A stretch of 64,000 nt of DNA from Acidobacteriota bacterium (GTDB lineage: Bacteria; Acidobacteriota; Thermoanaerobaculia; Multivoradales; Multivoraceae), in the NCBI GenBank assembly GCA_026707325.1, contig JAPOXA010000110.1:57923-121922 (forward strand), read 5' to 3'. Positions 1-64,000 of the stretch are shown in pieces. The number at the start of each line of letters is the position of its first letter. The first letter of the stretch is position 1. A program made the translations under genes and the position numbers. Under the pieces are notes generated by a model. It was not told where the DNA came from. It did no database searches and saw nothing but the letters and a program-made list of their open reading frames with translations.

Positions 1-592
1 CGAGCCAATACTGGGCGCTGTCCGCGTCCTCACCGTCGGGAAAGGTCTCGAGATAGCGCTCGAAGCCGGTGGCGGCCTGTTCGTAGTCTCCGCTCAGGTA
101 GTGCTGGTAGGCGGCGTTGTACAGCGTCTTCGGCTCTACGGATTGGGCGGGACTCTGGCGGCTGGCCTCGAGCTGCTGGCTGAGAGTGGACAGGACCGTT
201 TCCTGGCGCTCAAGCTGGCTCCGGAGGAGGTCGAGCTCGTCGCTCACCTGCCCGATGCGCTCGAGCGACGCGTTGAGGGCCCGTCGCTGTTCCTGGGTTG
301 AGGTTTGCAGGGCTTCGACCTCGGCGAGGATCTGGCGGAGATCCTCTTTCAGGTCCGCCCTCGCGCTGACGTCGCTCTCAAGCAGTTCTTCCACGGCACG
401 AGCTACGACGGTCAGGTCGTCGCGGGTGGGCGTTTGAGACCGGAACGAAGCGACCTGCTGCTCAAGGGCGGCGAGTCCGGCCTCCAGTTCCGTCAACTGG
501 GTCGACGACGTGCAGGAAGGCAGCGTCACCAGGAGGACAGCCGCCAGCAGGAAAAGCCACCGGGATTCCCAGCCAACAGGACGGGGAATCAT
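1..592 (-). CDS. ybgF: Tol-Pal system protein YbgF/CpoB-like, 3' part cut by window edge
   Basis: Minus-strand reading from 592: MIPRPVGWESRWLFLLAAVLLVTLPSCTSS (lipoprotein signal), coiled coil, then TPR-like 'LYNAAYQHYLSGDYEQAATGFERYLETFPDGEDADSAQYWL'; next to pal/tolB. Confidence 0.85.
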   Translation of the reverse strand, partial: MIPRPVGWESRWLFLLAAVLLVTLPSCTSSTQLTELEAGLAALEQQVASFRSQTPTRDDLTVVARAVEELLESDVSARADLKEDLRQILAEVEALQTSTQEQRRALNASLERIGQVSDELDLLRSQLERQETVLSTLSQQLEASRQSPAQSVEPKTLYNAAYQHYLSGDYEQAATGFERYLETFPDGEDADSAQYWL

Positions 593-653
593 GTTGGTGC
601 AGCGGCCCGGCCCGGCCCGCGGCGAAGGACTCGCCAGAGCGCCGGGCCCCGAA

Positions 654-1232
654 TCACATGCGGTCGGTTACGCGGAAGTAGGCGCGCCGGTTCAGTTGCC
701 AGCAGTCTTCGTTCGACTCCTCGCACTGTGGCCGCTCCTCTCCGTAGCTGATCGTTTTCAGGCGGTTGCCGGAAATGCCGAGCGAGGTGAGGTAGTCGCG
801 AGCCGAGTTCGCTCTGCGGTCGCCAAGGGCCAGGTTGTAGTCGTTCGTGCCCCGTTCGTCGCAGTGACCTTCGATCGTGATGACGAAGTTCTCGCCGTCC
901 TGGCTCTTGAGGAAGTCGGCGTTCTTGCCGAGTTGGGACCTTGTCGCGTCGGTCAGGGTCGCCTTGTCGAATTCGAAGTAGACATCGCCCAGGAGGCCCT
1001 TCTCATGGACTTCCTGGTTCGCCTCCACGATGTCCTCGGACCATGGCGAAACGTAGGCGGGCTCGACCGGCGGTTCCGGTGGCGGCGGTACGGGTTCCGG
1101 CGGCGGCGGGTCGGCCGCGGGAGCCGGCGGTGGCGGCGGTGGCGGCGGTTCCGGTTCCGCCTTCTTGCAGGCCCCGATGGCCAGCAGGAGGAGAGCCGAC
1201 AGGAAGAGTGCAGAGAAGCTTCTGGCCAACAT
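654..1232 (-). CDS. pal: Peptidoglycan-associated lipoprotein (OmpA family)
   Basis: Lipobox 'AIGAC', proline-rich linker, OmpA motif 'FVITIEGHCDERGTNDYNLALGDRRANSARDYL'. Start chosen at MLARSF. Confidence 0.95.
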   Translation of the reverse strand: MLARSFSALFLSALLLLAIGACKKAEPEPPPPPPPPAPAADPPPPEPVPPPPEPPVEPAYVSPWSEDIVEANQEVHEKGLLGDVYFEFDKATLTDATRSQLGKNADFLKSQDGENFVITIEGHCDERGTNDYNLALGDRRANSARDYLTSLGISGNRLKTISYGEERPQCEESNEDCWQLNRRAYFRVTDRM

Positions 1233-1341
1233 GCGGGGACTACTCCCAAAGTCTGGAAACTTGGATCGTTTCGGTTGTACGGACACTACCAGAGCGCTGC
1301 TCGGGCGGCAACATCGGATTCTGCGGGGCATTCAACGCGCG

Positions 1342-2724
1342 TCAGTCGAAGTAGCCGGACCAGGAGGGCGAGTAGTTGTTGCCGCGCGTGGTCACCTGGC
1401 GCACGTAGCGGCCGTCTCCGCTCATGACGTAGATCTGGCGACCGCGGCCCCGCTGGCGCGACTCGAAGACGACCCACTCGCCGTTGGGAGAAAACGTCGG
1501 GTACTCGTGGCTGCCGGGCCCGGTCGTCAGCAGTTGATCGTGATCCGTGACCAGGTCGACGACCGCGATGTCGAAGCGGTCGCCGCGTTCGGTACGCCGG
1601 GCGTACACGAGCTTGCTGCCGTCCGGATGCCAGGAGGCCCCTTCGTTGTACCTGCCGTTGACGGTCACCCGGTCCAGATTGCCGCCGTCCATGTCCATCA
1701 CGTAGATCTGCGGGGTTCCGGAGCGGCTGGAGGTAAAGGCGATCCGGCTGCCGTCGGGTGAACACTCGGGGTTCGTGTCCTCGCCGCTCGAACGGGTGAT
1801 CTGCCGGGGCGTGCCGCCGTCGCGCTCGACGGAGAAGATCTCGGTGCTGCTCTTCCCGCTGCGCCGGACCGGGCGGGAGAAGAGGACCGTTTCGCCGTCC
1901 GAACAGACGCTGGGCGAGTACGCGGGCTGCTCCTCGAAGACGACCGCCGTCTTGCGGCCGGTCGTGAGGTCGGCCCAGTAGACGCCGGGACGCCCCTGGA
2001 AGTACGAGAGATAGGCCAGTCCGCTGCCGTCGACGGCCCAGACCGGCGAGAGACTCGTCGAGATGTGGCCGGTGATCCGGCGCTGGGCGTGACCGTCGTA
2101 GTCCATCAGGAAGATCTCCTTGCTCCCCTGGCCTTCGCGGTCCGAGACAAAGGCGATCGAGGTCATCGCGATGCCGCGACGACCGGTGAAGTAGAGGACG
2201 ACCTCGTCGGAGAGGGCGTGCGCGATACGCCGCGCCAGGTCGATGGCGCCGCTGAACCGCTTGCCGAGAATGAACTGGCCGTTCGCCAGGTCGTAGACGC
2301 GTCCCTCGAGGATCAGCTCCTCTCCGTTCAGCTTGAACTCCGTCAGGAGAGCGACCTCGTTGCCGTATGCCCGGTACTGTTCCAGGTCCCTGGCGCGGTC
2401 GCCGCTCAGGCGGACGGCCGAGAGGACTTCCGGGCCCTGAACATCGAACAGTTGGGTGAACGCCAGATCCTCGCGGAGGGTCTGCTCGAGTTCGCCCATC
2501 GCGTCGAGGAACTCCGGCCTTGCGCCGGGAGGGCGTCCGGCGCGCGGCAGCGCGAGATTCAGACGCACCGACGCGTCGGGTTCGAGCACGAGCTGGAGGT
2601 CGGACGGAAGTGCCGCTGGATCCGCGGTGGCTGCTTCCGGCCCGGTCTGCGCCAGCACGGGGGACGCGGCGAGGAGGCAGGGCGCAGTCGCCAGAACGAT
2701 CATGCGGAGGATAGGAACTCTCAT
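1342..2724 (-). CDS. tolB: Tol-Pal system beta-propeller protein TolB
   Basis: Repeated propeller motifs 'GSRIAFTSSRSGTPQIYVMDMDGGNLDRVT', signal peptide, tol-pal context. Confidence 0.95.
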   Translation of the reverse strand: MRVPILRMIVLATAPCLLAASPVLAQTGPEAATADPAALPSDLQLVLEPDASVRLNLALPRAGRPPGARPEFLDAMGELEQTLREDLAFTQLFDVQGPEVLSAVRLSGDRARDLEQYRAYGNEVALLTEFKLNGEELILEGRVYDLANGQFILGKRFSGAIDLARRIAHALSDEVVLYFTGRRGIAMTSIAFVSDREGQGSKEIFLMDYDGHAQRRITGHISTSLSPVWAVDGSGLAYLSYFQGRPGVYWADLTTGRKTAVVFEEQPAYSPSVCSDGETVLFSRPVRRSGKSSTEIFSVERDGGTPRQITRSSGEDTNPECSPDGSRIAFTSSRSGTPQIYVMDMDGGNLDRVTVNGRYNEGASWHPDGSKLVYARRTERGDRFDIAVVDLVTDHDQLLTTGPGSHEYPTFSPNGEWVVFESRQRGRGRQIYVMSGDGRYVRQVTTRGNNYSPSWSGYFD

Positions 2725-2741
2725 CGTCTGCTCCTCTGTCG

Positions 2742-3518
2742 TCATCGGATCGTCATCGTCACGCCCAGGCTGGGCTTCCGGAAGCTGACGGGAAGCGGCG
2801 GCACTGGCGACGCCAGCTCGATCGCCCGCAAACCGGCGTTGTCGAATCGCGTGACACCGGACGACCGGAGGAGGTCCAGGTCGCTGACGGTGCCGTCGGT
2901 CGCGATCCGGAAGAAGACGACGGCCTCCACCCCCTCGATCGGGGGCCTGGTCCAGCGGGCCTTGATGGCGGCCATCAGCCGGGACGTGTAGTAGGCGTAA
3001 GTGAAGTCCTCGCTGTCGTAGCCGATCACCGGCGCCTCGGCATCGTCGCTCCCAGCCAGCGAGTCGTCCACGGTGCGTGGGGGCTGAAACGGCCGCTCCA
3101 GCCGGGGACGCGGTTGGGGTTCCGGTTCGGGATCAGGCTCCGGAGGTGGCGGTTCCGGTTCGGGCTCTTCGGGAGCAAGGGTCGGAACGTCGGGTGGCGG
3201 CTCCTCGGGCTCCGGTTCCGGTTCGGGTTCGGGAACTGGCTCCGGTTCCGGTTCTTCCTGGGGCGGTGGCGGCGGAATGGGCTCCGGCCTGATCGTCGGC
3301 AGGCGCACGATCTCGAGCGGCTGCCGTACCAGTTCCGTCCGCTCTGCAAACAGCCCCGGTCCGAACAGGAGGCCACCGATCAGGGTGATGTGCAGGGTAA
3401 GGGACGCCGCCAGGCAAGGCCGGTTCAGACCCTGGCCGCGCCGTTCCCGGCCCGCGAGTGCGCGTTCGAGCGGAAGCGTGCGGTCGTCCTGGTTCTCCAA
3501 GAGGGTCTCGGTCCTCAA
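2742..3518 (-). CDS. tolA: TolA/TonB-like energy transducer with long Pro/Glu-rich periplasmic linker
   Basis: One N-terminal TM, EPEPEP/PPPP linker, TonB-like C-terminus 'GTVSDLDLLRSSGVTRFDNAGLRAIELASPVPPLPVSF'. Confidence 0.85.
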   Translation of the reverse strand: MRTETLLENQDDRTLPLERALAGRERRGQGLNRPCLAASLTLHITLIGGLLFGPGLFAERTELVRQPLEIVRLPTIRPEPIPPPPPQEEPEPEPVPEPEPEPEPEEPPPDVPTLAPEEPEPEPPPPEPDPEPEPQPRPRLERPFQPPRTVDDSLAGSDDAEAPVIGYDSEDFTYAYYTSRLMAAIKARWTRPPIEGVEAVVFFRIATDGTVSDLDLLRSSGVTRFDNAGLRAIELASPVPPLPVSFRKPSLGVTMTIR

Positions 3519-3934
3519 TCCGCTGGTTGTACGACGAGGGACACGCGATGGATGTCCGCACGCTCAAGAACGTCGAGCACGTCGATGATTCTTCCGTAGG
3601 GGACGTCCTCGTCTCCCTTGACGAACACCGCTTCGTAGTCGCGCAGCTCGAGCATCGGGAGCAGGCGGTCGACCAGCAGCGCCGTGGCCACCGGTTCGTC
3701 CTTGATGTAGACGAGATCGTTCCGGGCGATCGTGAGAATCATCGGATCCTCGTCCCGGATGGCCAGCGACGCGGGAGATTCCATCTCCGGCAGCGTCACT
3801 TCGACGCCCTGGTGGAGCATCGGCGTCGCGATCATGAAGATGATCAGCAGGACGAGCATGACGTCCACCAGGGGCGTGACATTGATGTCGGCGAGGACGG
3901 AATCGTCGCTGTCGGTGTCCTGGAAGAACGCCAT
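3515..3934 (-). CDS. tolR: Biopolymer transport protein TolR/ExbD
   Basis: 'ADINVTPLVDVMLVLLIIFMIATPMLHQGVEVTLPE' ExbD/TolR signature. Confidence 0.95.
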   Translation of the reverse strand: MAFFQDTDSDDSVLADINVTPLVDVMLVLLIIFMIATPMLHQGVEVTLPEMESPASLAIRDEDPMILTIARNDLVYIKDEPVATALLVDRLLPMLELRDYEAVFVKGDEDVPYGRIIDVLDVLERADIHRVSLVVQPAD

Positions 3935-3956
3935 GCTGCTGCCTCCGGACTCGGGC

Positions 3957-4649
3957 TCAGCCGAAGTTCCGTTCGGCCAGATTCAGGAACTCGAGCGTGA
4001 AGTCGTCCATTTCGGCGCGCAACTGCCGAAGCCTCGTGGCCAGGTAGTTGTAGCCGACCAGGGCGGGAATCGCGGCAACCAGGCCGGCGGCCGTGTTCAC
4101 CAGCGCCTCGGCGATGCCGGGCGCGACTGCGGTGATCGTGGCGGTGCCGGAAGTTCCAATGTCGTTGAAAGCGATCATGATTCCCCACACCGTGCCGAAC
4201 AGGCCGATGAACGGAGCCGCCGCGGCGGTCGTCGCCAGCCAGGACGTGTTGCGCGCGAGAACCCGGAGTTCGACGTTGGCAGCCCGCCGGAGAGTCCGTT
4301 CCAGGCCCATCAACGATTGCAGGCGCAGGCTCTCGTCGTCTCCGTGAGGCTCGCGCAACGCCTTGATCTGCGTGTCGATCTCCAGGTAGCCGGCCTGGAA
4401 CAGCCCGGCCAACGACGCAGCGCGGTGACCGGATGCGGCCTTGCCGATGTCGCTGAAGCGGGCGGCCTTGCGAAAGAGGCCCAGGAAGCTCCGATTCTGC
4501 CGGGCGGTGCGCCGGAAGAGCAGCAGACGCTGAAACAGCACGTACCAGGACGAAAGCGACATGAGCACCAGGATCCCGAGGACGATCTTCGCCACCGGAC
4601 CCGAGCGGAGAAAGAAGTGGATGACCGCGGAGTCGCCGGGGGCCATCAT
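3957..4649 (-). CDS. tolQ: TolQ/ExbB/MotA-type proton channel
   Basis: 'NTSWLATTAAAAPFIGLFGTVWGIMIAFNDIG...VAPGIAEALVNTAAGLVAAIPALVGYN'. Start chosen at MMAPGDS; the longer 635-aa ORF extension is not protein-like. Confidence 0.92.
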   Translation of the reverse strand: MMAPGDSAVIHFFLRSGPVAKIVLGILVLMSLSSWYVLFQRLLLFRRTARQNRSFLGLFRKAARFSDIGKAASGHRAASLAGLFQAGYLEIDTQIKALREPHGDDESLRLQSLMGLERTLRRAANVELRVLARNTSWLATTAAAAPFIGLFGTVWGIMIAFNDIGTSGTATITAVAPGIAEALVNTAAGLVAAIPALVGYNYLATRLRQLRAEMDDFTLEFLNLAERNFG

Positions 4650-4702
4650 CGTGGCGAGAGGTATGGCGAACGAAGGCACCGTCACGAAAAGGTACCAGAC
4701 AG

Positions 4703-4718
4703 ATAGACGGACGTCTAT
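4703..4718. promoter_or_regulatory. Operator-like palindrome upstream of the tol-pal operon
   Basis: ATAGACG-GA-CGTCTAT, perfect 7-2-7 inverted repeat in the tolQ/etfB divergent intergenic region. Confidence 0.5.
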
Positions 4719-4811
4719 AGCTTGGCTTACCCGGCGGACTGCCCGGTCGCCGGCTTCGGCGTCCGCGGATGCGGCGCTATGCTCGCCCGCCCGGCGGAAT
4801 GCCGCGACAAC

Positions 4812-5636
4812 ATGGGGCGGGAGGAACGTTTGAGGATCGGCGTCTGCATCAAACAGGTTCCGGACACGGATTCCCACCTGCGGATCGCGGACTCCGGACG
4901 AGGGATCGACGACAGCGATCTGAACTGGGTCATCTCCAGTTGTGACCTCTGCGCGCTGGAGGAAGCGCTCCTCCTGGCCGAAGCGGAGGCGTCGGGCGGC
5001 GAGGAACGACCCGAACTGGTCGTGTTCAGCCTCGGTCCGTCGCGGGTCGAGGAAGCGCTGAGGAAGGCCCTGGCGCTGGGCGCCGATCGCGCCGTTCACC
5101 TGGCCGGCGAGGCATTGCAGGGCGGCGACGCGCTCGCCGACGGATGCGCCCTGGCGTCGGCGCTGGCGAAAGAGCACTGCGACCTCGTGCTGACCGGTGC
5201 CCAGTCGGACGATCTCGGACAGGCGGCGACTCCGGCCGTGATCGCTGAAGTGCTGGGCTGTCCGTACGCCTGGCTGGTCATGGCGGTCGAACTGGACTCG
5301 CGGAGGGGCTCGCTGCGCATCGTGCGGGAGCTGGAGGGGGGCATGAACGAGGTTCTGAGGTTGGACCTGCCGGCCGTACTGGCGATTCAGGCCGGCATCA
5401 ACAAGCCGCGCTTCGCTTCCCTGCGGGGAACGCTTCAGGCCCGCAAGAAACCGCTCCGCCGCGAGGACTGCGCGGATGTGGATGTGGGCCTGGTGGGAAC
5501 CGCGGGCGCCGGGACCGAGACGGAAGCCGTCGCCTTGCCGCCGGCCGGCGCCGGCGGCGTGGTGATCGAGGGCGTGTCGGCCGAGGCGGCAGCGGGAGAG
5601 CTGATCGCACATCTCGAGCGGGAGGCGGTGCTCTGA
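4812..5636 (+). CDS. etfB: Electron transfer flavoprotein beta subunit
   Basis: 'IGVCIKQVPDTDS...DLNWVISSCDLCALEEALLL...LVLTGAQSDDLGQAATPAVIAEVLG...LPAVLAIQAGINKPRFASLRG'. Confidence 0.93.
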   Translation: MGREERLRIGVCIKQVPDTDSHLRIADSGRGIDDSDLNWVISSCDLCALEEALLLAEAEASGGEERPELVVFSLGPSRVEEALRKALALGADRAVHLAGEALQGGDALADGCALASALAKEHCDLVLTGAQSDDLGQAATPAVIAEVLGCPYAWLVMAVELDSRRGSLRIVRELEGGMNEVLRLDLPAVLAIQAGINKPRFASLRGTLQARKKPLRREDCADVDVGLVGTAGAGTETEAVALPPAGAGGVVIEGVSAEAAAGELIAHLEREAVL

Positions 5637-5638
5637 GC

Positions 5639-6562
5639 GTGGCGGCGCCCGTGGTATGGCTGGTCGAAGGCGCGGGCGGCGGACCGGGGACGCAGGAAGT
5701 GCGCGCTTGCGGACGGGCTCTCGGCGGCGACTCCCGGGTCGCCCTTCTGGAGGAAGAGCGTGTCGGTCCCTACTCGCCGGGGCTCTACGCCGAGGCGCTT
5801 CGTGTCCTGATCTCTCGGGAGAGCGGCGGCGAGCCGGCGGCGCCGACAGTGGTTCTCCTGCCACACACCTACCAGTCGGCCGAGTACGCGCCAGGGCTTG
5901 CGCTACGGCTCGGCGCCGCCTACATCGCCTCCGTCGGCTCGGCGATGGTCAACGATGGCGGCGGCCTCCGTTTCGGCCGGGCCATCCTCCAGGGCAGGCT
6001 CCGGGCCGAGGTTCGACCGAAGAGGCGCGTTGTGGTCGCCACGGTGCAGATCGGCGGGTTCGGCGGCGGCGAGCCGGTGGAGTCGCCGGAGCAGGTCTTC
6101 GAGGTCGGTCGGCCGGCCGACATCGAACGGCACCGGGAACGCGAGACTCTCGGCCGTGAAGCGGCGGGCGTGGGCGGCGTGGATCTGCCGGGCGCGGAGC
6201 GGATCGTCACCGCCGGCCGCGGCGTCGGCGGCCCGGACGAGGTCTCCGTCGCGGCCGACCTGGCCTCGGCGCTGGACGCCGAACTCGGAGCGAGCCGGCC
6301 CGTCGTCGACAACGGCTGGCTTCCCCGTGAACACCAGGTCGGATCGAGCGGCCACGTCGTCGCCCCCAACCTCTACGTTGCCCTCGGCGTATCCGGCTCG
6401 ATCCAGCATCTGATGGGCATGAGCGGCTCCCGCATCATCGTCGCCATCAACAAGGACCCCGAGGCCCCCATCTTCAGCGTCGCCCATTACGGAATCGTCG
6501 CCGACCTCCACGACGTCGCGCCTGCGTTGACGCGCCTGCTCAAGGCGGGCCGTTCGAGTTGA
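5639..6562 (+). CDS. etfA: Electron transfer flavoprotein alpha subunit (GTG start)
   Basis: FAD-binding C-terminus '[68 protein letters not shown]'. Confidence 0.93.
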
Positions 6563-6771
6563 ACACCCGTCAGCCGGGGGCCGGGGGGAGGGGGTTCCAG
6601 CGGACGCTCGCGCTTTCGGGGTAGAGGGAGAGCTGGCGCTCGCTTCGGTCGGCTGCGTTTCGCCAGGGCGGCGGTTTCGGTCACGGCTTGGGGAGTCACT
6701 TGCCTCCAGCCCGCTGGTACCCGTCCCCCCGGCCCCGGCTGGCTGGACGTCGTCGGACGGCGCGCCGGCCG

Positions 6772-7608
6772 TCAGGCTGGCTCCGCTACCAGCAGCCGGC
6801 GTAGCTCGAACAGGGCAAGAGAGGCGGCGACGGTGGCGTTCAGGGATTCGACGGCGGGAGTGGTGGAGATGCAGAGGAGGAGGTCGGCGCGGGTGAGGAG
6901 CGGGGGTGAGAGACCTCTGCTCTCGCTGCCGACGGCCAGGACGATCGAGTCGGTGGGGGAGAGCGGCACGGGTTCGCCGTCGCTGGAGAACAGGGGGACG
7001 GAGGGCGGCGACTCCGGGTCAAGGGAGTGGGGCGTCAGGGCCAGACAGCGGGCACCCGCAGGGAGTTGGTCGACTCCGACGTCGGTCCATAGCTGAAGCC
7101 GAAGGAGGCTTCCGGCGGAGGCTCGGAGAGCACGAGGATGGCCGGGTCGGGCGGTGCCCGGGGAGAGAAGCAGGGACGCGGCGCCGGCGGCTTCGGCGGA
7201 TCGGGTCATCGCGCCGAGGTTGCCCGGGTCCTGGACGCCGTCGACGTAGAGATGAAGGCCGGGATCAAGCACGGGGGCTGTGACTTGGGCCGTCTTCCAG
7301 GTACGAGGCGGTTCGGCGATGGCGACGATTCCCTGAGGGGCGTCCGCGTCGGCCTGCTCGCGGAGACGCCGGGGATCGATGGCGGTGGCGGGGAGACCGG
7401 ACTCGTGCTCGATGTGATCCACGAGTTCGGCGTGGCGGGTCTGGAAGTCGGGCGTTACCAGAAGGTGACGCAAGGCGAGACCGGTCTCGGCGGCGGCCGT
7501 TGCCAGGTGGGGTCCCTCGAGCAGGAGGAGGTCCGTGTTCCTGCGGCCGTGGCTGCTGCGCAGTCGACGGATCGTTCTGACCTGCGGGTTGCTCCGGCTG
7601 TGGATCAT
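6772..7608 (-). CDS. SpoU/TrmH-family RNA 2'-O-methyltransferase (RlmB/TsnR-like)
   Basis: '[36 protein letters not shown]...[25 protein letters not shown]' SpoU motifs 1-3. Start chosen at MIHSRSN. Confidence 0.88.
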
Positions 7609-7696
7609 GGCGCTGGTGATGTTATGGATCGCCGACGGCGGGCGGGGAACTCCCTGGACGTGGATCTTGCCCAGGAACTTGCTAGTGTCGCGGCCC

Positions 7697-8878
7697 ATGT
7701 CGAGCCCTGCGAGCGGAATGCGCCGGTTGTTCACTTCCGAGTCGGTTACCGAGGGACATCCCGACAAGGTCGCCGACCAGATCTCGGACGCCGTCCTCGA
7801 TGCCGCGCTGAGCCGCGATCCGAGAGCCCGGGTGGCGTGTGAGACGCTGGTCAGCACCGACCTGGTGGTGCTCGCGGGCGAGATCACGCTTCGTTCCGGC
7901 GACGACGAGATCGACTACGAGGTCGTGGCGCGAAAGACGATCCGCGACATCGGCTACGGCGACATCGGGGCCGGCTTCGGCGCCGGCGACTGTGAAGTGC
8001 AGGTTCGGCTCGACGAGCAATCCGCGGATATCGCCCTCGGCGTCGACAAGGGCGGCGCCGGTGACCAGGGAATGATGTTCGGCTACGCCTGCCGGGAGAC
8101 CGAGGAGTACATGCCGTTGCCGATCGAACTGGCGCATCGCCTGACCCGGCGGCTTGCCGAACTGCGCCGTTCGGGTGACTTCGATTGGCTGCGTCCGGAC
8201 GGCAAGTCCCAGGTCACCGTCGAGTACGGGGAGGATGGGAGAGCCCGGCGGATCGACACGGTCGTCGTTTCCACTCAGCACGCGGCCGGCATCGCGCACG
8301 CCGAGATCGAGCGGGTCGTAGGCGAGCATGTGGTGCGGGCCTCGCTACCCGGCGATCTGTATCGCGAAGACGGCGCGCAGAAGACGAAGCTCCACGTCAA
8401 TCCCACCGGCAACTTCGTGACCGGCGGTCCGCAGGGGGACTGCGGACTGACGGGACGGAAGATCATCGTCGATACCTACGGCGGCGTCGGCCACCACGGC
8501 GGCGGCGCGTTCTCCGGCAAGGATCCGACCAAGGTGGACCGCTCCGCCAGCTACATGGCCCGTTACGTGGCGAAGAACCTCGTAGCGGCGGGGATGGCCG
8601 ATCGACTGGAGGTGCAACTGGCGTACGCCATCGGTGTCGCAAAGCCCGTTTCGGTCCATGTGGCTTCCTTCGGTACCGCCCGGGAGGGGCTCACCGACCG
8701 TCTCCTCGAGGAGATCGTCGTGAGTGAGTTCGCCCTCGAGCCGCTCGCGATCATCGACGGGCTGAGTCTGCGTCAGCCGCGCTACCTCCAGACCGCGGCC
8801 TATGGCCACTTCGGTCGGTCCGAGTTCCCCTGGGAGCGGGTCGACCGGGTCCCCACGCTTCGCCGCGCGGTCGCCTGA
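7697..8878 (+). CDS. metK: S-adenosylmethionine synthetase
   Basis: '[30 protein letters not shown]', '[12 protein letters not shown]', '[27 protein letters not shown]'. Start 7697 or 7718. Confidence 0.96.
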
Positions 8879-8880
8879 CC

Positions 8881-11331
8881 TCAGGTCCGCACGCCCAGGA
8901 AGAGGTAGAGCGCCAGCGTCGCGAACAGCGCGTTGGGACTCCAGGCGGCGATCAGCGGCGGCAGGGCCTCGGACTGGCCCAGGGTGGTGAAGACGCCGAT
9001 CACGGCGTAGTACACGATTCCCACGACGATCGAGATGCCGATGCCGTAGAGCGCCCCCTGGCGGCCCAGCCGGAACGCGAAGGGCAGCGCGACCAGCGCC
9101 ATCACCAGGCTGACGACAGGCATCGCGGTCTTGTTGTGGAGCTGCATTCTGAGCTCCGGCACGTCGGTTCCCGCCGCCACGAGTTCCTCGATGTGGCGAC
9201 GGAGTTCGATCCGGTTCATCTGCTCGGCGTACTTCACCTCCGTGTTGAAGAAGTCCGGCTCCTCGGGGAGATCCACCGGCTGGGGGCCGGCGAAGCGCTG
9301 GCTGTTGGTGATCGTCAGTCCGTCGAACTCCCGAATCCAGGCATTCACCAGTTCCCAGCGGCCCGTGCCGTCGCCAGGGACGTATCGGGCCGCGGCCGCG
9401 TAGAGACGCCGTGTGAGCCTGTGTTGAGCGTCGAAACGGAACACCTGGAGGCGCTGCAACGTAGCCCGGTCCGCGTCGTAGTGCCGGTAGTTGTAGATGT
9501 AGCCGCCGCCGTTCTCTTCCTGGGCGAAGCGCCACTGGCGGTCGGCCCGGTGATAGCTCTTGACGGGGCCGGCACCGCCCCGGATCAGGTCCCTCATTTC
9601 AACAACTCTCGCGTTCGAGGCCGGCAGTACCGAGTTCTCCAGGGCGGCGCTCAGGACGGCGACGCCCACCGCCGCGAACAGCGCCGGCGCGGCCAGCCGG
9701 AACAGGCTGAAGCCAAGCGCCTTGGCGGCTACGACTTCGTTCCGCTGCGACAGCAGGCCGAAGGTGACGAGAGTCGTGACCAGGACGAGAACAGGCGCGT
9801 TGTCGTAGAAGACCTGGAGGGACAGGTACTGGTAGTACTCGACGAACACGCTGGAAGGGACATTGTTGCGGAGCATCTCGTCGACGAGCTGGGTGAAGTC
9901 GGAGACGATGAAGACGGCGAGCGCGGCCACGATCGTCACGGCCAGCACGCGTACGAACACGCCGAAGATGTAACGGTCCAGAACCCCGGGGAAGCGGAAG
10001 CCCGGCGGATCGACGCGGACCTTTACGCGTGCCCGGGTGGGGGAGGAGGGCAGCGACTGCGGCCGCACACGCGCGAGCCGGTGCTCGCGGGCGCGCCGCC
10101 GGCGTCCCAGGAGTTCCCGCCGGCGCCCGAGGCGAGCGACGCGACGCCACAGATGATCCCGTGCGAATCGGTCGAGCGCACCGATCATCAGGCTCTTGTC
10201 CCGGTTGCGGCGCCATAGCAGGAAAGTGCCGAGGACGCTCAGAACGATGTTCGGCGCCCACATGGCCAGCCAGGGGGGAAGCTGACCGCTCGCCGCCGCC
10301 TCCTCGCCGTTCCCCAGCAGGACGTAGTAGAAGAGGAAGATACCGACCGACACCAGGAAACCGGACGAGCGGCCGCCCCGCCGGTTCCGGAAACCGAGCG
10401 GGATGCCGTAGAGCCCGAACACCAGACAGGCCGCCGGGATGGCGAACTTCTTGTGGATCTCGACCAACGCCCGGTTCCGCTCCGACGCGGTCCTGCCGGG
10501 CCCCGCGGTCCGTTCGAAGAGTTCCGGCAGGGTCATCGAGCGGACGTCCTTCGCCAGTACCAGCCGTTCTTCGTGCCGGAAGAGGCTGTCCTCGAGTGCG
10601 ATGTTGGCGTCCCTGAGTCGCTGGAGCTGGTAGGTGCTCGGGTCGTTCGTGTCCACTTCGTGGACGTCGGCGACGCCGAACCGCAGGACCGCCTGGCCGG
10701 TGGTCTGGTTCAGATTGATCTGACCGGTCTCGCCCACGATCACCTGCTGTTCCGGGCCCGGCACGGCGTCGGCGAGGAAGACGCCTCGCCAGCCTTCCTC
10801 GTTCTCCGGGGTCTCGAAGACGTAAAGGACACGATCCTGGAGCTGGTCGTAGAAGACCTTCGGCTTGACCTGCTGACTGACGTTTCGGGTCAGGATCGAC
10901 AGACGGAGGTCGCTGATCGCCTTGTTGCCCGCGGGGAGCGTGACCGTGCTCAGGTAGCCGGTCAGGCCCGCCAGGACCAGGCTCATGAGCAGGATCGGCC
11001 GGTAGATGGCCCACAGGCTGATACCCGAAGCTCTCATCGCCACGAGTTCGCTGTCTGCCGCAAGGCGGCCGATCGCGATGAGAATCGCGAACAGGAAGGC
11101 CATCGGAAGCGTCAGGACGACGATGTGCGGCAGGCTGTAGGCCAGGAGCTGCAAGGCGACCGCGGCCTCAACGTTTCGGCCGATGATCATCTCCGCGTAC
11201 TGGAAGAGCTCCTGCATCAGGGCCAGGAACGTGAACAGCAGGAGCCCGAGAACGAGCGGTCCCGTCGTCTCGCGGAGGATGTAGCGGTCGAGGAGTCGGT
11301 ACATCGCGGTTTCACCGCCATTCTGACTCAT
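8881..11331 (-). CDS. Single-polypeptide LptF-LptG (YjgP/YjgQ) lipopolysaccharide export permease fusion
   Basis: 816-aa uninterrupted ORF with two consecutive YjgP/YjgQ domains: 'YRLLDRYILRETTGPLVLGLLLFTFLALMQ...' and 'VLDRYIFGVFVRVLAVTIVAALAVFIVSDF...', each with its own set of TM helices and periplasmic insert. Confidence 0.9.
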   Translation of the reverse strand: MSQNGGETAMYRLLDRYILRETTGPLVLGLLLFTFLALMQELFQYAEMIIGRNVEAAVALQLLAYSLPHIVVLTLPMAFLFAILIAIGRLAADSELVAMRASGISLWAIYRPILLMSLVLAGLTGYLSTVTLPAGNKAISDLRLSILTRNVSQQVKPKVFYDQLQDRVLYVFETPENEEGWRGVFLADAVPGPEQQVIVGETGQINLNQTTGQAVLRFGVADVHEVDTNDPSTYQLQRLRDANIALEDSLFRHEERLVLAKDVRSMTLPELFERTAGPGRTASERNRALVEIHKKFAIPAACLVFGLYGIPLGFRNRRGGRSSGFLVSVGIFLFYYVLLGNGEEAAASGQLPPWLAMWAPNIVLSVLGTFLLWRRNRDKSLMIGALDRFARDHLWRRVARLGRRRELLGRRRRAREHRLARVRPQSLPSSPTRARVKVRVDPPGFRFPGVLDRYIFGVFVRVLAVTIVAALAVFIVSDFTQLVDEMLRNNVPSSVFVEYYQYLSLQVFYDNAPVLVLVTTLVTFGLLSQRNEVVAAKALGFSLFRLAAPALFAAVGVAVLSAALENSVLPASNARVVEMRDLIRGGAGPVKSYHRADRQWRFAQEENGGGYIYNYRHYDADRATLQRLQVFRFDAQHRLTRRLYAAAARYVPGDGTGRWELVNAWIREFDGLTITNSQRFAGPQPVDLPEEPDFFNTEVKYAEQMNRIELRRHIEELVAAGTDVPELRMQLHNKTAMPVVSLVMALVALPFAFRLGRQGALYGIGISIVVGIVYYAVIGVFTTLGQSEALPPLIAAWSPNALFATLALYLFLGVRT

Positions 11332-11449
11332 CGGCCCGCGTGGCCGGTGGTCCCGGGAGAGTTTACATAATGGAGATTATCAGACCTCAGCCACGCAGGA
11401 ACGACGGGCGCCGGCCGCGACCCCGCCAGGACCCTCCGGCGCCGAGCCC

Positions 11450-12364
11450 CTACGGTTCCGGCTCGTCCCGGCTCCGGCGGAGCTCGGCGAGGAGCTCCTC
11501 GAGAGCCACGATGAGGTCGTTCTCTTCCACGACGTCCTGCCGGAAGCTGAGCGAAACGCTGAAGCGGTCATCGCCCGACCGGAACCGGAACACGTGAGGC
11601 TTCTTCCCGGCGTCCCGCCCGGCGGCGCCCGTTTCCGCGACGGCGGCCTCCTCTTCGTGCTCCTTCGCGAGAGATCGCCGCTTCCGGATCTCGGCGCGAA
11701 CTTCCGCGCGGGTCAGCCCGTGCTCCGCGATCCGCTCCAGCATCCGGATCATCGAAGCCTCCGAGCCCAGCTTCATCACCTCGAGCAGCATGGACTTGCT
11801 TGACGCCACGCCGAGTTCGGCGGCGGTTTCGCGCGCCGCGCCGGGCATGCGCAGAAGCCCGAGGGACTCCGTCACGCTGACGCGGGACCGGCCGACCGCG
11901 GCAGCGACCCGATCGTGCGTGTAGCCATGCCGTTGCACCAGGGTTCGAAGGCCCTCGGCCTCCTCGAACGGCGTCAGATCGGCTCGCTGGAGGTTCTCGA
12001 CGAGGGCGATCTCGAGGGCGTCCGGTGGCGAGACCTCCATCTCGATCAGCGGAATCTCGACGAGTCCAGCCCGCCGCGCGGCGCGGTAGCGGCGTTCACC
12101 GGAGATGATCCGGTACCGGCGCCAGGTCGCCCCGTCCGGGCCCACCTGGTCCATCGGCCGCGCCAGGATGGGCTCGAGCACGCCTCTGGCGCGAATCGAG
12201 GCGGTCAGGCCGTCGAGGCTTCCGAAGTCGCGCCGAGGTTGATCCGGGTCGGGTTCAATTCGCGCCAGAGGCACCATCCGGCCGACCGTGCGGCCGCCGG
12301 GACGGCGAACCTCCCCGAGAGTGTGTGCTGTGTCGGGTCCGGTTTCGCCTTCCTTCGTCGGCAT
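11450..12364 (-). CDS. ParB/RepB/Spo0J-family protein
   Basis: 'PLARIEPDPDQPRRDF...ISGERRYRAARRAGLVEIPLI...ALEIALVENLQRADLTPFEEAEGL' ParB N-terminal motifs plus HTH. Confidence 0.9.
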   Translation of the reverse strand: MPTKEGETGPDTAHTLGEVRRPGGRTVGRMVPLARIEPDPDQPRRDFGSLDGLTASIRARGVLEPILARPMDQVGPDGATWRRYRIISGERRYRAARRAGLVEIPLIEMEVSPPDALEIALVENLQRADLTPFEEAEGLRTLVQRHGYTHDRVAAAVGRSRVSVTESLGLLRMPGAARETAAELGVASSKSMLLEVMKLGSEASMIRMLERIAEHGLTRAEVRAEIRKRRSLAKEHEEEAAVAETGAAGRDAGKKPHVFRFRSGDDRFSVSLSFRQDVVEENDLIVALEELLAELRRSRDEPEP

Positions 12365-12371
12365 CGGCCGG

Positions 12372-12959
12372 CTACATCTCGTACTTTCCCAACGTCTTCG
12401 GGTCGAGTTCCTCCAGCCACTTCTTCATCTTCTTCTCGTCCGCTCCCGCCGTCGGGGGTTCGCCGGCGCCATCGCTCTGGTCGGACTGCCTGACGCGCGC
12501 GAGATCGGCCACGGACTGGCGGACGAAGAGTGGCGCGCCGGCGCGCAGGGCCAGCGCGATGGCGTCGCTGGGCCTCGCATCGAGAAGGCGATGCTCGCCC
12601 GTTCGTTCGACGAGTTCGACCACCGCCAGAAAGGTGTTTCCCTCGATCGCCCTCACGACCACCTCGATGACCTCCGCGCCCACCAGGTCGAGGGCATTCT
12701 TCAGCAGGTCATGAGTCATCGGCCGGCCGGGATCCCTGCCCTCGATCGCAAGCTGAATGGCGCCAGCCTCGAAGATGCCGATCCAGATCGGGACGACCGA
12801 ACTCTCTTCCGGGTCATGCTCGTGCAGCCGCAGGATCACGATCGGCTGGTTGGAGTTCGGCTCCATCATCAGGCCGTGAACCTCGGCCGGGATCTTCCGG
12901 TCCTCGGATTCCCCCCGGGTCGACCGGGCCTTGACCTCGTCCGCCGTCATTCCGGTCAT
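12372..12959 (-). CDS. Bifunctional nuclease (BFN/DUF151) domain protein
   Basis: 'VVPIWIGIFEAGAIQLAIEG...RPMTHDLLKNALDLVGAEVIEVVV...RLLDARPSDAIALALRAGAPLFV'. Confidence 0.9.
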   Translation of the reverse strand: MTGMTADEVKARSTRGESEDRKIPAEVHGLMMEPNSNQPIVILRLHEHDPEESSVVPIWIGIFEAGAIQLAIEGRDPGRPMTHDLLKNALDLVGAEVIEVVVRAIEGNTFLAVVELVERTGEHRLLDARPSDAIALALRAGAPLFVRQSVADLARVRQSDQSDGAGEPPTAGADEKKMKKWLEELDPKTLGKYEM

Positions 12960-14302
12960 CCTACGCGACTGGCGAGAAGTTCGCCCATCAGGGAGTGGTC
13001 GTAGGCCTGAAGCGTCCGGACCCGTACCAGCGAGCCCGTTTCCACGGGCCGGTCGGCGACCGGAAAATGGACGATCCGGTGACAGTCCGTTCGTCCCGAT
13101 TGGTGTCCCGCACGCCGGCTCCAACCGGTCACCAGGAGGTCGAACTCCGAGCCCACAAGCTCCTCGTTCAGCGCACGCTGGATCGCCGCCTGGGCCTTGA
13201 AGACGAGCTGCAGGCGCCGGTCCGCGACCTTGCGGGGCACTTCATCCGATGCCGGCAGGCGGATCGCCGCCGTGTTCGGCCTCGGGCTGTACTTGAACGC
13301 GAACACCGTCGCGAAACGCACCGTTTCAACCAGGTCCAGGGTGCGCTGGAAGTCCTCTTCCGACTCGCCCGGGAAACCGACGATCAGGTCGGTGGACAGT
13401 GCGAGTCCCTTGCGTGCCGCTCGCAGGCGGTCCACCAGCCCGAGGTACTCCTCCACCGTGTATCCCCTGCCCATCCGGCGCAGCACGCGATTGGATCCCG
13501 ACTGCACCGGCAGGTGAAGGTAGGGCGAGATGTTCTCGTGGCGGGCTACGGCGCGGATCATCCGGTCCGTGAAGTCGCGCGGATAGGAGGTCACGAAGCG
13601 CAGACGCTTCAGACCGGGCAGGACCGCGGCGGCGTTCAACAGGTCGGCGAAGTCCCGGTCCCGGCCGCTGCCGAGCGGCGACGCGGGTTCGCGCCAGTGG
13701 TTCACCGTCTGGCCCAGGAGTTCGATCTCCACGAAGCCGTAGTCCAGAAGGTGGCGGATCTCGCGCAGGATGTCCGCCATCGGCCGGCAGCGCTCCGGTC
13801 CCCGGGTGTTCGGGACGACGCAGAAGGTGCAGCGCTTGTTGCAGCCCTCGATGATCGTCACCATGCCCTTGTGGGCGGTGTCCCGGCTGATCGCCTCGAA
13901 ATCGTATGGGCGCTCCTCCGGGAAGCCGACCGCCAGGACGCGCTCGCCGTTGCGGCTGCGTCCGAGGACCGAAGCAAGTTCCCCTATCCGACCGGTACCG
14001 ACGACGAAGTCGAGATCGGGAATCCGGCGCAACGCTTCTTCGCCTTCCTGCTGAGCGACGCAGCCGCAGAATCCGATCCTGAGGTTCTCGCGGGCGCGTT
14101 TGAGCAGCCGGTACTCCCCCAGCCGGGAGTACGCCTTCTGGGCCGCCTTCTCGCGAACCGAGCAGGAGTTCAGGAGGATCAGGTCGGCGTCCTCGAGGGC
14201 GTGCGTCGGCAGCAGGCCCTGCTGCATCAACTGTCCGGCCATGCGTTGGCTGTCCAGTTCGTTCATCTGGCAGCCCCACGTCTCGATGTAGAAGCGCTCC
14301 AC
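12956..14302 (-). CDS. miaB: tRNA-2-methylthio-N6-dimethylallyladenosine synthase (radical SAM)
   Basis: 'FYIETWGCQMNELDSQRM', 'IIEGCNKRCTFCVVPNTRGPERCRP', 'LSTDLIVGFPGESEEDF'. GTG start at 14302 inferred. Confidence 0.93.
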   Translation of the reverse strand: MERFYIETWGCQMNELDSQRMAGQLMQQGLLPTHALEDADLILLNSCSVREKAAQKAYSRLGEYRLLKRARENLRIGFCGCVAQQEGEEALRRIPDLDFVVGTGRIGELASVLGRSRNGERVLAVGFPEERPYDFEAISRDTAHKGMVTIIEGCNKRCTFCVVPNTRGPERCRPMADILREIRHLLDYGFVEIELLGQTVNHWREPASPLGSGRDRDFADLLNAAAVLPGLKRLRFVTSYPRDFTDRMIRAVARHENISPYLHLPVQSGSNRVLRRMGRGYTVEEYLGLVDRLRAARKGLALSTDLIVGFPGESEEDFQRTLDLVETVRFATVFAFKYSPRPNTAAIRLPASDEVPRKVADRRLQLVFKAQAAIQRALNEELVGSEFDLLVTGWSRRAGHQSGRTDCHRIVHFPVADRPVETGSLVRVRTLQAYDHSLMGELLASRVG

Positions 14303-14377
14303 GACGCAGAGATTACTACTCCTCCCGCAGCCTGAAGCCGGCGTGATGCCCCGCCCGTCCCCGGACCGCACCGGTCC

Positions 14378-16186
14378 CTAGACCGGGGACGCGCGAGCCT
14401 CGGCGAGCAGCTCCCGGACTTCGCCGGCCGTCGAAGCGGCGACGCAACGTCTTGCGAGCTCCTCCGCGTCGCCGACGTCGACCGTGCGGACGACCTCCTT
14501 GGCCAGCGGGATGTTCCGGGGACTCATCGAGAGTTCACGCAGGCCCAGTCCGAGCAGCAACGGCACGCACTCGGGACTGGCGGCCATCTCGCCGCAGAGG
14601 GTCACCGGCACCGGCTGCCTCCGGCCGGCTTCGACGACGAGCTGGATCATGCTCAGGATGGCCGGATGCAATGGCTGGTAAAGGCCGGTCACCTGCTCGT
14701 TCGTCCGGTCGACGGCCAGCGTGTACTGGATCAGGTCGTTCGTACCGATCGACAGGAAGTCCACCTCGGCGGCCAGCTGACGGGCGATCAGGACCGTCGC
14801 CGGCACCTCGACCATGGCGCCGATCTCGACGTCCCGTCGGTGATCGATTCCCTCTGTCGTCAACTCCGAGCACACCTGCGCACAGAGGGCGCGCAGGGCC
14901 CGGATCTCCTCCACCGCCGTCACCATCGGGACCATGATCCGCAGGTTGCCGAAAGCCGCCGCGCGAAACAGGGCGCGCAACTGGCTGCGGAAGATGTCGG
15001 TGCGGGCCAGGGTCAGGCGGATGCCGCGCAGGCCCAGAACCGGATTCTCCTCCTCCTGATCGTCGTGTCCGCGCGCGGTCTTGCCTCCGCCCAGGTCGAG
15101 CGTACGAACGACGACGGGCTGGGGCGCCAGAGCTTCCAGAAGCCCTCTGACGACGGCCAGGTACTCCTCCTCGGTGGGAAGCTCCGGACTCTTCTCGAGG
15201 TAGAGGAACTCGCTCCTGTAGAGACCGATACCGGCGGCACCGAAGCGCTGCACGTCCTCGAACTCCTCGGGAAGCTCGACGTTGGCGAGCAGCTCGACAC
15301 CGACGCCGTCGCGGCTTCGGGCCGGCAGCTTTCTCGCTGCCGTGGTGAGCACTTCTTCCTTCTGGCGGCGCCGGCGCTGGAGGACCCCGTAGAGCTCGAG
15401 GGTCTCAGGCCTCGGATGCAGCGTGAAGCGCCCTTCTTCCCCGTCCACGATCACCGGATCGTCGTCGGCAACGCGGTTCGTGATGTCCACGATGCCGGTG
15501 ACCAGGGGAACGTCCAGGGCCCGGGCGACGATCGCCGTGTGGGAGTTGGCGCCTCCGACCTCGATCGCGAAGCCCACCGCGCCGTGACGGCCCAGGCGCA
15601 GGACCTCGTCCGGCGTCAATTCGTGGCTGACGACGACGACATTGCGGTCGAAGTCCACGCCAACACCGGGACTGCTCTTCTTGCCGGCCAGGGCGCGCAG
15701 AAGGTACCGGGTGACATCGCGTAGATCTTCGCCGCGCTCGCGCAGATGCTGGCTCTTGACCTGCGCGAACTTCTCACCGAGGTCGTCGGCTACCGACTGC
15801 ACCGCCCACTCGGCGTTGACCCGATCCTCCCGGATCGTCCGATCGATACGGCGCGCGAAGGAGGAGTCGCGCAGGATCACCGAGTGGGCATGGAAGATCG
15901 ACGCCAGGTCGCTGCCGTACGTTTCCGCGATCCGGTTCTCGGTGGCTTCAAGTTCGGTCTCGACCGTGCGCACGGCGGCGCCGAAACGTTCCACCTCCCG
16001 GTCCAGGTCATGGCGGCGGATCGGTACGCGCAGAACCTGGACACCGTGACCGCGAAGACACACGGCCGGCCCGATCGCGACGCCCGGGGCGGCGGCCGCT
16101 CCCTGGAGCGTCTCCTGGACGGTCGGAGGGCTGCCGGCCGGACGGCTCAAGCCTCTTCCCCGAAGCGGTCGCGGACCAGATCGCAA
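14378..16186 (-). CDS. ptsI: Phosphoenolpyruvate-protein phosphotransferase (PTS enzyme I)
   Basis: 'VGGANSHTAIVARALDVPLVTG' active-site His, 'GIGLYRSEFLYLEKSPELPTEEEY', 'GTNDLIQYTLAVDRTNEQV'. Confidence 0.95.
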   Translation of the reverse strand: MRSGPRPLRGRGLSRPAGSPPTVQETLQGAAAAPGVAIGPAVCLRGHGVQVLRVPIRRHDLDREVERFGAAVRTVETELEATENRIAETYGSDLASIFHAHSVILRDSSFARRIDRTIREDRVNAEWAVQSVADDLGEKFAQVKSQHLRERGEDLRDVTRYLLRALAGKKSSPGVGVDFDRNVVVVSHELTPDEVLRLGRHGAVGFAIEVGGANSHTAIVARALDVPLVTGIVDITNRVADDDPVIVDGEEGRFTLHPRPETLELYGVLQRRRRQKEEVLTTAARKLPARSRDGVGVELLANVELPEEFEDVQRFGAAGIGLYRSEFLYLEKSPELPTEEEYLAVVRGLLEALAPQPVVVRTLDLGGGKTARGHDDQEEENPVLGLRGIRLTLARTDIFRSQLRALFRAAAFGNLRIMVPMVTAVEEIRALRALCAQVCSELTTEGIDHRRDVEIGAMVEVPATVLIARQLAAEVDFLSIGTNDLIQYTLAVDRTNEQVTGLYQPLHPAILSMIQLVVEAGRRQPVPVTLCGEMAASPECVPLLLGLGLRELSMSPRNIPLAKEVVRTVDVGDAEELARRCVAASTAGEVRELLAEARASPV

Positions 16187-16416
16187 AGGGCGTCCATCGC
16201 GGCCTGCTCGTCCTCGCCGCGGCAGCGGACGGTCAGCCTGGCGCCGTGCCCGGCGCCGAGAAGGAGGACGCCGAGAATGCTCCTCGCTTCGGTCTCGCGA
16301 CCGTTGGCCCGCAGCACCACGCTCGACTGGTACTGGTTCGCCGTGTGCACGAGCCTGGCCGCGGCCCGGGCATGAAGCCCCAGCTCGTTGACGACTTCGA
16401 CGACACGTTCTCTCAT
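16147..16416 (-). CDS. ptsH: HPr family phosphocarrier protein
   Basis: 'MRERVVEVVNELGLHARAAARLVHTANQYQSSV' (His15 site) and 'ARSILGVLLLGAGHG' (Ser46 region). Confidence 0.92.
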   Translation of the reverse strand: MRERVVEVVNELGLHARAAARLVHTANQYQSSVVLRANGRETEARSILGVLLLGAGHGARLTVRCRGEDEQAAMDALCDLVRDRFGEEA

Positions 16417-16844
16417 CTGGCAGGCCGCGCCAGACCGGTTGCCGCGAGCTGGATGCTCTGGCGGCCGCAGCTCCAGATCCAGTCCGCGAGGTCGGGAAGC
16501 TCCAGATCGGGCGCCCCGCAGCACAGGCTGAGCACCATCGGCAGGTTGACGCCGGTGACCACGGCGGCCCTGGCCACTCCGGCCGCGCGCAGAGCGCTGT
16601 TGCAGGGTGTGTCGCCGAACATCTCGGTCAGGATCAGCACGCCGGAGCCGTGGTCCTGATCGAGCTGGCGAATCCTGGCTTCGATCAGGCTGGCCGCTTG
16701 CTCCCGGCCGGCACGCCAGTCGACGCAGAGCGCGTGAATCGGCGCGTTGTCCGCACTCGAACGTTGGCCGGAAATCGCTTTCGCGGATGCGAGCAGTTCC
16801 CGGGCCAGGCCGCCGTGCGAGACGATGAGAACCGGGACGGTCAT
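16413..16844 (-). CDS. Mannose-family PTS EIIA domain protein
   Basis: 'VLIVSHGGLARELLASAKAISG...GSGVLILTEMFGDTPCNSAL...VTGVNLPMVL'. Confidence 0.9.
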   Translation of the reverse strand: MTVPVLIVSHGGLARELLASAKAISGQRSSADNAPIHALCVDWRAGREQAASLIEARIRQLDQDHGSGVLILTEMFGDTPCNSALRAAGVARAAVVTGVNLPMVLSLCCGAPDLELPDLADWIWSCGRQSIQLAATGLARPAR

Positions 16845-17734
16845 GGATCCGCGGCGGCTGTCCGGTGCCGCTCGACGTCCCGATGCTGCAGGCGGATCTG
16901 CCAGGCGCCGGCCGCGAGCCGATCGGCCACGGCTTCGGAGACCGCGACCGATCGGTGCCGGCCGCCGGTGCAGCCGATCCCGACCGTCAGGTAGCTCCGC
17001 TTCTCGTCCCGAAACCTGGGCAGGAGGTAGGCGAGAAGGCCGTCGAGGCGACCGACGAGTTCGCCGAACGCAGCGTGCCCATGCAGGAACCGCTGGACTT
17101 CCGCGTCCGTGCCGGGCTTCTCCCGCAACTCCGCGACGAAGTAGGGATTCGGCAGGAATCGGACGTCGAACATCAGGTCGGCGCCGGAAGGAACGCCGAA
17201 CTTGAAGCCGAAGCTGACGATGTTCACCGTCAGTCCACCGGCGTCGCTGGAGGCGAACTCGTTGTAGATAACGGCTCGAAGTTCGTGAATCGTCGAATCC
17301 GTTGTGTCGAGAACCCGGGAGGCTCTGCCCCGGAGCTCGGCGAGTTGCCGGCGCTCCCGGCGGATGCCGTCGATGACCCGCTCACCCGCCGTCGTCAGGG
17401 GATGGCGTCGCCGCGTCTCCGAGTAACGCCGGACGAGGACGTCGTCGGAGCTGTCGAGGAACAGCAGTACCGGCTCGACTACCGCCGGATCCGCCTCGTC
17501 CAGGAGTCGTGGCAACTCCTCGGCCAGACCGGGCGTGCGAACGTCCGTGACCAGCGCGATCGCATCGAGGGAGGGTGCGGCGGCGGCCGGTTCCTGGACG
17601 AGGTGGCGCAGCAGGGGCAGCGGCAGGTTGTCGATGCAGTGATAGCCCAGATCCTCGAAGCAGCGGGCCACCGTGCTCTTGCCTGAGCCGGAAAGCCCCG
17701 TGATGACGAACAGGCGAACCGGCAACTCAGACAC
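16841..17734 (-). CDS. rapZ: RapZ/YvcJ-family nucleotide-binding RNase adapter
   Basis: 'VITGLSGSGKSTVARCFEDLGYHCIDNLPLPLL' Walker A; 'YLTVGIGCTGGRHRSVAVSEAVADRL'. Confidence 0.94.
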   Translation of the reverse strand: MSELPVRLFVITGLSGSGKSTVARCFEDLGYHCIDNLPLPLLRHLVQEPAAAAPSLDAIALVTDVRTPGLAEELPRLLDEADPAVVEPVLLFLDSSDDVLVRRYSETRRRHPLTTAGERVIDGIRRERRQLAELRGRASRVLDTTDSTIHELRAVIYNEFASSDAGGLTVNIVSFGFKFGVPSGADLMFDVRFLPNPYFVAELREKPGTDAEVQRFLHGHAAFGELVGRLDGLLAYLLPRFRDEKRSYLTVGIGCTGGRHRSVAVSEAVADRLAAGAWQIRLQHRDVERHRTAAADP

Positions 17735-18206
17735 GCCCGTTGGCGCACAGCAGCTCGTAGATCTCCTGCGGCTTCCTCGCCTTGAGCAGACGCTCGCGGC
17801 CGGCGCGGTTCATCCATTCCGACACGGCGGCAAGCGCCTTGAGATGGCGGCCGGCGCTCTCCTGAGGCGAGAGCAAGACGAAGAAGACCCGCACCGGCCG
17901 TCCGTCCTCGGCGCCATAGTCGACGCCCCGCCGCGAGACCGCGACGGCCAGCACGATGTCCCGAAGGCCACGGATCCGTCCGTGGGGCACGGCCAGACCG
18001 TCTCCAAGCGCGGTGGAGCCCAGCTCTTCCCGTTCGCGCAGCGCCGACAGGACGACATCCGGATCCGCCAGCCCGAGGATGCGGCAGATGCGCTCGGTCA
18101 GAGCGCGCAGGGCGCCGTCCCGGCTCTTGGCCTCGAAGTCCGGGAAGATGAGTTGCGGCTTCGCCAGGCTTGCCAGATCCATCGTCGCTCCGCGGTCCCC
18201 TTTCAA
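17727..18206 (-). CDS. ptsN: PTS EIIA-Ntr (fructose-type EIIA) protein
   Basis: 'REELGSTALGDGLAVPHGRIRGLRDIVLAVAVSRRGVDYGAEDGRPVRVFFVLLSPQES'. Confidence 0.92.
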   Translation of the reverse strand: MKGDRGATMDLASLAKPQLIFPDFEAKSRDGALRALTERICRILGLADPDVVLSALREREELGSTALGDGLAVPHGRIRGLRDIVLAVAVSRRGVDYGAEDGRPVRVFFVLLSPQESAGRHLKALAAVSEWMNRAGRERLLKARKPQEIYELLCANGRV

Positions 18207-18212
18207 CTCGTC

Positions 18213-19775
18213 TCAGAAGATCTGCTTGCGGTCGTTCGATGACGGAATACCGAGTTCATCCCGGTACTTGGCGACTGTGCGCCGGGCGATGTTAATCCCC
18301 TCCCGCTGGAGTTGTCGCGTCAAGGCCGAGTCGGAGAGCGGTCTGCGGCCGTCCTCGTCGCCGATCAGGTTCCGGAGCTTCCGCTTGACCGTCAAGGAGG
18401 AGATCTCCTCCCCCCGGTCCCGGTCGATGCCGCTGTGGAAGAAGAACTTCATCGGGTACAGGCCGCGCGGCGTATGGATGTACTTGTTCGAGACGACGCG
18501 ACTGACCGTCGATTCGTGCATTCCGATGTCGTCGGCGACATCGCGCAGGACCATGGGGCGCAGTTCGTCCATGCCGTGATCGAAGAAACCACGCTGCTGT
18601 CGCAGGATCGAATCCGCCACCTTGTAGATCGTCCTCTGCCGCTGATCCAGGCTCTTCATCAGCCACATGGCGGAACGCATCTTGTCCTTCAGGAACTCGC
18701 GGGCCTCGGCCTCGCCCTCTTCGCGCTGCATGCGATGCAGCATCGCTCGGTATGCCCGGCTGATGCGCAGCTTCGGCAGGCCGTCGTCGTTCAACTGGAT
18801 CGCCCACTCCCCTCCGGTCTTCACGGCGACGACATCCGGCTCGACATACTCCGTGCGCTCGTGCGAGAAGAGACGGCCCGGACGGGTCTCCAGGGCCTTG
18901 ATCGCCTCCACGGGCGCCTCAAGGGCGGGCAGCGGCATGCGGAGACGTCGCGCGATCTGGCGAAACTGGCGCCGCGCCAGCAGTTCCCAGCACTCGTCGA
19001 CGATGCGCCAGGCCAGGCCTCCGGCTTCGTCCCGGGCCTCGAGTTGAGCCAGCAGGCACTCGGGAAGCGTGTGCCAGGCGATGCCCGGCGGATCGAAGTT
19101 TCGCACCAGGGCCAGCGCGCGGTCCACGTACTCGGCCGGGTATCCGGGTACCGGCACGGGATCGTGCCCGGGTTCCGCTCCTTCGTCTCCCGGCGCCGCG
19201 ACGATGTTTCCGTTTCCGGCGTGGTTGACCGGGAACGCCTCGGCCATCTCGCGGGCAATCGCGACCTCCGCCCGGTAGCGCTCGACCTCGGCGGGCGGGG
19301 CGCCGAGGAGCTGAAGTTCCTCGACCGAGGCGCGGAGAAACCCGTCCGCGTCCAGGTTGCCGATGACGAGTTCCGCGATGTCCCGCAACGGCGGCTTCGC
19401 ATCGGAGAGGCGCAGCTGCCAGAGCAGGTGGTCGTAGAGGTCCTCTTCCCGGCTGATGCTGTTCTCGAAGGGCACCGCTTCCCGCGTCTCGAACGTGTTC
19501 GGGGCGGTCGATTCGGACCCCAGGTAATCGTTGAAGTAGGCGTCCAGATCGATGTCCAGCATCGACGGCTCTTCTTCCGGGCCCTGTTCCTCGGTCTCTT
19601 CGGAGTCCTCCTGGTCCCCGACATCCTCGAGCATCGGGTTCTCCACCATTTCCTGGTTGAGGACGCCCTGAAGCTCCAGCCGCGTCATCTGCAGCAGCTT
19701 GATCGCCTGCTGCAGGGACGGCGTCATCACCAGCCGCTGGGCCAGCTTGAGCGAGAGCCTCTGTTGGAGCACCAT
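18213..19775 (-). CDS. rpoN: RNA polymerase sigma-54 factor
   Basis: N-terminal 'LQQRLSLKLAQRLVMTPSLQQAIKLLQMTRLELQ', C-terminal RpoN box 'IARRTVAKYRDELGIPSSNDRK'. Confidence 0.96.
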   Translation of the reverse strand: MVLQQRLSLKLAQRLVMTPSLQQAIKLLQMTRLELQGVLNQEMVENPMLEDVGDQEDSEETEEQGPEEEPSMLDIDLDAYFNDYLGSESTAPNTFETREAVPFENSISREEDLYDHLLWQLRLSDAKPPLRDIAELVIGNLDADGFLRASVEELQLLGAPPAEVERYRAEVAIAREMAEAFPVNHAGNGNIVAAPGDEGAEPGHDPVPVPGYPAEYVDRALALVRNFDPPGIAWHTLPECLLAQLEARDEAGGLAWRIVDECWELLARRQFRQIARRLRMPLPALEAPVEAIKALETRPGRLFSHERTEYVEPDVVAVKTGGEWAIQLNDDGLPKLRISRAYRAMLHRMQREEGEAEAREFLKDKMRSAMWLMKSLDQRQRTIYKVADSILRQQRGFFDHGMDELRPMVLRDVADDIGMHESTVSRVVSNKYIHTPRGLYPMKFFFHSGIDRDRGEEISSLTVKRKLRNLIGDEDGRRPLSDSALTRQLQREGINIARRTVAKYRDELGIPSSNDRKQIF

Positions 19776-19898
19776 GATCGCTTGCCGAATGAGGCGGTCC
19801 TTGGGGCGGTGGAGTCTCGCGGGAATCGGTCGTGTCGGGCTGCGATGAGCGGCTTGTTCGTCCGCCCTGCCGCAACGGTGTGTCGCCACGCCCATCCC

Positions 19899-19914
19899 AG
19901 CAAGAGTAGTGCCA
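19899..19914 (-). promoter_or_regulatory. Sigma-54 (-24/-12) promoter upstream of rpoN
   Basis: Minus-strand TGGCACTACTCTTGCT matches TGGCAC-N5-TTGCW; in the lptB-rpoN intergenic region, about 125 bp upstream of the rpoN ATG. Confidence 0.75.
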
Positions 19915-19950
19915 AGCCGACGGTATCACCACCGTGGCCGGCGCCGGCCC

Positions 19951-20694
19951 TCAGAGACTGAACTCGGCGCCGAGGTAGATCTTGCGGACCGTTTCATCGG
20001 ACGACAACTCCGCCGGAGTGCCGCTACGAAGGATCCTGCCGTCGTTGATGATGTAGGCGCGGTCGGTGATTCTGAGGGTCTCGCGGACGTTGTGGTCGGT
20101 GATCAGCACCCCGATGCCCATGTCCCGGAGTTGACGGACGATCGCCTGGATGTCGAGAACGGCGATCGGGTCGATTCCGGCGAACGGCTCGTCGAGAAGG
20201 ATGAAGCTGGGGCCGATCGCCAGCGCGCGGGCGATCTCCAGGCGACGTCGCTCGCCGCCAGAGAGCTGATTCCCCCTGGAGCGCCGCACCGCGACGAGAT
20301 CGAAGTCGGCGATCAACTGGTTCATCCGGCGTCGCTGCTCGGCGCGGCGAAGACCGAGGGTCTCGAACACGGCGCGGAGGTTGCCTTCGACCGACAGTCG
20401 CCGGAACACGGAGGGCTCCTGCGGGAGATAGCTGATGCCCTGCTGCGCCCGGAGATACATGGGCAGGTCGGTGATCTCGGTGTCATCGAAGAACACCCGG
20501 CCCCGGTCCGGCCGCGTCAGTCCGACCACGATGTAGAAGGTCGTCGTCTTGCCGGCGCCGTTGGGCCCAAGCAACCCGACGACCTCTCCCTGGGCGACCT
20601 CGATCGACACGTCCTGGACCACGGGCCTGCCCCGGTACACCTTCCGGACGTCCTGGGTGCGGATGCGGTGGCGGGATGCGGACGGCTCCGTCAC
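19951..20694 (-). CDS. lptB: LPS export ABC transporter ATP-binding protein
   Basis: '[59 protein letters not shown]', '[18 protein letters not shown]'. Confidence 0.96.
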
Positions 20695-22925
20695 GGGTCG
20701 CCGGCTCCGGCAACCGGACTGCCGGACGGCCTCATCTCGTAGCGGCGTTCGTCGATCCAGTAGATCAGGCCGGGGCCCCGCAACTCGTCCGTCCCCCTAC
20801 GGAACACGACGTTGCCGGAGAGCCGGATCAAGCGCTCGGCAAAGGCGTAGACGGCACGGTTCGCCTCCACGAAGCGACCGTAACCGATGTCGTGGAGGCG
20901 AGCGTTGCCCAGGCAGAAGAGCGTCTGCGCCTGGGATGTTCCCGTTGCGGAGCCCCGGTCGCCGGGGACCGTCTCGACCGTCAACTCGTCGCACTCCAGG
21001 TTCTGCTCGCCCAACGCAGCAACGGCCCCGCCGCTGTAGCGCAGCTCCCCGCTGGCCTCGTCGTAGTTCATGCTGGCCGCCGAGATCGACCACCGCTCGG
21101 TCACGCTCTCCGACCCGGTCTCTCCGCTAGTCGCGGTTCCTGCCACCGGTTGGGACTCCCAGATGGTCCGGACATCACCGTTCGCGACCATCCGGCGGCG
21201 GTCTTCCGTGATGCGCAGCTGGGCCGCCGCGAGGAGGTCGGCGCCACGCCGCACCTCCACGCCCTCGCGGAACCGACTCTCTCCCGCTTCGCAGAGGAGC
21301 GCTTCACCGGCCGTGATCACCGACGGGCCGGTATCGAAGGCCCCTTCTTCCGACGGAGACACGCCGCCGAACGGCAGGGCGCCGCCGTCGGCCTCAGCGC
21401 TGCCGTCGAGCGTGAGGCGCACTCCTCCAGTCGCCTCGGAACAGCCGTTCGCCTGGTCGAAGAGGACCCTGGAACCCTCGAGTTCTCCCTGGGAGTGAAC
21501 CAGCCTGGCGGGTTGGCCGCGGAACTCGACGCGTTGCGTCGAGGGATCGATCGCCGCCTCGTCGGCGCGGGCGAGCACCGTCGCCTCGCTTCGATCGGTC
21601 AGTTCGACGTTGCCCCCAAGCGTCAGTTCGACGAGGTCGCCCTCCCCGTCGAAACGTCCAGCGGCAACGACGCTCGAGGCTTCTCGCAGCGGACGTTCCC
21701 TGCCCGGCACGAGCTCGTGAAGCTCGACCCTGCCGCGCGAGGAAAACTCCGCCAGCACGCCCTCCAGGAAACTGAACTTGAGGAGCCTTGCCCGGATGCG
21801 GCGCTGCGATCCGTCTCCGTAGTCGATCCGCAACACGGCGGGGCCGCCCCAACTCGGACCGCTCAGGTCGATCCGGCTGGGAAACTGGGCCTCGTCGAAC
21901 TGGACGTCCAGGGCATCACCGCGCAGGACGAGCACGGACTCCTCCGCCAGCCGGCCGGTCCCTCCGGTCTCCCGCTCCGGAGCTGCGAGGGGAGCCCTCA
22001 GCTCGATCTCGCCTCGCGCCTCGAGACCCGCGAGGACACCAGCCTCGCTCTCGCGAAAAGTCACCGAGCGGGCGGCCAGGGTGAAGCGCCCGAGCCGCAT
22101 CTCGGCTCCGCCGAGAGCCCGGACGATCCCCGCATGCCAACGATGCTCCAGGGTCTCGGCGGTCAGAGAGACCGATTGAGACGGGTCGCTCCCGACACCG
22201 GCGTCGGGCTCCTCCGCGCCCACCAGACGAACGCCGCCGCCCATGCGGGCAATCTCCTCGCGGAAGTCCATCCGCAGGTCGTCCCCCTGAACAGTGACGC
22301 CCTCGAAACGGAAACGGCTGTCGTCCGCAGCGGTCAGGACCATGCCGCCCGCCGCCAACTCCATCCAGTCGGTGTCCACGGCCAGGCCGTTGGTTCCCTG
22401 GAGAGAAACCGAACCCTGAAGGTAGGTCGCCTTCGTCTCCTCGTTGTAGGTCGCGCCATCCGCGCGCAGGGAGTAGTGGTCATCGCCCTGCGGATAGGCG
22501 ACCTCTACCTGACTGAGATTCACGTTGCCCTGGTCGTCCGAGCTCGTCCGGGCGCCACGGATGCGGAACACCTCGATCCCCTCGCGCTCGAGCGTTGACT
22601 CGAATTCCTCCGCACTGAGCTGCGCCGTTTCGGTGACCGCGTCCGGTGCTTCATCGGCCTCGACGGTCTCTTCGGCGCCGGCATCCGGTTCGGCCCCGGC
22701 ACGCTCGTCCCGTCCCTGCAGGAACAGCGCGGTCAGCCCTCCGACGCCCGAGACCAGCACCAGCAGCAAGACGGCCCTGAGCAGGCGGTTTCGCAGTTGC
22801 CGGCGCCTGCCGAAGTTCGGGGCCCGCCGGCGCTTCGATCCGTAGGCCGAGCCGGACCCTTCCGCCGAGGATGTCGCCTCCGAGGAGTTCCCCCCCCGCG
22901 CCTCGTGAGGAGTGTCCGGCGTCAT
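20691..22925 (-). CDS. Large LptC/LptA-like (OstA repeat) LPS transport protein, single N-terminal TM
   Basis: 744-aa ORF; TM '[23 protein letters not shown]' then LptC-like and several OstA-type beta repeats ('[20 protein letters not shown]...[44 protein letters not shown]'); overlaps lptB by 4 bp. Confidence 0.82.
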
Positions 22926-24673
22926 GCCGGCATTCTACGCTTCGGCACCTGGTGGTCTCCGATCGGCCGGGCGTCTTCGATTCTCACGACGGGACCACCC
23001 TGGTAGGAGTCCCACTCCAGGGCGCCGAGAACCTCGAAACGGCCGTCGAGACTGGCCGCCCGCTCCTTCCAGCCCCAGCCGAGCAGCCAGACGGGACGGC
23101 TTCCCTCCGAGCCCCCGCCGCGGGCTGCCCGGACGCGCAGCTTGACGTGATCTTCGCCGAACTCACGTGGCAGGCCGACGCGCTCGAGCGGACCGAGCCG
23201 GATCAGGGGCCGGCGGTTCCCTTCCCCGTGTGGCTCCAACCTGGCCAGTTCCCCGTACAACTCCGAGCCGATCTGGCCGGCGGAGAGCGCCAGTTCGTAC
23301 TCGCGCCGGCGAACGAGGATTCCGGGCGGCCACTCGGCGGCTTCTTCCATCGCGCTCCTGAGGTCCGGCAATTCCGAGACGGCCACGGAGAGGCCAATGG
23401 CCTGGGGATGGCCGCCGAAGCGGATCGTCCGATCTTGAAAACCGGCCACGAAGGAATGAAGATCAAGACCCGGGATGCTGCGGCCCGATCCGGTGCCGGA
23501 GTCCCCGTCCACGCCCAGGAGGATCGCCGGGCGGTGGAAGTCCCGCGCCAGCCGTCCGGCTGCGATCCCCACGACGCCGCGGTGCCAGTCCGGGCTCCAG
23601 GCCACCAGGATCCCCGGCAGCGGGTCCCGGCCGGCAAAGAGCTCGGCGGCCTGCTTGACGACCCGTCTTTCCTCGGCCTGACGGCTGCGGTTCAGAGCAT
23701 TGAGCTCACCGGCGAGACGATCCGCCTCGGTCGAGTCCCGCGTCAGGAGCAACCGAAGCGCGAGGTCGGCGTCGGCCAGGCGCCCGGCCGCGTTGATCCG
23801 CGGTCCAAGGCGGAACGCGACCTCGGTCGACGATACGGATCCCGCGACGCGCGCCACGCGCATCAGTGCTCGCAGTCCCGGTGAGCGCGCCTTGGAGAGG
23901 GCCCGGAGACCAAGCGCGGCGATCACGCGGTTCTCACCCACGAGCGGCACGACGTCGGCGATCGTGCCCAGACATGCGATGCGCAGCAGAGCCGCCAGCG
24001 GCTCATCGCGACCGCTTCGCCGGAGCACCCCCTGGGCCAGCTTGAAGGCGAGGCCGGCCCCGCACAGGTGCCGGAAGGGATAGTCGCAGTCATCCTGGAG
24101 CGGGTTGATCTGGATCGCCTGCGAGGGGAAATCGTTGCCGACCACATGGTGGTCGGTCACGATCACGTCGATGCCACGCTCGACCGCCGCCAGCACCGCC
24201 CCGGCGGAAGTCGTTCCGCAGTCGACGGTGACGATCAGGGAAGCGCCGGCGCGATGCGCCTTATCCACCTGGAGAACCTGGAAGCCGTAGCCTTCCGTGA
24301 GCCGGTTCGGGAGGATCGGAACGACCTTCGCACCAAGCGAGCGCAACACGGCGGTCAGGAGGGCGCAGGCGGTCACGCCGTCCACGTCGTAGTCTCCGAC
24401 GACGGCCACCGTAGCGCCGTCCCGGCAGGCTCTCCGCAGGCGCTCCACCGCCTCCTCCATGCCAAGCAGCAGAAAGGGGTCGTGGAGCCCGCGCCGATGG
24501 GGAGTCAGGAACACGTCGGCTTCCGATGGCGTACTGACGCCCCTGCGGGCGAGCGGGGCCGACAGCAGGCCGTAGCCCGCTGCCGCCAGCGCCTCGGCGG
24601 CTTCAGGCGTCGGCTTCTCCAACCACTCCACCGGGTCCGTTCGGTTCTCCTCCACGACAGGTCGACCTTTCAC
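22922..24673 (-). CDS. recJ: Single-stranded-DNA-specific exonuclease RecJ (GTG start likely)
   Basis: DHH motif 'VAVVGDYDVDGVTACALL', 'IVTDHHVVG', 'LGPRINAAGRLADADLALRLLLT'. Confidence 0.93.
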   Translation of the reverse strand: MKGRPVVEENRTDPVEWLEKPTPEAAEALAAAGYGLLSAPLARRGVSTPSEADVFLTPHRRGLHDPFLLLGMEEAVERLRRACRDGATVAVVGDYDVDGVTACALLTAVLRSLGAKVVPILPNRLTEGYGFQVLQVDKAHRAGASLIVTVDCGTTSAGAVLAAVERGIDVIVTDHHVVGNDFPSQAIQINPLQDDCDYPFRHLCGAGLAFKLAQGVLRRSGRDEPLAALLRIACLGTIADVVPLVGENRVIAALGLRALSKARSPGLRALMRVARVAGSVSSTEVAFRLGPRINAAGRLADADLALRLLLTRDSTEADRLAGELNALNRSRQAEERRVVKQAAELFAGRDPLPGILVAWSPDWHRGVVGIAAGRLARDFHRPAILLGVDGDSGTGSGRSIPGLDLHSFVAGFQDRTIRFGGHPQAIGLSVAVSELPDLRSAMEEAAEWPPGILVRRREYELALSAGQIGSELYGELARLEPHGEGNRRPLIRLGPLERVGLPREFGEDHVKLRVRAARGGGSEGSRPVWLLGWGWKERAASLDGRFEVLGALEWDSYQGGPVVRIEDARPIGDHQVPKRRMPA

Positions 24674-27123
24674 ATCAGGTCCTGGGGGTCGACGTCGACG
24701 GTGAGATCGGCCGCGGGCGCGGGCGCGACCGCCCTGGCCAGGTTCCTCACGTCCGCTCCGTTCGCCGAGCGCATCAGGAACTGGAAACGCCACTGCCCCT
24801 TGAGACGCTCCAGGGGCGCCGGCGCGGGACCCGAGAAGCGGACCTGTGCAGAGAGCTCGTGCCTGCGGGCTGCGGCCGCGAGCTCCTCGATCCGGGAGCG
24901 GCCCCGGTCGCGGTTCCGATCGCGAACGACGAGCTGGACCATGCGGGTGAACGGTGGGTAGTGGAAGGTCCGGCGAAAGCGCATTTCGTGGCTGGCGAAG
25001 GCCTCGTCGTCGTTGTTCAGGACGGCCTGAATCGCGTAGTGGTCCGGATGGTACGTCTGAATCACGAATCGGCCCGCGCGCTCACCCCGACCGGCGCGGC
25101 CTGCGAGCTGGGTCAGAAGCGCGTAGCTCCGTTCGGCCGCGCGGAAGTCCGGAAACCCGAGGTAGGAGTCGGCCGTCAGCACGGCCGCGAGAGCGACGTT
25201 CGGGAAGTGGTGTCCCTTGGAGATCATCTGGGTGCCGATCAATATGTCGGTGCGCCCGGAGCGAAACCGTTCGAGCACCGCGGCGGCACCTCCGACGCGA
25301 CGTGTCGTGTCGCGATCCAGCACGTCCACGGCAGCCTCCGGAAAGCGCTTCCGGACCTCCTCCTCCACCCGCTCCGTGCCCGCCCCGATCGGTTGCAGCG
25401 CATCCTCTCCACACTCGGGACAGACGCGCGGAACCGGAGCGTGACCGCCGCAGTAGTGGCAGATCAGCCGTCCTTCGCGGCGGTGGTAGCTCTTGGGCAG
25501 GCCGCAGTCCTCACAGGCCATGTTCTCGCCGCAGGCGCGGCACAGCAGTTGCGGGGAGTAACCGCGACGATTGCGCAGCAGGATGACCTGCTCGCCGTGC
25601 TGCAGACTGTTCTCCATCTCCTGGACCAGCAGCCGCGAGAAGGCGACATCGCCGGGCCGGCGGGGCCGGTCTCCGGGCTCTTCGCGCAGGTCGACGAGGA
25701 TCGCCTCGGGAAGTGCCCCGACGCCGACCCGCGCGGTCAGAAGGAGCTCGCGATACCGACCCCGCTCGACGTTCAGCCGGGTCTCGAGACTTGGCGTCGC
25801 GGAAACCAGCAGAGCTGTCGCCGCTGAGGTCTGAGCTCGCACGAGAGCCAGATCCCGGCCGCTGTACCGTGGCCGTGTGTCCTGCTTGTAGGCACCGTCC
25901 TGTTCCTCGTCGACGACGATCAGGCCCAGGTTCCGGGCGGGAGCGAAGACCGCGGAACGGGGCCCGATGACGACTTGAGCCTCGCCGTCGCGGATCCGCT
26001 CCCACTCCTGGCGACGTTCAGCGCTGCCGAGGTTCGAATGCAGCATGGCGACCCGGTCGCGGAAGCGCTCCTGGAGGGCGCGCGCCAAAGCCGGGACCAG
26101 AGCGATCTCGGGCACGAGAATGACGACGGACCGCTCCTCCTCGAGGGCCGCGGCGGCGCCCCGCAGGTACACCTCCGTCTTTCCCGAACCCGTCATGCCG
26201 CCCAGGAAGCAGGGCCGGAAGCAACCGCTGCGGACCTCCTCCACGAGTTCCCGCGTGGCCGCCGCCTGATCGGGCCGTAGGGCGAAGGGCGCCGTCACGG
26301 CGTCTTCCTGGAGACGATGGCGCGCCAGATCGATCGCCTCGATCTGGGTGAAGGAACGGAGGACGCCGAGCGTTACCAACCGGCGCACGACCGCGGCCGA
26401 ACAACCGACTTCGTCCCGCACTTCCCGAACGGTGGCCGGCCTGCCCAGGGCCCCGAGGTACTCGACCACCGCCCTGCCGGCCGGTGAGCGGCCGCAAGCG
26501 TCGAGTTGGCTCTGGCGTTCGCCCGGCGGGAGCTCGACCGCCTGGCGGTAGCGGGCACTCCGCCCGCCCGGCTCGTGAACACGGAGGTGTCCGCGTTCGC
26601 GCCAACGATCGATCCGGTCCAGCAAGGTGGCGTCGCCCACCTCGTCCCAGACTTCGGTCAGGGCGACCCGGCCACGCTCCAGCAGAAACTGTTGAAGCGT
26701 CCGGTCCGCCGGATCGCGGCAATCGGCCAGCGCGCCCCGGTTCGTGAGTTCCACGCGGCGGTCACCCCAGGCAGGAAGCACTCCCGGCAGCAGCGTCTTC
26801 AACACTTCGCCGATCGGTGCCGCGTAGTAGGACGCAGTGAAGTCGGCGAGCCTCATCAAGTCGTCGGGCAGCAACGGCTCGAAGTCGATGACGGACTCGA
26901 TCGATCGCAGTTCGCCGTCCAGACCGGCAGGCGGCGCCGACGGCAGGTCGACGATCCAGCCGACCAGCCGGCGCCGTCCGACAGGTACCCGGACGCGCAC
27001 TCCGATCCGGGCGAGCGTGCGCCACGGCCGCGGCACCCGGTAAGTCAGGGGTTCGGGCAGCGGCAGCGGGACCGCGACGGCAGCGTACCCGGCCGCCTCA
27101 ATCGTGGGCGGTTCGGTCCTCAT
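24670..27123 (-). CDS. priA: Primosomal protein N' (replication restart helicase)
   Basis: 'LGGMTGSGKTEVYLR', 'DEEQDGAYKQDTRPRYSGRDLA', Zn-binding cysteines 'CRACGENMACEDCGLPKSYHRREGRLICHYCGGHAPVPRVCPECG'. Confidence 0.96.
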   Translation of the reverse strand: MRTEPPTIEAAGYAAVAVPLPLPEPLTYRVPRPWRTLARIGVRVRVPVGRRRLVGWIVDLPSAPPAGLDGELRSIESVIDFEPLLPDDLMRLADFTASYYAAPIGEVLKTLLPGVLPAWGDRRVELTNRGALADCRDPADRTLQQFLLERGRVALTEVWDEVGDATLLDRIDRWRERGHLRVHEPGGRSARYRQAVELPPGERQSQLDACGRSPAGRAVVEYLGALGRPATVREVRDEVGCSAAVVRRLVTLGVLRSFTQIEAIDLARHRLQEDAVTAPFALRPDQAAATRELVEEVRSGCFRPCFLGGMTGSGKTEVYLRGAAAALEEERSVVILVPEIALVPALARALQERFRDRVAMLHSNLGSAERRQEWERIRDGEAQVVIGPRSAVFAPARNLGLIVVDEEQDGAYKQDTRPRYSGRDLALVRAQTSAATALLVSATPSLETRLNVERGRYRELLLTARVGVGALPEAILVDLREEPGDRPRRPGDVAFSRLLVQEMENSLQHGEQVILLRNRRGYSPQLLCRACGENMACEDCGLPKSYHRREGRLICHYCGGHAPVPRVCPECGEDALQPIGAGTERVEEEVRKRFPEAAVDVLDRDTTRRVGGAAAVLERFRSGRTDILIGTQMISKGHHFPNVALAAVLTADSYLGFPDFRAAERSYALLTQLAGRAGRGERAGRFVIQTYHPDHYAIQAVLNNDDEAFASHEMRFRRTFHYPPFTRMVQLVVRDRNRDRGRSRIEELAAAARRHELSAQVRFSGPAPAPLERLKGQWRFQFLMRSANGADVRNLARAVAPAPAADLTVDVDPQDLM

Positions 27124-27421
27124 TCAGGCAGTTTCCGCACACGCCGGCCGTCAACTGGGCCTCGGGCACGTGAACCCCGCAACGCCGGCATCGGAGAAGG
27201 GCTTTCGGTTGGCCCCCACCCGACGTCGTCGCGGCGCGGCTGCGCGATGCTCCTCCGCCGGCGGCCGGACCTCCGCCTGCCGTGCGGCGCAGAACCTGCA
27301 GCAGCCTCAGCAGGGAACGTGCTTCCGCGGCTCGGGGCGACCGCAACGCTCCGCGGATCATCCGCGCGATCCATATCCACGCCAGCAGGATGGCGATCAG
27401 TATGACGAGAAGCCGTGTCAC
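27098..27421 (-). CDS. Small membrane protein with C-terminal zinc-ribbon-like motif (PP0621-like)
   Basis: N-terminal TM 'LLVILIAILLAWIWIARMI', C-terminal 'CRRCGVHVPEAQLTAGVCGNC'. Confidence 0.6.
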   Translation of the reverse strand: MTRLLVILIAILLAWIWIARMIRGALRSPRAAEARSLLRLLQVLRRTAGGGPAAGGGASRSRAATTSGGGQPKALLRCRRCGVHVPEAQLTAGVCGNCLNEDRTAHD

Positions 27422-27523
27422 CGTCTCGCGAACCCGTTGCGGTCTTCGGGTTGAACGCCCGGCTGCTGATCGATCCTGCCCCGGTCGGGTGTCAGGAGCC
27501 GGAGCGGCGGCAGCCGCGCGGGC

Positions 27524-28039
27524 TCAACTCGCCTTGGCCTTGGAGATCTTGTCCAGGCTGGTGGCAAGCGCCTTCTCGACCAGTTCCTCGGCGCTCTCTT
27601 CGCTGATGTCACGGACGTGGAGCACCTCGCTCACGATGAAGTACCTGGCTTTCTCGTACATCTTCTTCTCGCGAAACGAGAGGCTCTTCTTCTGGCTCAC
27701 GAGACGGAGGTTCTTGAGGACCTCGGCGGCGTCCGTCAACTCACCGGTCCGCATCTTGTCCAGATTCTGCTTGTAGCGACCCTTCCAGTCCTTGTAGACG
27801 TCGATGTTGCCGTCCTCGATCAGAGCGAGAAGATCGTTGATCTCCCGTTCCTTGGCCAGACGTCGGAGACCGACGCGGTCCAGGTTCTCTTCGGGGACCA
27901 TCACCTTGGAGTCGTTCGCCAGCAGGCGCAGGTGGTAGTAGGTCTGCTTCTCACCGCCATCCGGTGCGCTCACCGCGATTCGCTCTACTACACTCACCCC
28001 GTGGTTCGGGTACACGACTTTCTCACCCACTCGGAACAC
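27524..28039 (-). CDS. carD: CarD family transcriptional regulator
   Basis: 'FRVGEKVVYPNHGVSVVERI...YYHLRLLANDSKVMVPEENLDRVGLR' CarD/CdnL RNAP-interaction domain. Confidence 0.93.
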   Translation of the reverse strand: MFRVGEKVVYPNHGVSVVERIAVSAPDGGEKQTYYHLRLLANDSKVMVPEENLDRVGLRRLAKEREINDLLALIEDGNIDVYKDWKGRYKQNLDKMRTGELTDAAEVLKNLRLVSQKKSLSFREKKMYEKARYFIVSEVLHVRDISEESAEELVEKALATSLDKISKAKAS

Positions 28040-28180
28040 TCTGATCTCCCTTCAAACTGGCAGATGCACACTTCGGCGGGATTCGCCGGAACGCTGGCTT
28101 CAGTTCCGGGATCGGCCGCGAGTTGCTTGTCTGACGCCGTGTGCCTAAGTTACAGAAAATCACGCGGTTAACGGTCGCTG

Positions 28181-28209
28181 ATTGTAGCCGCAGAGACCCT
28201 TGTCGTCAA
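28181..28209 (-). promoter_or_regulatory. Sigma-70-type promoter for carD
   Basis: Minus strand TTGACG-17 bp-TACAAT (28209-28204 and 28186-28181), about 140 bp upstream of the carD ATG. Confidence 0.7.
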
Positions 28210-28360
28210 GTTCTTCCCGCCCCGTTTGCGCCACGTCCGGACGGCTGGCTCTAAGTCATTGACACCGCTGGGTTTGACGGCTTCAGGCTGGAACCGGGGC
28301 GGCCATCCTGTTACTGTCCGTCACCTTGCTCCGCGCGAGCGTTCTGCTCGCGGAGTTCGT

Positions 28361-28446
28361 GCCGGAGTGGCGGAATGGCAGACGCAGGGGACTCAAAATC
28401 CCCCGCCCGCAAGGGCGTGTGGGTTCGACTCCCACCTCCGGCACCA
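28361..28446 (+). tRNA. tRNA-Leu (anticodon CAA), CCA encoded
   Basis: Acceptor GCCGGAG/CTCCGGC, anticodon loop CTCAAAA, long variable arm CGCCCGCAAGGGCG, T arm GTGGGTTCGACTCCCAC, ends ACCA. Confidence 0.95.
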
Positions 28447-28813
28447 CCGCTTCTTGCGTGACGCGTCCCCTGCGGGGACTCGCAAGCATCCTTGCGCCCG
28501 CAAGGGCGTGTGGGTTCGACTCCCACCTCCGGCACCACCGCTTCTTGCGTGACGCGTCCCCTGCGGGGACTCGCAAGCATCCTTGCGCCCGCAAGGGCGT
28601 GTGGGTTCGACTCCCACCTCCGGCACCACCGCTTCCACCGGAACGCGTCCCCTGCGGGGACTCGCAGCATCTCCTGCGCCCGCAAGGGCGTGTGGGTTCG
28701 ACTCCCACCTCCGGCACCACCGCTTCCACCGGAACGCGTCCCCTGCGGGGACTCGCAGCATCTCCTGCGCCCGCAAGGGCGTGTGGGTTCGACTCCCACC
28801 TCCAGCACTACCA
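28447..28813 (+). repeat. Four 91-bp tandem repeats, each carrying a copy of the tRNA-Leu 3' half plus a hairpin spacer
   Basis: 'CGCCCGCAAGGGCGTGTGGGTTCGACTCCCACCTCCGGCACCA' starts at 28404 (in the tRNA), 28495, 28586, 28677 and 28768: period exactly 91 bp. Spacers come in two classes (A,A,B,B). Last copy diverges at its end (CTCCAGCACTACCA). Confidence 0.97.
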
Positions 28814-28830
28814 GGGGCTCGCGCCAGCAA

Positions 28831-30528
28831 CTAGCTGTCGGAGTTGGCGTCGTCGACGAGTTCGATGCCTTCCTGCTCCAGCAGGACGCCGATCGCCCGG
28901 AAATAGGCCAGCAGGGCGCGGCGGTAGCCCGTGATGGCCTCCACTTCGCGGCTGCGGGCCGCCGTCAGATCCTCCTGGATCTCGAGCACCTGGAAGCTGG
29001 TCCAGAGCCCGTTCTCGTAGCGCTTCTGGGCGGCGTCCAGGTTCTTCTCCGCCAGTTCCCGCGACACCCGCGCCGAGTCGATCTGCTTGCCCGCGGTCTC
29101 CACGCCCCTGGCGGCCGTCCGCACCTCCGTGCGGATCGTCAGCATGAGGTCCTGCAGCTCCAGCCGTCCCTGGTCGAGCGCCAGGTCGGCGATCCGGCTT
29201 TGCGCCCGGGCCGAGCGGTTCTGCAGCGGCTTGGACAGGTTGAGGCCCACGTTCCAGCCCTCGAAGACCTGCCCCAGGATCCCGTCGTAGAACTGACCGA
29301 GCGTCGACAGGAAGTCGAGCGAGTCGACCCGGATGTACTCCTCCGGACAAGGCTCGAACAGATCGGCAATGCTGGGCGGACCGGGCCGCTCACAGACGGT
29401 ACGGTCACCGCCCAGTGCGTTCCGGCCGTAGCTCACGCTCAGGTTCAGGTCGGGCTTGCGCTGGTTGCGGAGAAAGGTGGAGTCGATCTCCAGCGTTTCG
29501 ATCCGCAGTTCCTGGCGATCGATCTCCACCCGCTTGTTGAGCGCCGAACTCAGCGACGCCTCCAGATCAATGGCGACCCGTGAGATCTCGGGCGATGTCA
29601 TCGGAACGATCTCCAGGTCCCAGAAAGTCCGCTCGTCCAGGTTCAGCAGTCGCCGCAGCTCATCCGCCGCGTCCTGAATCTGCGCCTGGACCCGGATGAT
29701 CTCCTCCTCGCGGGTCGCGATGCCCGCTTCGCTCTGAACGAGTTCCAGCGGCGCCAGGGTACCCACCTCGATCTGGATGCGGTTCATCTCGTGCAGCTCG
29801 CGGGCCAGCGCCAGACTCTCCTCCGCCACCTTGAGCTGTTCCAGGCCTTCGACCAGGGCCCAGTAGCCGTTGGCCACGGTCTGCACCGTGTCAATGACCT
29901 GAACTGCGAGATCTCCCATGCTGATGTCGCTGTTCAGCCGGGCGACGGCCAGGTTCCGCTCGGTGATCCGCTTTCCCCGGTTCCGCAGCAGCGGCTGGTC
30001 GAAGGCGAACTGCAGGCTGGACCGCAGGCTCGGGTTGATGTCCGAGAACCGCGAGTTCGATTCGAACCGGCTGTTCTGCCAGTTGATCGAGAACGTACCA
30101 CCCGACGAAACCGGCTGCTGGAGTTCGACGTTCGCCGTCATCGTCTCGTTCTCGGTGACCAGGGCGCCGTCAAGTTGCGAGGCCGAGGGCCGGCTGTCGC
30201 TGTTGACGCTGGTGTTGACTCCGAGCACCGTGTCGTAGATGCCGTACGCCTGGTTGATCTGGAACAGCGACTGGGAGCGCTGGTAGCGCTGGACCAGCAG
30301 TCCGAGGTTGTTCTGCAGGGCGATCGCGACCGCCTGGTCCAGTTCAAGCCGGAGTTGCCCGTCGGCGATGTCCAGATCCGGTGCGATCGGCTCGGTGATC
30401 CACGTCGAACCGACCTGCACCTGCCCCGCTGCCGGGGGAGCCCAGACGGCGGCCGGGACGAGGACAGTGCAGAGAGCGACGATCGGCGCTGCGGACTTGC
30501 GGACGCTCTGCTTTGGGAACAGGTTCAT
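28831..30528 (-). CDS. TolC-family outer membrane efflux protein
   Basis: Signal peptide plus 'LELDQAVAIALQNNLGLLVQRYQRSQSLFQINQAYGIYD...GWNVGLNLSKPLQNRSARAQSRIADLALDQGRLELQDL'. Confidence 0.9.
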   Translation of the reverse strand: MNLFPKQSVRKSAAPIVALCTVLVPAAVWAPPAAGQVQVGSTWITEPIAPDLDIADGQLRLELDQAVAIALQNNLGLLVQRYQRSQSLFQINQAYGIYDTVLGVNTSVNSDSRPSASQLDGALVTENETMTANVELQQPVSSGGTFSINWQNSRFESNSRFSDINPSLRSSLQFAFDQPLLRNRGKRITERNLAVARLNSDISMGDLAVQVIDTVQTVANGYWALVEGLEQLKVAEESLALARELHEMNRIQIEVGTLAPLELVQSEAGIATREEEIIRVQAQIQDAADELRRLLNLDERTFWDLEIVPMTSPEISRVAIDLEASLSSALNKRVEIDRQELRIETLEIDSTFLRNQRKPDLNLSVSYGRNALGGDRTVCERPGPPSIADLFEPCPEEYIRVDSLDFLSTLGQFYDGILGQVFEGWNVGLNLSKPLQNRSARAQSRIADLALDQGRLELQDLMLTIRTEVRTAARGVETAGKQIDSARVSRELAEKNLDAAQKRYENGLWTSFQVLEIQEDLTAARSREVEAITGYRRALLAYFRAIGVLLEQEGIELVDDANSDS

Positions 30529-30613
30529 CGGGCTGTGTTCCTTCCTTCGACGGCGCCCTGACCGCAACGGGCACGGCGCGTCGTGTCTTTCCTCTTTGAC
30601 GCGAGAGGCGCGA

Positions 30614-30629
30614 GGTTGTTTCAACAACC
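30614..30629. promoter_or_regulatory. Operator-like palindrome upstream of the tolC-family gene
   Basis: GGTTGTT-TC-AACAACC, perfect 7-2-7 inverted repeat about 86 bp upstream of the ATG. Confidence 0.5.
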
Positions 30630-30736
30630 CTACGCCGGATGGTGCCGGAGCGCCGGTCTGGCGCGCCGGGCGGGCAAGCCTAAGCGATGGCGTGGCGAGG
30701 GACGCGGAGCCTTCGCGAAGGGGTGTCGGCGGCTTG

Positions 30737-32353
30737 TCAGCCGTCGAGAAGGTCGAGAGCGACTCGACGCGCTTCCTCCAGCGTACCGGCCAGGTGACCA
30801 GGGGGAAGATCGCGGAGAATGTCGAGTGTCCGAAGAGTCTTCGCGACGGATCCCTCGAGACCGCAGATGACGACCTCGGTTCGCTCGGCGGAGGCCACGT
30901 TCAGGAGGCGCTGGATCACCATTGCCGCGCTGTCGTCCAGGTACAGGGCTTCGGAGAAATCGAAGATCACGACTTCGTGGTCCTTGATGTCTCCGCCGAT
31001 GACGGTCGACAACTTGTTCGAGGAGGCGACCGTGAGAGTTCCCCTGAGCGCCACCAGGCCGACGCGCGCCGAGTAGGGGTCGACCTTCCCTCGTTCCTCC
31101 CCGTCCCCGAAGAAGGTCCGATCGAGGAGCGGGACCGACACCACGCTGTCGAGTTCGAGCCCCTCCAGGCGCCGCGCGTGCGCCATCCCCGCCGCGATCA
31201 GGCCCACGGCGACCGCCGTTACGAGATCGACGAAGACCGTCAGACCCAACGTCAGCAGCATGACGAAGAGGTGCTCCCGGCGAATCCGGTGGACCCGCGC
31301 GAGCAGCGGCCAGTCGATGATGTCCCACCCCACCTTCATCATGATCGCCGCCAGAACGGCGTGGGGAACCGGTTCGACCAGCGGCCCGAGGCCCAGAGCG
31401 AGGAGGAGGAGGAAGAGCGCACGCAGAGCGCCGGACACGGGTGTCGAGCCGCCAGCGCGGATGTTGACGACGGTTCCCATCGTGGCGCCGGCGCCCGGCA
31501 GGCCGCCGAGCACCCCGGAGATCATGTTGCCGATGCCCTGGCCGACCAGTTCGCGGTCCGGGTTGTGGCGGGTGCCCGTCAGCGAGTCGGCCACAAGCGA
31601 TGTCAGGAGGCTGTCGACCGACCCCAGCAGGGCGAGAATGAGCGCCGGTTGGAAGGCTTGCAGTAGGAATCCCGAGCTCGGCAGACCGATCTTCAGCGTC
31701 GGCAGACCTGTTGGTACGTGGCCGAGCGCCGGGGCACCGCTCAACCAGAGGATCCCGAGGACGGAGCCGAGAACGAGGGCAAGCAGCGGCGCCGGGAAGT
31801 AGTGCGAGAGCCGCCGGGGCCACAGAAAGCCGGCCGCCAGGGTGACGGCGCCGATGGCGACTGCGTTCAGGTTCACCCCGGCGGCCGCTTCCGGAATGGC
31901 GCGGACGGCGCCGAGTGCTCCACCCGCCGCCGGCGGCGCGCCGAGAAACGGAAGGACCTGGATCAGGATGACGATGACGCCGATCCCGGACATGAATCCG
32001 GAGACGACGACGTAGGGCGTGTACACCACGAATCGGCCGATCCGCGCCAGGCCGAGGAGCATCTGCAGCAGGCCGCCGAGAACGACGACGGTCAGCGCCT
32101 CCGTGAGATTCGAAGCGTGGGTCGTCAGGATCACCGTCATGGCGACGGTCATCGGCGCCGTGGGCCCCGAGATCTGGGACCGGGTGCCGCCGAACACGGC
32201 CGCGAAGAAGCCCACGGCGATCGCGCCATGAAGGCCCGCGACGGCGCCCATGCCGGAAGCGACGCCGAGCGCCAGCGCGACCGGAAGAGCGACGACGGTG
32301 GCCGTCAACGCCCCGAACAGGTCGCCCCGCAGCGTCGGCAGGTCGTACTTCAC
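30737..32353 (-). CDS. SulP-family (SLC26-like) anion transporter with C-terminal STAS domain
   Basis: 'DLFGALTATVVALPVALALGVASGMGAVAGLHGAI...GGTRSQISGPTAPMTVAMT'; STAS 'GDIKDHEVVIFDFSEALYLDDSAAMVIQRLL'. Confidence 0.92.
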   Translation of the reverse strand: MKYDLPTLRGDLFGALTATVVALPVALALGVASGMGAVAGLHGAIAVGFFAAVFGGTRSQISGPTAPMTVAMTVILTTHASNLTEALTVVVLGGLLQMLLGLARIGRFVVYTPYVVVSGFMSGIGVIVILIQVLPFLGAPPAAGGALGAVRAIPEAAAGVNLNAVAIGAVTLAAGFLWPRRLSHYFPAPLLALVLGSVLGILWLSGAPALGHVPTGLPTLKIGLPSSGFLLQAFQPALILALLGSVDSLLTSLVADSLTGTRHNPDRELVGQGIGNMISGVLGGLPGAGATMGTVVNIRAGGSTPVSGALRALFLLLLALGLGPLVEPVPHAVLAAIMMKVGWDIIDWPLLARVHRIRREHLFVMLLTLGLTVFVDLVTAVAVGLIAAGMAHARRLEGLELDSVVSVPLLDRTFFGDGEERGKVDPYSARVGLVALRGTLTVASSNKLSTVIGGDIKDHEVVIFDFSEALYLDDSAAMVIQRLLNVASAERTEVVICGLEGSVAKTLRTLDILRDLPPGHLAGTLEEARRVALDLLDG

Positions 32354-32458
32354 GCCGGAAGCGCTCCGACAGACTGTGCAGCCACTCCTTCTTGCCTTCC
32401 CGTGCGCATCGTCCCGGGCCCCTTCTACCGGCGAACGTCATGCTACATTCCCGCGGCC

Positions 32459-33334
32459 ATGAAGGTCCTCGAAGGTCTCCCGGAACCCCGACGCGGCAAG
32501 GTCCGCGACATCTACGATCTCGGCGCTCGGCTGCTGCTGGTAGCCAGCGATCGCGTATCCGCCTACGACTTCGTCCTCTCTCCGGAGATTCCTGACAAGG
32601 GCAAGGTGCTGAACCAGTTGACGAACTTCTGGTTCGATCGGCTCGGCGACCTCATTCCGAATCACCTGATCGAGACCGATGTACGCCGTTTTCCCGCCGA
32701 CCTGCAGCCACACGCCGACTACCTGGACGGACGGTCGGTCCTCGTGAGAAAAGCGCAAGTCGTTCCCTACGAGTGCGTGGCCAGGGGCTACCTCGCCGGC
32801 AGCGCGTTCCGGGAGTATCAGGAGACGGGGCGGGCCTGCGGCCATGATCTGCCGGCCGGGATGGTCCGGGCCGCACAACTGGACGACGCGATCTTCACGC
32901 CGGCGACAAAGGCCGAAGAGGGTCACGACGAGAACATCGACTACGACACCCTGGTTGAAGGCGTCGGCAGCGACATGGCGGCGACCCTGCGGCGTGTGAC
33001 GCTCGAGCTCTACAGACGGGGACGGGAACTCGCGGCAGGCCGTGGCCTCATCCTCGCCGACACGAAGTTCGAGTTCGGCATGGCCGAGGACCGTCTGATC
33101 CTGATCGACGAAGTGCTGACTCCGGATTCGTCGCGCTACTGGGACGCGGCCCAGTGGAGCCCGGGTACCGAGCCCGTTTCCTTCGACAAGCAGCCGGTCC
33201 GCGACTGGGTCGCCGGGACCGGCTGGGACAAGGCCTCTCCGCCGCCGGAACTGACCCCGGAGGTCGTCAACGAGACGAGGGAGCGTTATCTCGACGCGTT
33301 CCGCCGGGTCACCGGTCGCGGCCCGGTTCTCTAG
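32459..33334 (+). CDS. purC: Phosphoribosylaminoimidazole-succinocarboxamide synthase
   Basis: 'GKVRDIYDLGARLLLVASDRVSAYDFVLSPEIPDKGKVLNQLTNFWFDRL', 'ECVARGYLAGSAFREYQETG'. Confidence 0.95.
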   Translation: MKVLEGLPEPRRGKVRDIYDLGARLLLVASDRVSAYDFVLSPEIPDKGKVLNQLTNFWFDRLGDLIPNHLIETDVRRFPADLQPHADYLDGRSVLVRKAQVVPYECVARGYLAGSAFREYQETGRACGHDLPAGMVRAAQLDDAIFTPATKAEEGHDENIDYDTLVEGVGSDMAATLRRVTLELYRRGRELAAGRGLILADTKFEFGMAEDRLILIDEVLTPDSSRYWDAAQWSPGTEPVSFDKQPVRDWVAGTGWDKASPPPELTPEVVNETRERYLDAFRRVTGRGPVL

Positions 33335-34481
33335 GGCGGTCGCGGCGGCCGATCAGGAGGCGCGGCAGGCGCCGGTTCAGACCGCACCAGACCTCGTAGG
33401 CCGCGATGCCGGCGCGGCCCGCGAGTTCGCCGACGCCGATGCGCTGCTTGCCCTGTCTTCCGAGCAGGACGCACTCGTCACCGATCACGGCGCCGGGAAC
33501 CCGGGTGACGTCGACAGTCAGCGAATCCATGCTGACCTGACCGACGATCGGGCAACGCTCTCCCCTGACCAGGACGTCGCCGCCGCCGAAGCCCGTGCTG
33601 AAACCGTCTCCGTAGCCGACCCGGATCAGGGCAATCCTGGCCGAATCTGGCGCTCGCCAGGTGCGCCGGTAGCCGACGCCGGCGCCGGCCGGTACCGGCC
33701 GCAGGTCGACGATCGGTGCCTTGAGGCTCATGACCGGCCGCAGGGCGGGCGTTTCCGAGCCGCCGGCCAGCGTCGCCAGGTCGAGCCCGTAGAGCGCTCC
33801 GCCGACCCGCACCGCGGTCCAACGGGTGGAGGCGCGCCTTAGCGCCGCGGACGAGTTCGCGAGGTGTACCGGAACCGAACGGCGCTCACTCGAGTCGAGA
33901 AGCTCGACCGCGGCGGCGAAGCGCCGTTCCTGCTCTCCGGTAAAGGAGCTTTCGGCCAGTTCGGACTCGGCCAGGTGAGACATCAGGCCCGCAAACCGGA
34001 ACTCGGGCGCGGCACGCAGGGCGTCGAGCGCGGCCCGCCAGTCGGCCAGTTTCAGGCCGGCGCGACTCATGCCGGTGTCCAGTTCGACGACCACCTCCAG
34101 CGCCTGCCCCGCGCGAGCCCCGGCAGTTCTCAGCCAGGCACTCCAGGCTGTGAGTTGCCCCAGGCGCGTGAGCACCGGCATTGCACTCCCGCGAACGACG
34201 CGATCCAGGTCCCCGGACGACTCCGGACCGCCGAGCAGCAGGACGTGCCCGCCATACCCGGCGTTGCGGAGCTCCACGACTTCGGCGGCGCCCGCCACCG
34301 CCAGGCCGTCGATGCCGAGCCGCTCAAGTTCGAGCGCCACGGCCGGCGCGCCGTGCCCGTAAGCGTCCGCCTTGACGACTCCGTAGACCGCCGCCTCCCC
34401 GACCGACCGCCGCACCGCGTGCAGGTTGAGCGCCAGGGCGCCGAGATCGATCTCGACCCGCGCGCCTGCGCTGGAGCTCAG
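33309..34481 (-). CDS. alr: Alanine racemase; N-terminus seems to use a CTG start at 34481
   Basis: 'VYGVVKADAYGHGAPAVALELERLGIDGLAVA...RVGGALYGLD...GYRRTWRAPDSARIALIRVGYGDGF'. In-frame upstream 'LSSSAGARVEIDLGALALNLHAV' matches the conserved Alr N-terminus, but the first ATG/GTG/TTG in the ORF track is at 34415. Confidence 0.85.
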   Translation of the reverse strand: MSSSAGARVEIDLGALALNLHAVRRSVGEAAVYGVVKADAYGHGAPAVALELERLGIDGLAVAGAAEVVELRNAGYGGHVLLLGGPESSGDLDRVVRGSAMPVLTRLGQLTAWSAWLRTAGARAGQALEVVVELDTGMSRAGLKLADWRAALDALRAAPEFRFAGLMSHLAESELAESSFTGEQERRFAAAVELLDSSERRSVPVHLANSSAALRRASTRWTAVRVGGALYGLDLATLAGGSETPALRPVMSLKAPIVDLRPVPAGAGVGYRRTWRAPDSARIALIRVGYGDGFSTGFGGGDVLVRGERCPIVGQVSMDSLTVDVTRVPGAVIGDECVLLGRQGKQRIGVGELAGRAGIAAYEVWCGLNRRLPRLLIGRRDRPREPGRDR

Positions 34482-35839
34482 TTCGGCCCCTCCGGCGGCG
34501 AGTGATACGCGTCGTAGCTGCGAAACGTCGTCGTGTCCCCGAGAAAGACAAGCGGCACGGAACCGGTCTCGCCGTTCCGGTGCTTGGCGATGATGAGTTC
34601 GGCCATCCCCTGCACTTCGAGATCATCCGGTTCATAGACCTCTTCGCGATAGACGAACATGACGACGTCGGCGTCCTGCTCGATGTTCCCCGACTCCCGG
34701 AGGTCTGCAAGCTGCGGGCGGTGATCCTTGCCCCGTCGTTCCGGCAGCCGCGAGAGCTGGGACAGGGCCACGACAGGCACTTCAAGTTCCTTCGCCAGTT
34801 GCTTCAAACCGCGGGTAATCGCGCCTATCTCCAGGTTGCGGTTCTCGTACCGGCCCCCGGCGTTCATCAACTGGAGATAATCGACGACCAGCAAGGCGAG
34901 ACCGTCCTGTTTCTTGAGCCGGCGCGCCTTCGAGGCGACCTCGAGCAACGACGGATTGGCGGAGTCGTCCACGAACAGCTTCGACTCCTGGCCCTCCTGC
35001 TTCGCCTGGTGAAGGCGCTTCCAGTCCTCCCCCGACAGCCGCCCGCTCCGCAGCTTGTGAAACGGGATGTCCGTGGTCGAACACAGCACCCTCATCGCGA
35101 TCTCGCGCGCGCTCATCTCGAGCGAGAAGAAGCCCGCCGCCTTCTTCTCGTCGTGCGCGACGTGAGTCGCCATGTTCAGCGCGAGGCTTGTCTTTCCCAT
35201 CCCCGGGCGGCCGGCGACGATGACCAGGTTGCCGGGTTGAAGGCCGTGCGTCTTCCGGTCGAGATCGACGAATCCGGTACGCAGGCCCGAGAACTCGTTG
35301 ACCGCGCTCCGTTCGAGCTCCTCCATCGTCTCTTCGTAGATCTGGCTCAACGGCACGAAGGTCCGCGCCACGGCCTCTTCGCTCAGACTCAGGACCCTGC
35401 TCTCCGCCTCCTCGAGGGCCTGCTCGGCATCCAGGCCGCCGTCGAGCGCCTTCGTGTAGATCTCCGTACAGGCGTCGAGCAGGCGGCGTCGCAGCGCCCG
35501 CTCCTTGATGATCTCGACGTACGAGTCGACCCGGCCCAGGTCGGGCAGGTCGACTTCCAGAGTGGCGAGGTAGGCCACGCCGCCCGCCGACTCGAACTGG
35601 CCGCGTTGCTCCAGCCGGGCCTGAAGTGTCCGCAGATCGATCGGGCTCTCCGCCTCCTGGAGCGAGAGCATCGCCCTGTACAGAACCCGGTGGCGCTCGA
35701 AGTAGTAGTCCTCGGGCTTCAGCCGGCTCGAGGTAGCGGCCAGGTGCCGCTCGGAATCGAGCAGGATCGCCGCGAGCACGGCACGCTCGGATTCTTCGCT
35801 ATGCGGCAGACTGTGGGTCTCGTCGATCGGCGCGCGCAC
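34478..35839 (-). CDS. dnaB: Replicative DNA helicase
   Basis: 'GRPGMGKTSLALNMATHVAHDEKKAAGFFSLEMSAREIAMRVLCS', 'LLVVDYLQLMNAGGRYENRNLEIGAITRGLKQLAKELEVPVVALSQLSR'. Confidence 0.97.
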   Translation of the reverse strand: MRAPIDETHSLPHSEESERAVLAAILLDSERHLAATSSRLKPEDYYFERHRVLYRAMLSLQEAESPIDLRTLQARLEQRGQFESAGGVAYLATLEVDLPDLGRVDSYVEIIKERALRRRLLDACTEIYTKALDGGLDAEQALEEAESRVLSLSEEAVARTFVPLSQIYEETMEELERSAVNEFSGLRTGFVDLDRKTHGLQPGNLVIVAGRPGMGKTSLALNMATHVAHDEKKAAGFFSLEMSAREIAMRVLCSTTDIPFHKLRSGRLSGEDWKRLHQAKQEGQESKLFVDDSANPSLLEVASKARRLKKQDGLALLVVDYLQLMNAGGRYENRNLEIGAITRGLKQLAKELEVPVVALSQLSRLPERRGKDHRPQLADLRESGNIEQDADVVMFVYREEVYEPDDLEVQGMAELIIAKHRNGETGSVPLVFLGDTTTFRSYDAYHSPPEGPN

Positions 35840-35920
35840 GTCTCCTCCGGAGTCCTAGCCTAGCCTTCGGATGACGACGGCGGGGCGGCTGCGGCTACCT
35901 GCGGGAAGGCTGCGGATTTC

Positions 35921-37093
35921 GTGAGCCGTGCGAAGATGAGGCGGCGCCGAAACCGCGTCCGGCCGGCGTCGCCGGCTGCCCCAGAGCCCATGGACCAACG
36001 TGCTTCTCCGCTCGCGCCGCTCGCCTGGCCGGCGCTGGGCTGTCTGGGACTGTTGATCTGCGCCGCCGCGGCCGCCCAGGAACAGGAGGGCGACCCCCTG
36101 GCCGGTTCTGAAGCCGGCGACGCGGAGGCCGCCGCGGAGGAGACCGATCCCTGCGCCTCCGAGTACCTGGAGGGGCGATCGTGGATCGACTGGCTGAACC
36201 TCCGCCTCCACCGCACCGCCTGTGAGACAGCCCTGTGGTTCGACCACCTGTTCGGCGACTACCGCCTGGACGAGAAGCTGGAAGCGACCTACGGCCGCGC
36301 CTTCGTTGGAGTGGCCTGGGACGAGCACTACGGGTTCGAGGACGATCTGAGCTTTCGCGCCCGTCTCCACTTCCCGAACATGGAGCGACGTCTCAACGCC
36401 TTCATCGGTCGCGACGACCGGGAGGACGTCCTGGAGGACGCCCAGCGCCGCGGGGCGACCTCGCTGCCGCGCATGTTCGACCCCGAAGACGACGAGTGGC
36501 TCGTGGGACTCGGCTACCGGCCGATCTCGAGCGGCAACAGCGACCTCGACTTCGATCTCGGCATGAACTTCAACTTCCCAATCGAGCCCTGGGCTCGCGC
36601 CCGTTACAGGCACCGTTTCTTCCTCTCGGAGACCGACCTCGTCCGCTTCCGGCACACCCTCTTCTGGGAGCGGGACGACGGCTGGGGTCTGGCGACGCGG
36701 ATTGACTATGAGCACGCGTTTCCGGCCGGCTCCATGCTGCGATGGCGCGGCGCCGGCAAGGTCTCGGACATCACCAGAGGGGCCGACTGGTTCGCCGAGT
36801 TGAGCTACTACCACCGGGTGGGCCGGCGCCGCGCTCTCGCGCACCAGATCGGCGCCAACGGCGAAACCGGCGCCCCGGTTCTCGTCGAGAACTACTTCGT
36901 GCGGTTCATCTACCGGCAGCAGATCCTTCGGGAGTGGCTCTTCCTGGAGATCGGTCCCGGCCTGGCCTGGCGTCGCGAGGAACCCGGCGTGCCCAGGGAC
37001 TCCGTACCGATCCTGCGCTTCGGAGTCGAGATGCTGTTCGGTGACTACCGCGGCCAGGGTACCGCCGCACCGGTCGGTGCGCAGGTCTTCTGA
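35921..37093 (+). CDS. Uncharacterised outer-membrane/beta-barrel-like protein
   Basis: Alternating aromatic/charged strands ('ARARYRHRFFLSETDLVRFRHTLFWERDDGWGLATRIDYEHAF...'), ends 'RFGVEMLFGDYRGQGTAAPVGAQVF'. Confidence 0.55.
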   Translation: MSRAKMRRRRNRVRPASPAAPEPMDQRASPLAPLAWPALGCLGLLICAAAAAQEQEGDPLAGSEAGDAEAAAEETDPCASEYLEGRSWIDWLNLRLHRTACETALWFDHLFGDYRLDEKLEATYGRAFVGVAWDEHYGFEDDLSFRARLHFPNMERRLNAFIGRDDREDVLEDAQRRGATSLPRMFDPEDDEWLVGLGYRPISSGNSDLDFDLGMNFNFPIEPWARARYRHRFFLSETDLVRFRHTLFWERDDGWGLATRIDYEHAFPAGSMLRWRGAGKVSDITRGADWFAELSYYHRVGRRRALAHQIGANGETGAPVLVENYFVRFIYRQQILREWLFLEIGPGLAWRREEPGVPRDSVPILRFGVEMLFGDYRGQGTAAPVGAQVF

Positions 37094-37196
37094 CCTGCTG
37101 CCGCCGCAGGCGGCGGGAAGACGCGCCGGCCGCCAGGCCGGCTCCACTCGGCCGGTTAGAGTCCACCACCTCAGCAACCAGGAAGCGAGGAGTGAG

Positions 37197-37982
37197 ATGA
37201 GCGACGGCGGTCCGGGCAACGGCGAATTGACGGTGGCGATCGGTGACGACCTGGTCGCCGAGATCGAGATCCACCGGCCACCCAACAACTTCTTCGATCT
37301 CGACCTGATCGGCGAACTGGCCACGGCGATCGGGGAGCTGGACGAACGGGAGGACTGCCGCGCGGCCGTGCTCTGCTCGGAGGGAAAGCACTTCTGCGCC
37401 GGCGCGAACCTGAACGCGCGGCGAGATGCGACGGGCGACGGCGGCGAGCGCCACCTTTACGACGAGGCGGTTCGCCTGTTCGACACGAAGACCCCGATCG
37501 TGGCCGCCGTCCAGGGCGCCGCGGTCGGCGGCGGTCTGGGGCTGGCGCTGATGCCGGACTTCCGGGTCGCCTGCCCCGAGGCGCGCTTCTCCGCCAACTT
37601 CGCCCGTCTGGGCTTCGTCCAGGGTTTCGGCCTGACCGTGACCCTGCCGCGCCTCGTGGGCCGCCAGCGGGCCATGGAGATGTTCTACACCGGCCGCCGG
37701 GTCAAGGGCGAGGAGGCGCACCGAATCGGTCTCTGCGACGATCTCGTGCCGCTGGATCGGGTACGCGCGCGTGCGCGGGAGCTTGCCGGGGAAATCGCTA
37801 CGTCGGCGCCGCTCGCGGTGCGCTCGATCCGCGAGATGATGCGCGGACGGCTGGCGGCGGAGATCCGCAGCGCCACGGACCACGAAAAGGCGGAACAGAA
37901 CCGGCTGCGGCAGACGGCGGACTTCGCTGAAGGCGTGCGTGCCATGACGGAGCGGCGCCCGCCGCGGTTCGTCGGCGCTTGA
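37197..37982 (+). CDS. Enoyl-CoA hydratase/isomerase family protein
   Basis: 'CRAAVLCSEGKHFCAGANLN...KTPIVAAVQGAAVGGGLGLALMPDFRVACPEARFSANFARLGF'. Confidence 0.92.
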   Translation: MSDGGPGNGELTVAIGDDLVAEIEIHRPPNNFFDLDLIGELATAIGELDEREDCRAAVLCSEGKHFCAGANLNARRDATGDGGERHLYDEAVRLFDTKTPIVAAVQGAAVGGGLGLALMPDFRVACPEARFSANFARLGFVQGFGLTVTLPRLVGRQRAMEMFYTGRRVKGEEAHRIGLCDDLVPLDRVRARARELAGEIATSAPLAVRSIREMMRGRLAAEIRSATDHEKAEQNRLRQTADFAEGVRAMTERRPPRFVGA

Positions 37983-37988
37983 CGGGAA

Positions 37989-39917
37989 TCAGGCGCCGGC
38001 CGCCGAGGCGAGGACGAAGGTCAGCCAGGCGCTCAGCCAGGCCAGGCCGTTCATGTACGCGAACGTGAAGGCGGGCCATCGCCAACCCCCGGTCTCACGT
38101 CGGATCACGGCCAGCGTCGACATGCACTGCATGGCGAAGGCGAAGTAGACCAGCAGGGCCAGCGCCGAAGGGCGCGACAGGAGCGGCGGCGCGCCGCCTT
38201 CCCCGCTGCCGGCAAGCAGGAGGCCGAGGCCCTCCCCGTCCTCTCCCTCGTGGGCGTAGATCTGCGCCAGGGTGGCAACCATCACTTCGCGGGCCGCCTG
38301 CGAGGCGACCAGGCCCACGTTGATCCGCCAGTCGAAGTCCATGGGCGCGAAGACGGGCTCCAGCAGCCGCCCGGCGGAAGCCGCGTAGCTCCCCTCCAGA
38401 ACCGTCCGCTGGTTCTCCGTCACGGAGAGTTGAGGGTCGGCCGGACGCCGTGGCAGGTTGAGCAGGAACCAGAGGACGACGCTGGCGGCCAGGATGATCG
38501 TGCCGGCCCGGCGCAGGAACAGCTTCGCCCGGTCCCAGACGCCGAGAGCGATGTCGCTCGGCCGTGGCAACCGGTAGGGCGGCAGTTCGAGGTAGAACGG
38601 CAACGTGGCGCCGCGCAGCAGACCGCGCTTGAACACGGCAGCCGACAGCAACGCAGCCCCGGTGCCCAGGAAGTAGAGGCCCGTCAGCGTGAGCCCCTGC
38701 CAGGTGAAGGGGCCGAACACCGGATCGGCTGGGATGAACGCCGCGATCAGCAGGATGTAGACGGGCAGCCGGGCCGAGCAGGTCGCGAATGGAGCGACCA
38801 GGATCGTCGTCAGCCGATCGCGCGGCGACGGGATCGTTCGGGTCGCCATGATGCCGGGCACGGCACAGGCATAGGAGGACAGCAGGGCGATGAAGCAGCG
38901 GCCCTCCAGTCCGACCCAACCCATCACGCGATCCACGACGAACGCGGCCCGCGCCATGTAGCCGCAGGCTTCCAGGAACAGGATGACCGTGAACAGGAGC
39001 ACGATCTGCGGGAGAAAGACGATTACCGCGCCAACACCGCGGATCACGCCGTCGGCGAGAAGGCGGGTGAGCGCCGTGTCCGGCAGGGTCGCCAGGACCC
39101 GGTCGGCGAGCCCGTCCATGAGCCCGGACAGGAAGTCCATGGCGGGAGTGGCCCAGGTGAAGATGGCCTGGAAGAAGAACGCCACGAAGGCCAGAAAGAC
39201 CGCGGAGCCGATGGCCGGGTGAAGCAGGAAGCGGTCCAGGCGCCGGGTCCAGCGATTCGGTTCCGGGGCCTGCCGGCGGCAGGCGCCCAGAACGTCGCTC
39301 GCCCAGCCGAACCGGTCCTCCGGCGTCTTCGCCTCCGCACCGTGCAGCAGGCCGGGACTCGGGGTCCAGTCCCAGGACGAGCTGACCAACGTGCCGAGAT
39401 CGTCGATGCCGAGACCGCGGTTGCCGACCACTCCGACCACCGGCACGCCGAGTTCCTCCTCGAGTTCCTTCGGGTCGATCTCGCCGTGTCGCGCCTTCAG
39501 TTCGTCAATCATCGTCAAGGCGACACAGACCGGAAGGCCCAGGCCGGCGGCCTCGGCCAGGAGAGGCAAACCCCGTTCGATCGTCGTGGAGTCGACGACC
39601 ACCACGACGCCGTCCGGCGGCGCCTCGCCGAAACCTCCCGCGAGCACCTGGACCGCGACCGTCTCGTCTTCCGACTGCGGCTGCAAGCTGTAGACGCCGG
39701 GCAGGTCGATCAGCCGGACATCGTCGGCCCCGAATCTTCGCTGGAGATCGCCCTCGCGGCGGTCGACCGTGACACCCGGATAGTTCCCCGCCTTGGCCCG
39801 ATGCCCGGTGAGGGCGTTGAACAGGGTCGTCTTGCCCGAGTTCGGCGCCCCCAGGATCGCGACACGCCCCGGCCGCTTCGGGGGCACGCTCGGTCGCAGC
39901 CGAACCAGTGCGGTCAT
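37989..39917 (-). CDS. feoB: Ferrous iron transport protein B
   Basis: 'VAILGAPNSGKTTLFNALTGHRAKAGNYPGVTVDRREG', 'IDLPGVYSL'; membrane domain 'CGYMARAAFVVDRVMGWVGLEGRCFIALLSSYACAVPGIMATRTI'. Confidence 0.95.
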   Translation of the reverse strand: MTALVRLRPSVPPKRPGRVAILGAPNSGKTTLFNALTGHRAKAGNYPGVTVDRREGDLQRRFGADDVRLIDLPGVYSLQPQSEDETVAVQVLAGGFGEAPPDGVVVVVDSTTIERGLPLLAEAAGLGLPVCVALTMIDELKARHGEIDPKELEEELGVPVVGVVGNRGLGIDDLGTLVSSSWDWTPSPGLLHGAEAKTPEDRFGWASDVLGACRRQAPEPNRWTRRLDRFLLHPAIGSAVFLAFVAFFFQAIFTWATPAMDFLSGLMDGLADRVLATLPDTALTRLLADGVIRGVGAVIVFLPQIVLLFTVILFLEACGYMARAAFVVDRVMGWVGLEGRCFIALLSSYACAVPGIMATRTIPSPRDRLTTILVAPFATCSARLPVYILLIAAFIPADPVFGPFTWQGLTLTGLYFLGTGAALLSAAVFKRGLLRGATLPFYLELPPYRLPRPSDIALGVWDRAKLFLRRAGTIILAASVVLWFLLNLPRRPADPQLSVTENQRTVLEGSYAASAGRLLEPVFAPMDFDWRINVGLVASQAAREVMVATLAQIYAHEGEDGEGLGLLLAGSGEGGAPPLLSRPSALALLVYFAFAMQCMSTLAVIRRETGGWRWPAFTFAYMNGLAWLSAWLTFVLASAAGA

Positions 39918-40159
39918 TCGGCGACCCGATGGACCCGGATCCGCCTCGCCTCGCTGCGGCGCAGGCTCAGGAGCGCGCCGCGAAGCTCGTACATCGCGGG
40001 ATCGCCGAGCGGCGCCCGGCGAACGAACCGGATCGGCGCTCCGGCGCAGAAGCCGATCTCCCGGAGGCGTCTGCTGTCGGCGCCGGTGCCGGTTACCTCG
40101 GCGATTTCAAGCAACCGCTCATCGCTGGCGTCGGCCACGTCGGCCAGTGTTCGGTCCAT
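39914..40159 (-). CDS. feoA: FeoA family protein
   Basis: 'LLEIAEVTGTGADSRRLREIGFCAGAPIRFVRRAPLGDPAMYELRGALLSLRRSEARRIRV'; overlaps feoB by 4 bp. Confidence 0.88.
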   Translation of the reverse strand: MDRTLADVADASDERLLEIAEVTGTGADSRRLREIGFCAGAPIRFVRRAPLGDPAMYELRGALLSLRRSEARRIRVHRVAE

Positions 40160-40216
40160 TTCGGACCGGGAGAGTACCAGTTGCCGGTCGACGTTGTCTG
40201 CGTCGTCAGGAAACCG

Positions 40217-40304
40217 TGGTGCCGGAGGCGGGATTCGAACCCGCACGCCCTCAGAGGGACGGGGGATTTTAAGTCCCCTGCGTCTGCCGTTTCGCCACTC
40301 CGGC
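40217..40304 (-). tRNA. tRNA-Leu (anticodon UAA), CCA encoded
   Basis: Minus strand GCCGGAG...GGGGACTTAAAATCCCC...GTGCGGGTTCGAATCCCGC...CTCCGGCACCA. Confidence 0.95.
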
Positions 40305-40346
40305 CCCTTCCGGTGCGAGGTGAACTCGCGCTGCGAGTCGAGAGTC

Positions 40347-40421
40347 TGGAGGCGACGGCCGGATTCGAACCGGCGAATAAGGGTTTTGCAGACCCTCGCC
40401 TTACCACTTGGCCACGTCGCC
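40347..40421 (-). tRNA. tRNA-Cys (anticodon GCA), CCA encoded
   Basis: Minus strand GGCGACGTGGCCAAGTGGTAAGGCGAGGGTCTGCAAAACCCTTATTCGCCGGTTCGAATCCGGCCGTCGCCTCCA. Confidence 0.95.
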
Positions 40422-40462
40422 TCGGGGGACCTCGCCGCCGGTTTCAGGCCGCATGGATCGCG

Positions 40463-40537
40463 TGGAGCGGGAAACGGGATTCGAACCCGCGACCCCAACC
40501 TTGGCAAGGTTGTGCTCTACCACTGAGCTATTCCCGC
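40463..40537 (-). tRNA. tRNA-Gly (anticodon GCC), CCA encoded
   Basis: Minus strand GCGGGAATAGCTCAGTGGTAGAGCACAACCTTGCCAAGGTTGGGGTCGCGGGTTCGAATCCCGTTTCCCGCTCCA. Confidence 0.96.
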
Positions 40538-40624
40538 GCCCGAGCGAACCCGGCCGTGCAACCGGCAGGCCCTGATGCGCGAGAATACGGTCCTCGTCTC
40601 GACAGTGTCAACTCGCCGCGCCCC

Positions 40625-41041
40625 TCAGAGCCAGCTCCGGCGCCCGGCGTCGTCGACCGTGAAGGCGTCGGGATAGTGGGTGAAGGTCCAGTCCCCTTCG
40701 TCCTCCGACCAGGTCGCCGTCACGACGTCAAAGCGGCAGGGCTTCTGGCGCAAACCCGAGTGTTCAGGCTGGCAAAGAAAGGCCTCCGCGGCCCGTACCA
40801 CTCGTCCGCGTTTTCGGCGGTCCACGGCCGCCGCCCCGCCGCCGTATCGGGAGTCGAAGCGCGCCTTGACCTCCACGAAGCAGAGGGTGTCGCCGTCTAG
40901 TGTGATCAGGTCGAGCTCCCCGACCGGCGAGTTGAAGTTCCGCTCCAGAATCCGGTGGCCTCCGGACTCGAGCAGTTTGGCTGCGGCCCGCTCGGCCTCC
41001 CCGCCGCTCAGGCGCCGCGACGATTCCCTCCGAGCGCCCAC
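40625..41041 (-). CDS. YraN/UPF0102-family endonuclease-like protein
   Basis: 'GEAERAAAKLLESGGHRILERNFNSPVGELDLITLDGDTLCFVEVKAR'. Confidence 0.9.
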   Translation of the reverse strand: MGARRESSRRLSGGEAERAAAKLLESGGHRILERNFNSPVGELDLITLDGDTLCFVEVKARFDSRYGGGAAAVDRRKRGRVVRAAEAFLCQPEHSGLRQKPCRFDVVTATWSEDEGDWTFTHYPDAFTVDDAGRRSWL

Positions 41042-41054
41042 CGCTTTCCGTCCC

Positions 41055-42473
41055 TCAGGCCCGCTTCCAGCGGCTGCCGTGCGGCGTGTCCTCCACTACC
41101 ACGCCAGCCTCGCTCAACTGGTCGCGGATCCGGTCCGCGGCAGCGAAGTTGCGGCTGGCTCTCGCGTCGCTCCGGGCCTCGACCAGGGCGTCGATCTCGG
41201 CATCGCTCAGCCCGCCCCCGGCTTCCGGGGACCCGGCCCATTCCCCCACGTCCAGTACGGCCAGGACCTGATCGGCGCGGTCCAGGGCAGCCTGGACCCG
41301 GGCCCTGGCGCCAGGTGGCAGACCGTGGTCGATGAACCCGTTCACCGCGTGCACGAACGTGAAGACCGCGCCCAGCGCGGCAGCGGTGTTCAGGTCGTCG
41401 GCGAGGGCCTCCGCGAAGGCGTTTTCGAAATCGCTAGCGGCGAGATCCAGGGAAGCCGAATCGCCGTCCTTCTCCGCTTCGTGGGCGAGCCTGAAGCGCA
41501 TGTCGTCGATGCGCTTCAACGCACGGCCGGCCTCCGCCAGCTTGTCGAAGGTGAAGTCCAGTTGCTGGCGGTAGTGCACCGACGCCAGCAGATAGCGGAT
41601 CGACCGGGCGGGAAGGCCCCGGTCGAGAAGGTCGCCCAGGGTGTAGCAATTGCCGAGGGACTTGGACATCTTCTCGCCGTCCACCGTCAGGTGCTCCGAG
41701 TGAAGCCAGTAGCGCGCCAGCGGACAGCAGTTGGCCGACTCGCTCTGGGCGATCTCGTTCTCGTGGTGGGGAAAGAGGTTGTCCACGCCGCCGCAGTGGA
41801 TATCGAACGTCTTGCCCAGGTACTTCCGACTCATCGCCGAGCATTCGATGTGCCATCCCGGCCGTCCCGGACCCCAGGGTGACGGCCACTCGGGTTCGCC
41901 CTCCTTCGCCCCCTTCCAGAGGACGAAATCGCGCGCATCCTGCTTGCCGTACTCGTCGCTCTGGACGCGCTGGCCGCGCCGCACCTGATCGAGATCGATC
42001 CCCGACAGCTTTCCGTAGTCGTGGTCGGCCGCGATCCGGAAGAAGACCGAGTCGTCGGCGCGGTAGGCGTAGCCGGCCGCCAGCAGACGCTCGATCATGG
42101 CGATCATCTCGGCGACGTGTTCGGTCGCCCGCGGATAGTGCTCTACCCGTTCCACGCGAAGGGCGGCCAGGTCCTCGAAGAACGACTCGACATGGGGCGC
42201 GGTGAAGGTGTCGATGTCGACTTCCGCCTCGAGCGCCGCAGCGATGATCTTGTCCTCGACATCGGTGAGGTTCATCGCCTGGGTTACGCGGTAGCCGAAG
42301 AACCGGAGCGTGCGGCGGAGAATGTCCTCGAAGATGAACGTGCGCAGGTTGCCGATGTGTATCCGGTCGTAGACCGTCGGGCCGCAGGTGTAGAGCCGGA
42401 CATGAGCCGGTTCGAGCGGCTCGAACTCCTGAAGGCGCCGTCCGAGGGAGTTGAAGAATTTCACGGGCTTCAT
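41055..42473 (-). CDS. cysS: Cysteinyl-tRNA synthetase
   Basis: 'VRLYTCGPTVYDRIHIGNLRTFIFEDILRRTLRF', 'GWHIECSAMSRKYLGKTFDIHCGGVDNLFPHHENEIAQSE', 'EKMSKSLGN'. Confidence 0.96.
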   Translation of the reverse strand: MKPVKFFNSLGRRLQEFEPLEPAHVRLYTCGPTVYDRIHIGNLRTFIFEDILRRTLRFFGYRVTQAMNLTDVEDKIIAAALEAEVDIDTFTAPHVESFFEDLAALRVERVEHYPRATEHVAEMIAMIERLLAAGYAYRADDSVFFRIAADHDYGKLSGIDLDQVRRGQRVQSDEYGKQDARDFVLWKGAKEGEPEWPSPWGPGRPGWHIECSAMSRKYLGKTFDIHCGGVDNLFPHHENEIAQSESANCCPLARYWLHSEHLTVDGEKMSKSLGNCYTLGDLLDRGLPARSIRYLLASVHYRQQLDFTFDKLAEAGRALKRIDDMRFRLAHEAEKDGDSASLDLAASDFENAFAEALADDLNTAAALGAVFTFVHAVNGFIDHGLPPGARARVQAALDRADQVLAVLDVGEWAGSPEAGGGLSDAEIDALVEARSDARASRNFAAADRIRDQLSEAGVVVEDTPHGSRWKRA

Positions 42474-42566
42474 CGGCGACTCGGAGCGGTCAGGCCTGAA
42501 GGAGCGACAGTAGCAACGCGCATCGATCCGGGTCCAGGTGTCGGATCACCGGTTCGGGGATCGGAC

Positions 42567-43082
42567 TCAGAGGTCGACGACGACGGTTCCTCCGTGCCAG
42601 TTCAGGGCCAGCCGGTCGCCGAAACCGTCGAAGGCCTCCTCGCCGCTGAAGTCGAAGCGGCCGTTGCCGTTGGCGATGGCCGTGAAGCGGGCCACGAGGA
42701 TGGCGCCGCCACCCGACAGGCCGGCAACCGGTCCAAGGTGAGTAGCGCCCACGAGGAGTCGACCCGCTCCCGCCTCCCTCGCCTCCAGACTGGGGAAGAC
42801 GCCCGGCCCGGGACTTTCGTAGCGAAGCAGGTCCGCCGGAAACCGGAGTTCGAAGCTCACGCCGTAAAGACCGTCGACGCCGACGGCGTAGACCTCGATC
42901 TCGAGCGTCGACCCGCTGGCGCTGCCGCGGAGAGCGATCGCGGCATCGTCGGGCGTCGCCGGCGAGAAGGTAACGCCCCTGGCGGTGACCGGATTCGCAG
43001 GAGCGGTCGGACTCCCTCCCCCACTCTCGCAGGCGGGCAGGACCATCGTGGCGAACACCGTCGCTGCCATCGGACCGCGCAC
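42567..43082 (-). CDS. Putative lipoprotein with a single cohesin-like beta-sandwich domain
   Basis: Lipobox-like 'TMVLPACESGG', then 'LEIEVYAVGVDGLYGVSFELRFPADLLRYESPGPG...GRLLVGATHLGPVAGLSGGGAILVARFTAIANGNGRFDFSGEEAFD'. Confidence 0.6.
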   Translation of the reverse strand: MRGPMAATVFATMVLPACESGGGSPTAPANPVTARGVTFSPATPDDAAIALRGSASGSTLEIEVYAVGVDGLYGVSFELRFPADLLRYESPGPGVFPSLEAREAGAGRLLVGATHLGPVAGLSGGGAILVARFTAIANGNGRFDFSGEEAFDGFGDRLALNWHGGTVVVDL

Positions 43083-43106
43083 CGATCGCGACGGACGAGA
43101 AGGGTC

Positions 43107-43634
43107 TCAGTTGCCGCCGGCGACGGCCGGTTCGGGTGACCGCAGGCGGCGGAGGAAACTCCTGGCACGCTGCCGCCGCAGCCCACGGAGACGGTCGACG
43201 AACAGGACGCCGTCCAGGTGGTCCAACTCGTGCTGGATCGCCCTCGCTTCGAGCTCGTCCGCGGCGATTTCGTACGGCTCCCCTTCCAGGTCGTGAGAGA
43301 CAACGCGGACGGAGGCGGGGCGTGTGACCTGCTCCGTGAAGTCGGGAATCGACAGGCAGCCTTCCTTGTCCGTGGCGACGCCTGCGACATCGAGGATCTC
43401 CGGGTTCACGAGCACCCGAACCGCCTCCGGATCCACGCCCGCCGTGGCGTCCACCACCGCCACGCGCAATTCCACACCGACCTGGGGCGCCGCGAGGCCG
43501 ACTCCGGGGGCGTCGTGCATCGTCAGGATCATGTCCTCGACCAGGCGTTTCAGATCGGAACCGAACTCCTCCACAGGCGCGCATCGCGTCCGCAGCACCG
43601 GATCCGGGTATTGACGAATGGGAAGGACGGGCAT
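43107..43634 (-). CDS. def: Peptide deformylase
   Basis: 'PGVGLAAPQVGVELRVAVVD', 'KEGCLSIPDF', 'AIQHELDHLDGVLFVDRL'. Confidence 0.95.
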   Translation of the reverse strand: MPVLPIRQYPDPVLRTRCAPVEEFGSDLKRLVEDMILTMHDAPGVGLAAPQVGVELRVAVVDATAGVDPEAVRVLVNPEILDVAGVATDKEGCLSIPDFTEQVTRPASVRVVSHDLEGEPYEIAADELEARAIQHELDHLDGVLFVDRLRGLRRQRARSFLRRLRSPEPAVAGGN

Positions 43635-43820
43635 GGGCTACGCGGCCGACGCTGGGCTGGTGGCATCATACGAAAAGGCGCCATCCACCCTTCCGGCCGT
43701 CCCCTGGAGGTGACAGGCGCGTCCCGCTCGAACCGCGCCGGTCCGCGGTGAAGACTCTCGAAGTCGCGTCGAGCGACCGGAATCGTCCGTCTCTCCGGAA
43801 ACCAACGGGAATCGTCTCCC

Positions 43821-43836
43821 TGGCACGCAGTTTGCT
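43821..43836 (+). promoter_or_regulatory. Sigma-54 (-24/-12) promoter of the FecR/DUF6600 gene
   Basis: TGGCACGCAGTTTGCT is an exact match to TGGCACG-N4-TTGCW; 56 bp from the end of the -12 element to ATG 43892. Confidence 0.85.
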
Positions 43837-43891
43837 GATTGCCAGAAGTGGTAGCTTCACACTGGCTCCGATTCCACAGGGGGACCGAGAG

Positions 43892-46078
43892 ATGAGACAC
43901 CTGCTTCCGATCAGCGTCCTCGTGCCGCCGCTCGTCCTTGCCGCATCCGCCGTCTGGGCAGCGAATACTCCTGGCCAGGAACAGGCGGAGGGCCTCACGG
44001 GCGTCTACAGTTTCGTCGGCGCGCTGGACGGAGACGCGACCCTGTTCGCGGCCCGTTCGGGCGCTCAGAGCGAACTTGAACTCCACTTGCCGATTCTGCG
44101 AGGCGACCGGATCTGGACGACGCCGAGCGCGCGACTCGCGGTCCTCATGTCGGACCGTTCGATCCTGGCCCTGGACCACGACTCGGAGATCACTCTTGAA
44201 CGGATCGCCGGATCGCCGGACGGCGAAGACCAGGACTCGCTCTACGTCCTGCACCGGGGCCGGCTGAGCCTGGAGGTCGAAAGTCGCCTTCTCGAATCGG
44301 AGTTGCCGGTCGTGGACACAGCCAACGCCAGGGTCTACGTGAAGCAGGACGGCCGCTACCAGATTCACAGCGACGGAAGCCGCTGGACCGAGGTGACGGT
44401 TCTCTCCGGATTCGCGGAAGTCGTGACGCAGCGGGGATCGGTGATCGTCCGCGGCGGCGAGACGCTCGTGGCCAACGGTCTCGACAATCCCTGGATCGAG
44501 CTCCAGAGCGGCGCAGGGGCGGCTGCTGCCGCGCTCGATGACTGGACGGAAGGCCATCGGGCCGGTCTCGTGGCCTATGCCGCCGTCGATGCGGGCGGTT
44601 ACCGCGACGCGCTGGGCGCGCATGGCGAGTGGGTCGAGGTCGACGATCGACGGGCCTGGAAGCCGCGCGTCGAGCAGAACTGGCAGCCCTACAGCCGGGG
44701 CCGGTGGACGGACAGTCCGGCCGGGCTCTACTGGGTGGCTCGGGATCCCTGGGGTCCGCTCACCTACCATTACGGCAGTTGGAACAGGCATCCGGCCTGG
44801 GGGTGGCTCTGGTTCCCGGGTCTGAGGTACGCCCCCAGCCACGTCTACTGGTACTGGGGGCCGTCCTACGTCGGCTGGATTCCGCGCGGCTACTACCAGC
44901 ACTACTACCGGGGTCTGGGCTACGGTCTCCGTTTCGGGCTCTACGGCTGGGCCGGCGGTTACTGGGATCCGTTCAACACCTGGATCTTCTGCCCGACCGG
45001 TTACTTCGGCTACGGTCGTGGCTACACCTACGGCCGTTCCCTCCGGCGCCACCATCCCAAACTCGAACGCGGCATCATCACGACGGACACCCGCGGCATC
45101 GACCGCCGGAACTGGCGCGACCCGGCAGCGGCACAGCGAGTCCTGATCAAGCGGCGCGGCGGACTGGACGAGAGCGAACTCCCGAACGCCGACAGCTTCG
45201 TGGCGCGACGTCCCGACCTCGATCCCTCGTTCCGCGGCGAGATCAGGCGTAGCGATGGCGACCCTGCCGTCGTGTCCGTGCGGCGCGCGCGGCCTTCCGG
45301 GGACAGGTCCGGGGTGACGAGCGTCACGGCCGGTGGCGTCCGGGCGGCGCCCTCGAGCCGGGCGACCCGGGCCGGCGTGGTCCGGGACGGCGGTACGAAC
45401 GTCGGGATCCGGCGAGCCGCTCCGGTTCCTGCGACCGAGGACGACGGTTCCGCGAAGCCGAGCGTGTCCGTCAAGGCAGCGCCAGCGAGCCCTGGCGCCG
45501 CGCCTGCACCGAGCCGGCGGCCGACGGCCGGTCGACGCGTGCTGGACGCCATTCGGAGCCGGGACGGCGGTTCGAGTCCCACACGGGTGCGATCGACGCC
45601 CCGGAGTTCAACGCCCACGACGGCGCCTCCCACGCGGGTGCGGTCGACGCCGCGGAGTTCGACGCCCAGGGCGGCGCCTCCCACGAGGGTCCGGTCCACG
45701 CCGCGGAGTTCGACGCCCAGGGCGGCGCCGCCCACGAGGGTCCGGTCCACGCCGCGGAGTTCGACGCCCAGGGCGGCGCCTCCCACGAGGGTCCGGTCCA
45801 CGCCGCGGAGTTCGACGCCCAGGGCGGCGCCGCCCACGCGGGTCCGGTCGACACCGCGAGCCTCTACCCCCAGGTCGTCCTCGCGGCCGGCACGGGTGCG
45901 GTCGTCCAGCCCAAGGAGTTCGTCGCCGCGGTCTTCCTCGCCGCCGAGGAGCTACTCTCCTCCCTCGAGTTCAAGTCCGTCGAGCTACTCGCCGCCGCCC
46001 TCTTCCTCGCCCTCTTCTTCCCCCTCCTCCCCGCCGCGTTCAGGCGGCGGCGGACGGACGCCGCCGTTCGCGCCCTGA
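43892..46078 (+). CDS. FecR-like plus DUF6600-like secreted protein with Arg/Ser/Thr/Pro-rich repetitive C-terminus
   Basis: Signal peptide, FecR-like 'LRGDRIWTTPSARLAVLMSDRSILALDHDSEITLE', W/Y/G-rich block 'YWVARDPWGPLTYHYGSWNRHPAWGWLWFPGLRYAPSHVYWYWGPSYVGWIPRG', repetitive tail. Confidence 0.75.
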   Translation: MRHLLPISVLVPPLVLAASAVWAANTPGQEQAEGLTGVYSFVGALDGDATLFAARSGAQSELELHLPILRGDRIWTTPSARLAVLMSDRSILALDHDSEITLERIAGSPDGEDQDSLYVLHRGRLSLEVESRLLESELPVVDTANARVYVKQDGRYQIHSDGSRWTEVTVLSGFAEVVTQRGSVIVRGGETLVANGLDNPWIELQSGAGAAAAALDDWTEGHRAGLVAYAAVDAGGYRDALGAHGEWVEVDDRRAWKPRVEQNWQPYSRGRWTDSPAGLYWVARDPWGPLTYHYGSWNRHPAWGWLWFPGLRYAPSHVYWYWGPSYVGWIPRGYYQHYYRGLGYGLRFGLYGWAGGYWDPFNTWIFCPTGYFGYGRGYTYGRSLRRHHPKLERGIITTDTRGIDRRNWRDPAAAQRVLIKRRGGLDESELPNADSFVARRPDLDPSFRGEIRRSDGDPAVVSVRRARPSGDRSGVTSVTAGGVRAAPSSRATRAGVVRDGGTNVGIRRAAPVPATEDDGSAKPSVSVKAAPASPGAAPAPSRRPTAGRRVLDAIRSRDGGSSPTRVRSTPRSSTPTTAPPTRVRSTPRSSTPRAAPPTRVRSTPRSSTPRAAPPTRVRSTPRSSTPRAAPPTRVRSTPRSSTPRAAPPTRVRSTPRASTPRSSSRPARVRSSSPRSSSPRSSSPPRSYSPPSSSSPSSYSPPPSSSPSSSPSSPPRSGGGGRTPPFAP
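45584..45838 (+). repeat. Five in-frame 51-bp tandem repeats (RVRSTPRSSTPRAAPPT), plus a degenerate sixth
   Basis: Unit CGGGTGCGGTCGACGCCGCGGAGTTCGACGCCCAGGGCGGCGCCTCCCACG repeated at 45584, 45635, 45686, 45737 and 45788. Confidence 0.93.
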
Positions 46079-46102
46079 CAACGGCCTGATGCCCGGCAGG
46101 CC

Positions 46103-46780
46103 GTGGCGGAGCCTTGCCTGATCGAGCGCGTGAAAGAGAGGCCCAGGACTCCGGATCTGATGGCGATCAGTGCCCGGCGACTCTGCGGTGGCGCCGGCGG
46201 ACTGGAGTGTTGGGCCCGATCGCTCCCTTCCGGCACGGCGATTCAGTTGCGGGAAAAGGACCTCGAACGGGACGAGCTGATCCGCCTCGGCCGCACTCTG
46301 CGAAGCGCGTTCGACGGCGTCCTGATCGTGAACGGCGACCTCGAAGTCGCACTGGCTTGCGATGCCGATGGCGTTCACCTGCCATCCGACGCACCGTGGC
46401 GAGAGGTGGGGGCGTGCGTTCGCCAGCACGGTCTGCTGCTGGGAGTCTCCACGCACAGCCTGGAAGAACTCGAGACCGCGGCGAAAGCTGGCGCCCACTA
46501 CGCCCTCTTCGGCCCCGTCTTCGACTCTCCGGAGAAGCGCCGTTTCGGCCCGGCCCAGGGCCTCGAGCGACTTCGAATGGCTGCGGGCGCCGCCGTGCCG
46601 GTGCTCGCGGTCGGCGGCGTCGATGCCGGCAACGCGGCGGCGATCGCCCACGCCGGTGCGCACGGTGTGGCTGCAATCAGGGCCTTCGTCGACGCGCTCG
46701 CGGCCGTGGATCTCAAGACGGCGTGGATCGGAGCGGCTGGTACGATGCGGCGCCGTGAAGCCAGTGCCCCAGAAGGGTAG
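46103..46780 (+). CDS. Thiamine phosphate synthase/TenI-like TIM-barrel protein
   Basis: 'IQLREKDLERDELIRLGRTLR', 'DGVHLPSDAPWREV', 'GAHYALFGPVFDSPEKR', 'VPVLAVGGVDAGNAAAIAHAGAHGVAAIRAF'. Confidence 0.8.
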   Translation: MAEPCLIERVKERPRTPDLMAISARRLCGGAGGLECWARSLPSGTAIQLREKDLERDELIRLGRTLRSAFDGVLIVNGDLEVALACDADGVHLPSDAPWREVGACVRQHGLLLGVSTHSLEELETAAKAGAHYALFGPVFDSPEKRRFGPAQGLERLRMAAGAAVPVLAVGGVDAGNAAAIAHAGAHGVAAIRAFVDALAAVDLKTAWIGAAGTMRRREASAPEG

Positions 46781-46815
46781 CGATCCCACGCCCCGACCGC
46801 TCACGCAGGCGACCC

Positions 46816-47346
46816 ATGCGCGCTAGATTCCTCGTCGTTTCCGCTTTGATCGTGGCGCTGGATCAGTGGACCAAGCTCTGGATCGAACGCACCCTGGAGC
46901 CACACGGGCGACTGGAAGTCGTGCCGGGTTTCTTCGATCTGGTCCATGTCCAGAACACCGGCATCGCGTTCGGGCTGTTTCCGGCCGGGCGTGAGCTCGG
47001 CGGCACACTGGTGCTGACGGCTCTCGGATTCGTCGCGCTCGCCGTCGTTTCGGTCTACTTCCGGCGCACTTCCGAACGGGAACCGCTGCTGCTCCTTTCC
47101 CTCTCCCTGGTGCTCGGCGGCGCGGTCGGCAATCTGATCGACCGCATCCTGCTGCGAGCCGTTACCGACTTCCTGGACGTCTATGTCGGTGCGCATCACT
47201 GGCCGGCCTTCAACGTCGCCGACAGCGGCGTGACGGTCGGCATCGTGCTGATGCTGGTCCACAGCTTCGTTCCGTCGTTGGGAACCCGGGCTGGCGAGGC
47301 CACGGCGGGCCGGGGCGACCTGATCGGCGCCGGCACGTCGAAGTGA
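46816..47346 (+). CDS. lspA: Lipoprotein signal peptidase (signal peptidase II)
   Basis: 'FFDLVHVQNTGIAFGLFPAG', 'GGAVGNLIDRILLRAVTDFLDVYVGAHHWPAFNVADSGVTVGIVLM'. Confidence 0.94.
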   Translation: MRARFLVVSALIVALDQWTKLWIERTLEPHGRLEVVPGFFDLVHVQNTGIAFGLFPAGRELGGTLVLTALGFVALAVVSVYFRRTSEREPLLLLSLSLVLGGAVGNLIDRILLRAVTDFLDVYVGAHHWPAFNVADSGVTVGIVLMLVHSFVPSLGTRAGEATAGRGDLIGAGTSK

Positions 47347-48338
47347 GCTCGATCGAGGCGCCGGCCTCGGCCGCGGGCGAGCGCATCGACGTCTACCTTG
47401 CGCGGATCCTCGATCAGCCCCGCAATCGGGTACAGACGCTCCTCCGCCGCGGCCTCGTCACGGCTGGAGGCTCTCCGCTGAAGCCGTCCTACGTGCTGCG
47501 GGGGGGCGAGGAGATCGCCTACCGTCTACCGCCGCCCCCGTCGACTCGACCGCTCCCCGAGGCCGGACCCGTCGCGGTGATCCACGAGGACGAGAACCTG
47601 CTCGTCGTGGACAAGCCGGCGGGCCTGATCGTTCACCCCGGCAGCGGGGTGTCGGGAGGCACCCTGGTCAACAGGCTCCTCCACCACCGCCCCGGCATGG
47701 CCGGCGTCGGGTCCGTGGAACGGCCGGGCATCGTTCACCGCCTCGACGCGGGCACCAGCGGCGCCCTTGCCGTCGCGTGCAGCGATGCCGCGTATCGGCG
47801 GCTGAGCCGCGCCTTTGCCGAACGCGAAGTCGGCAAGGTCTATCTGGCCGTGATCTACGGTCGGCCCGAGCCGTCGCAGGGAGAGATCGCACTGCCGATC
47901 GGCCGCGACCCGGCGGTGCGCACGCGCATGGCGGTGGTGAGTGAGTCCAGGGGCGGCCGGCCGGCGGTCAGCCGCTACCGCCTGTTGGCCGGGGCAGCCG
48001 GCGTTTCCCTGCTGGAACTGGGAATCCTGACCGGCAGAACTCACCAGATCCGGGTTCACTGCAAGGCGATCGGACACCCTCTTGTCGGCGACCCGACCTA
48101 CGGCGAGGCCCGCTGGAGGAACCTCGATCCATCCATGCGCCGGCCGTTGCGCGAGTTCCCCCGACCGGCTCTCCATGCACTGCGGCTCACGCTGCCGGGT
48201 TTCGCCGGCGCACCCTCGCGCACCTTCACGGCCCAGGTGCCCGAGGACCTCCGGAGCCTGTGCAAGGCCTGTCGCCTGGATCGGGGGTTGCCGATCGACC
48301 GTCAGGAATCGCCCGCGCCCCCGGCAGCGCTCGAGTAA
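47343..48338 (+). CDS. RluD-type large subunit pseudouridine synthase
   Basis: 'ENLLVVDKPAGLIVHPGSG', 'PGIVHRLDAGTSGALAVACSDAAYRRLS', 'TGRTHQIRVHCKAIGHPLVGDPTYG'. Confidence 0.93.
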   Translation: MSSIEAPASAAGERIDVYLARILDQPRNRVQTLLRRGLVTAGGSPLKPSYVLRGGEEIAYRLPPPPSTRPLPEAGPVAVIHEDENLLVVDKPAGLIVHPGSGVSGGTLVNRLLHHRPGMAGVGSVERPGIVHRLDAGTSGALAVACSDAAYRRLSRAFAEREVGKVYLAVIYGRPEPSQGEIALPIGRDPAVRTRMAVVSESRGGRPAVSRYRLLAGAAGVSLLELGILTGRTHQIRVHCKAIGHPLVGDPTYGEARWRNLDPSMRRPLREFPRPALHALRLTLPGFAGAPSRTFTAQVPEDLRSLCKACRLDRGLPIDRQESPAPPAALE

Positions 48339-48769
48339 CTCCGGCCTGGCGTCGCACCGATCGCCAGCGTGCCGCTCATCTCGATCCGGCCGTTGCAAAT
48401 GCCCCCTTCGGCGATGGAGACGAGAGGAGCGGTCAGATCACCCTCGACCGAGCCCGAGGACAGCACTTCGATCTTCTCCGATGCCCGGATATCGCCCTTC
48501 ACATGGCCCGAAACCTGAACGCACTGGGCAACCACGTCGGCCTCGATCCGTCCTCGCCGTCCGAGCACGAAACGTCCCTTGAGCTCCACGTTCCCCGTCA
48601 GCGAGCCGTCGACCAGGACCTCGGCATCGCCCGCGATGCTGCCGTCGATGTGCGAACCAGGCGCCACGTAGGTGCGCGCCGGCGCCGCCGAGGGCGACCT
48701 CACCTCGCCGGGAGGCGTCAGCGCGGCTTCCGCCGCCGTCTCTTCGAGATCCTTCTTGAAGAACGCCAT
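48302..48769 (-). CDS. Bactofilin (polymer-forming cytoskeletal) family protein
   Basis: 'SHIDGSIAGDAEVLVDGSLTGNVELKGRFVLGRRGRIEADVVAQCVQVSGHVKGDIRASEKIEVLSSGSVEGDLTAPLVSIAEGGICNGRIEM'. Confidence 0.92.
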   Translation of the reverse strand: MAFFKKDLEETAAEAALTPPGEVRSPSAAPARTYVAPGSHIDGSIAGDAEVLVDGSLTGNVELKGRFVLGRRGRIEADVVAQCVQVSGHVKGDIRASEKIEVLSSGSVEGDLTAPLVSIAEGGICNGRIEMSGTLAIGATPGRSYSSAAGGAGDS

Positions 48770-48835
48770 CTGCTCTTTGTCACCTTCCTGTCTCTTGGTT
48801 TCCTGTTGGCCGGGTCACACCCCGGCTGAGGCATC

Positions 48836-48911
48836 TGGAGCGGGCAACGGGACTCGAACCCGCGACATCCAGCTTGGGAAGCTGGCACTCTGCCAACTGA
48901 GTTATGCCCGC
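48836..48911 (-). tRNA. tRNA-Gly (anticodon CCC), CCA encoded
   Basis: Minus strand GCGGGCATAACTCAGTTGGCAGAGTGCCAGCTTCCCAAGCTGGATGTCGCGGGTTCGAGTCCCGTTGCCCGCTCCA. Confidence 0.95.
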
Positions 48912-49028
48912 AGGCACTCGGTCGGCGTTCAAGGTAACCCAGCCCTCGCGGACGGTCAAGCACCCCGGCCGGGCCCAGGAGAAAGACGCTATGATGCGCA
49001 ACCGTTACGCCCCTAGTCCTCCCGCTTG

Positions 49029-49289
49029 ATGGCCCATAGTTCCCAGCCCCTCTACTTCTTCCCGGAGCGGGACGTGACCGTCGAGGAACTCGAAAAGATG
49101 CTCCATGGCGGCAGCCGCGAGGATCGCTGCACCGCGATCTCCTGCATGCTGCGCTACGCGCAGTGGGAGGACATCTGGGACTACGTTTCCCGGGATGATG
49201 TGCGGGAACTCTTCGACGACCTGGATCTTCCCGAGAGCCTGCGCGCCGCGTGGGCCCGCATGCTGAAGATCGAGTCGGTCGCCACCTGA
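49029..49289 (+). CDS. Small uncharacterised acidic, helical protein (86 aa)
   Basis: MAHSSQPLYFFPERDVTVEELEKMLHGGSREDRCTAISCMLRYAQWEDIWDYVSRDDVRELFDDLDLPESLRAAWARMLKIESVAT; plausible composition, fills an otherwise empty gap. Confidence 0.6.
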   Translation: MAHSSQPLYFFPERDVTVEELEKMLHGGSREDRCTAISCMLRYAQWEDIWDYVSRDDVRELFDDLDLPESLRAAWARMLKIESVAT

Positions 49290-49321
49290 GCCGCGGCCCG
49301 GGCCGGAGCGGGCGTCGGGCC

Positions 49322-50326
49322 CTATCGGCGATCGCCCATCACCAGACCGCCCAGACCGCCGAGTACAGAGCCCTCGCCCTTGCGAGTCCCGCCGGTCTGG
49401 GGTGCCGCGGCGTAGACCCGGCTCGCCAGCCGGCTGAACGGAAGCGACTGGATCCACACTTTTCCGGGTCCGGTCAGGGTGGCGAAGAACAGTCCTTCGC
49501 CGCCGAACAGCGCGGTCTTGATCCCGGGCACCGTCTGGATGTCGTAGTCGACGTGGCGTTCGAAGGCGACCAGGCAGCCGGTGTCCAGCCGAAGCGTCTC
49601 GCCGGCGCCGAGATCGCGCTCGACCACCGTGCCGCCGGCGTGGACGAACGCGAGGCCGTCGCCTTCGAGCTTCTGCAGGATGAAGCCCTCGCCGCCGAAC
49701 AGACCGGCCCCGAACTTCCGCTGAAACGCGATGCCCACCGAGACGCCCTTGGCGGCACAGAGGAAGGCGTCCTTCTGGCAGAGGATCGTGTTGCCATGGG
49801 CCGGAAGGTCCAGGGGAATGATGCGCCCCGGATAGGGCGAGGCGAAGGCGACGTTCCGGCGGGCGCCGGCGCCGTTTCCGAACACCGTCATGAACAGGGA
49901 CTCCCCCGTCAGGACCCGCTTGCCGGCGGAAAGGAGCTTGTCTATGAAGCCTCCGCCGCCACGCTCCGAACCGTCGCCGAAGATCGTGTTCATCTCGATG
50001 CCGGGATCCATGTACATGAAGGATCCCGCTTCCGCGATGCAGGCTTCGCCCGGGTCGAGCGTGATCTCGACGAACTGCATCTCCTCGCCGACGATCACGA
50101 AGTCGATCTCGTCGGCTACGCCGCCCGGCGGCCTGGGAATCGGCGTGCCGAAAGCGGCGGCGAACCGGGGTTCGCTGACGACCGGCGCCCAGTTGCCCAT
50201 GCCGTCCCGGTAGACGTGAGCGCCGCGGGCGATGGAGCCGGAACGGATCCGCTCCTCAATCTCCTCCGCCCTGTATGGCCCTTCCTGCTTGCCGTCGATG
50301 GCGACGTACCAGATCTGATCGCTCAT
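49322..50326 (-). CDS. GYF_2-like domain fused to AIM24/TIGR00266-family protein
   Basis: N-term '[45 protein letters not shown]'; AIM24-like '[67 protein letters not shown]'. Confidence 0.85.
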
Positions 50327-50359
50327 GCTCTGAAGTACTCCGGTTCCCCGCCCCGGGTT

Positions 50360-51202
50360 TCAATCCCCGGGCGGCGGATCGTAGCCCGGAATCCGCACCT
50401 CGAAGACCCAGGGCCAGTACTTCCCGGTCAGCAGGAAGGTTCCGGTGTCGGGCCGGTAGGCGATGCCGTTGAGGACGTCCGCCTCCTCCGCCTCCTCCGC
50501 CGTCAGCAGGCCAGACGCGTCCACGACCGCCACCACCGAGCCGGCTTCCACGTCGATGACGGCGATCTCGTCGCTGCCGAACAGGTTCGCGAAGAGCCGA
50601 TCGTCGACCAGTTCGAGCTCGTTGACGTCATCCAGCGGCATGCCGTTTCTCGTGACACGCAGTCGCCGCCGCACCTCGAGGGTCTCGGGATCGCGAAACG
50701 TGAGCACCGGCGTGCCGTCGCTCATGATCAGCTCCGACCCGTCGTAGGCGAGCCCCCAGCCTTCCCCGGTGAAGCGCATCCTGCCCAGTTCGGCGAACGG
50801 CTCGAGGGTCCAGACCAGGGCCATGCCTCGCCGCCAGGTCAACTGGATCAGCCGCTCCTCCGCGCCCGGGACGAGGGCGATGCCCTCGCCGAACAGGTCC
50901 CGGTCGAGATCGACCCGGTCCAGTTCCGAACCGTCATCCCAGCGCCACGAGCGCAGGCTCGAGGCCCCATAGGAACCGGTGCTTTCGTAGATCACGCCGT
51001 CGCGCCACAGGAGGCCCTGCGTGTAGGCCGCGGTGTCGTGTGCGCGCCGGTCAAGGACTTCGATCAGCCAGCGTTCCGGTTCAGGCGGCCGCTGGCCGGC
51101 CCCATCGTTCGGCGATGAACCGCTCGATCCGGCCGGCGCGCACGCCGGCACAAGAAGCACGGCGAGGCTCAACAGTCCGAGGGCCGGGAGAGTCTTGTGC
51201 AT
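50360..51202 (-). CDS. Glutaminyl-peptide cyclotransferase (beta-propeller type), lipoprotein
   Basis: 'HDTAAYTQGLLWRDGVIYESTGSYGASSLR...GEGWGLAYDGSELIMSDGTPVLTFRDPETLEV...LNGIAYRPDTGTFLLTGKYWPWVFEV'. Confidence 0.88.
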   Translation of the reverse strand: MHKTLPALGLLSLAVLLVPACAPAGSSGSSPNDGAGQRPPEPERWLIEVLDRRAHDTAAYTQGLLWRDGVIYESTGSYGASSLRSWRWDDGSELDRVDLDRDLFGEGIALVPGAEERLIQLTWRRGMALVWTLEPFAELGRMRFTGEGWGLAYDGSELIMSDGTPVLTFRDPETLEVRRRLRVTRNGMPLDDVNELELVDDRLFANLFGSDEIAVIDVEAGSVVAVVDASGLLTAEEAEEADVLNGIAYRPDTGTFLLTGKYWPWVFEVRIPGYDPPPGD

Positions 51203-51282
51203 GTGCCGACGGCCACGCTAGCAGCCCGTGGCGCCGGGCCGCCCTTGACGGTTCCGGCGGCGGTTGGAAGAGTGTCGCCGCC

Positions 51283-52872
51283 ATGACGTCTCCCGTCCTG
51301 CGAAGGGTCAGTCTTCTCGCCAGTGGCGCGCTCCTCGCCGCGGCCTGGTTCGCCTTTGCCCAGCCGGCGGCTGACCAGTCGTTTTCGAGTCCACGGAAGA
51401 CGATGCGTGTCTTCCTGGAGGCCTTCGCGACCGAGGACGGCCGCCCGGATCTGGAGACCGCGGCCGGCTGCCTCGATCTGGCGGATCTGCCGTTCCCGGT
51501 GCGGGCGCGGCAGGGAAGGAACCTGGCCAGTGAACTGAAGCACGTGATCGACCGGCTCGAGTTCGTGGACCTCGCGGCCATTCCCGGCGACGGCGACCTG
51601 GACAGGTGGGTGTTCAACGACGACCTGTCCGCACCGGTCGTGCTGGCGCCGGACGAGAACGGAAACTGGCTGTTCACGCGCGAGACGGTGGCGTCCATCC
51701 CGACTCTGTACCAGGAACTGCGGGACCGGTCGGTAGTCGAAGGGGTCGAGGAAGCACCGGTAACAGCGGCGACCTGGCTCCGGGATCGTGTTCCGTCCTA
51801 TCTGCGGACCGGAGGCTTCGTCCTCCACCCCTGGCAGTGGCTGGCGCTGCCGATCCTCGTTCTGCTCGGCCTGCTGATCGACCGGATCGTCGTCTGGATC
51901 GCGTACGGATTGTTCGCCGGACCGCTGAACAGGCGCTACGCATCCCTCGACCTCAGGGGTGCGCGTCGCGTCCTGCGCCCGACCGGACTGCTGGTCATGG
52001 CCGGAGTGTGGTGGCTGGGACTTCAGTGGCTGGGCTTGCCGCCCCGGGTCCATGCCTGGCTCGACGTGATCGTTCTCGTGCTGTTCCTGCTGGCGCTCGG
52101 CCGTGTGGCCTTCGCCCAGATCGACCTGCTCGGAACGGCGCTGCGAGCGCGGGCCGCCCGGGCCGAGAACCGGTTCCAGGACCAGTTGGTCCCGTTCGTC
52201 ACGAAGACGCTGAAGGTGGCGGTCGCCGTCTTCGGCATCGTCTTCCTGCTCGCCCAGCAGGGCCGGGACGTGACGGCACTGCTCGCCGGCCTGGGACTGA
52301 GTGGTCTGGCGGTGGCCCTGGCGGCGCAGGATCTCCTCAAGAACCTGTTCGGTTCGGTCACCGTCCTGCTCGACCGCCCGTTTCGCATCGGCGACTGGGT
52401 CAAGGTCGGCGACGTCGAAGGCGTGGTCGAGGAGATCGGCTTTCGCAGCACCCGCGTCCGGACGTTCTACGCTTCCCTGATCACCCTCCCCAACGCCAGG
52501 TTGATCGACGCCTCGGTCGACAACTACGGTGCCCGGGCGTTCCGTCGCTGGAGCACCCGCATCAGCATCACGTACGACACGCCGCCGGAGTCCGTCGACG
52601 CCTTCTGCGAGGGGCTTCGGCAGATCGTCCGCGCCAACGAGTCGATGCGGCAGGACGCCTTCGAGATTCACCTGAACGAGTTCGGCACCGATGGCCTGGA
52701 GATCATGCTCTACGTCTTCTTCCTGGCCCCGGACTGGAGTACGGAGTTGCGGCTCCGCCACGACCTTGCTCTGGACATCCTGAGACTCGCCGACCGGCTC
52801 GGAGTGCGCATCGCCTTCCCCACGCGGACGATTCAGCTGGAGGCCCCGGCGGACGACGATCCGTCCGACTGA
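51283..52872 (+). CDS. MscS-family mechanosensitive channel
   Basis: 'LAGLGLSGLAVALAAQDLLKNLFGSVTVLLDRPFRIGDWVKVGDVEGVVEEIGFRSTRVRTFYASLITLPNARLIDASVDNYG'. Confidence 0.93.
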   Translation: MTSPVLRRVSLLASGALLAAAWFAFAQPAADQSFSSPRKTMRVFLEAFATEDGRPDLETAAGCLDLADLPFPVRARQGRNLASELKHVIDRLEFVDLAAIPGDGDLDRWVFNDDLSAPVVLAPDENGNWLFTRETVASIPTLYQELRDRSVVEGVEEAPVTAATWLRDRVPSYLRTGGFVLHPWQWLALPILVLLGLLIDRIVVWIAYGLFAGPLNRRYASLDLRGARRVLRPTGLLVMAGVWWLGLQWLGLPPRVHAWLDVIVLVLFLLALGRVAFAQIDLLGTALRARAARAENRFQDQLVPFVTKTLKVAVAVFGIVFLLAQQGRDVTALLAGLGLSGLAVALAAQDLLKNLFGSVTVLLDRPFRIGDWVKVGDVEGVVEEIGFRSTRVRTFYASLITLPNARLIDASVDNYGARAFRRWSTRISITYDTPPESVDAFCEGLRQIVRANESMRQDAFEIHLNEFGTDGLEIMLYVFFLAPDWSTELRLRHDLALDILRLADRLGVRIAFPTRTIQLEAPADDDPSD

Positions 52873-55800
52873 CCGCCCGGAAGGACGATGCGAACCGCGA
52901 GTCCACCGCCCGGCCTGGCGACGGCGGTGATCGACCCGCCGTGCTCCTCGACGATGCGCCGGGCGATCGGAAGCCCCAGGCCGGTACCTCCGCTGGAGGT
53001 CGAGAAGTAGGGCTCGAAGATCCGTTCCAGGTCGCCGTCCGACACGCCGGGCCCCCGATCCGAGACGGTCAGGGCGACTGTGCCGTCCGGACCACAGGGC
53101 TCGACTCTCACGAGCACTTCTCCATCCCTGCTGCTGGCCCGAAGGGCATTCTCGATCAGGTTGCGCAGCGCCCTCTGCACCAGACGCCGATCGAACGCGA
53201 GTACGGCAACCGCGGCTCCGGGCTCCGACTCGAAGCGGACCGCCACCGCCCCATGCGCCGTGCTTCCGTAGCCGTCGACGACCTCCCGCACCGTTTCCGC
53301 CAGATCGTCCGGGGCCGGCCGGGCGAGCGGAATCCTGCTGTAGGTCGAGAACTCGCCCGCGGTCTGCGCAAGCTCTTCGACCTGCGCCAGGATGTTCCCG
53401 GTACAGCGATCGAAGACCTCCTCCAGGCGGTCCGGCGCATCCCGCCACACCTGTCGCAGGTGTTCGGTCGAGAGCCGGATCGGCGTCAGCGGGTTCTTCA
53501 CTTCGTGCGCGATCAACCGCGCCATCTCCGCCCAGGCCTCGAGTCGCTGGGCGCGGACCAGTTCGGCTCGCGTCGATGCGATGCGAGCCGCCATGCCGTC
53601 GATCGCCTCAGCAAGCGTCCTGAGCTCCGTTTCCCGCGGTGCGAAGCCCAGCGAGGCGGCACCGCCGGCAATGCGGTCGGCGCCGTCCATCATTCGCACC
53701 AGCGGACGCGTGAATCCCCGCGCGAGCCGCGCGCCGACGGTGACCAACAACAACACGAGGGCGGTCGTGACGACCAGGGCCTGCCGCCTGAGAGCGGCCA
53801 GTTCACCTGTGGCCGCCTCCTGTTGCGCCAACAGCGGCACGGATACGAACAGACCCGATTCTCCCGGGCGCACTTCTCCCAGCGACACGGGCGTGTACAA
53901 CTCCAGGTACGACGTGCCCTGCCGCGTGGTCTGCACCCGAGCTGCCGTCGGATGGCCAAGCAGCGCCAACCTGCTGTAGACGTTTCCCGGAATCCGTTCC
54001 GGCATGAGGCCGGCGGTGAAGAGGTCCGGCTTGCTGGACGCGTAGACACTGCCGCGCCAGTACAGGTTCACTTCGTGGCCCACGACTTCAGCCAGCCAGG
54101 ACAGGAGCTCATCGTCCAACTGGGCGTCGATCGAGAAGCCGGCCTCCAGACCGAGGAGAAAGTCCGTCAGGACGTACTCGAGCGACACGAGAGCGGTACG
54201 GCCCGCCGCCTCCTGCTCCGCCTGAACTCGCGCGGCCAGGTTCCGGACGAGCAGTCCGTTGAGCAGCGTCAACGGTACGATGGCGATCAGGGCCAGCACC
54301 GCGGTGAGCCGAACCGAGTAGCGGCGGATATCCGGTAGCAGGCGTCTCCGCAGCTTCGCCGTGGGCAGGCTGATCAGAAGTACGGCCAAGGCCACGACCG
54401 AGACCGCCAGCACCAGCCGCGTTGCCACCGTGGCGATCCGCCAAAGGCGCTCCGCCACTGCCTCCTCCGGAAGCAGCGCGACGATCCAGAGGCCCGGAAC
54501 GTCCGTGGGGCTGAACCAGGCCAGGGCCGGTCCCGCAGGTGTCTCGACGTTCAGGATCCGGCGCGGATCCACGGCCTCGGAGGGCGGCGGCAGGAGCCAG
54601 TCTTCCTGCCACCGGGAGACCAGAGGACGGCCCGCGCCGTCGACGTAAGCGATTTCCGCGTTCGCCGACGGAGCCGGGCCGCTCGGACTTCGGTCCGGGC
54701 CGCCGCGGAGGAGACGCACCTGAAGTTCGGCGCCTGCTCCCGACGTGACGCGGCTCCAGACGTCGGCTTTCGGCAACGCCGCCGTCCAGAAGCGAACCGT
54801 AACCCGGTCCTGCCCCGCGGAGCCCACCGACAACTCGTCCGAGGCGCTTCGCTGCCGCTGCCAGATCGGCAGATCCCCTGATGGCCAGCGCGCGCTGGCG
54901 GCGTCGAGAGTCCCCGTCTCCGGATCGACCGGCAGACCGTAGGAAAAGGTCGAAACGCCGCTCTCCCGGATCACGGCGAGCGCGGAGACCATTCCGGACG
55001 CCGCCAGGGGTGACCGGCTCCAGAGTTCCAGGGCCAGATCCTGGTGATCGTCGACTTCGCGTGGATCCCCCAGGGCCAGCATCCGCAGGTCGGTCGCCGC
55101 CAGGAAGGCGCTCGTTCTCTGCGCCAGTGCCGCGACTTCCCCTGGCTGCGGGGCATCGAGACCCTCCTGAACGCTCTCGGTGAGCAGTGCGCGCAGTGCC
55201 GGGCGGTGGGTAGCGTCAGCGAGCACGCCGACCCCCCCAGCCGCCGCGGCCGCGGTCATCAGAACATGCAGCCAGTCCCGGCCCTCCGACCAGCCGAGCG
55301 TCCAGAACGACGCTGCCGCAAGGATCAGCCAGGCCGCCAGCAACACCGCCCAGTCACCGATCGGACCTCCGAAGGAACTTCCCGGATCCGGTGGCGCTCC
55401 GGTGGCTTCGGCCACCCATATCCGCCACCGGAAGAGACCGTAGCCCGTTGCCGCCACGATTCCGGTCAAGCCGAGAGTCGCGGCCGCGGATCGAGGCTTC
55501 GCGGGCGCCCGGGCGCTCCAGCGCCGGAACAGCCAGACCATCGACAGGCCGACTCCGAGAGCGAAGGCGACCACGGCGAACGAGGTTCCGACGGACGAAG
55601 ACTGCCCGGCCGCGGGCTCGAATCGGAGCCGGAGCCACGGTCCGGGAACGCCATCGGGCGGGCCCAGCTCGCGAATGCCGAGTGCCTCGAGAGCGGGCGT
55701 CAGGGGTTCCGCCGAATGATCCCGAACCGACCACCTGACGTCGTGGCGCCTGAGTCCGAAGGGCGTAGGAAACGGTAGCGAGTCGGTCGGGTAGCTGTTG

Positions 55801-56297
55801 CCGACGATCAACCGCCAGCCGCCCTCCCCCGTGCTCATGTCGACGGCTGCATGGAGCGAGACCGCCGTGAAGCCGGCGGTCTGGCTGACGCCTCCAGGTA
55901 GCAGACGATCCAGGGGCAGATCGTGCCGAAGGCCAGGACCGCCCCAGGCTTGCGCCAGATCGTCGGGATCGACCAGAACCAGGGTGCGTCCTCCCGTGCG
56001 GCTGGCCCGGTCCAACTCCTCGAACACGCTCTGTCTGGCCTCCACCGAGCCGAGGGGCAGATCGACAGTGCCGCGGACTCTCTCGGCCGCGCGTTCGGCA
56101 TCCGCCAGCAGATCGAGCAGCAGGTCCCGGTAGGCGGATTCCATGGCGGCCGTCTGGGCGCGCGTCGGCAGCGGGGCCCCGTCGCTGCTCCGTGGCCAGC
56201 GATCGACCGCGAACAGGACGGCGGCCAGAGCGAACAGCCCGAAGATGATGCGAAGCTCGGCCGTACCCCCGCCGCGGCGGCCCACCGAGGCAGTCAC
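52833..56297 (-). CDS. Large membrane sensor histidine kinase (NtrY-like: multi-TM, HAMP-like, HisKA, HATPase)
   Basis: H-box 'EAWAEMARLIAHEVKNPLTPIRLSTEHLRQVW', N/G boxes 'LRNLIENALRAS', 'VSDRGPGVSDGDLERIFEPYFSTSSGGTGLGLPIARRIVEEHGGSITA'. Confidence 0.92.
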   Translation of the reverse strand: MTASVGRRGGGTAELRIIFGLFALAAVLFAVDRWPRSSDGAPLPTRAQTAAMESAYRDLLLDLLADAERAAERVRGTVDLPLGSVEARQSVFEELDRASRTGGRTLVLVDPDDLAQAWGGPGLRHDLPLDRLLPGGVSQTAGFTAVSLHAAVDMSTGEGGWRLIVGNSYPTDSLPFPTPFGLRRHDVRWSVRDHSAEPLTPALEALGIRELGPPDGVPGPWLRLRFEPAAGQSSSVGTSFAVVAFALGVGLSMVWLFRRWSARAPAKPRSAAATLGLTGIVAATGYGLFRWRIWVAEATGAPPDPGSSFGGPIGDWAVLLAAWLILAAASFWTLGWSEGRDWLHVLMTAAAAAGGVGVLADATHRPALRALLTESVQEGLDAPQPGEVAALAQRTSAFLAATDLRMLALGDPREVDDHQDLALELWSRSPLAASGMVSALAVIRESGVSTFSYGLPVDPETGTLDAASARWPSGDLPIWQRQRSASDELSVGSAGQDRVTVRFWTAALPKADVWSRVTSGAGAELQVRLLRGGPDRSPSGPAPSANAEIAYVDGAGRPLVSRWQEDWLLPPPSEAVDPRRILNVETPAGPALAWFSPTDVPGLWIVALLPEEAVAERLWRIATVATRLVLAVSVVALAVLLISLPTAKLRRRLLPDIRRYSVRLTAVLALIAIVPLTLLNGLLVRNLAARVQAEQEAAGRTALVSLEYVLTDFLLGLEAGFSIDAQLDDELLSWLAEVVGHEVNLYWRGSVYASSKPDLFTAGLMPERIPGNVYSRLALLGHPTAARVQTTRQGTSYLELYTPVSLGEVRPGESGLFVSVPLLAQQEAATGELAALRRQALVVTTALVLLLVTVGARLARGFTRPLVRMMDGADRIAGGAASLGFAPRETELRTLAEAIDGMAARIASTRAELVRAQRLEAWAEMARLIAHEVKNPLTPIRLSTEHLRQVWRDAPDRLEEVFDRCTGNILAQVEELAQTAGEFSTYSRIPLARPAPDDLAETVREVVDGYGSTAHGAVAVRFESEPGAAVAVLAFDRRLVQRALRNLIENALRASSRDGEVLVRVEPCGPDGTVALTVSDRGPGVSDGDLERIFEPYFSTSSGGTGLGLPIARRIVEEHGGSITAVARPGGGLAVRIVLPGGQSDGSSSAGASS

Positions 56298-56962
56298 GAT
56301 TCGGTCGCTGCCGCCCGGACGGACCGGAGAATCCGGGCCGCGACCTGCCCGGCGTCGCCGGCCGAGGTGTCGATCAACTCGTAGGTTTCGTCGCGCCTCA
56401 AGGGCGAAGCGCTACGGCGGGTGTCGCGTTCGTCCCGGGCGCGCATCTCCCTCAACAGCCGGCCCCGGTCGCCGCACCCGCGGCCGGCAAGCTGGCGCAA
56501 CCGGCGCTCGGCCCGGATCTCGAGCGGAGCCTCCAGATAGAACTTGTGCGGGGTATCGGGAAAGACGACCGTGCCGATGTCCCTCCCCTCCACCACCGCG
56601 CCCTCCCTGGCGGCGAACTCGCGCTGCTTCGCAACGAGCCAGGAACGAACCGCCGGATGGACGGCAACCCGCGAGGTCGCCGCGTCGACCCGCGGGCTTC
56701 GGAGCCGGGCGCCCGGCGCTGTGCCGTCCACGACCACTTCGGCTTCGTCGTTCCGCGGGCGCAACTCGAAGTGGAGCCCCGCGATCAACCGGCCCATCGC
56801 CAGCCCGTCAGCCGGATCGAGACCTTCCTTCAGGGCCTTCCACGCGACGGCCCGGTACATGGAGCCGGTATCGAGGTAGGGCACGCCGAGTTGCGCCGCC
56901 ACCTGCCGCGCCACGGTGCTCTTGCCGACGCCGGCCGGGCCGTCGATCGCCACGACGGTCAT
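56294..56962 (-). CDS. cmk: Cytidylate kinase
   Basis: 'VVAIDGPAGVGKSTVARQVAAQLGVPYLDTGSMYRAVAWKAL', 'VVEGRDIGTVVFPDTPHKFYLEA'. Confidence 0.95.
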   Translation of the reverse strand: MTVVAIDGPAGVGKSTVARQVAAQLGVPYLDTGSMYRAVAWKALKEGLDPADGLAMGRLIAGLHFELRPRNDEAEVVVDGTAPGARLRSPRVDAATSRVAVHPAVRSWLVAKQREFAAREGAVVEGRDIGTVVFPDTPHKFYLEAPLEIRAERRLRQLAGRGCGDRGRLLREMRARDERDTRRSASPLRRDETYELIDTSAGDAGQVAARILRSVRAAATES

Positions 56963-57774
56963 CGGCGCCGCGGTTTCCGGCGGCGCGGACGTGGCGAGCC
57001 TCTGCCGGACCTTGGTCCCGGGCCGCTGCGAAGAGCGGCGAGCTCGTCGCTCGAGAGCTCGCGCCAGGCCCCGGGCGGAAGCTCCGCATCCTCGAGGGAA
57101 CCGATCGCCACCCGGCGCAAACGCTGCACCGGGTGCCCGACGCGGAAGAACATCTCGCGGATCTGACGCGTCCTCCCCTCGACCAACTCGATCTTCCACC
57201 AGCTCGAGGCGCGGGCCGGGCGAGCGCCCCGCCGGGCCGGCGCCCGGGTCAGTCTCAGCGGTGCGGTCCGGCGACCCGCGATCACCATGCCGCCTCGAAG
57301 GCGGGCGATCGCCGAATCCCCCGGCAGTCCCCGAACCTTCGCGAGGTACCGCTTGGAGCAGCCGAACCGGGGGTGCGTCAGTCGGTAGGCCAGATCGCCG
57401 TCATCGGTTACCAGCAGCAGGCCCTCCGTTCCGTAGTCGAGCCGTCCGACGGGCTTCAGCCGTCGCCGCCACCTCTCGGGGATGAGATCCATCACCGTGG
57501 GCCGACCCTCGGGGTCCGAGCGGGTGGTCACGTAGCCGGCGGGCTTGTTCAGCAGGACGTATCGCGACGCGGCGTGCCGACGAATCGGCTCGCCGTCGAC
57601 CAGGACCGCGACCGGAGTCTCGCCTGCCTCGGCAACCCGGTCGCCGAGCACCGCCACGCGGCCGTCGATCGTGACCCGCCCTTCCCGGATGAGGTCTTCC
57701 GCTGCCCGGCGGGACGCGATACCCGCTCGCGAGAGAACCTTCTGGAGCCGTTCGCCCCGCCCCTGGTCAGCCAT
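56959..57774 (-). CDS. RsuA/RluB-family pseudouridine synthase
   Basis: S4 domain 'ERLQKVLSRAGIASRRAAEDLIREGRVTIDG', catalytic 'PVGRLDYGTEGLLLVTDDGDLAYRLTHPRF'. Confidence 0.93.
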   Translation of the reverse strand: MADQGRGERLQKVLSRAGIASRRAAEDLIREGRVTIDGRVAVLGDRVAEAGETPVAVLVDGEPIRRHAASRYVLLNKPAGYVTTRSDPEGRPTVMDLIPERWRRRLKPVGRLDYGTEGLLLVTDDGDLAYRLTHPRFGCSKRYLAKVRGLPGDSAIARLRGGMVIAGRRTAPLRLTRAPARRGARPARASSWWKIELVEGRTRQIREMFFRVGHPVQRLRRVAIGSLEDAELPPGAWRELSSDELAALRSGPGPRSGRGSPRPRRRKPRRR

Positions 57775-58384
57775 CCCCTGAGTCCACCGGCGCCAGGGCG
57801 AGGCCGGCCTGAGGGACCTCTTCCTCCGCCGCGGCCAGGAAGGTCTCCTCGAACTCCTCGAGCGGCGGCAGTTCCGACAGCGAGGGCAGGCCGAAGTGAA
57901 GCAGGAAGTCGCGCGTCGTGGCGTAGAGAAACGGACTGCCCACGACCTCCTTGCGGCCGGCGATACGGATCAGGCGCCGTTCGAGCAGCGTCTTGAGGAC
58001 GCCGGCGGAGTTCCGGCCCCGAAGGTCCTGGATCTCGGGGCTGGTCACCGGTTGACGGTAGGCAACGATCGCCAGGGTTTCCAGCGCGGCCATCGAGAGC
58101 TTGCTGCGTCCGGCGACGTCGAAGTACTTCCGCAGATAGGCATGGAGGTCCGGGCGCGTCACCAGCCGGTAGCCCCCGCCCGCCTGGTCGACGACGACTC
58201 CGCGGTCCGGCTGCGCGCCGGACTCGTCGGCGCGGTAGCGCGCGAGAACTGTCTGAAGAGCTTCGCGCGCCTGCTCCCGGGAGCTCTCGGGAAAGACCCC
58301 GAGCAGCTTCTCTTCGGGCTGCGGATCCGGGTTCGCAAACAGCAGCGCCTCGAACACCGCGGCCATCTCCGCCTGGTCGGTCAT
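57767..58384 (-). CDS. scpB: Segregation and condensation protein B
   Basis: 'AALETLAIVAYRQPVTSPEIQDLRGRNSAGVLKTLLERRLIRIAGRKEVVGSPFLYATTRDFLLHFGL'. Confidence 0.94.
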   Translation of the reverse strand: MTDQAEMAAVFEALLFANPDPQPEEKLLGVFPESSREQAREALQTVLARYRADESGAQPDRGVVVDQAGGGYRLVTRPDLHAYLRKYFDVAGRSKLSMAALETLAIVAYRQPVTSPEIQDLRGRNSAGVLKTLLERRLIRIAGRKEVVGSPFLYATTRDFLLHFGLPSLSELPPLEEFEETFLAAAEEEVPQAGLALAPVDSGDG

Positions 58385-59175
58385 CCGCTGAAGTCCTCAA
58401 GCAAGATCGGATCCAGCGGTCGCGTCGTCCGAAAGAGCAGTACCGAGCTGTCCCCGGCCGAGTGGAGCCGGACGAGATTCAGTCTCGCCATCTCGAGAAC
58501 CGCCAGGAAGCAGGCGATTGCCTCGGCCCGGCTCGACAGCGAGAAGAGGTCATCCTGGAGATCGAGCGACCGCCCACCGTCGAAGCACTGCAGAAGCCTC
58601 TCGATCTGGCCTCGAACGCTGAACGTCTCGCCCTGGTAGGTCAGCGGGCTCGGATGTTCCTCGTCGTAGCGCTTCAGCACGTTGCGCAGGACCTGAAGGA
58701 GGTCGAAAAGGGAGAGATCCCCCATGTCGAACTCCTCCCCGTCGTCCCCGGGCGCCGCGGCCGGCGTGGCGCTGCGCGTCCACAGCCCATGGCGGAGATC
58801 GTCGACTTCCGCGAGCGTTTGCGCCGCCTCCTTCAGCCGCTGGTACTCGAGGAGCCGTTCGATCAGCTCGCGCCGCGGGTCCTCGGGCGCTTCGCCAGCT
58901 TCCGGGTCGGGTTGGGGCAGCAGCACCCTGGCCTTGAGCTGAATCAGCAGAGCGGCCTCGTAGATGTACTCGGCGGCTATGTCCAGGTCGAGCTCGTCCA
59001 TCAGGGCCAGGTACTCGTGGAACTGGTCGCAGATCAGCGCGACCGGGATGTCCGTGATCTCGATCTCGCTGATGCGGACCAGGTGCAGCAGCAGGTCGAG
59101 AGGGCCCTCGAAAGCAGGGAGCCGAACCCTCCACGACGCCGGCAACAGGCCGCCGTGCCCATCCACGAGCTTCAT
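58381..59175 (-). CDS. scpA: Segregation and condensation protein A
   Basis: 'RLPAFEGPLDLLLHLVRISEIEITDIPVALICDQFHEYL...EYIYEAALLIQLKARVLLPQP'. Confidence 0.93.
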   Translation of the reverse strand: MKLVDGHGGLLPASWRVRLPAFEGPLDLLLHLVRISEIEITDIPVALICDQFHEYLALMDELDLDIAAEYIYEAALLIQLKARVLLPQPDPEAGEAPEDPRRELIERLLEYQRLKEAAQTLAEVDDLRHGLWTRSATPAAAPGDDGEEFDMGDLSLFDLLQVLRNVLKRYDEEHPSPLTYQGETFSVRGQIERLLQCFDGGRSLDLQDDLFSLSSRAEAIACFLAVLEMARLNLVRLHSAGDSSVLLFRTTRPLDPILLEDFSG

Positions 59176-60371
59176 CCGGGTGGATTCTCCCACACTGCCG
59201 GCACCGAAAGGCCCGCCGAGCGCAGAGCCTCGAACCAGTGCCGGGCCGCGTGGTGCGGGCGAAATCGCCGATCGAGGCGCTGCCGTCCCGCCTCGCCGCG
59301 GACTCGCGCCCCACAAGGATCGGATATCGCCTCGACCAGCGCAGCAGCGAGCGCGGCCGAGCGTTCAGGCGGCACGAGCCAGCCGGTCTCCCCATCGACC
59401 ACGACCTCGGGAATGCCGCTGACCGCCGACGCGATGACGGGGACGCCGTCGCTCATCGCTTCCAGGACGACGAGAGGCATGCCCTCGTAGGTCGAGGGCA
59501 CGACCAGCGCGGCCGCCCGCCGCCGCAACCGAGCCGTTTCCGATCGGGAGCAGCGTCCCGCCCAGCGAACGCCGCCGTCCAGTCCGAGCCGTTCGCACAG
59601 CCTGCCGAGGGCCGCCCGACGCTCGCCGTCACCCGCCACGACCAGGTGCAGGCGATGGCCGCGATCGCGCGCCTGCGCCGTCGCCTGCAACAGGATTTCC
59701 ATTCCCTTCCGTATGCGCAGCCGGCCCACCGCCAGAACGTATGGCTCGGCGCCAGCCGGTTCGTCCCGGCCGGAGGCGCGCAGGGGTTCGCCGGCGCGGA
59801 CGTCCAACGGGGCGCCGGTGACGTTCGGCACCAACCGCACATCCTCCACGCCGTAGTCGTGCTCGATCTCCCGCGCGGTCGCCCGGCTCGGGGCAAGCCG
59901 CACGTCCGACCGCCTGGCGGTCAGCCGGCCGAGCGCGATGTGCAGGGGCGTGCGGAGGGCGCGGAACAGCCGCTCGCTCCGAACCGGTCGGGCGACCACC
60001 CTGGCGTCGCGGTCATGATCGACGAGTGGGCGGACCGCCCGGCGTTCCCGCACGTAACTCACCTGCTGGAGCGCCACCAGCAGGGGCCTCTCCGCGCGGT
60101 CGAGCCGCGCGAGATCGCGGATCACCAGGCCGCCGTCGCTCTCATGCACCTGCACGACGTCCGGCTTCCACTCCCGGACCACGCGCCGGACGGCCCTTCG
60201 CGCCCGCCAGGGAAACGCGGACTTGGAGACGTTCGGTCCACAACGGTCGCGACCCAGGACGTCGACTTCGCAACCGGCCTCCCTCAGCCCCCAGGCGAGC
60301 TGCAATACCTGTTCCCCGGCGCCGGACAGGTCCCTCGGCGGAAGCACGTTGGCGACCAGCAGCACCTTCAT
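59172..60371 (-). CDS. Glycosyltransferase family 4-like protein
   Basis: 'MKVLLVANVLPPRDLSGAGEQVLQLAWGLREAG', 'AVGRLRIRKGMEILLQA', 'AALVVPSTYEGMPLVVLEAMSDGVPVIASAVSGIPEVV'. Confidence 0.9.
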   Translation of the reverse strand: MKVLLVANVLPPRDLSGAGEQVLQLAWGLREAGCEVDVLGRDRCGPNVSKSAFPWRARRAVRRVVREWKPDVVQVHESDGGLVIRDLARLDRAERPLLVALQQVSYVRERRAVRPLVDHDRDARVVARPVRSERLFRALRTPLHIALGRLTARRSDVRLAPSRATAREIEHDYGVEDVRLVPNVTGAPLDVRAGEPLRASGRDEPAGAEPYVLAVGRLRIRKGMEILLQATAQARDRGHRLHLVVAGDGERRAALGRLCERLGLDGGVRWAGRCSRSETARLRRRAAALVVPSTYEGMPLVVLEAMSDGVPVIASAVSGIPEVVVDGETGWLVPPERSAALAAALVEAISDPCGARVRGEAGRQRLDRRFRPHHAARHWFEALRSAGLSVPAVWENPPG

Positions 60372-62497
60372 GACAGAAGGCCGGGGATGCGCCGCCCCAA
60401 CTGTCGCCGCAGGGCGTCGTTCTCGGGATCCGCCAGACGGTCCAGCAGTTCGGACGCGTCCTGTCGCGCCGCGACCAGCCACTTCCAGTCGCGCGCCAGG
60501 TCCCCGAACCGGAACTGCGGCAGACCGGCCTGGCGGGTGCCGAGAATCTCGCCGGGTCCCCGTTGCCGCATGTCCTCTTCCGCGATCCGGAAACCGTCGG
60601 TCGAGTCCGCGAACACGCTCAGCCGCGCCTCCGCCTCGGCGGAGGGCTCTCTCGCGACCGCGATGCAGAGCGGATCTCCCAGCCGTGGATCCGTGCCGCG
60701 GCCGATCCGCCCGCGCAACTGGTGCAACTGGGCGAGGCCGAAGCGTTCGGCCCCCAGAATGACCATCGCCGTGGCCTCGGGCACGTCGACGCCGACTTCG
60801 ATCACGGTCGTCGCCAGCAGCACCTGGATCGATCCGGCGGCGAAGCGGCTCATCGTCTCATCCCGCTCCTGGCGCCGGAGCCGTCCATGCACAACGCCGT
60901 GGGGAGCCGCGAGCGCGCGCGCCCACTTCGGGCCGGACTCCTTGAGCGAGGGCAGCCCGGCGGCAGCGCCCTCGCCGCCGTCGATCAGGGGGAAGACGAC
61001 GTAGGCGCGGCCGCCACTCTCCAGCCGCCGTTGCACCTCGTTCACCGCCTCCTCCGTCCGGCCGTCCGTCGTCACCCTGGTCTCTATCGGGAGGCGACCG
61101 GGAGGCATCTCGTCCAGGATCGACACGTCGAGATCACCGTACACCGTCAGCGCCAGCGACCTGGGAATCGGGGTCGCCGTCATGACCAGGAGGTCCGGTC
61201 GCAGGCCCTTCCGGGCCAGAGACTGGCGCTGGACCACGCCGAAACGATGCTGCTCGTCGATCACGGCGAGGCCCATCCGCGCGAACCGCGTACGTTCCTC
61301 GATCAGGGCGTGCGTGCCGACGACGAGGTCTATCCGGCCGTCCGCGATTCCCTCCTCCACCGGGCCGCCGTCGCTGGCCGCACGCTGGCTCGAGGTGACG
61401 AGGGCGATCGTCATGCTGGAGCCAAGCAGTCGTTCCAGGGACGCGAAGTGCTGCTCGGCCAGAAGCTCGGTCGGCGCCATCAGCGCCGATTGCAGGCCGC
61501 TTCTGGCGGCGATCAGACAGGAAAGGGCCGCCAGGACCGTCTTGCCGCTTCCCACGTCGCCCTGTACCAGACGCAGCATGGGCTCCTTCCTGCCGAGATC
61601 CTCGGCGATCTCGCCGAGCACCCGTTCCTGGGCGGCGGTCAGGCGAAACGGCACGAGGCTGGTCGCCGCCTCCCAGGCGACGCCGTCGGCGCGGTACCGG
61701 TGGGGCTTTCCCGATCGACGGCGCTGGCGACGGGCCGCCGCGAGCTGCAACTGCTGTAGCAGGAATTCACCGTAGGCGAGCCGGGCATGGGCCGGGCTCC
61801 GCCCGGCGTTCAGTTCCTCGATCGAGGCTTCCCGCGACGGTGAGTGAACTTCCGTCAGGGCCTCCGCCAGCCGGGGTAACCGGTGCTTCGTCCGCTCCTC
61901 GCGAGGAAGCCACTCCTCGATCCACTCCGGCCCCGACGTGTCCAGCAGACCCCGTATCGCATCGGCAACGAGCCGGGCCACTCGGGACGGCGGCACCTCC
62001 CCGATCCGGCCGTAGACGGGCCGCAGCCCTCCGCCATCGGGTTCTTCCCCGCCAATTCGCTCGACGGATGGGTTGGAGAGTTGCCAGGGACCGTCTCCGC
62101 CGCGTCGCCGGAGCGGGCCGTGCAGGAGGTAGGGCACGCCCTCCTCGAGCTGTTGCGCCAGGTAGGGGCGGTTGAACCAGACCACGCCGACTCTGGCCGC
62201 ACCGTCGCGGGCGACCGCCTCCACGCGGGAGAAACGGCGCCACCCGGCCCTCCCCTTGAGGAAGACTGGCCGCCCCAGGTCCTCCAGTCGCGCGACCACG
62301 GTCAGGGGACCGGGCTGCACGGACTCCTTTGCGTCGTCCTCGGCTCCCGGAAGGCGGCCCAGGGTGCGCCGGTCCTCGTAGCGGAGCGGGAGGTGCACCA
62401 GCAGGTCCGCGATCCGCCGGCAGCCGGCGGCGGCCAGGCGACGCCCGAGCACCGGCCCGACGCCGCGCGCAGTGGTGATCGGATCGCGCCGGTCCAC
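60368..62497 (-). CDS. recG: ATP-dependent DNA helicase RecG (GTG start at 62497 likely; ORF extends to 62590)
   Basis: 'LRLVQGDVGSGKTVLAALSCLIAARSGLQSALMAPTELLAEQHF', 'VIDEQHRFGVVQRQ', 'QLRGRIGRG'. Confidence 0.93.
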   Translation of the reverse strand: MDRRDPITTARGVGPVLGRRLAAAGCRRIADLLVHLPLRYEDRRTLGRLPGAEDDAKESVQPGPLTVVARLEDLGRPVFLKGRAGWRRFSRVEAVARDGAARVGVVWFNRPYLAQQLEEGVPYLLHGPLRRRGGDGPWQLSNPSVERIGGEEPDGGGLRPVYGRIGEVPPSRVARLVADAIRGLLDTSGPEWIEEWLPREERTKHRLPRLAEALTEVHSPSREASIEELNAGRSPAHARLAYGEFLLQQLQLAAARRQRRRSGKPHRYRADGVAWEAATSLVPFRLTAAQERVLGEIAEDLGRKEPMLRLVQGDVGSGKTVLAALSCLIAARSGLQSALMAPTELLAEQHFASLERLLGSSMTIALVTSSQRAASDGGPVEEGIADGRIDLVVGTHALIEERTRFARMGLAVIDEQHRFGVVQRQSLARKGLRPDLLVMTATPIPRSLALTVYGDLDVSILDEMPPGRLPIETRVTTDGRTEEAVNEVQRRLESGGRAYVVFPLIDGGEGAAAGLPSLKESGPKWARALAAPHGVVHGRLRRQERDETMSRFAAGSIQVLLATTVIEVGVDVPEATAMVILGAERFGLAQLHQLRGRIGRGTDPRLGDPLCIAVAREPSAEAEARLSVFADSTDGFRIAEEDMRQRGPGEILGTRQAGLPQFRFGDLARDWKWLVAARQDASELLDRLADPENDALRRQLGRRIPGLLS

Positions 62498-62507
62498 GTC
62501 GGCGGCT

Positions 62508-63416
62508 CTAGGACCGGACCTCGAGAGTCGCGGTCCCGGGGTCGAGACGGACCCTGGCGCCAAGAGGGAAGGTGTGGTTCGGCGCTTCATGGCCAGCGGG
62601 CAGACCGGCGAACAGGGGCACGTCCAGGGACTCGGCGAAGTCGATCAGGCTGGCACGAGCTTCGCGATCGCAACTGGTGAAGTGCCCGGCGATCACTGCC
62701 TGGATCCCGGCCGTCAGGCGGGATGTCCGAACCTGGGTGAGCAGTCGGTCGAGGCGGTACTCCGGCTCGTCGATGTCCTCCAGCACCAGGACCGAGTCCC
62801 GGAAACCGGGCAGTGCCCCCGTTCCGACCGCCGCCGCCAGCATGGTCAGGCATCCTCCGAGCAGCGGGCCCTCGATCGGCTGAGGTCGGCCGGCCGACGA
62901 TTGTCGAGAGATTCCCTCGAGGGCCCAGGGCCGCGGACGCCGGCCGGCCAGCGCGTCGAGAAAGGAACGGCGCTCGTCCGGCCGCAGGCCCCTCGCGAAG
63001 TCGACCAGCATGGGACCGTGGAAGGCCATCGTTCCCGTCCTGGCGACGAGCCCCAGGAGCAGCGGCGTCAGGTCCGAGTAGCCGACGTAGGGGCGCGGCC
63101 TGGCCGCGAGCAGATCCCAGTCCACCCGCTCCAGAATGCGCGTGACGCCGTAGCCGCCGCGCGCGAAGATGATTCCCGCGACCGACTCGTCGGCCGCCAG
63201 TTGATGGAAGGCGTCGAGCCGCTCGACGTCCGAGCCCGCGAACAGCGGACGGCCGCCAAGCCGCGCCTCGGGACGGAGGTTCGAGGCCAGCACCGTCCCG
63301 AAACCCAGCTCCTCCAGTGCGGCAACGCCGGACGACAGGCGATCCGGGTCGATCGGACCGGAGAGTGCCGCGATGCCCAACCGCTCGCCGGGTCCGACCG
63401 GCGGCGGACGTTCCAC
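62508..63416 (-). CDS. ldcA: LD-carboxypeptidase (peptidase S66 family)
   Basis: 'IIFARGGYGVTRILERVDWDLLAARPRPYVGYSDLTPLLLGL', 'PLLGGCLTMLAAAVGT', 'GHEAPNHTFPLGARVRLDPG'. GTG start inferred; the longer ORF runs into rnpB. Confidence 0.88.
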   Translation of the reverse strand: MERPPPVGPGERLGIAALSGPIDPDRLSSGVAALEELGFGTVLASNLRPEARLGGRPLFAGSDVERLDAFHQLAADESVAGIIFARGGYGVTRILERVDWDLLAARPRPYVGYSDLTPLLLGLVARTGTMAFHGPMLVDFARGLRPDERRSFLDALAGRRPRPWALEGISRQSSAGRPQPIEGPLLGGCLTMLAAAVGTGALPGFRDSVLVLEDIDEPEYRLDRLLTQVRTSRLTAGIQAVIAGHFTSCDREARASLIDFAESLDVPLFAGLPAGHEAPNHTFPLGARVRLDPGTATLEVRS

Positions 63417-63472
63417 GCGGACAGGGCCGTCAGAACCAGGGTGCCCATCAGGAGCAGGGTGCAAGGTCAAGT

Positions 63473-63886
63473 GCCGGAGGACCTCGTAAGCCGGATTCTG
63501 TTCGTCCCACGGCCCGAAGGCTTCGGGAGGCGGCCATTCATCTATGCGACCTACCCGGAGAACGTCCCGCGCCGCGAACAGCCCGGAACCGGGACGGACA
63601 GCCCGATCCGCTCTCCCTATTTGGTCTTGCTCCACATGGGGTTTGCCATCGCCTCGGACCGTCGCCGGCCGAGCGGTGCGCTCTTACCGCACCGTTTCAC
63701 CCTTGCCTGCCCTCTCCCTCGGGATCCCCTGGGACCCCGAAGATCCGGGACCGGCGGTCTGCTCTCTGCTGCACTTTCCGTCGCGTCACCGCGCCTTGCC
63801 GTTAGCAAGCATGCCGTCCGTTGGAGTCCGGACTTTCCTCCACCGGCGGTTCCCCGCCGGCAGCGACCGCGTCCGGCCCTCCGGCG
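63473..63886 (-). ncRNA. rnpB: RNase P RNA (bacterial class A-like)
   Basis: Minus strand contains 'GGAGGAAAGTCCGGACTCC', 'GACGGAAAGTGCAGCAGAGAGCAGACCGCC', 'AAGGGTGAAACGGTGCGGTAAGAGCGCACCG', 'GGCAAACCCCATGTGGAGCAAGACCAAATAGGG', 'GAACAGAATCCGGCTTACGAGG'; ends pair as P1 (GCCGGAGGGCC / GGTCCTCCGGC). Exact ends approximate. Confidence 0.95.
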
Positions 63887-63895
63887 CGCTAGAGA

Positions 63896-63950
63896 CTAGC
63901 AGCGTGCGCCGCAGAACGAAGCGGGCGAGTTCCCAGGCGCACGCTGCTAG
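63896..63950. repeat. Perfect 15-bp inverted repeat with 25-bp spacer
   Basis: CTAGCAGCGTGCGCC (63896-63910) and GGCGCACGCTGCTAG (63936-63950). Confidence 0.9.
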
Positions 63951-64000
63951 GGCCTGTTCACACTAACAGGCGATTTCATGTATCCTCCGTTGCGTCGTCT

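Follow-up and report, generated by a model that had tools for sequence, protein, structure and literature searches.

Tandem repeats that stand directly behind a tRNA gene and carry part of it are known from the rtT repeats of the Escherichia coli tyrT locus, where units of ~178 bp each hold a ~19-nt piece of tRNA-Tyr, at this one tRNA. Tandem tRNA duplications that have decayed to pseudogenes also leave tRNA-derived tandem copies. Displaced tRNA 3' fragments are otherwise described as attR remnants, in which an intact tRNA is followed downstream by a 3' fragment in the same orientation (PMC4383910, PMC9897764). Islander discards tRNA-fragment pairs that are under 2 kb apart (PMC4383910). A functional 3' trailer of a tRNA transcript has been reported in the 3'ETS-leuZ of the E. 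coli glyW-cysT-leuZ operon, which acts as a sponge (PMC6191717). Among open-access papers, the only literature that we found on tRNA-half arrays is that on integration scars. Arrays such as the one described here may have gone unreported because island finders drop pairs less than 2 kb apart and tRNA finders skip the repeat units.

The array lies in a 64,000-nt stretch of DNA (the window) from a metagenome-assembled genome (MAG) of an Acidobacteriota bacterium (G000; 5.1 Mb in 209 contigs, in which copy number is less certain than structure). It consists of an intact tRNA-Leu(CAA) gene and four further units, each ending in a copy of the tRNA 3' half (Table 1). An earlier note had named rtT as the nearest parallel, and place and orientation agree with this: both are co-directional tandem repeats directly 3' of a tRNA, each with a tRNA 3' end. 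Size, tRNA and structure do not agree. The units here are 84-101 bp long, contain at least 43 nt of tRNA and an antisense anticodon hairpin, and occur at six Leu, Ser and SeC tRNAs, with no homology to rtT in size or sequence. Unlike attR fragments, they are separated by only ~45 bp with no intervening element, have an altered anticodon loop and carry a hairpin made from the local tRNA; unlike decayed tRNA duplications, they have no 5' acceptor strand or D arm. The operon equivalent to glyW-cysT-leuZ is among the unit-bearing loci of the genus, but the 3'ETS-leuZ is not described as a tRNA-half repeat in PMC6191717.

Table 1. The tRNA-Leu(CAA) array and neighbouring features, in window coordinates.
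Feature	Position	Strand	Evidence or remark
CarD-family regulator gene, upstream, divergent, outside array	27524..28039	-	Pfam PF02559/PF21095
tRNA-Leu(CAA), intact, encoded CCA	28361..28446	+	ARAGORN; Rfam RF00005, 56.8 bits
Unit 1, 91 bp: linker, hairpin H1, insert, exact 43-nt tRNA 3' half	28447..28537	+	
H1 of unit 1, GTCCCC-TGC-GGGGAC	28465..28479	+	further copies 28556-28570, 28647-28661, 28738-28752
tRNA 3' half, copy 1 (variable arm, T arm, acceptor 3' strand, CCA)	28495..28537	+	
tRNA 3' half, later copies	28586-28628, 28677-28719, 28768-28810	+	
Unit 2, no differences from unit 1	28538..28628	+	
Unit 3, second spacer type, 43-nt half exact	28629..28719	+	
Unit 4, spacer like unit 3, half with 2 mismatches (CTCCAGCACTA)	28720..28810	+	
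Tail CCAGGGGCTCGCGCCAGC, array to next gene	28811..28830	+	L001 compared with L020
Outer membrane efflux (TolC/OEP) gene, convergent with array	28831..30627	-	Pfam PF02321
tRNA-Leu(UAA), Gly-Cys-Leu operon; unit-bearing in four relatives, unit-less here	40217..40304	-	

Both the intact tRNA-Leu(CAA) and the four positions at which its 43-nt half recurs, claimed in the earlier note, were confirmed. That note had also described the repeats as four exact 91-bp copies. The period of 91 bp holds, as TRF finds one array of this period (28404-28812, 4.5 copies, 96% match, score 688, far beyond chance). The exactness does not, since the units fall into two variants (1 = 2 and 3 = 4) that are ~91% alike and the half of unit 4 reads CTCCAGCACTA where the others read CTCCGGCACCA. 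No acceptor 5' strand or 5' half was found in the units by a 5'-half scan, in agreement with the earlier claim; ARAGORN and Rfam call the first tRNA only, leaving the units uncalled as tRNA genes, and no Rfam family reaches its gathering threshold on the units. We found no intrinsic terminator on the plus strand, and no promoter-like or terminator-like site on the array strand. The tail behind unit 4 is probably the relic of one more unit; compare the Leu(CAA) unit of G016, which is truncated inside the spacer. The TolC/OEP gene also neighbours the array locus in most relatives. Elsewhere in the window are a 51-bp tandem repeat (45577-45858, 5.5 copies, 93% match) and a class A bacterial RNase P RNA (63471-63883, 225 bits).

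All units follow a common plan, in which a free linker is followed by a hairpin (H1), usually a short insert, and a near-perfect tRNA 3' half. The spacer is not unrelated or foreign sequence. Between the ~18-nt linker and the 43-nt half, the Leu(CAA) units contain GTCCCCTGC joined to GGGGACTC, the first part being tRNA nt GCAGGGGAC in reverse complement and the second repeating the anticodon 5' strand directly as far as nt 34. This inverted-direct pair folds into a hairpin with a fully paired 6-bp stem and a TGC loop, so that H1 is built from the local tRNA and hides the copied anticodon 5' strand. The insert, for example GCAGCATCTCCTG, takes the place of the remainder of the anticodon loop in the Leu(CAA) units. 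Unit length is 87-94 bp at Leu(CAA) and 84-101 bp across tRNAs, and the distance from CCA to the half is ~30-60 bp. The arms of H1 follow each tRNA's own anticodon strand (GTCCCC/GGGGAC, GTCCTC/GAGGAC, GACCGC/GCGGTC at SeC, GACCGGTGC/CCGGTC at Ser(UGA), and CTAGCGC/GCTACAC); at Leu(UAA) of G018, for instance, H1 is GTCCTC-TGC-GAGGAC and the anticodon stem of the tRNA is GAGGA. At Ser(CGA) a hairpin over the same strand is closed by 5' arms that differ by clade (GGCCGC, GAGACC, GCCC). The anticodon is replaced in the units of five of the six tRNAs, while the Leu(UAG) unit has H1 and retains the anticodon loop. Synthetases of serine- and leucine-type tRNAs largely ignore the anticodon, which matches the anticodon being the part replaced in most units. 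The earlier note had overlooked both the antisense anticodon hairpin and the units at other tRNAs.

We compared 21 genomes of this Acidobacteriota genus, including the source genome, and found intact units 3' of tRNA-Leu(CAA) in 14 of them, with 1-4 units per genome. G000 has four; G014, G017 and G010 have three, with an N gap in one; G002 and G013 have two; G003, G004, G009, G011, G012, G018 and G020 have one; and G005, with an N gap, has at least one. Six of the 21 genomes have no Leu(CAA) unit (G001, G006, G007, G008, G015, G019). With G016 and its truncated unit, seven genomes lack an intact unit at this tRNA, where the element is thus dispensable. The earlier note would have counted an array confined to a single strain, with copy number varying at random, as a refutation; what we found instead are intact units in two thirds of the congeneric genomes and at five other tRNAs. 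In a whole-genome search of the 21 genomes, matches to the H1 pattern lie nearly all in tRNA-Leu arrays, with one exception (G003:C31). A search of 85,462 species for the H1 plus T-arm pattern gave 12 contigs, all with this type of locus and all matching this genus. A tiny mobile element of constant sequence was rejected on account of these 12 contigs from a single genus, the absence of the H1 pattern from viral contigs, and an H1 that follows the local tRNA. The named relatives are Holophagales and Thermoanaerobaculia MAGs of the Acidobacteriota, and we read many isolate names as pointing to a sponge origin.

Units at other tRNAs were sought among all tRNAs of G000, G009 and G018 and selected tRNAs of the other genomes. 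They occur at Leu(UAA) in four species, at SeC in seven species plus one truncated, at Ser(CGA) in six species plus truncated ones, at Ser(UGA) in two species plus truncated ones, and at Leu(UAG) in one genome (G020). No units were found at Leu(CAG), Leu(GAG), Ser(GGA), Ser(GCU), Tyr or the class I tRNAs scanned. Six of the 11 tRNAs with a long variable arm have units, versus none of the ~33 others (hypergeometric probability ~7e-5, in a test chosen after the data were seen). A rule of exactly YNA anticodons (CAA, UAA, CGA, UGA, UCA) was dropped once the Leu(UAG) unit was found in G020; the features that so far remain common are the long variable arm and a pyrimidine at nt 34. The Ser(CGA) units (L209-L214) lie between the tRNA and rpmH, in the rpmH leader, where they could also affect the expression of ribosomal protein L34. 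A different kind of copy stands directly 3' of tRNA-Arg(CCU) in G000:C161 (L102) and G018:C44 (L319), namely a degenerate full-length tRNA-like copy with changed acceptor 5' strand and anticodon loop.

In a genus tree made from the rpmH-rnpA region with midpoint rooting, one side of the deepest split holds G006, G008, G012, G014, G015, G019 and G020. Units at Leu(CAA), Leu(UAA), SeC and Ser(CGA) are present on both sides, so that the units are most simply ancestral to the genus and repeatedly lost; independent parallel gains are possible. The precise absences would arise by deletion through recombination between identical halves, which is supported by relics such as CACAAGTCGCTGGT 3' of SeC in G019.

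Constraint was measured by parsimony on this tree with one Leu(CAA) unit from each of 13 species. The linker shows 57 changes over 18 sites (3.1 per site). The H1 stem shows none over 12 positions, where ~38 would be expected at the linker rate, while its loop shows 2 and the 12-nt insert 18. In the half, the variable-arm stem is unchanged over 10 positions and the 4-nt variable loop has 16 changes (over 4.3 sites); the T arm, acceptor strand and CCA together have 2 changes over 29 nt (0.07 per site). The script anchors demanded the stem sequences, a demand that excluded no recognised intact unit with readable sequence; similarity was the criterion by which units were recognised, so that the estimate is drawn from survivors and under-counts decayed units. 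Mutated units are found at the ends of arrays (G000 unit 4 and G017 unit 3, in the T arm or CCA), and the Ser unit of G015 is changed in the T loop. The variable loop of the unit differs from that of its own tRNA in 7 of the 13 species, and T arm and acceptor are identical, so that long conversion tracts fail to explain the half. Nor can conversion by the tRNA maintain the 5' arm of H1, because the arm is absent from the tRNA in that orientation. Simple pseudogene decay does not fit either, since it would leave no contrast between a constrained H1 and T arm and a free linker. An unvarying stem that carries a freely varying loop argues for selection on RNA structure. The role at the RNA level that the earlier note had inferred gains support from these near-fixed stems, T arm, acceptor strand and CCA beside a free linker and loop, although its interpretation as a whole is only partly borne out; EF-Tu binding, which it had also put forward, is disfavoured, as the unit itself lacks an acceptor 5' strand.

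We tentatively read the units as a lineage-specific, structured 3'-trailer RNA element of long-variable-arm tRNA genes that acts in cis on the folding or maturation of the pre-tRNA, and regard this as possible rather than probable. With its recurrence behind six tRNA genes and its nearly invariant parts, the element looks like one that has been kept and has escaped description, rather than a random duplication. The units stand directly 3' of the tRNA, in the position of the 3' trailer of a putative joint transcript. If transcription runs through them, the element would be co-transcribed with the tRNA and would work in cis. The 5' arm of H1 is complementary to tRNA nt ~23-32; a conserved partner for the acceptor 3' strand was not found within the unit, and the only full complement found is the upstream tRNA 5' end. 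The trailer might in this way offer the tRNA 5' half a rival partner and delay or gate end processing by exchange of acceptor strands, and recombination between identical halves would raise or lower the number of units.

Equilibrium folding bears on this exchange. The 5' acceptor strand of the tRNA pairs with the 3' strand of the unit at a probability of 0.84-0.99 in all nine tRNA-unit pairs, and before the unit half is included native pairing is at least 0.74 in six of the nine. The exchange is equally probable with a scrambled spacer, and was therefore rejected as the reason for the spacer and H1; it could explain the conserved half only. An insulating role, in which H1 and the altered anticodon strand guard the fold of the tRNA, was also rejected, as the loss of native pairing caused by natural units is similar to that caused by scrambled controls, and in several cases larger. 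In cells, tRNAs fold during transcription, and kinetics may prevent the swap. A more specific form of the trailer reading seems to us rather unlikely: that tRNA 3'-half copies with an antisense anticodon hairpin are cis maturation switches for Leu, Ser and SeC tRNAs, in which the half competes for the 5' acceptor strand and the number of units sets the output of mature tRNA or of a larger tRNA-like RNA that extends to the CCA of a unit. If this is true, the units would represent a new class of regulatory RNA at tRNA genes.

The units could instead be integration scars, left where a tyrosine integrase inserted at the anticodon or 3' half, the new half restored the tRNA, the old half (attR) was displaced downstream, the element was lost down to ~45 bp and the halves recombined into tandem copies. 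tRNA 3' fragments found 3' of tRNA genes are mostly derived from integration (PMC9897764, PMC4383910), and the displaced terminal tRNA fragment, downstream and in the same orientation, is what we see here. Another family of the order has tandem 1-4 kb segments bounded by tRNA-SeC 3' parts that begin in the anticodon loop, and the distal SeC half of G008 and G005 has a variable-arm allele unlike that of the intact tRNA, the G008 allele being that of the tRNA in its sister G015. However, none of the units has cargo or an integrase inserted between tRNA and half. Most units match the tRNA only from the variable arm onwards and have a changed anticodon loop, whereas the true att copies of the order keep the loop. 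The conserved element end of the SeC arrays is missing from G000 and G018, and the spacer is made from the local tRNA, with no element end shared across targets and with H1 under constraint. We consider a scar unlikely.

Also unlikely is a neutral by-product without function, in which fold-back template switching and tandem duplication produce an inverted anticodon-strand copy and a 3' copy, and recombination keeps the halves alike. Identical adjacent units (1 = 2 and 3 = 4 in G000, 1 = 2 = 3 in G014), variable copy number, truncated relics and precise absences all suit such a process, as do other direct and inverted copies of tRNA 3' ends in the order and the degenerate tRNA-Arg(CCU) copy of G000 and G018. 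Against it, the H1 stem stayed fixed across 13 species in which each linker site changed about three times on average, the H1 5' arm is beyond the reach of conversion, and one plan recurs at six tRNAs of a single structural class (6/11 vs 0/~33, ~7e-5).

More doubtful still is that the units yield trans-acting RNAs of ~43-91 nt, serving as sponge or decoy for tRNA 5' halves, for small RNAs, or for nucleases that attack long-variable-arm tRNAs. The operon equivalent to E. coli glyW-cysT-leuZ (Gly-Cys-Leu(UAA)) is unit-bearing in four relatives, the conserved antisense parts (H1 5' arm and acceptor 3' strand) complement the tRNA 5' half, and variable dosage suits a decoy; a self-closing H1, however, would compete with pairing in trans. 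An artefact of short-read metagenome assembly is very improbable and already largely refuted: N gaps do lie within the corresponding arrays of three genomes (G005, G010 and, at tRNA-SeC, G018) and make short-read copy numbers uncertain, but the array was recovered independently in many MAGs from several projects with species-specific linkers, once on a 3.9-Mb contig with 1713x coverage according to the contig name.

Fragments of tRNA 3' ends in bacteria are normally taken as dead attachment-site scars; here they form a repeated, structurally constrained module that is limited to long-variable-arm tRNAs. If the trailer element is functional, tRNA trailers hold a class of regulatory elements that tRNA finders and island finders alike have missed. 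If it is not, the units are the trace of a mutational process that places a copy of the tRNA's antisense strand beside it, at the same position, in six genes.

Related structures occur elsewhere in the order. In another family, tRNA-SeC is followed by chains of 1-4 kb segments that encode protein kinases, PQQ and WD40-like proteins and an rve transposase (L293 and L294, G046:C26:1-21400; L295 and L296, G033; L297, G075; L301 and L308, G071; L302, G040). The segments end in a conserved ~45-nt site (CAGTGGTTACCAGTTGCCGACAGTTGTCGTCAGTTGGATCCCGCCAA) joined to the 3' part of tRNA-SeC, from anticodon loop to CCA, and in G046 all seven copies of this site fall within the single SeC array. These chains look like an integron-like cassette array with the tRNA half as recombination site. 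Att-like 3' parts of tRNA-Ser(UGA) that begin in the anticodon loop and have a related CAGTTG-rich end in front of them were found at L303 and L309 (G040) and L304 (G025). REP-like palindromes lie 3' of tRNA-SeC and tRNA-Leu(CAA) at L347 (G021), L264 (G025), L299 (G059), L311 (G024) and L257 (G076); their arms repeat the T arm and acceptor end of the local tRNA in inverted and direct orientation, for example GCATGGGAAGTCGG...GGCGATTCCCATGC.
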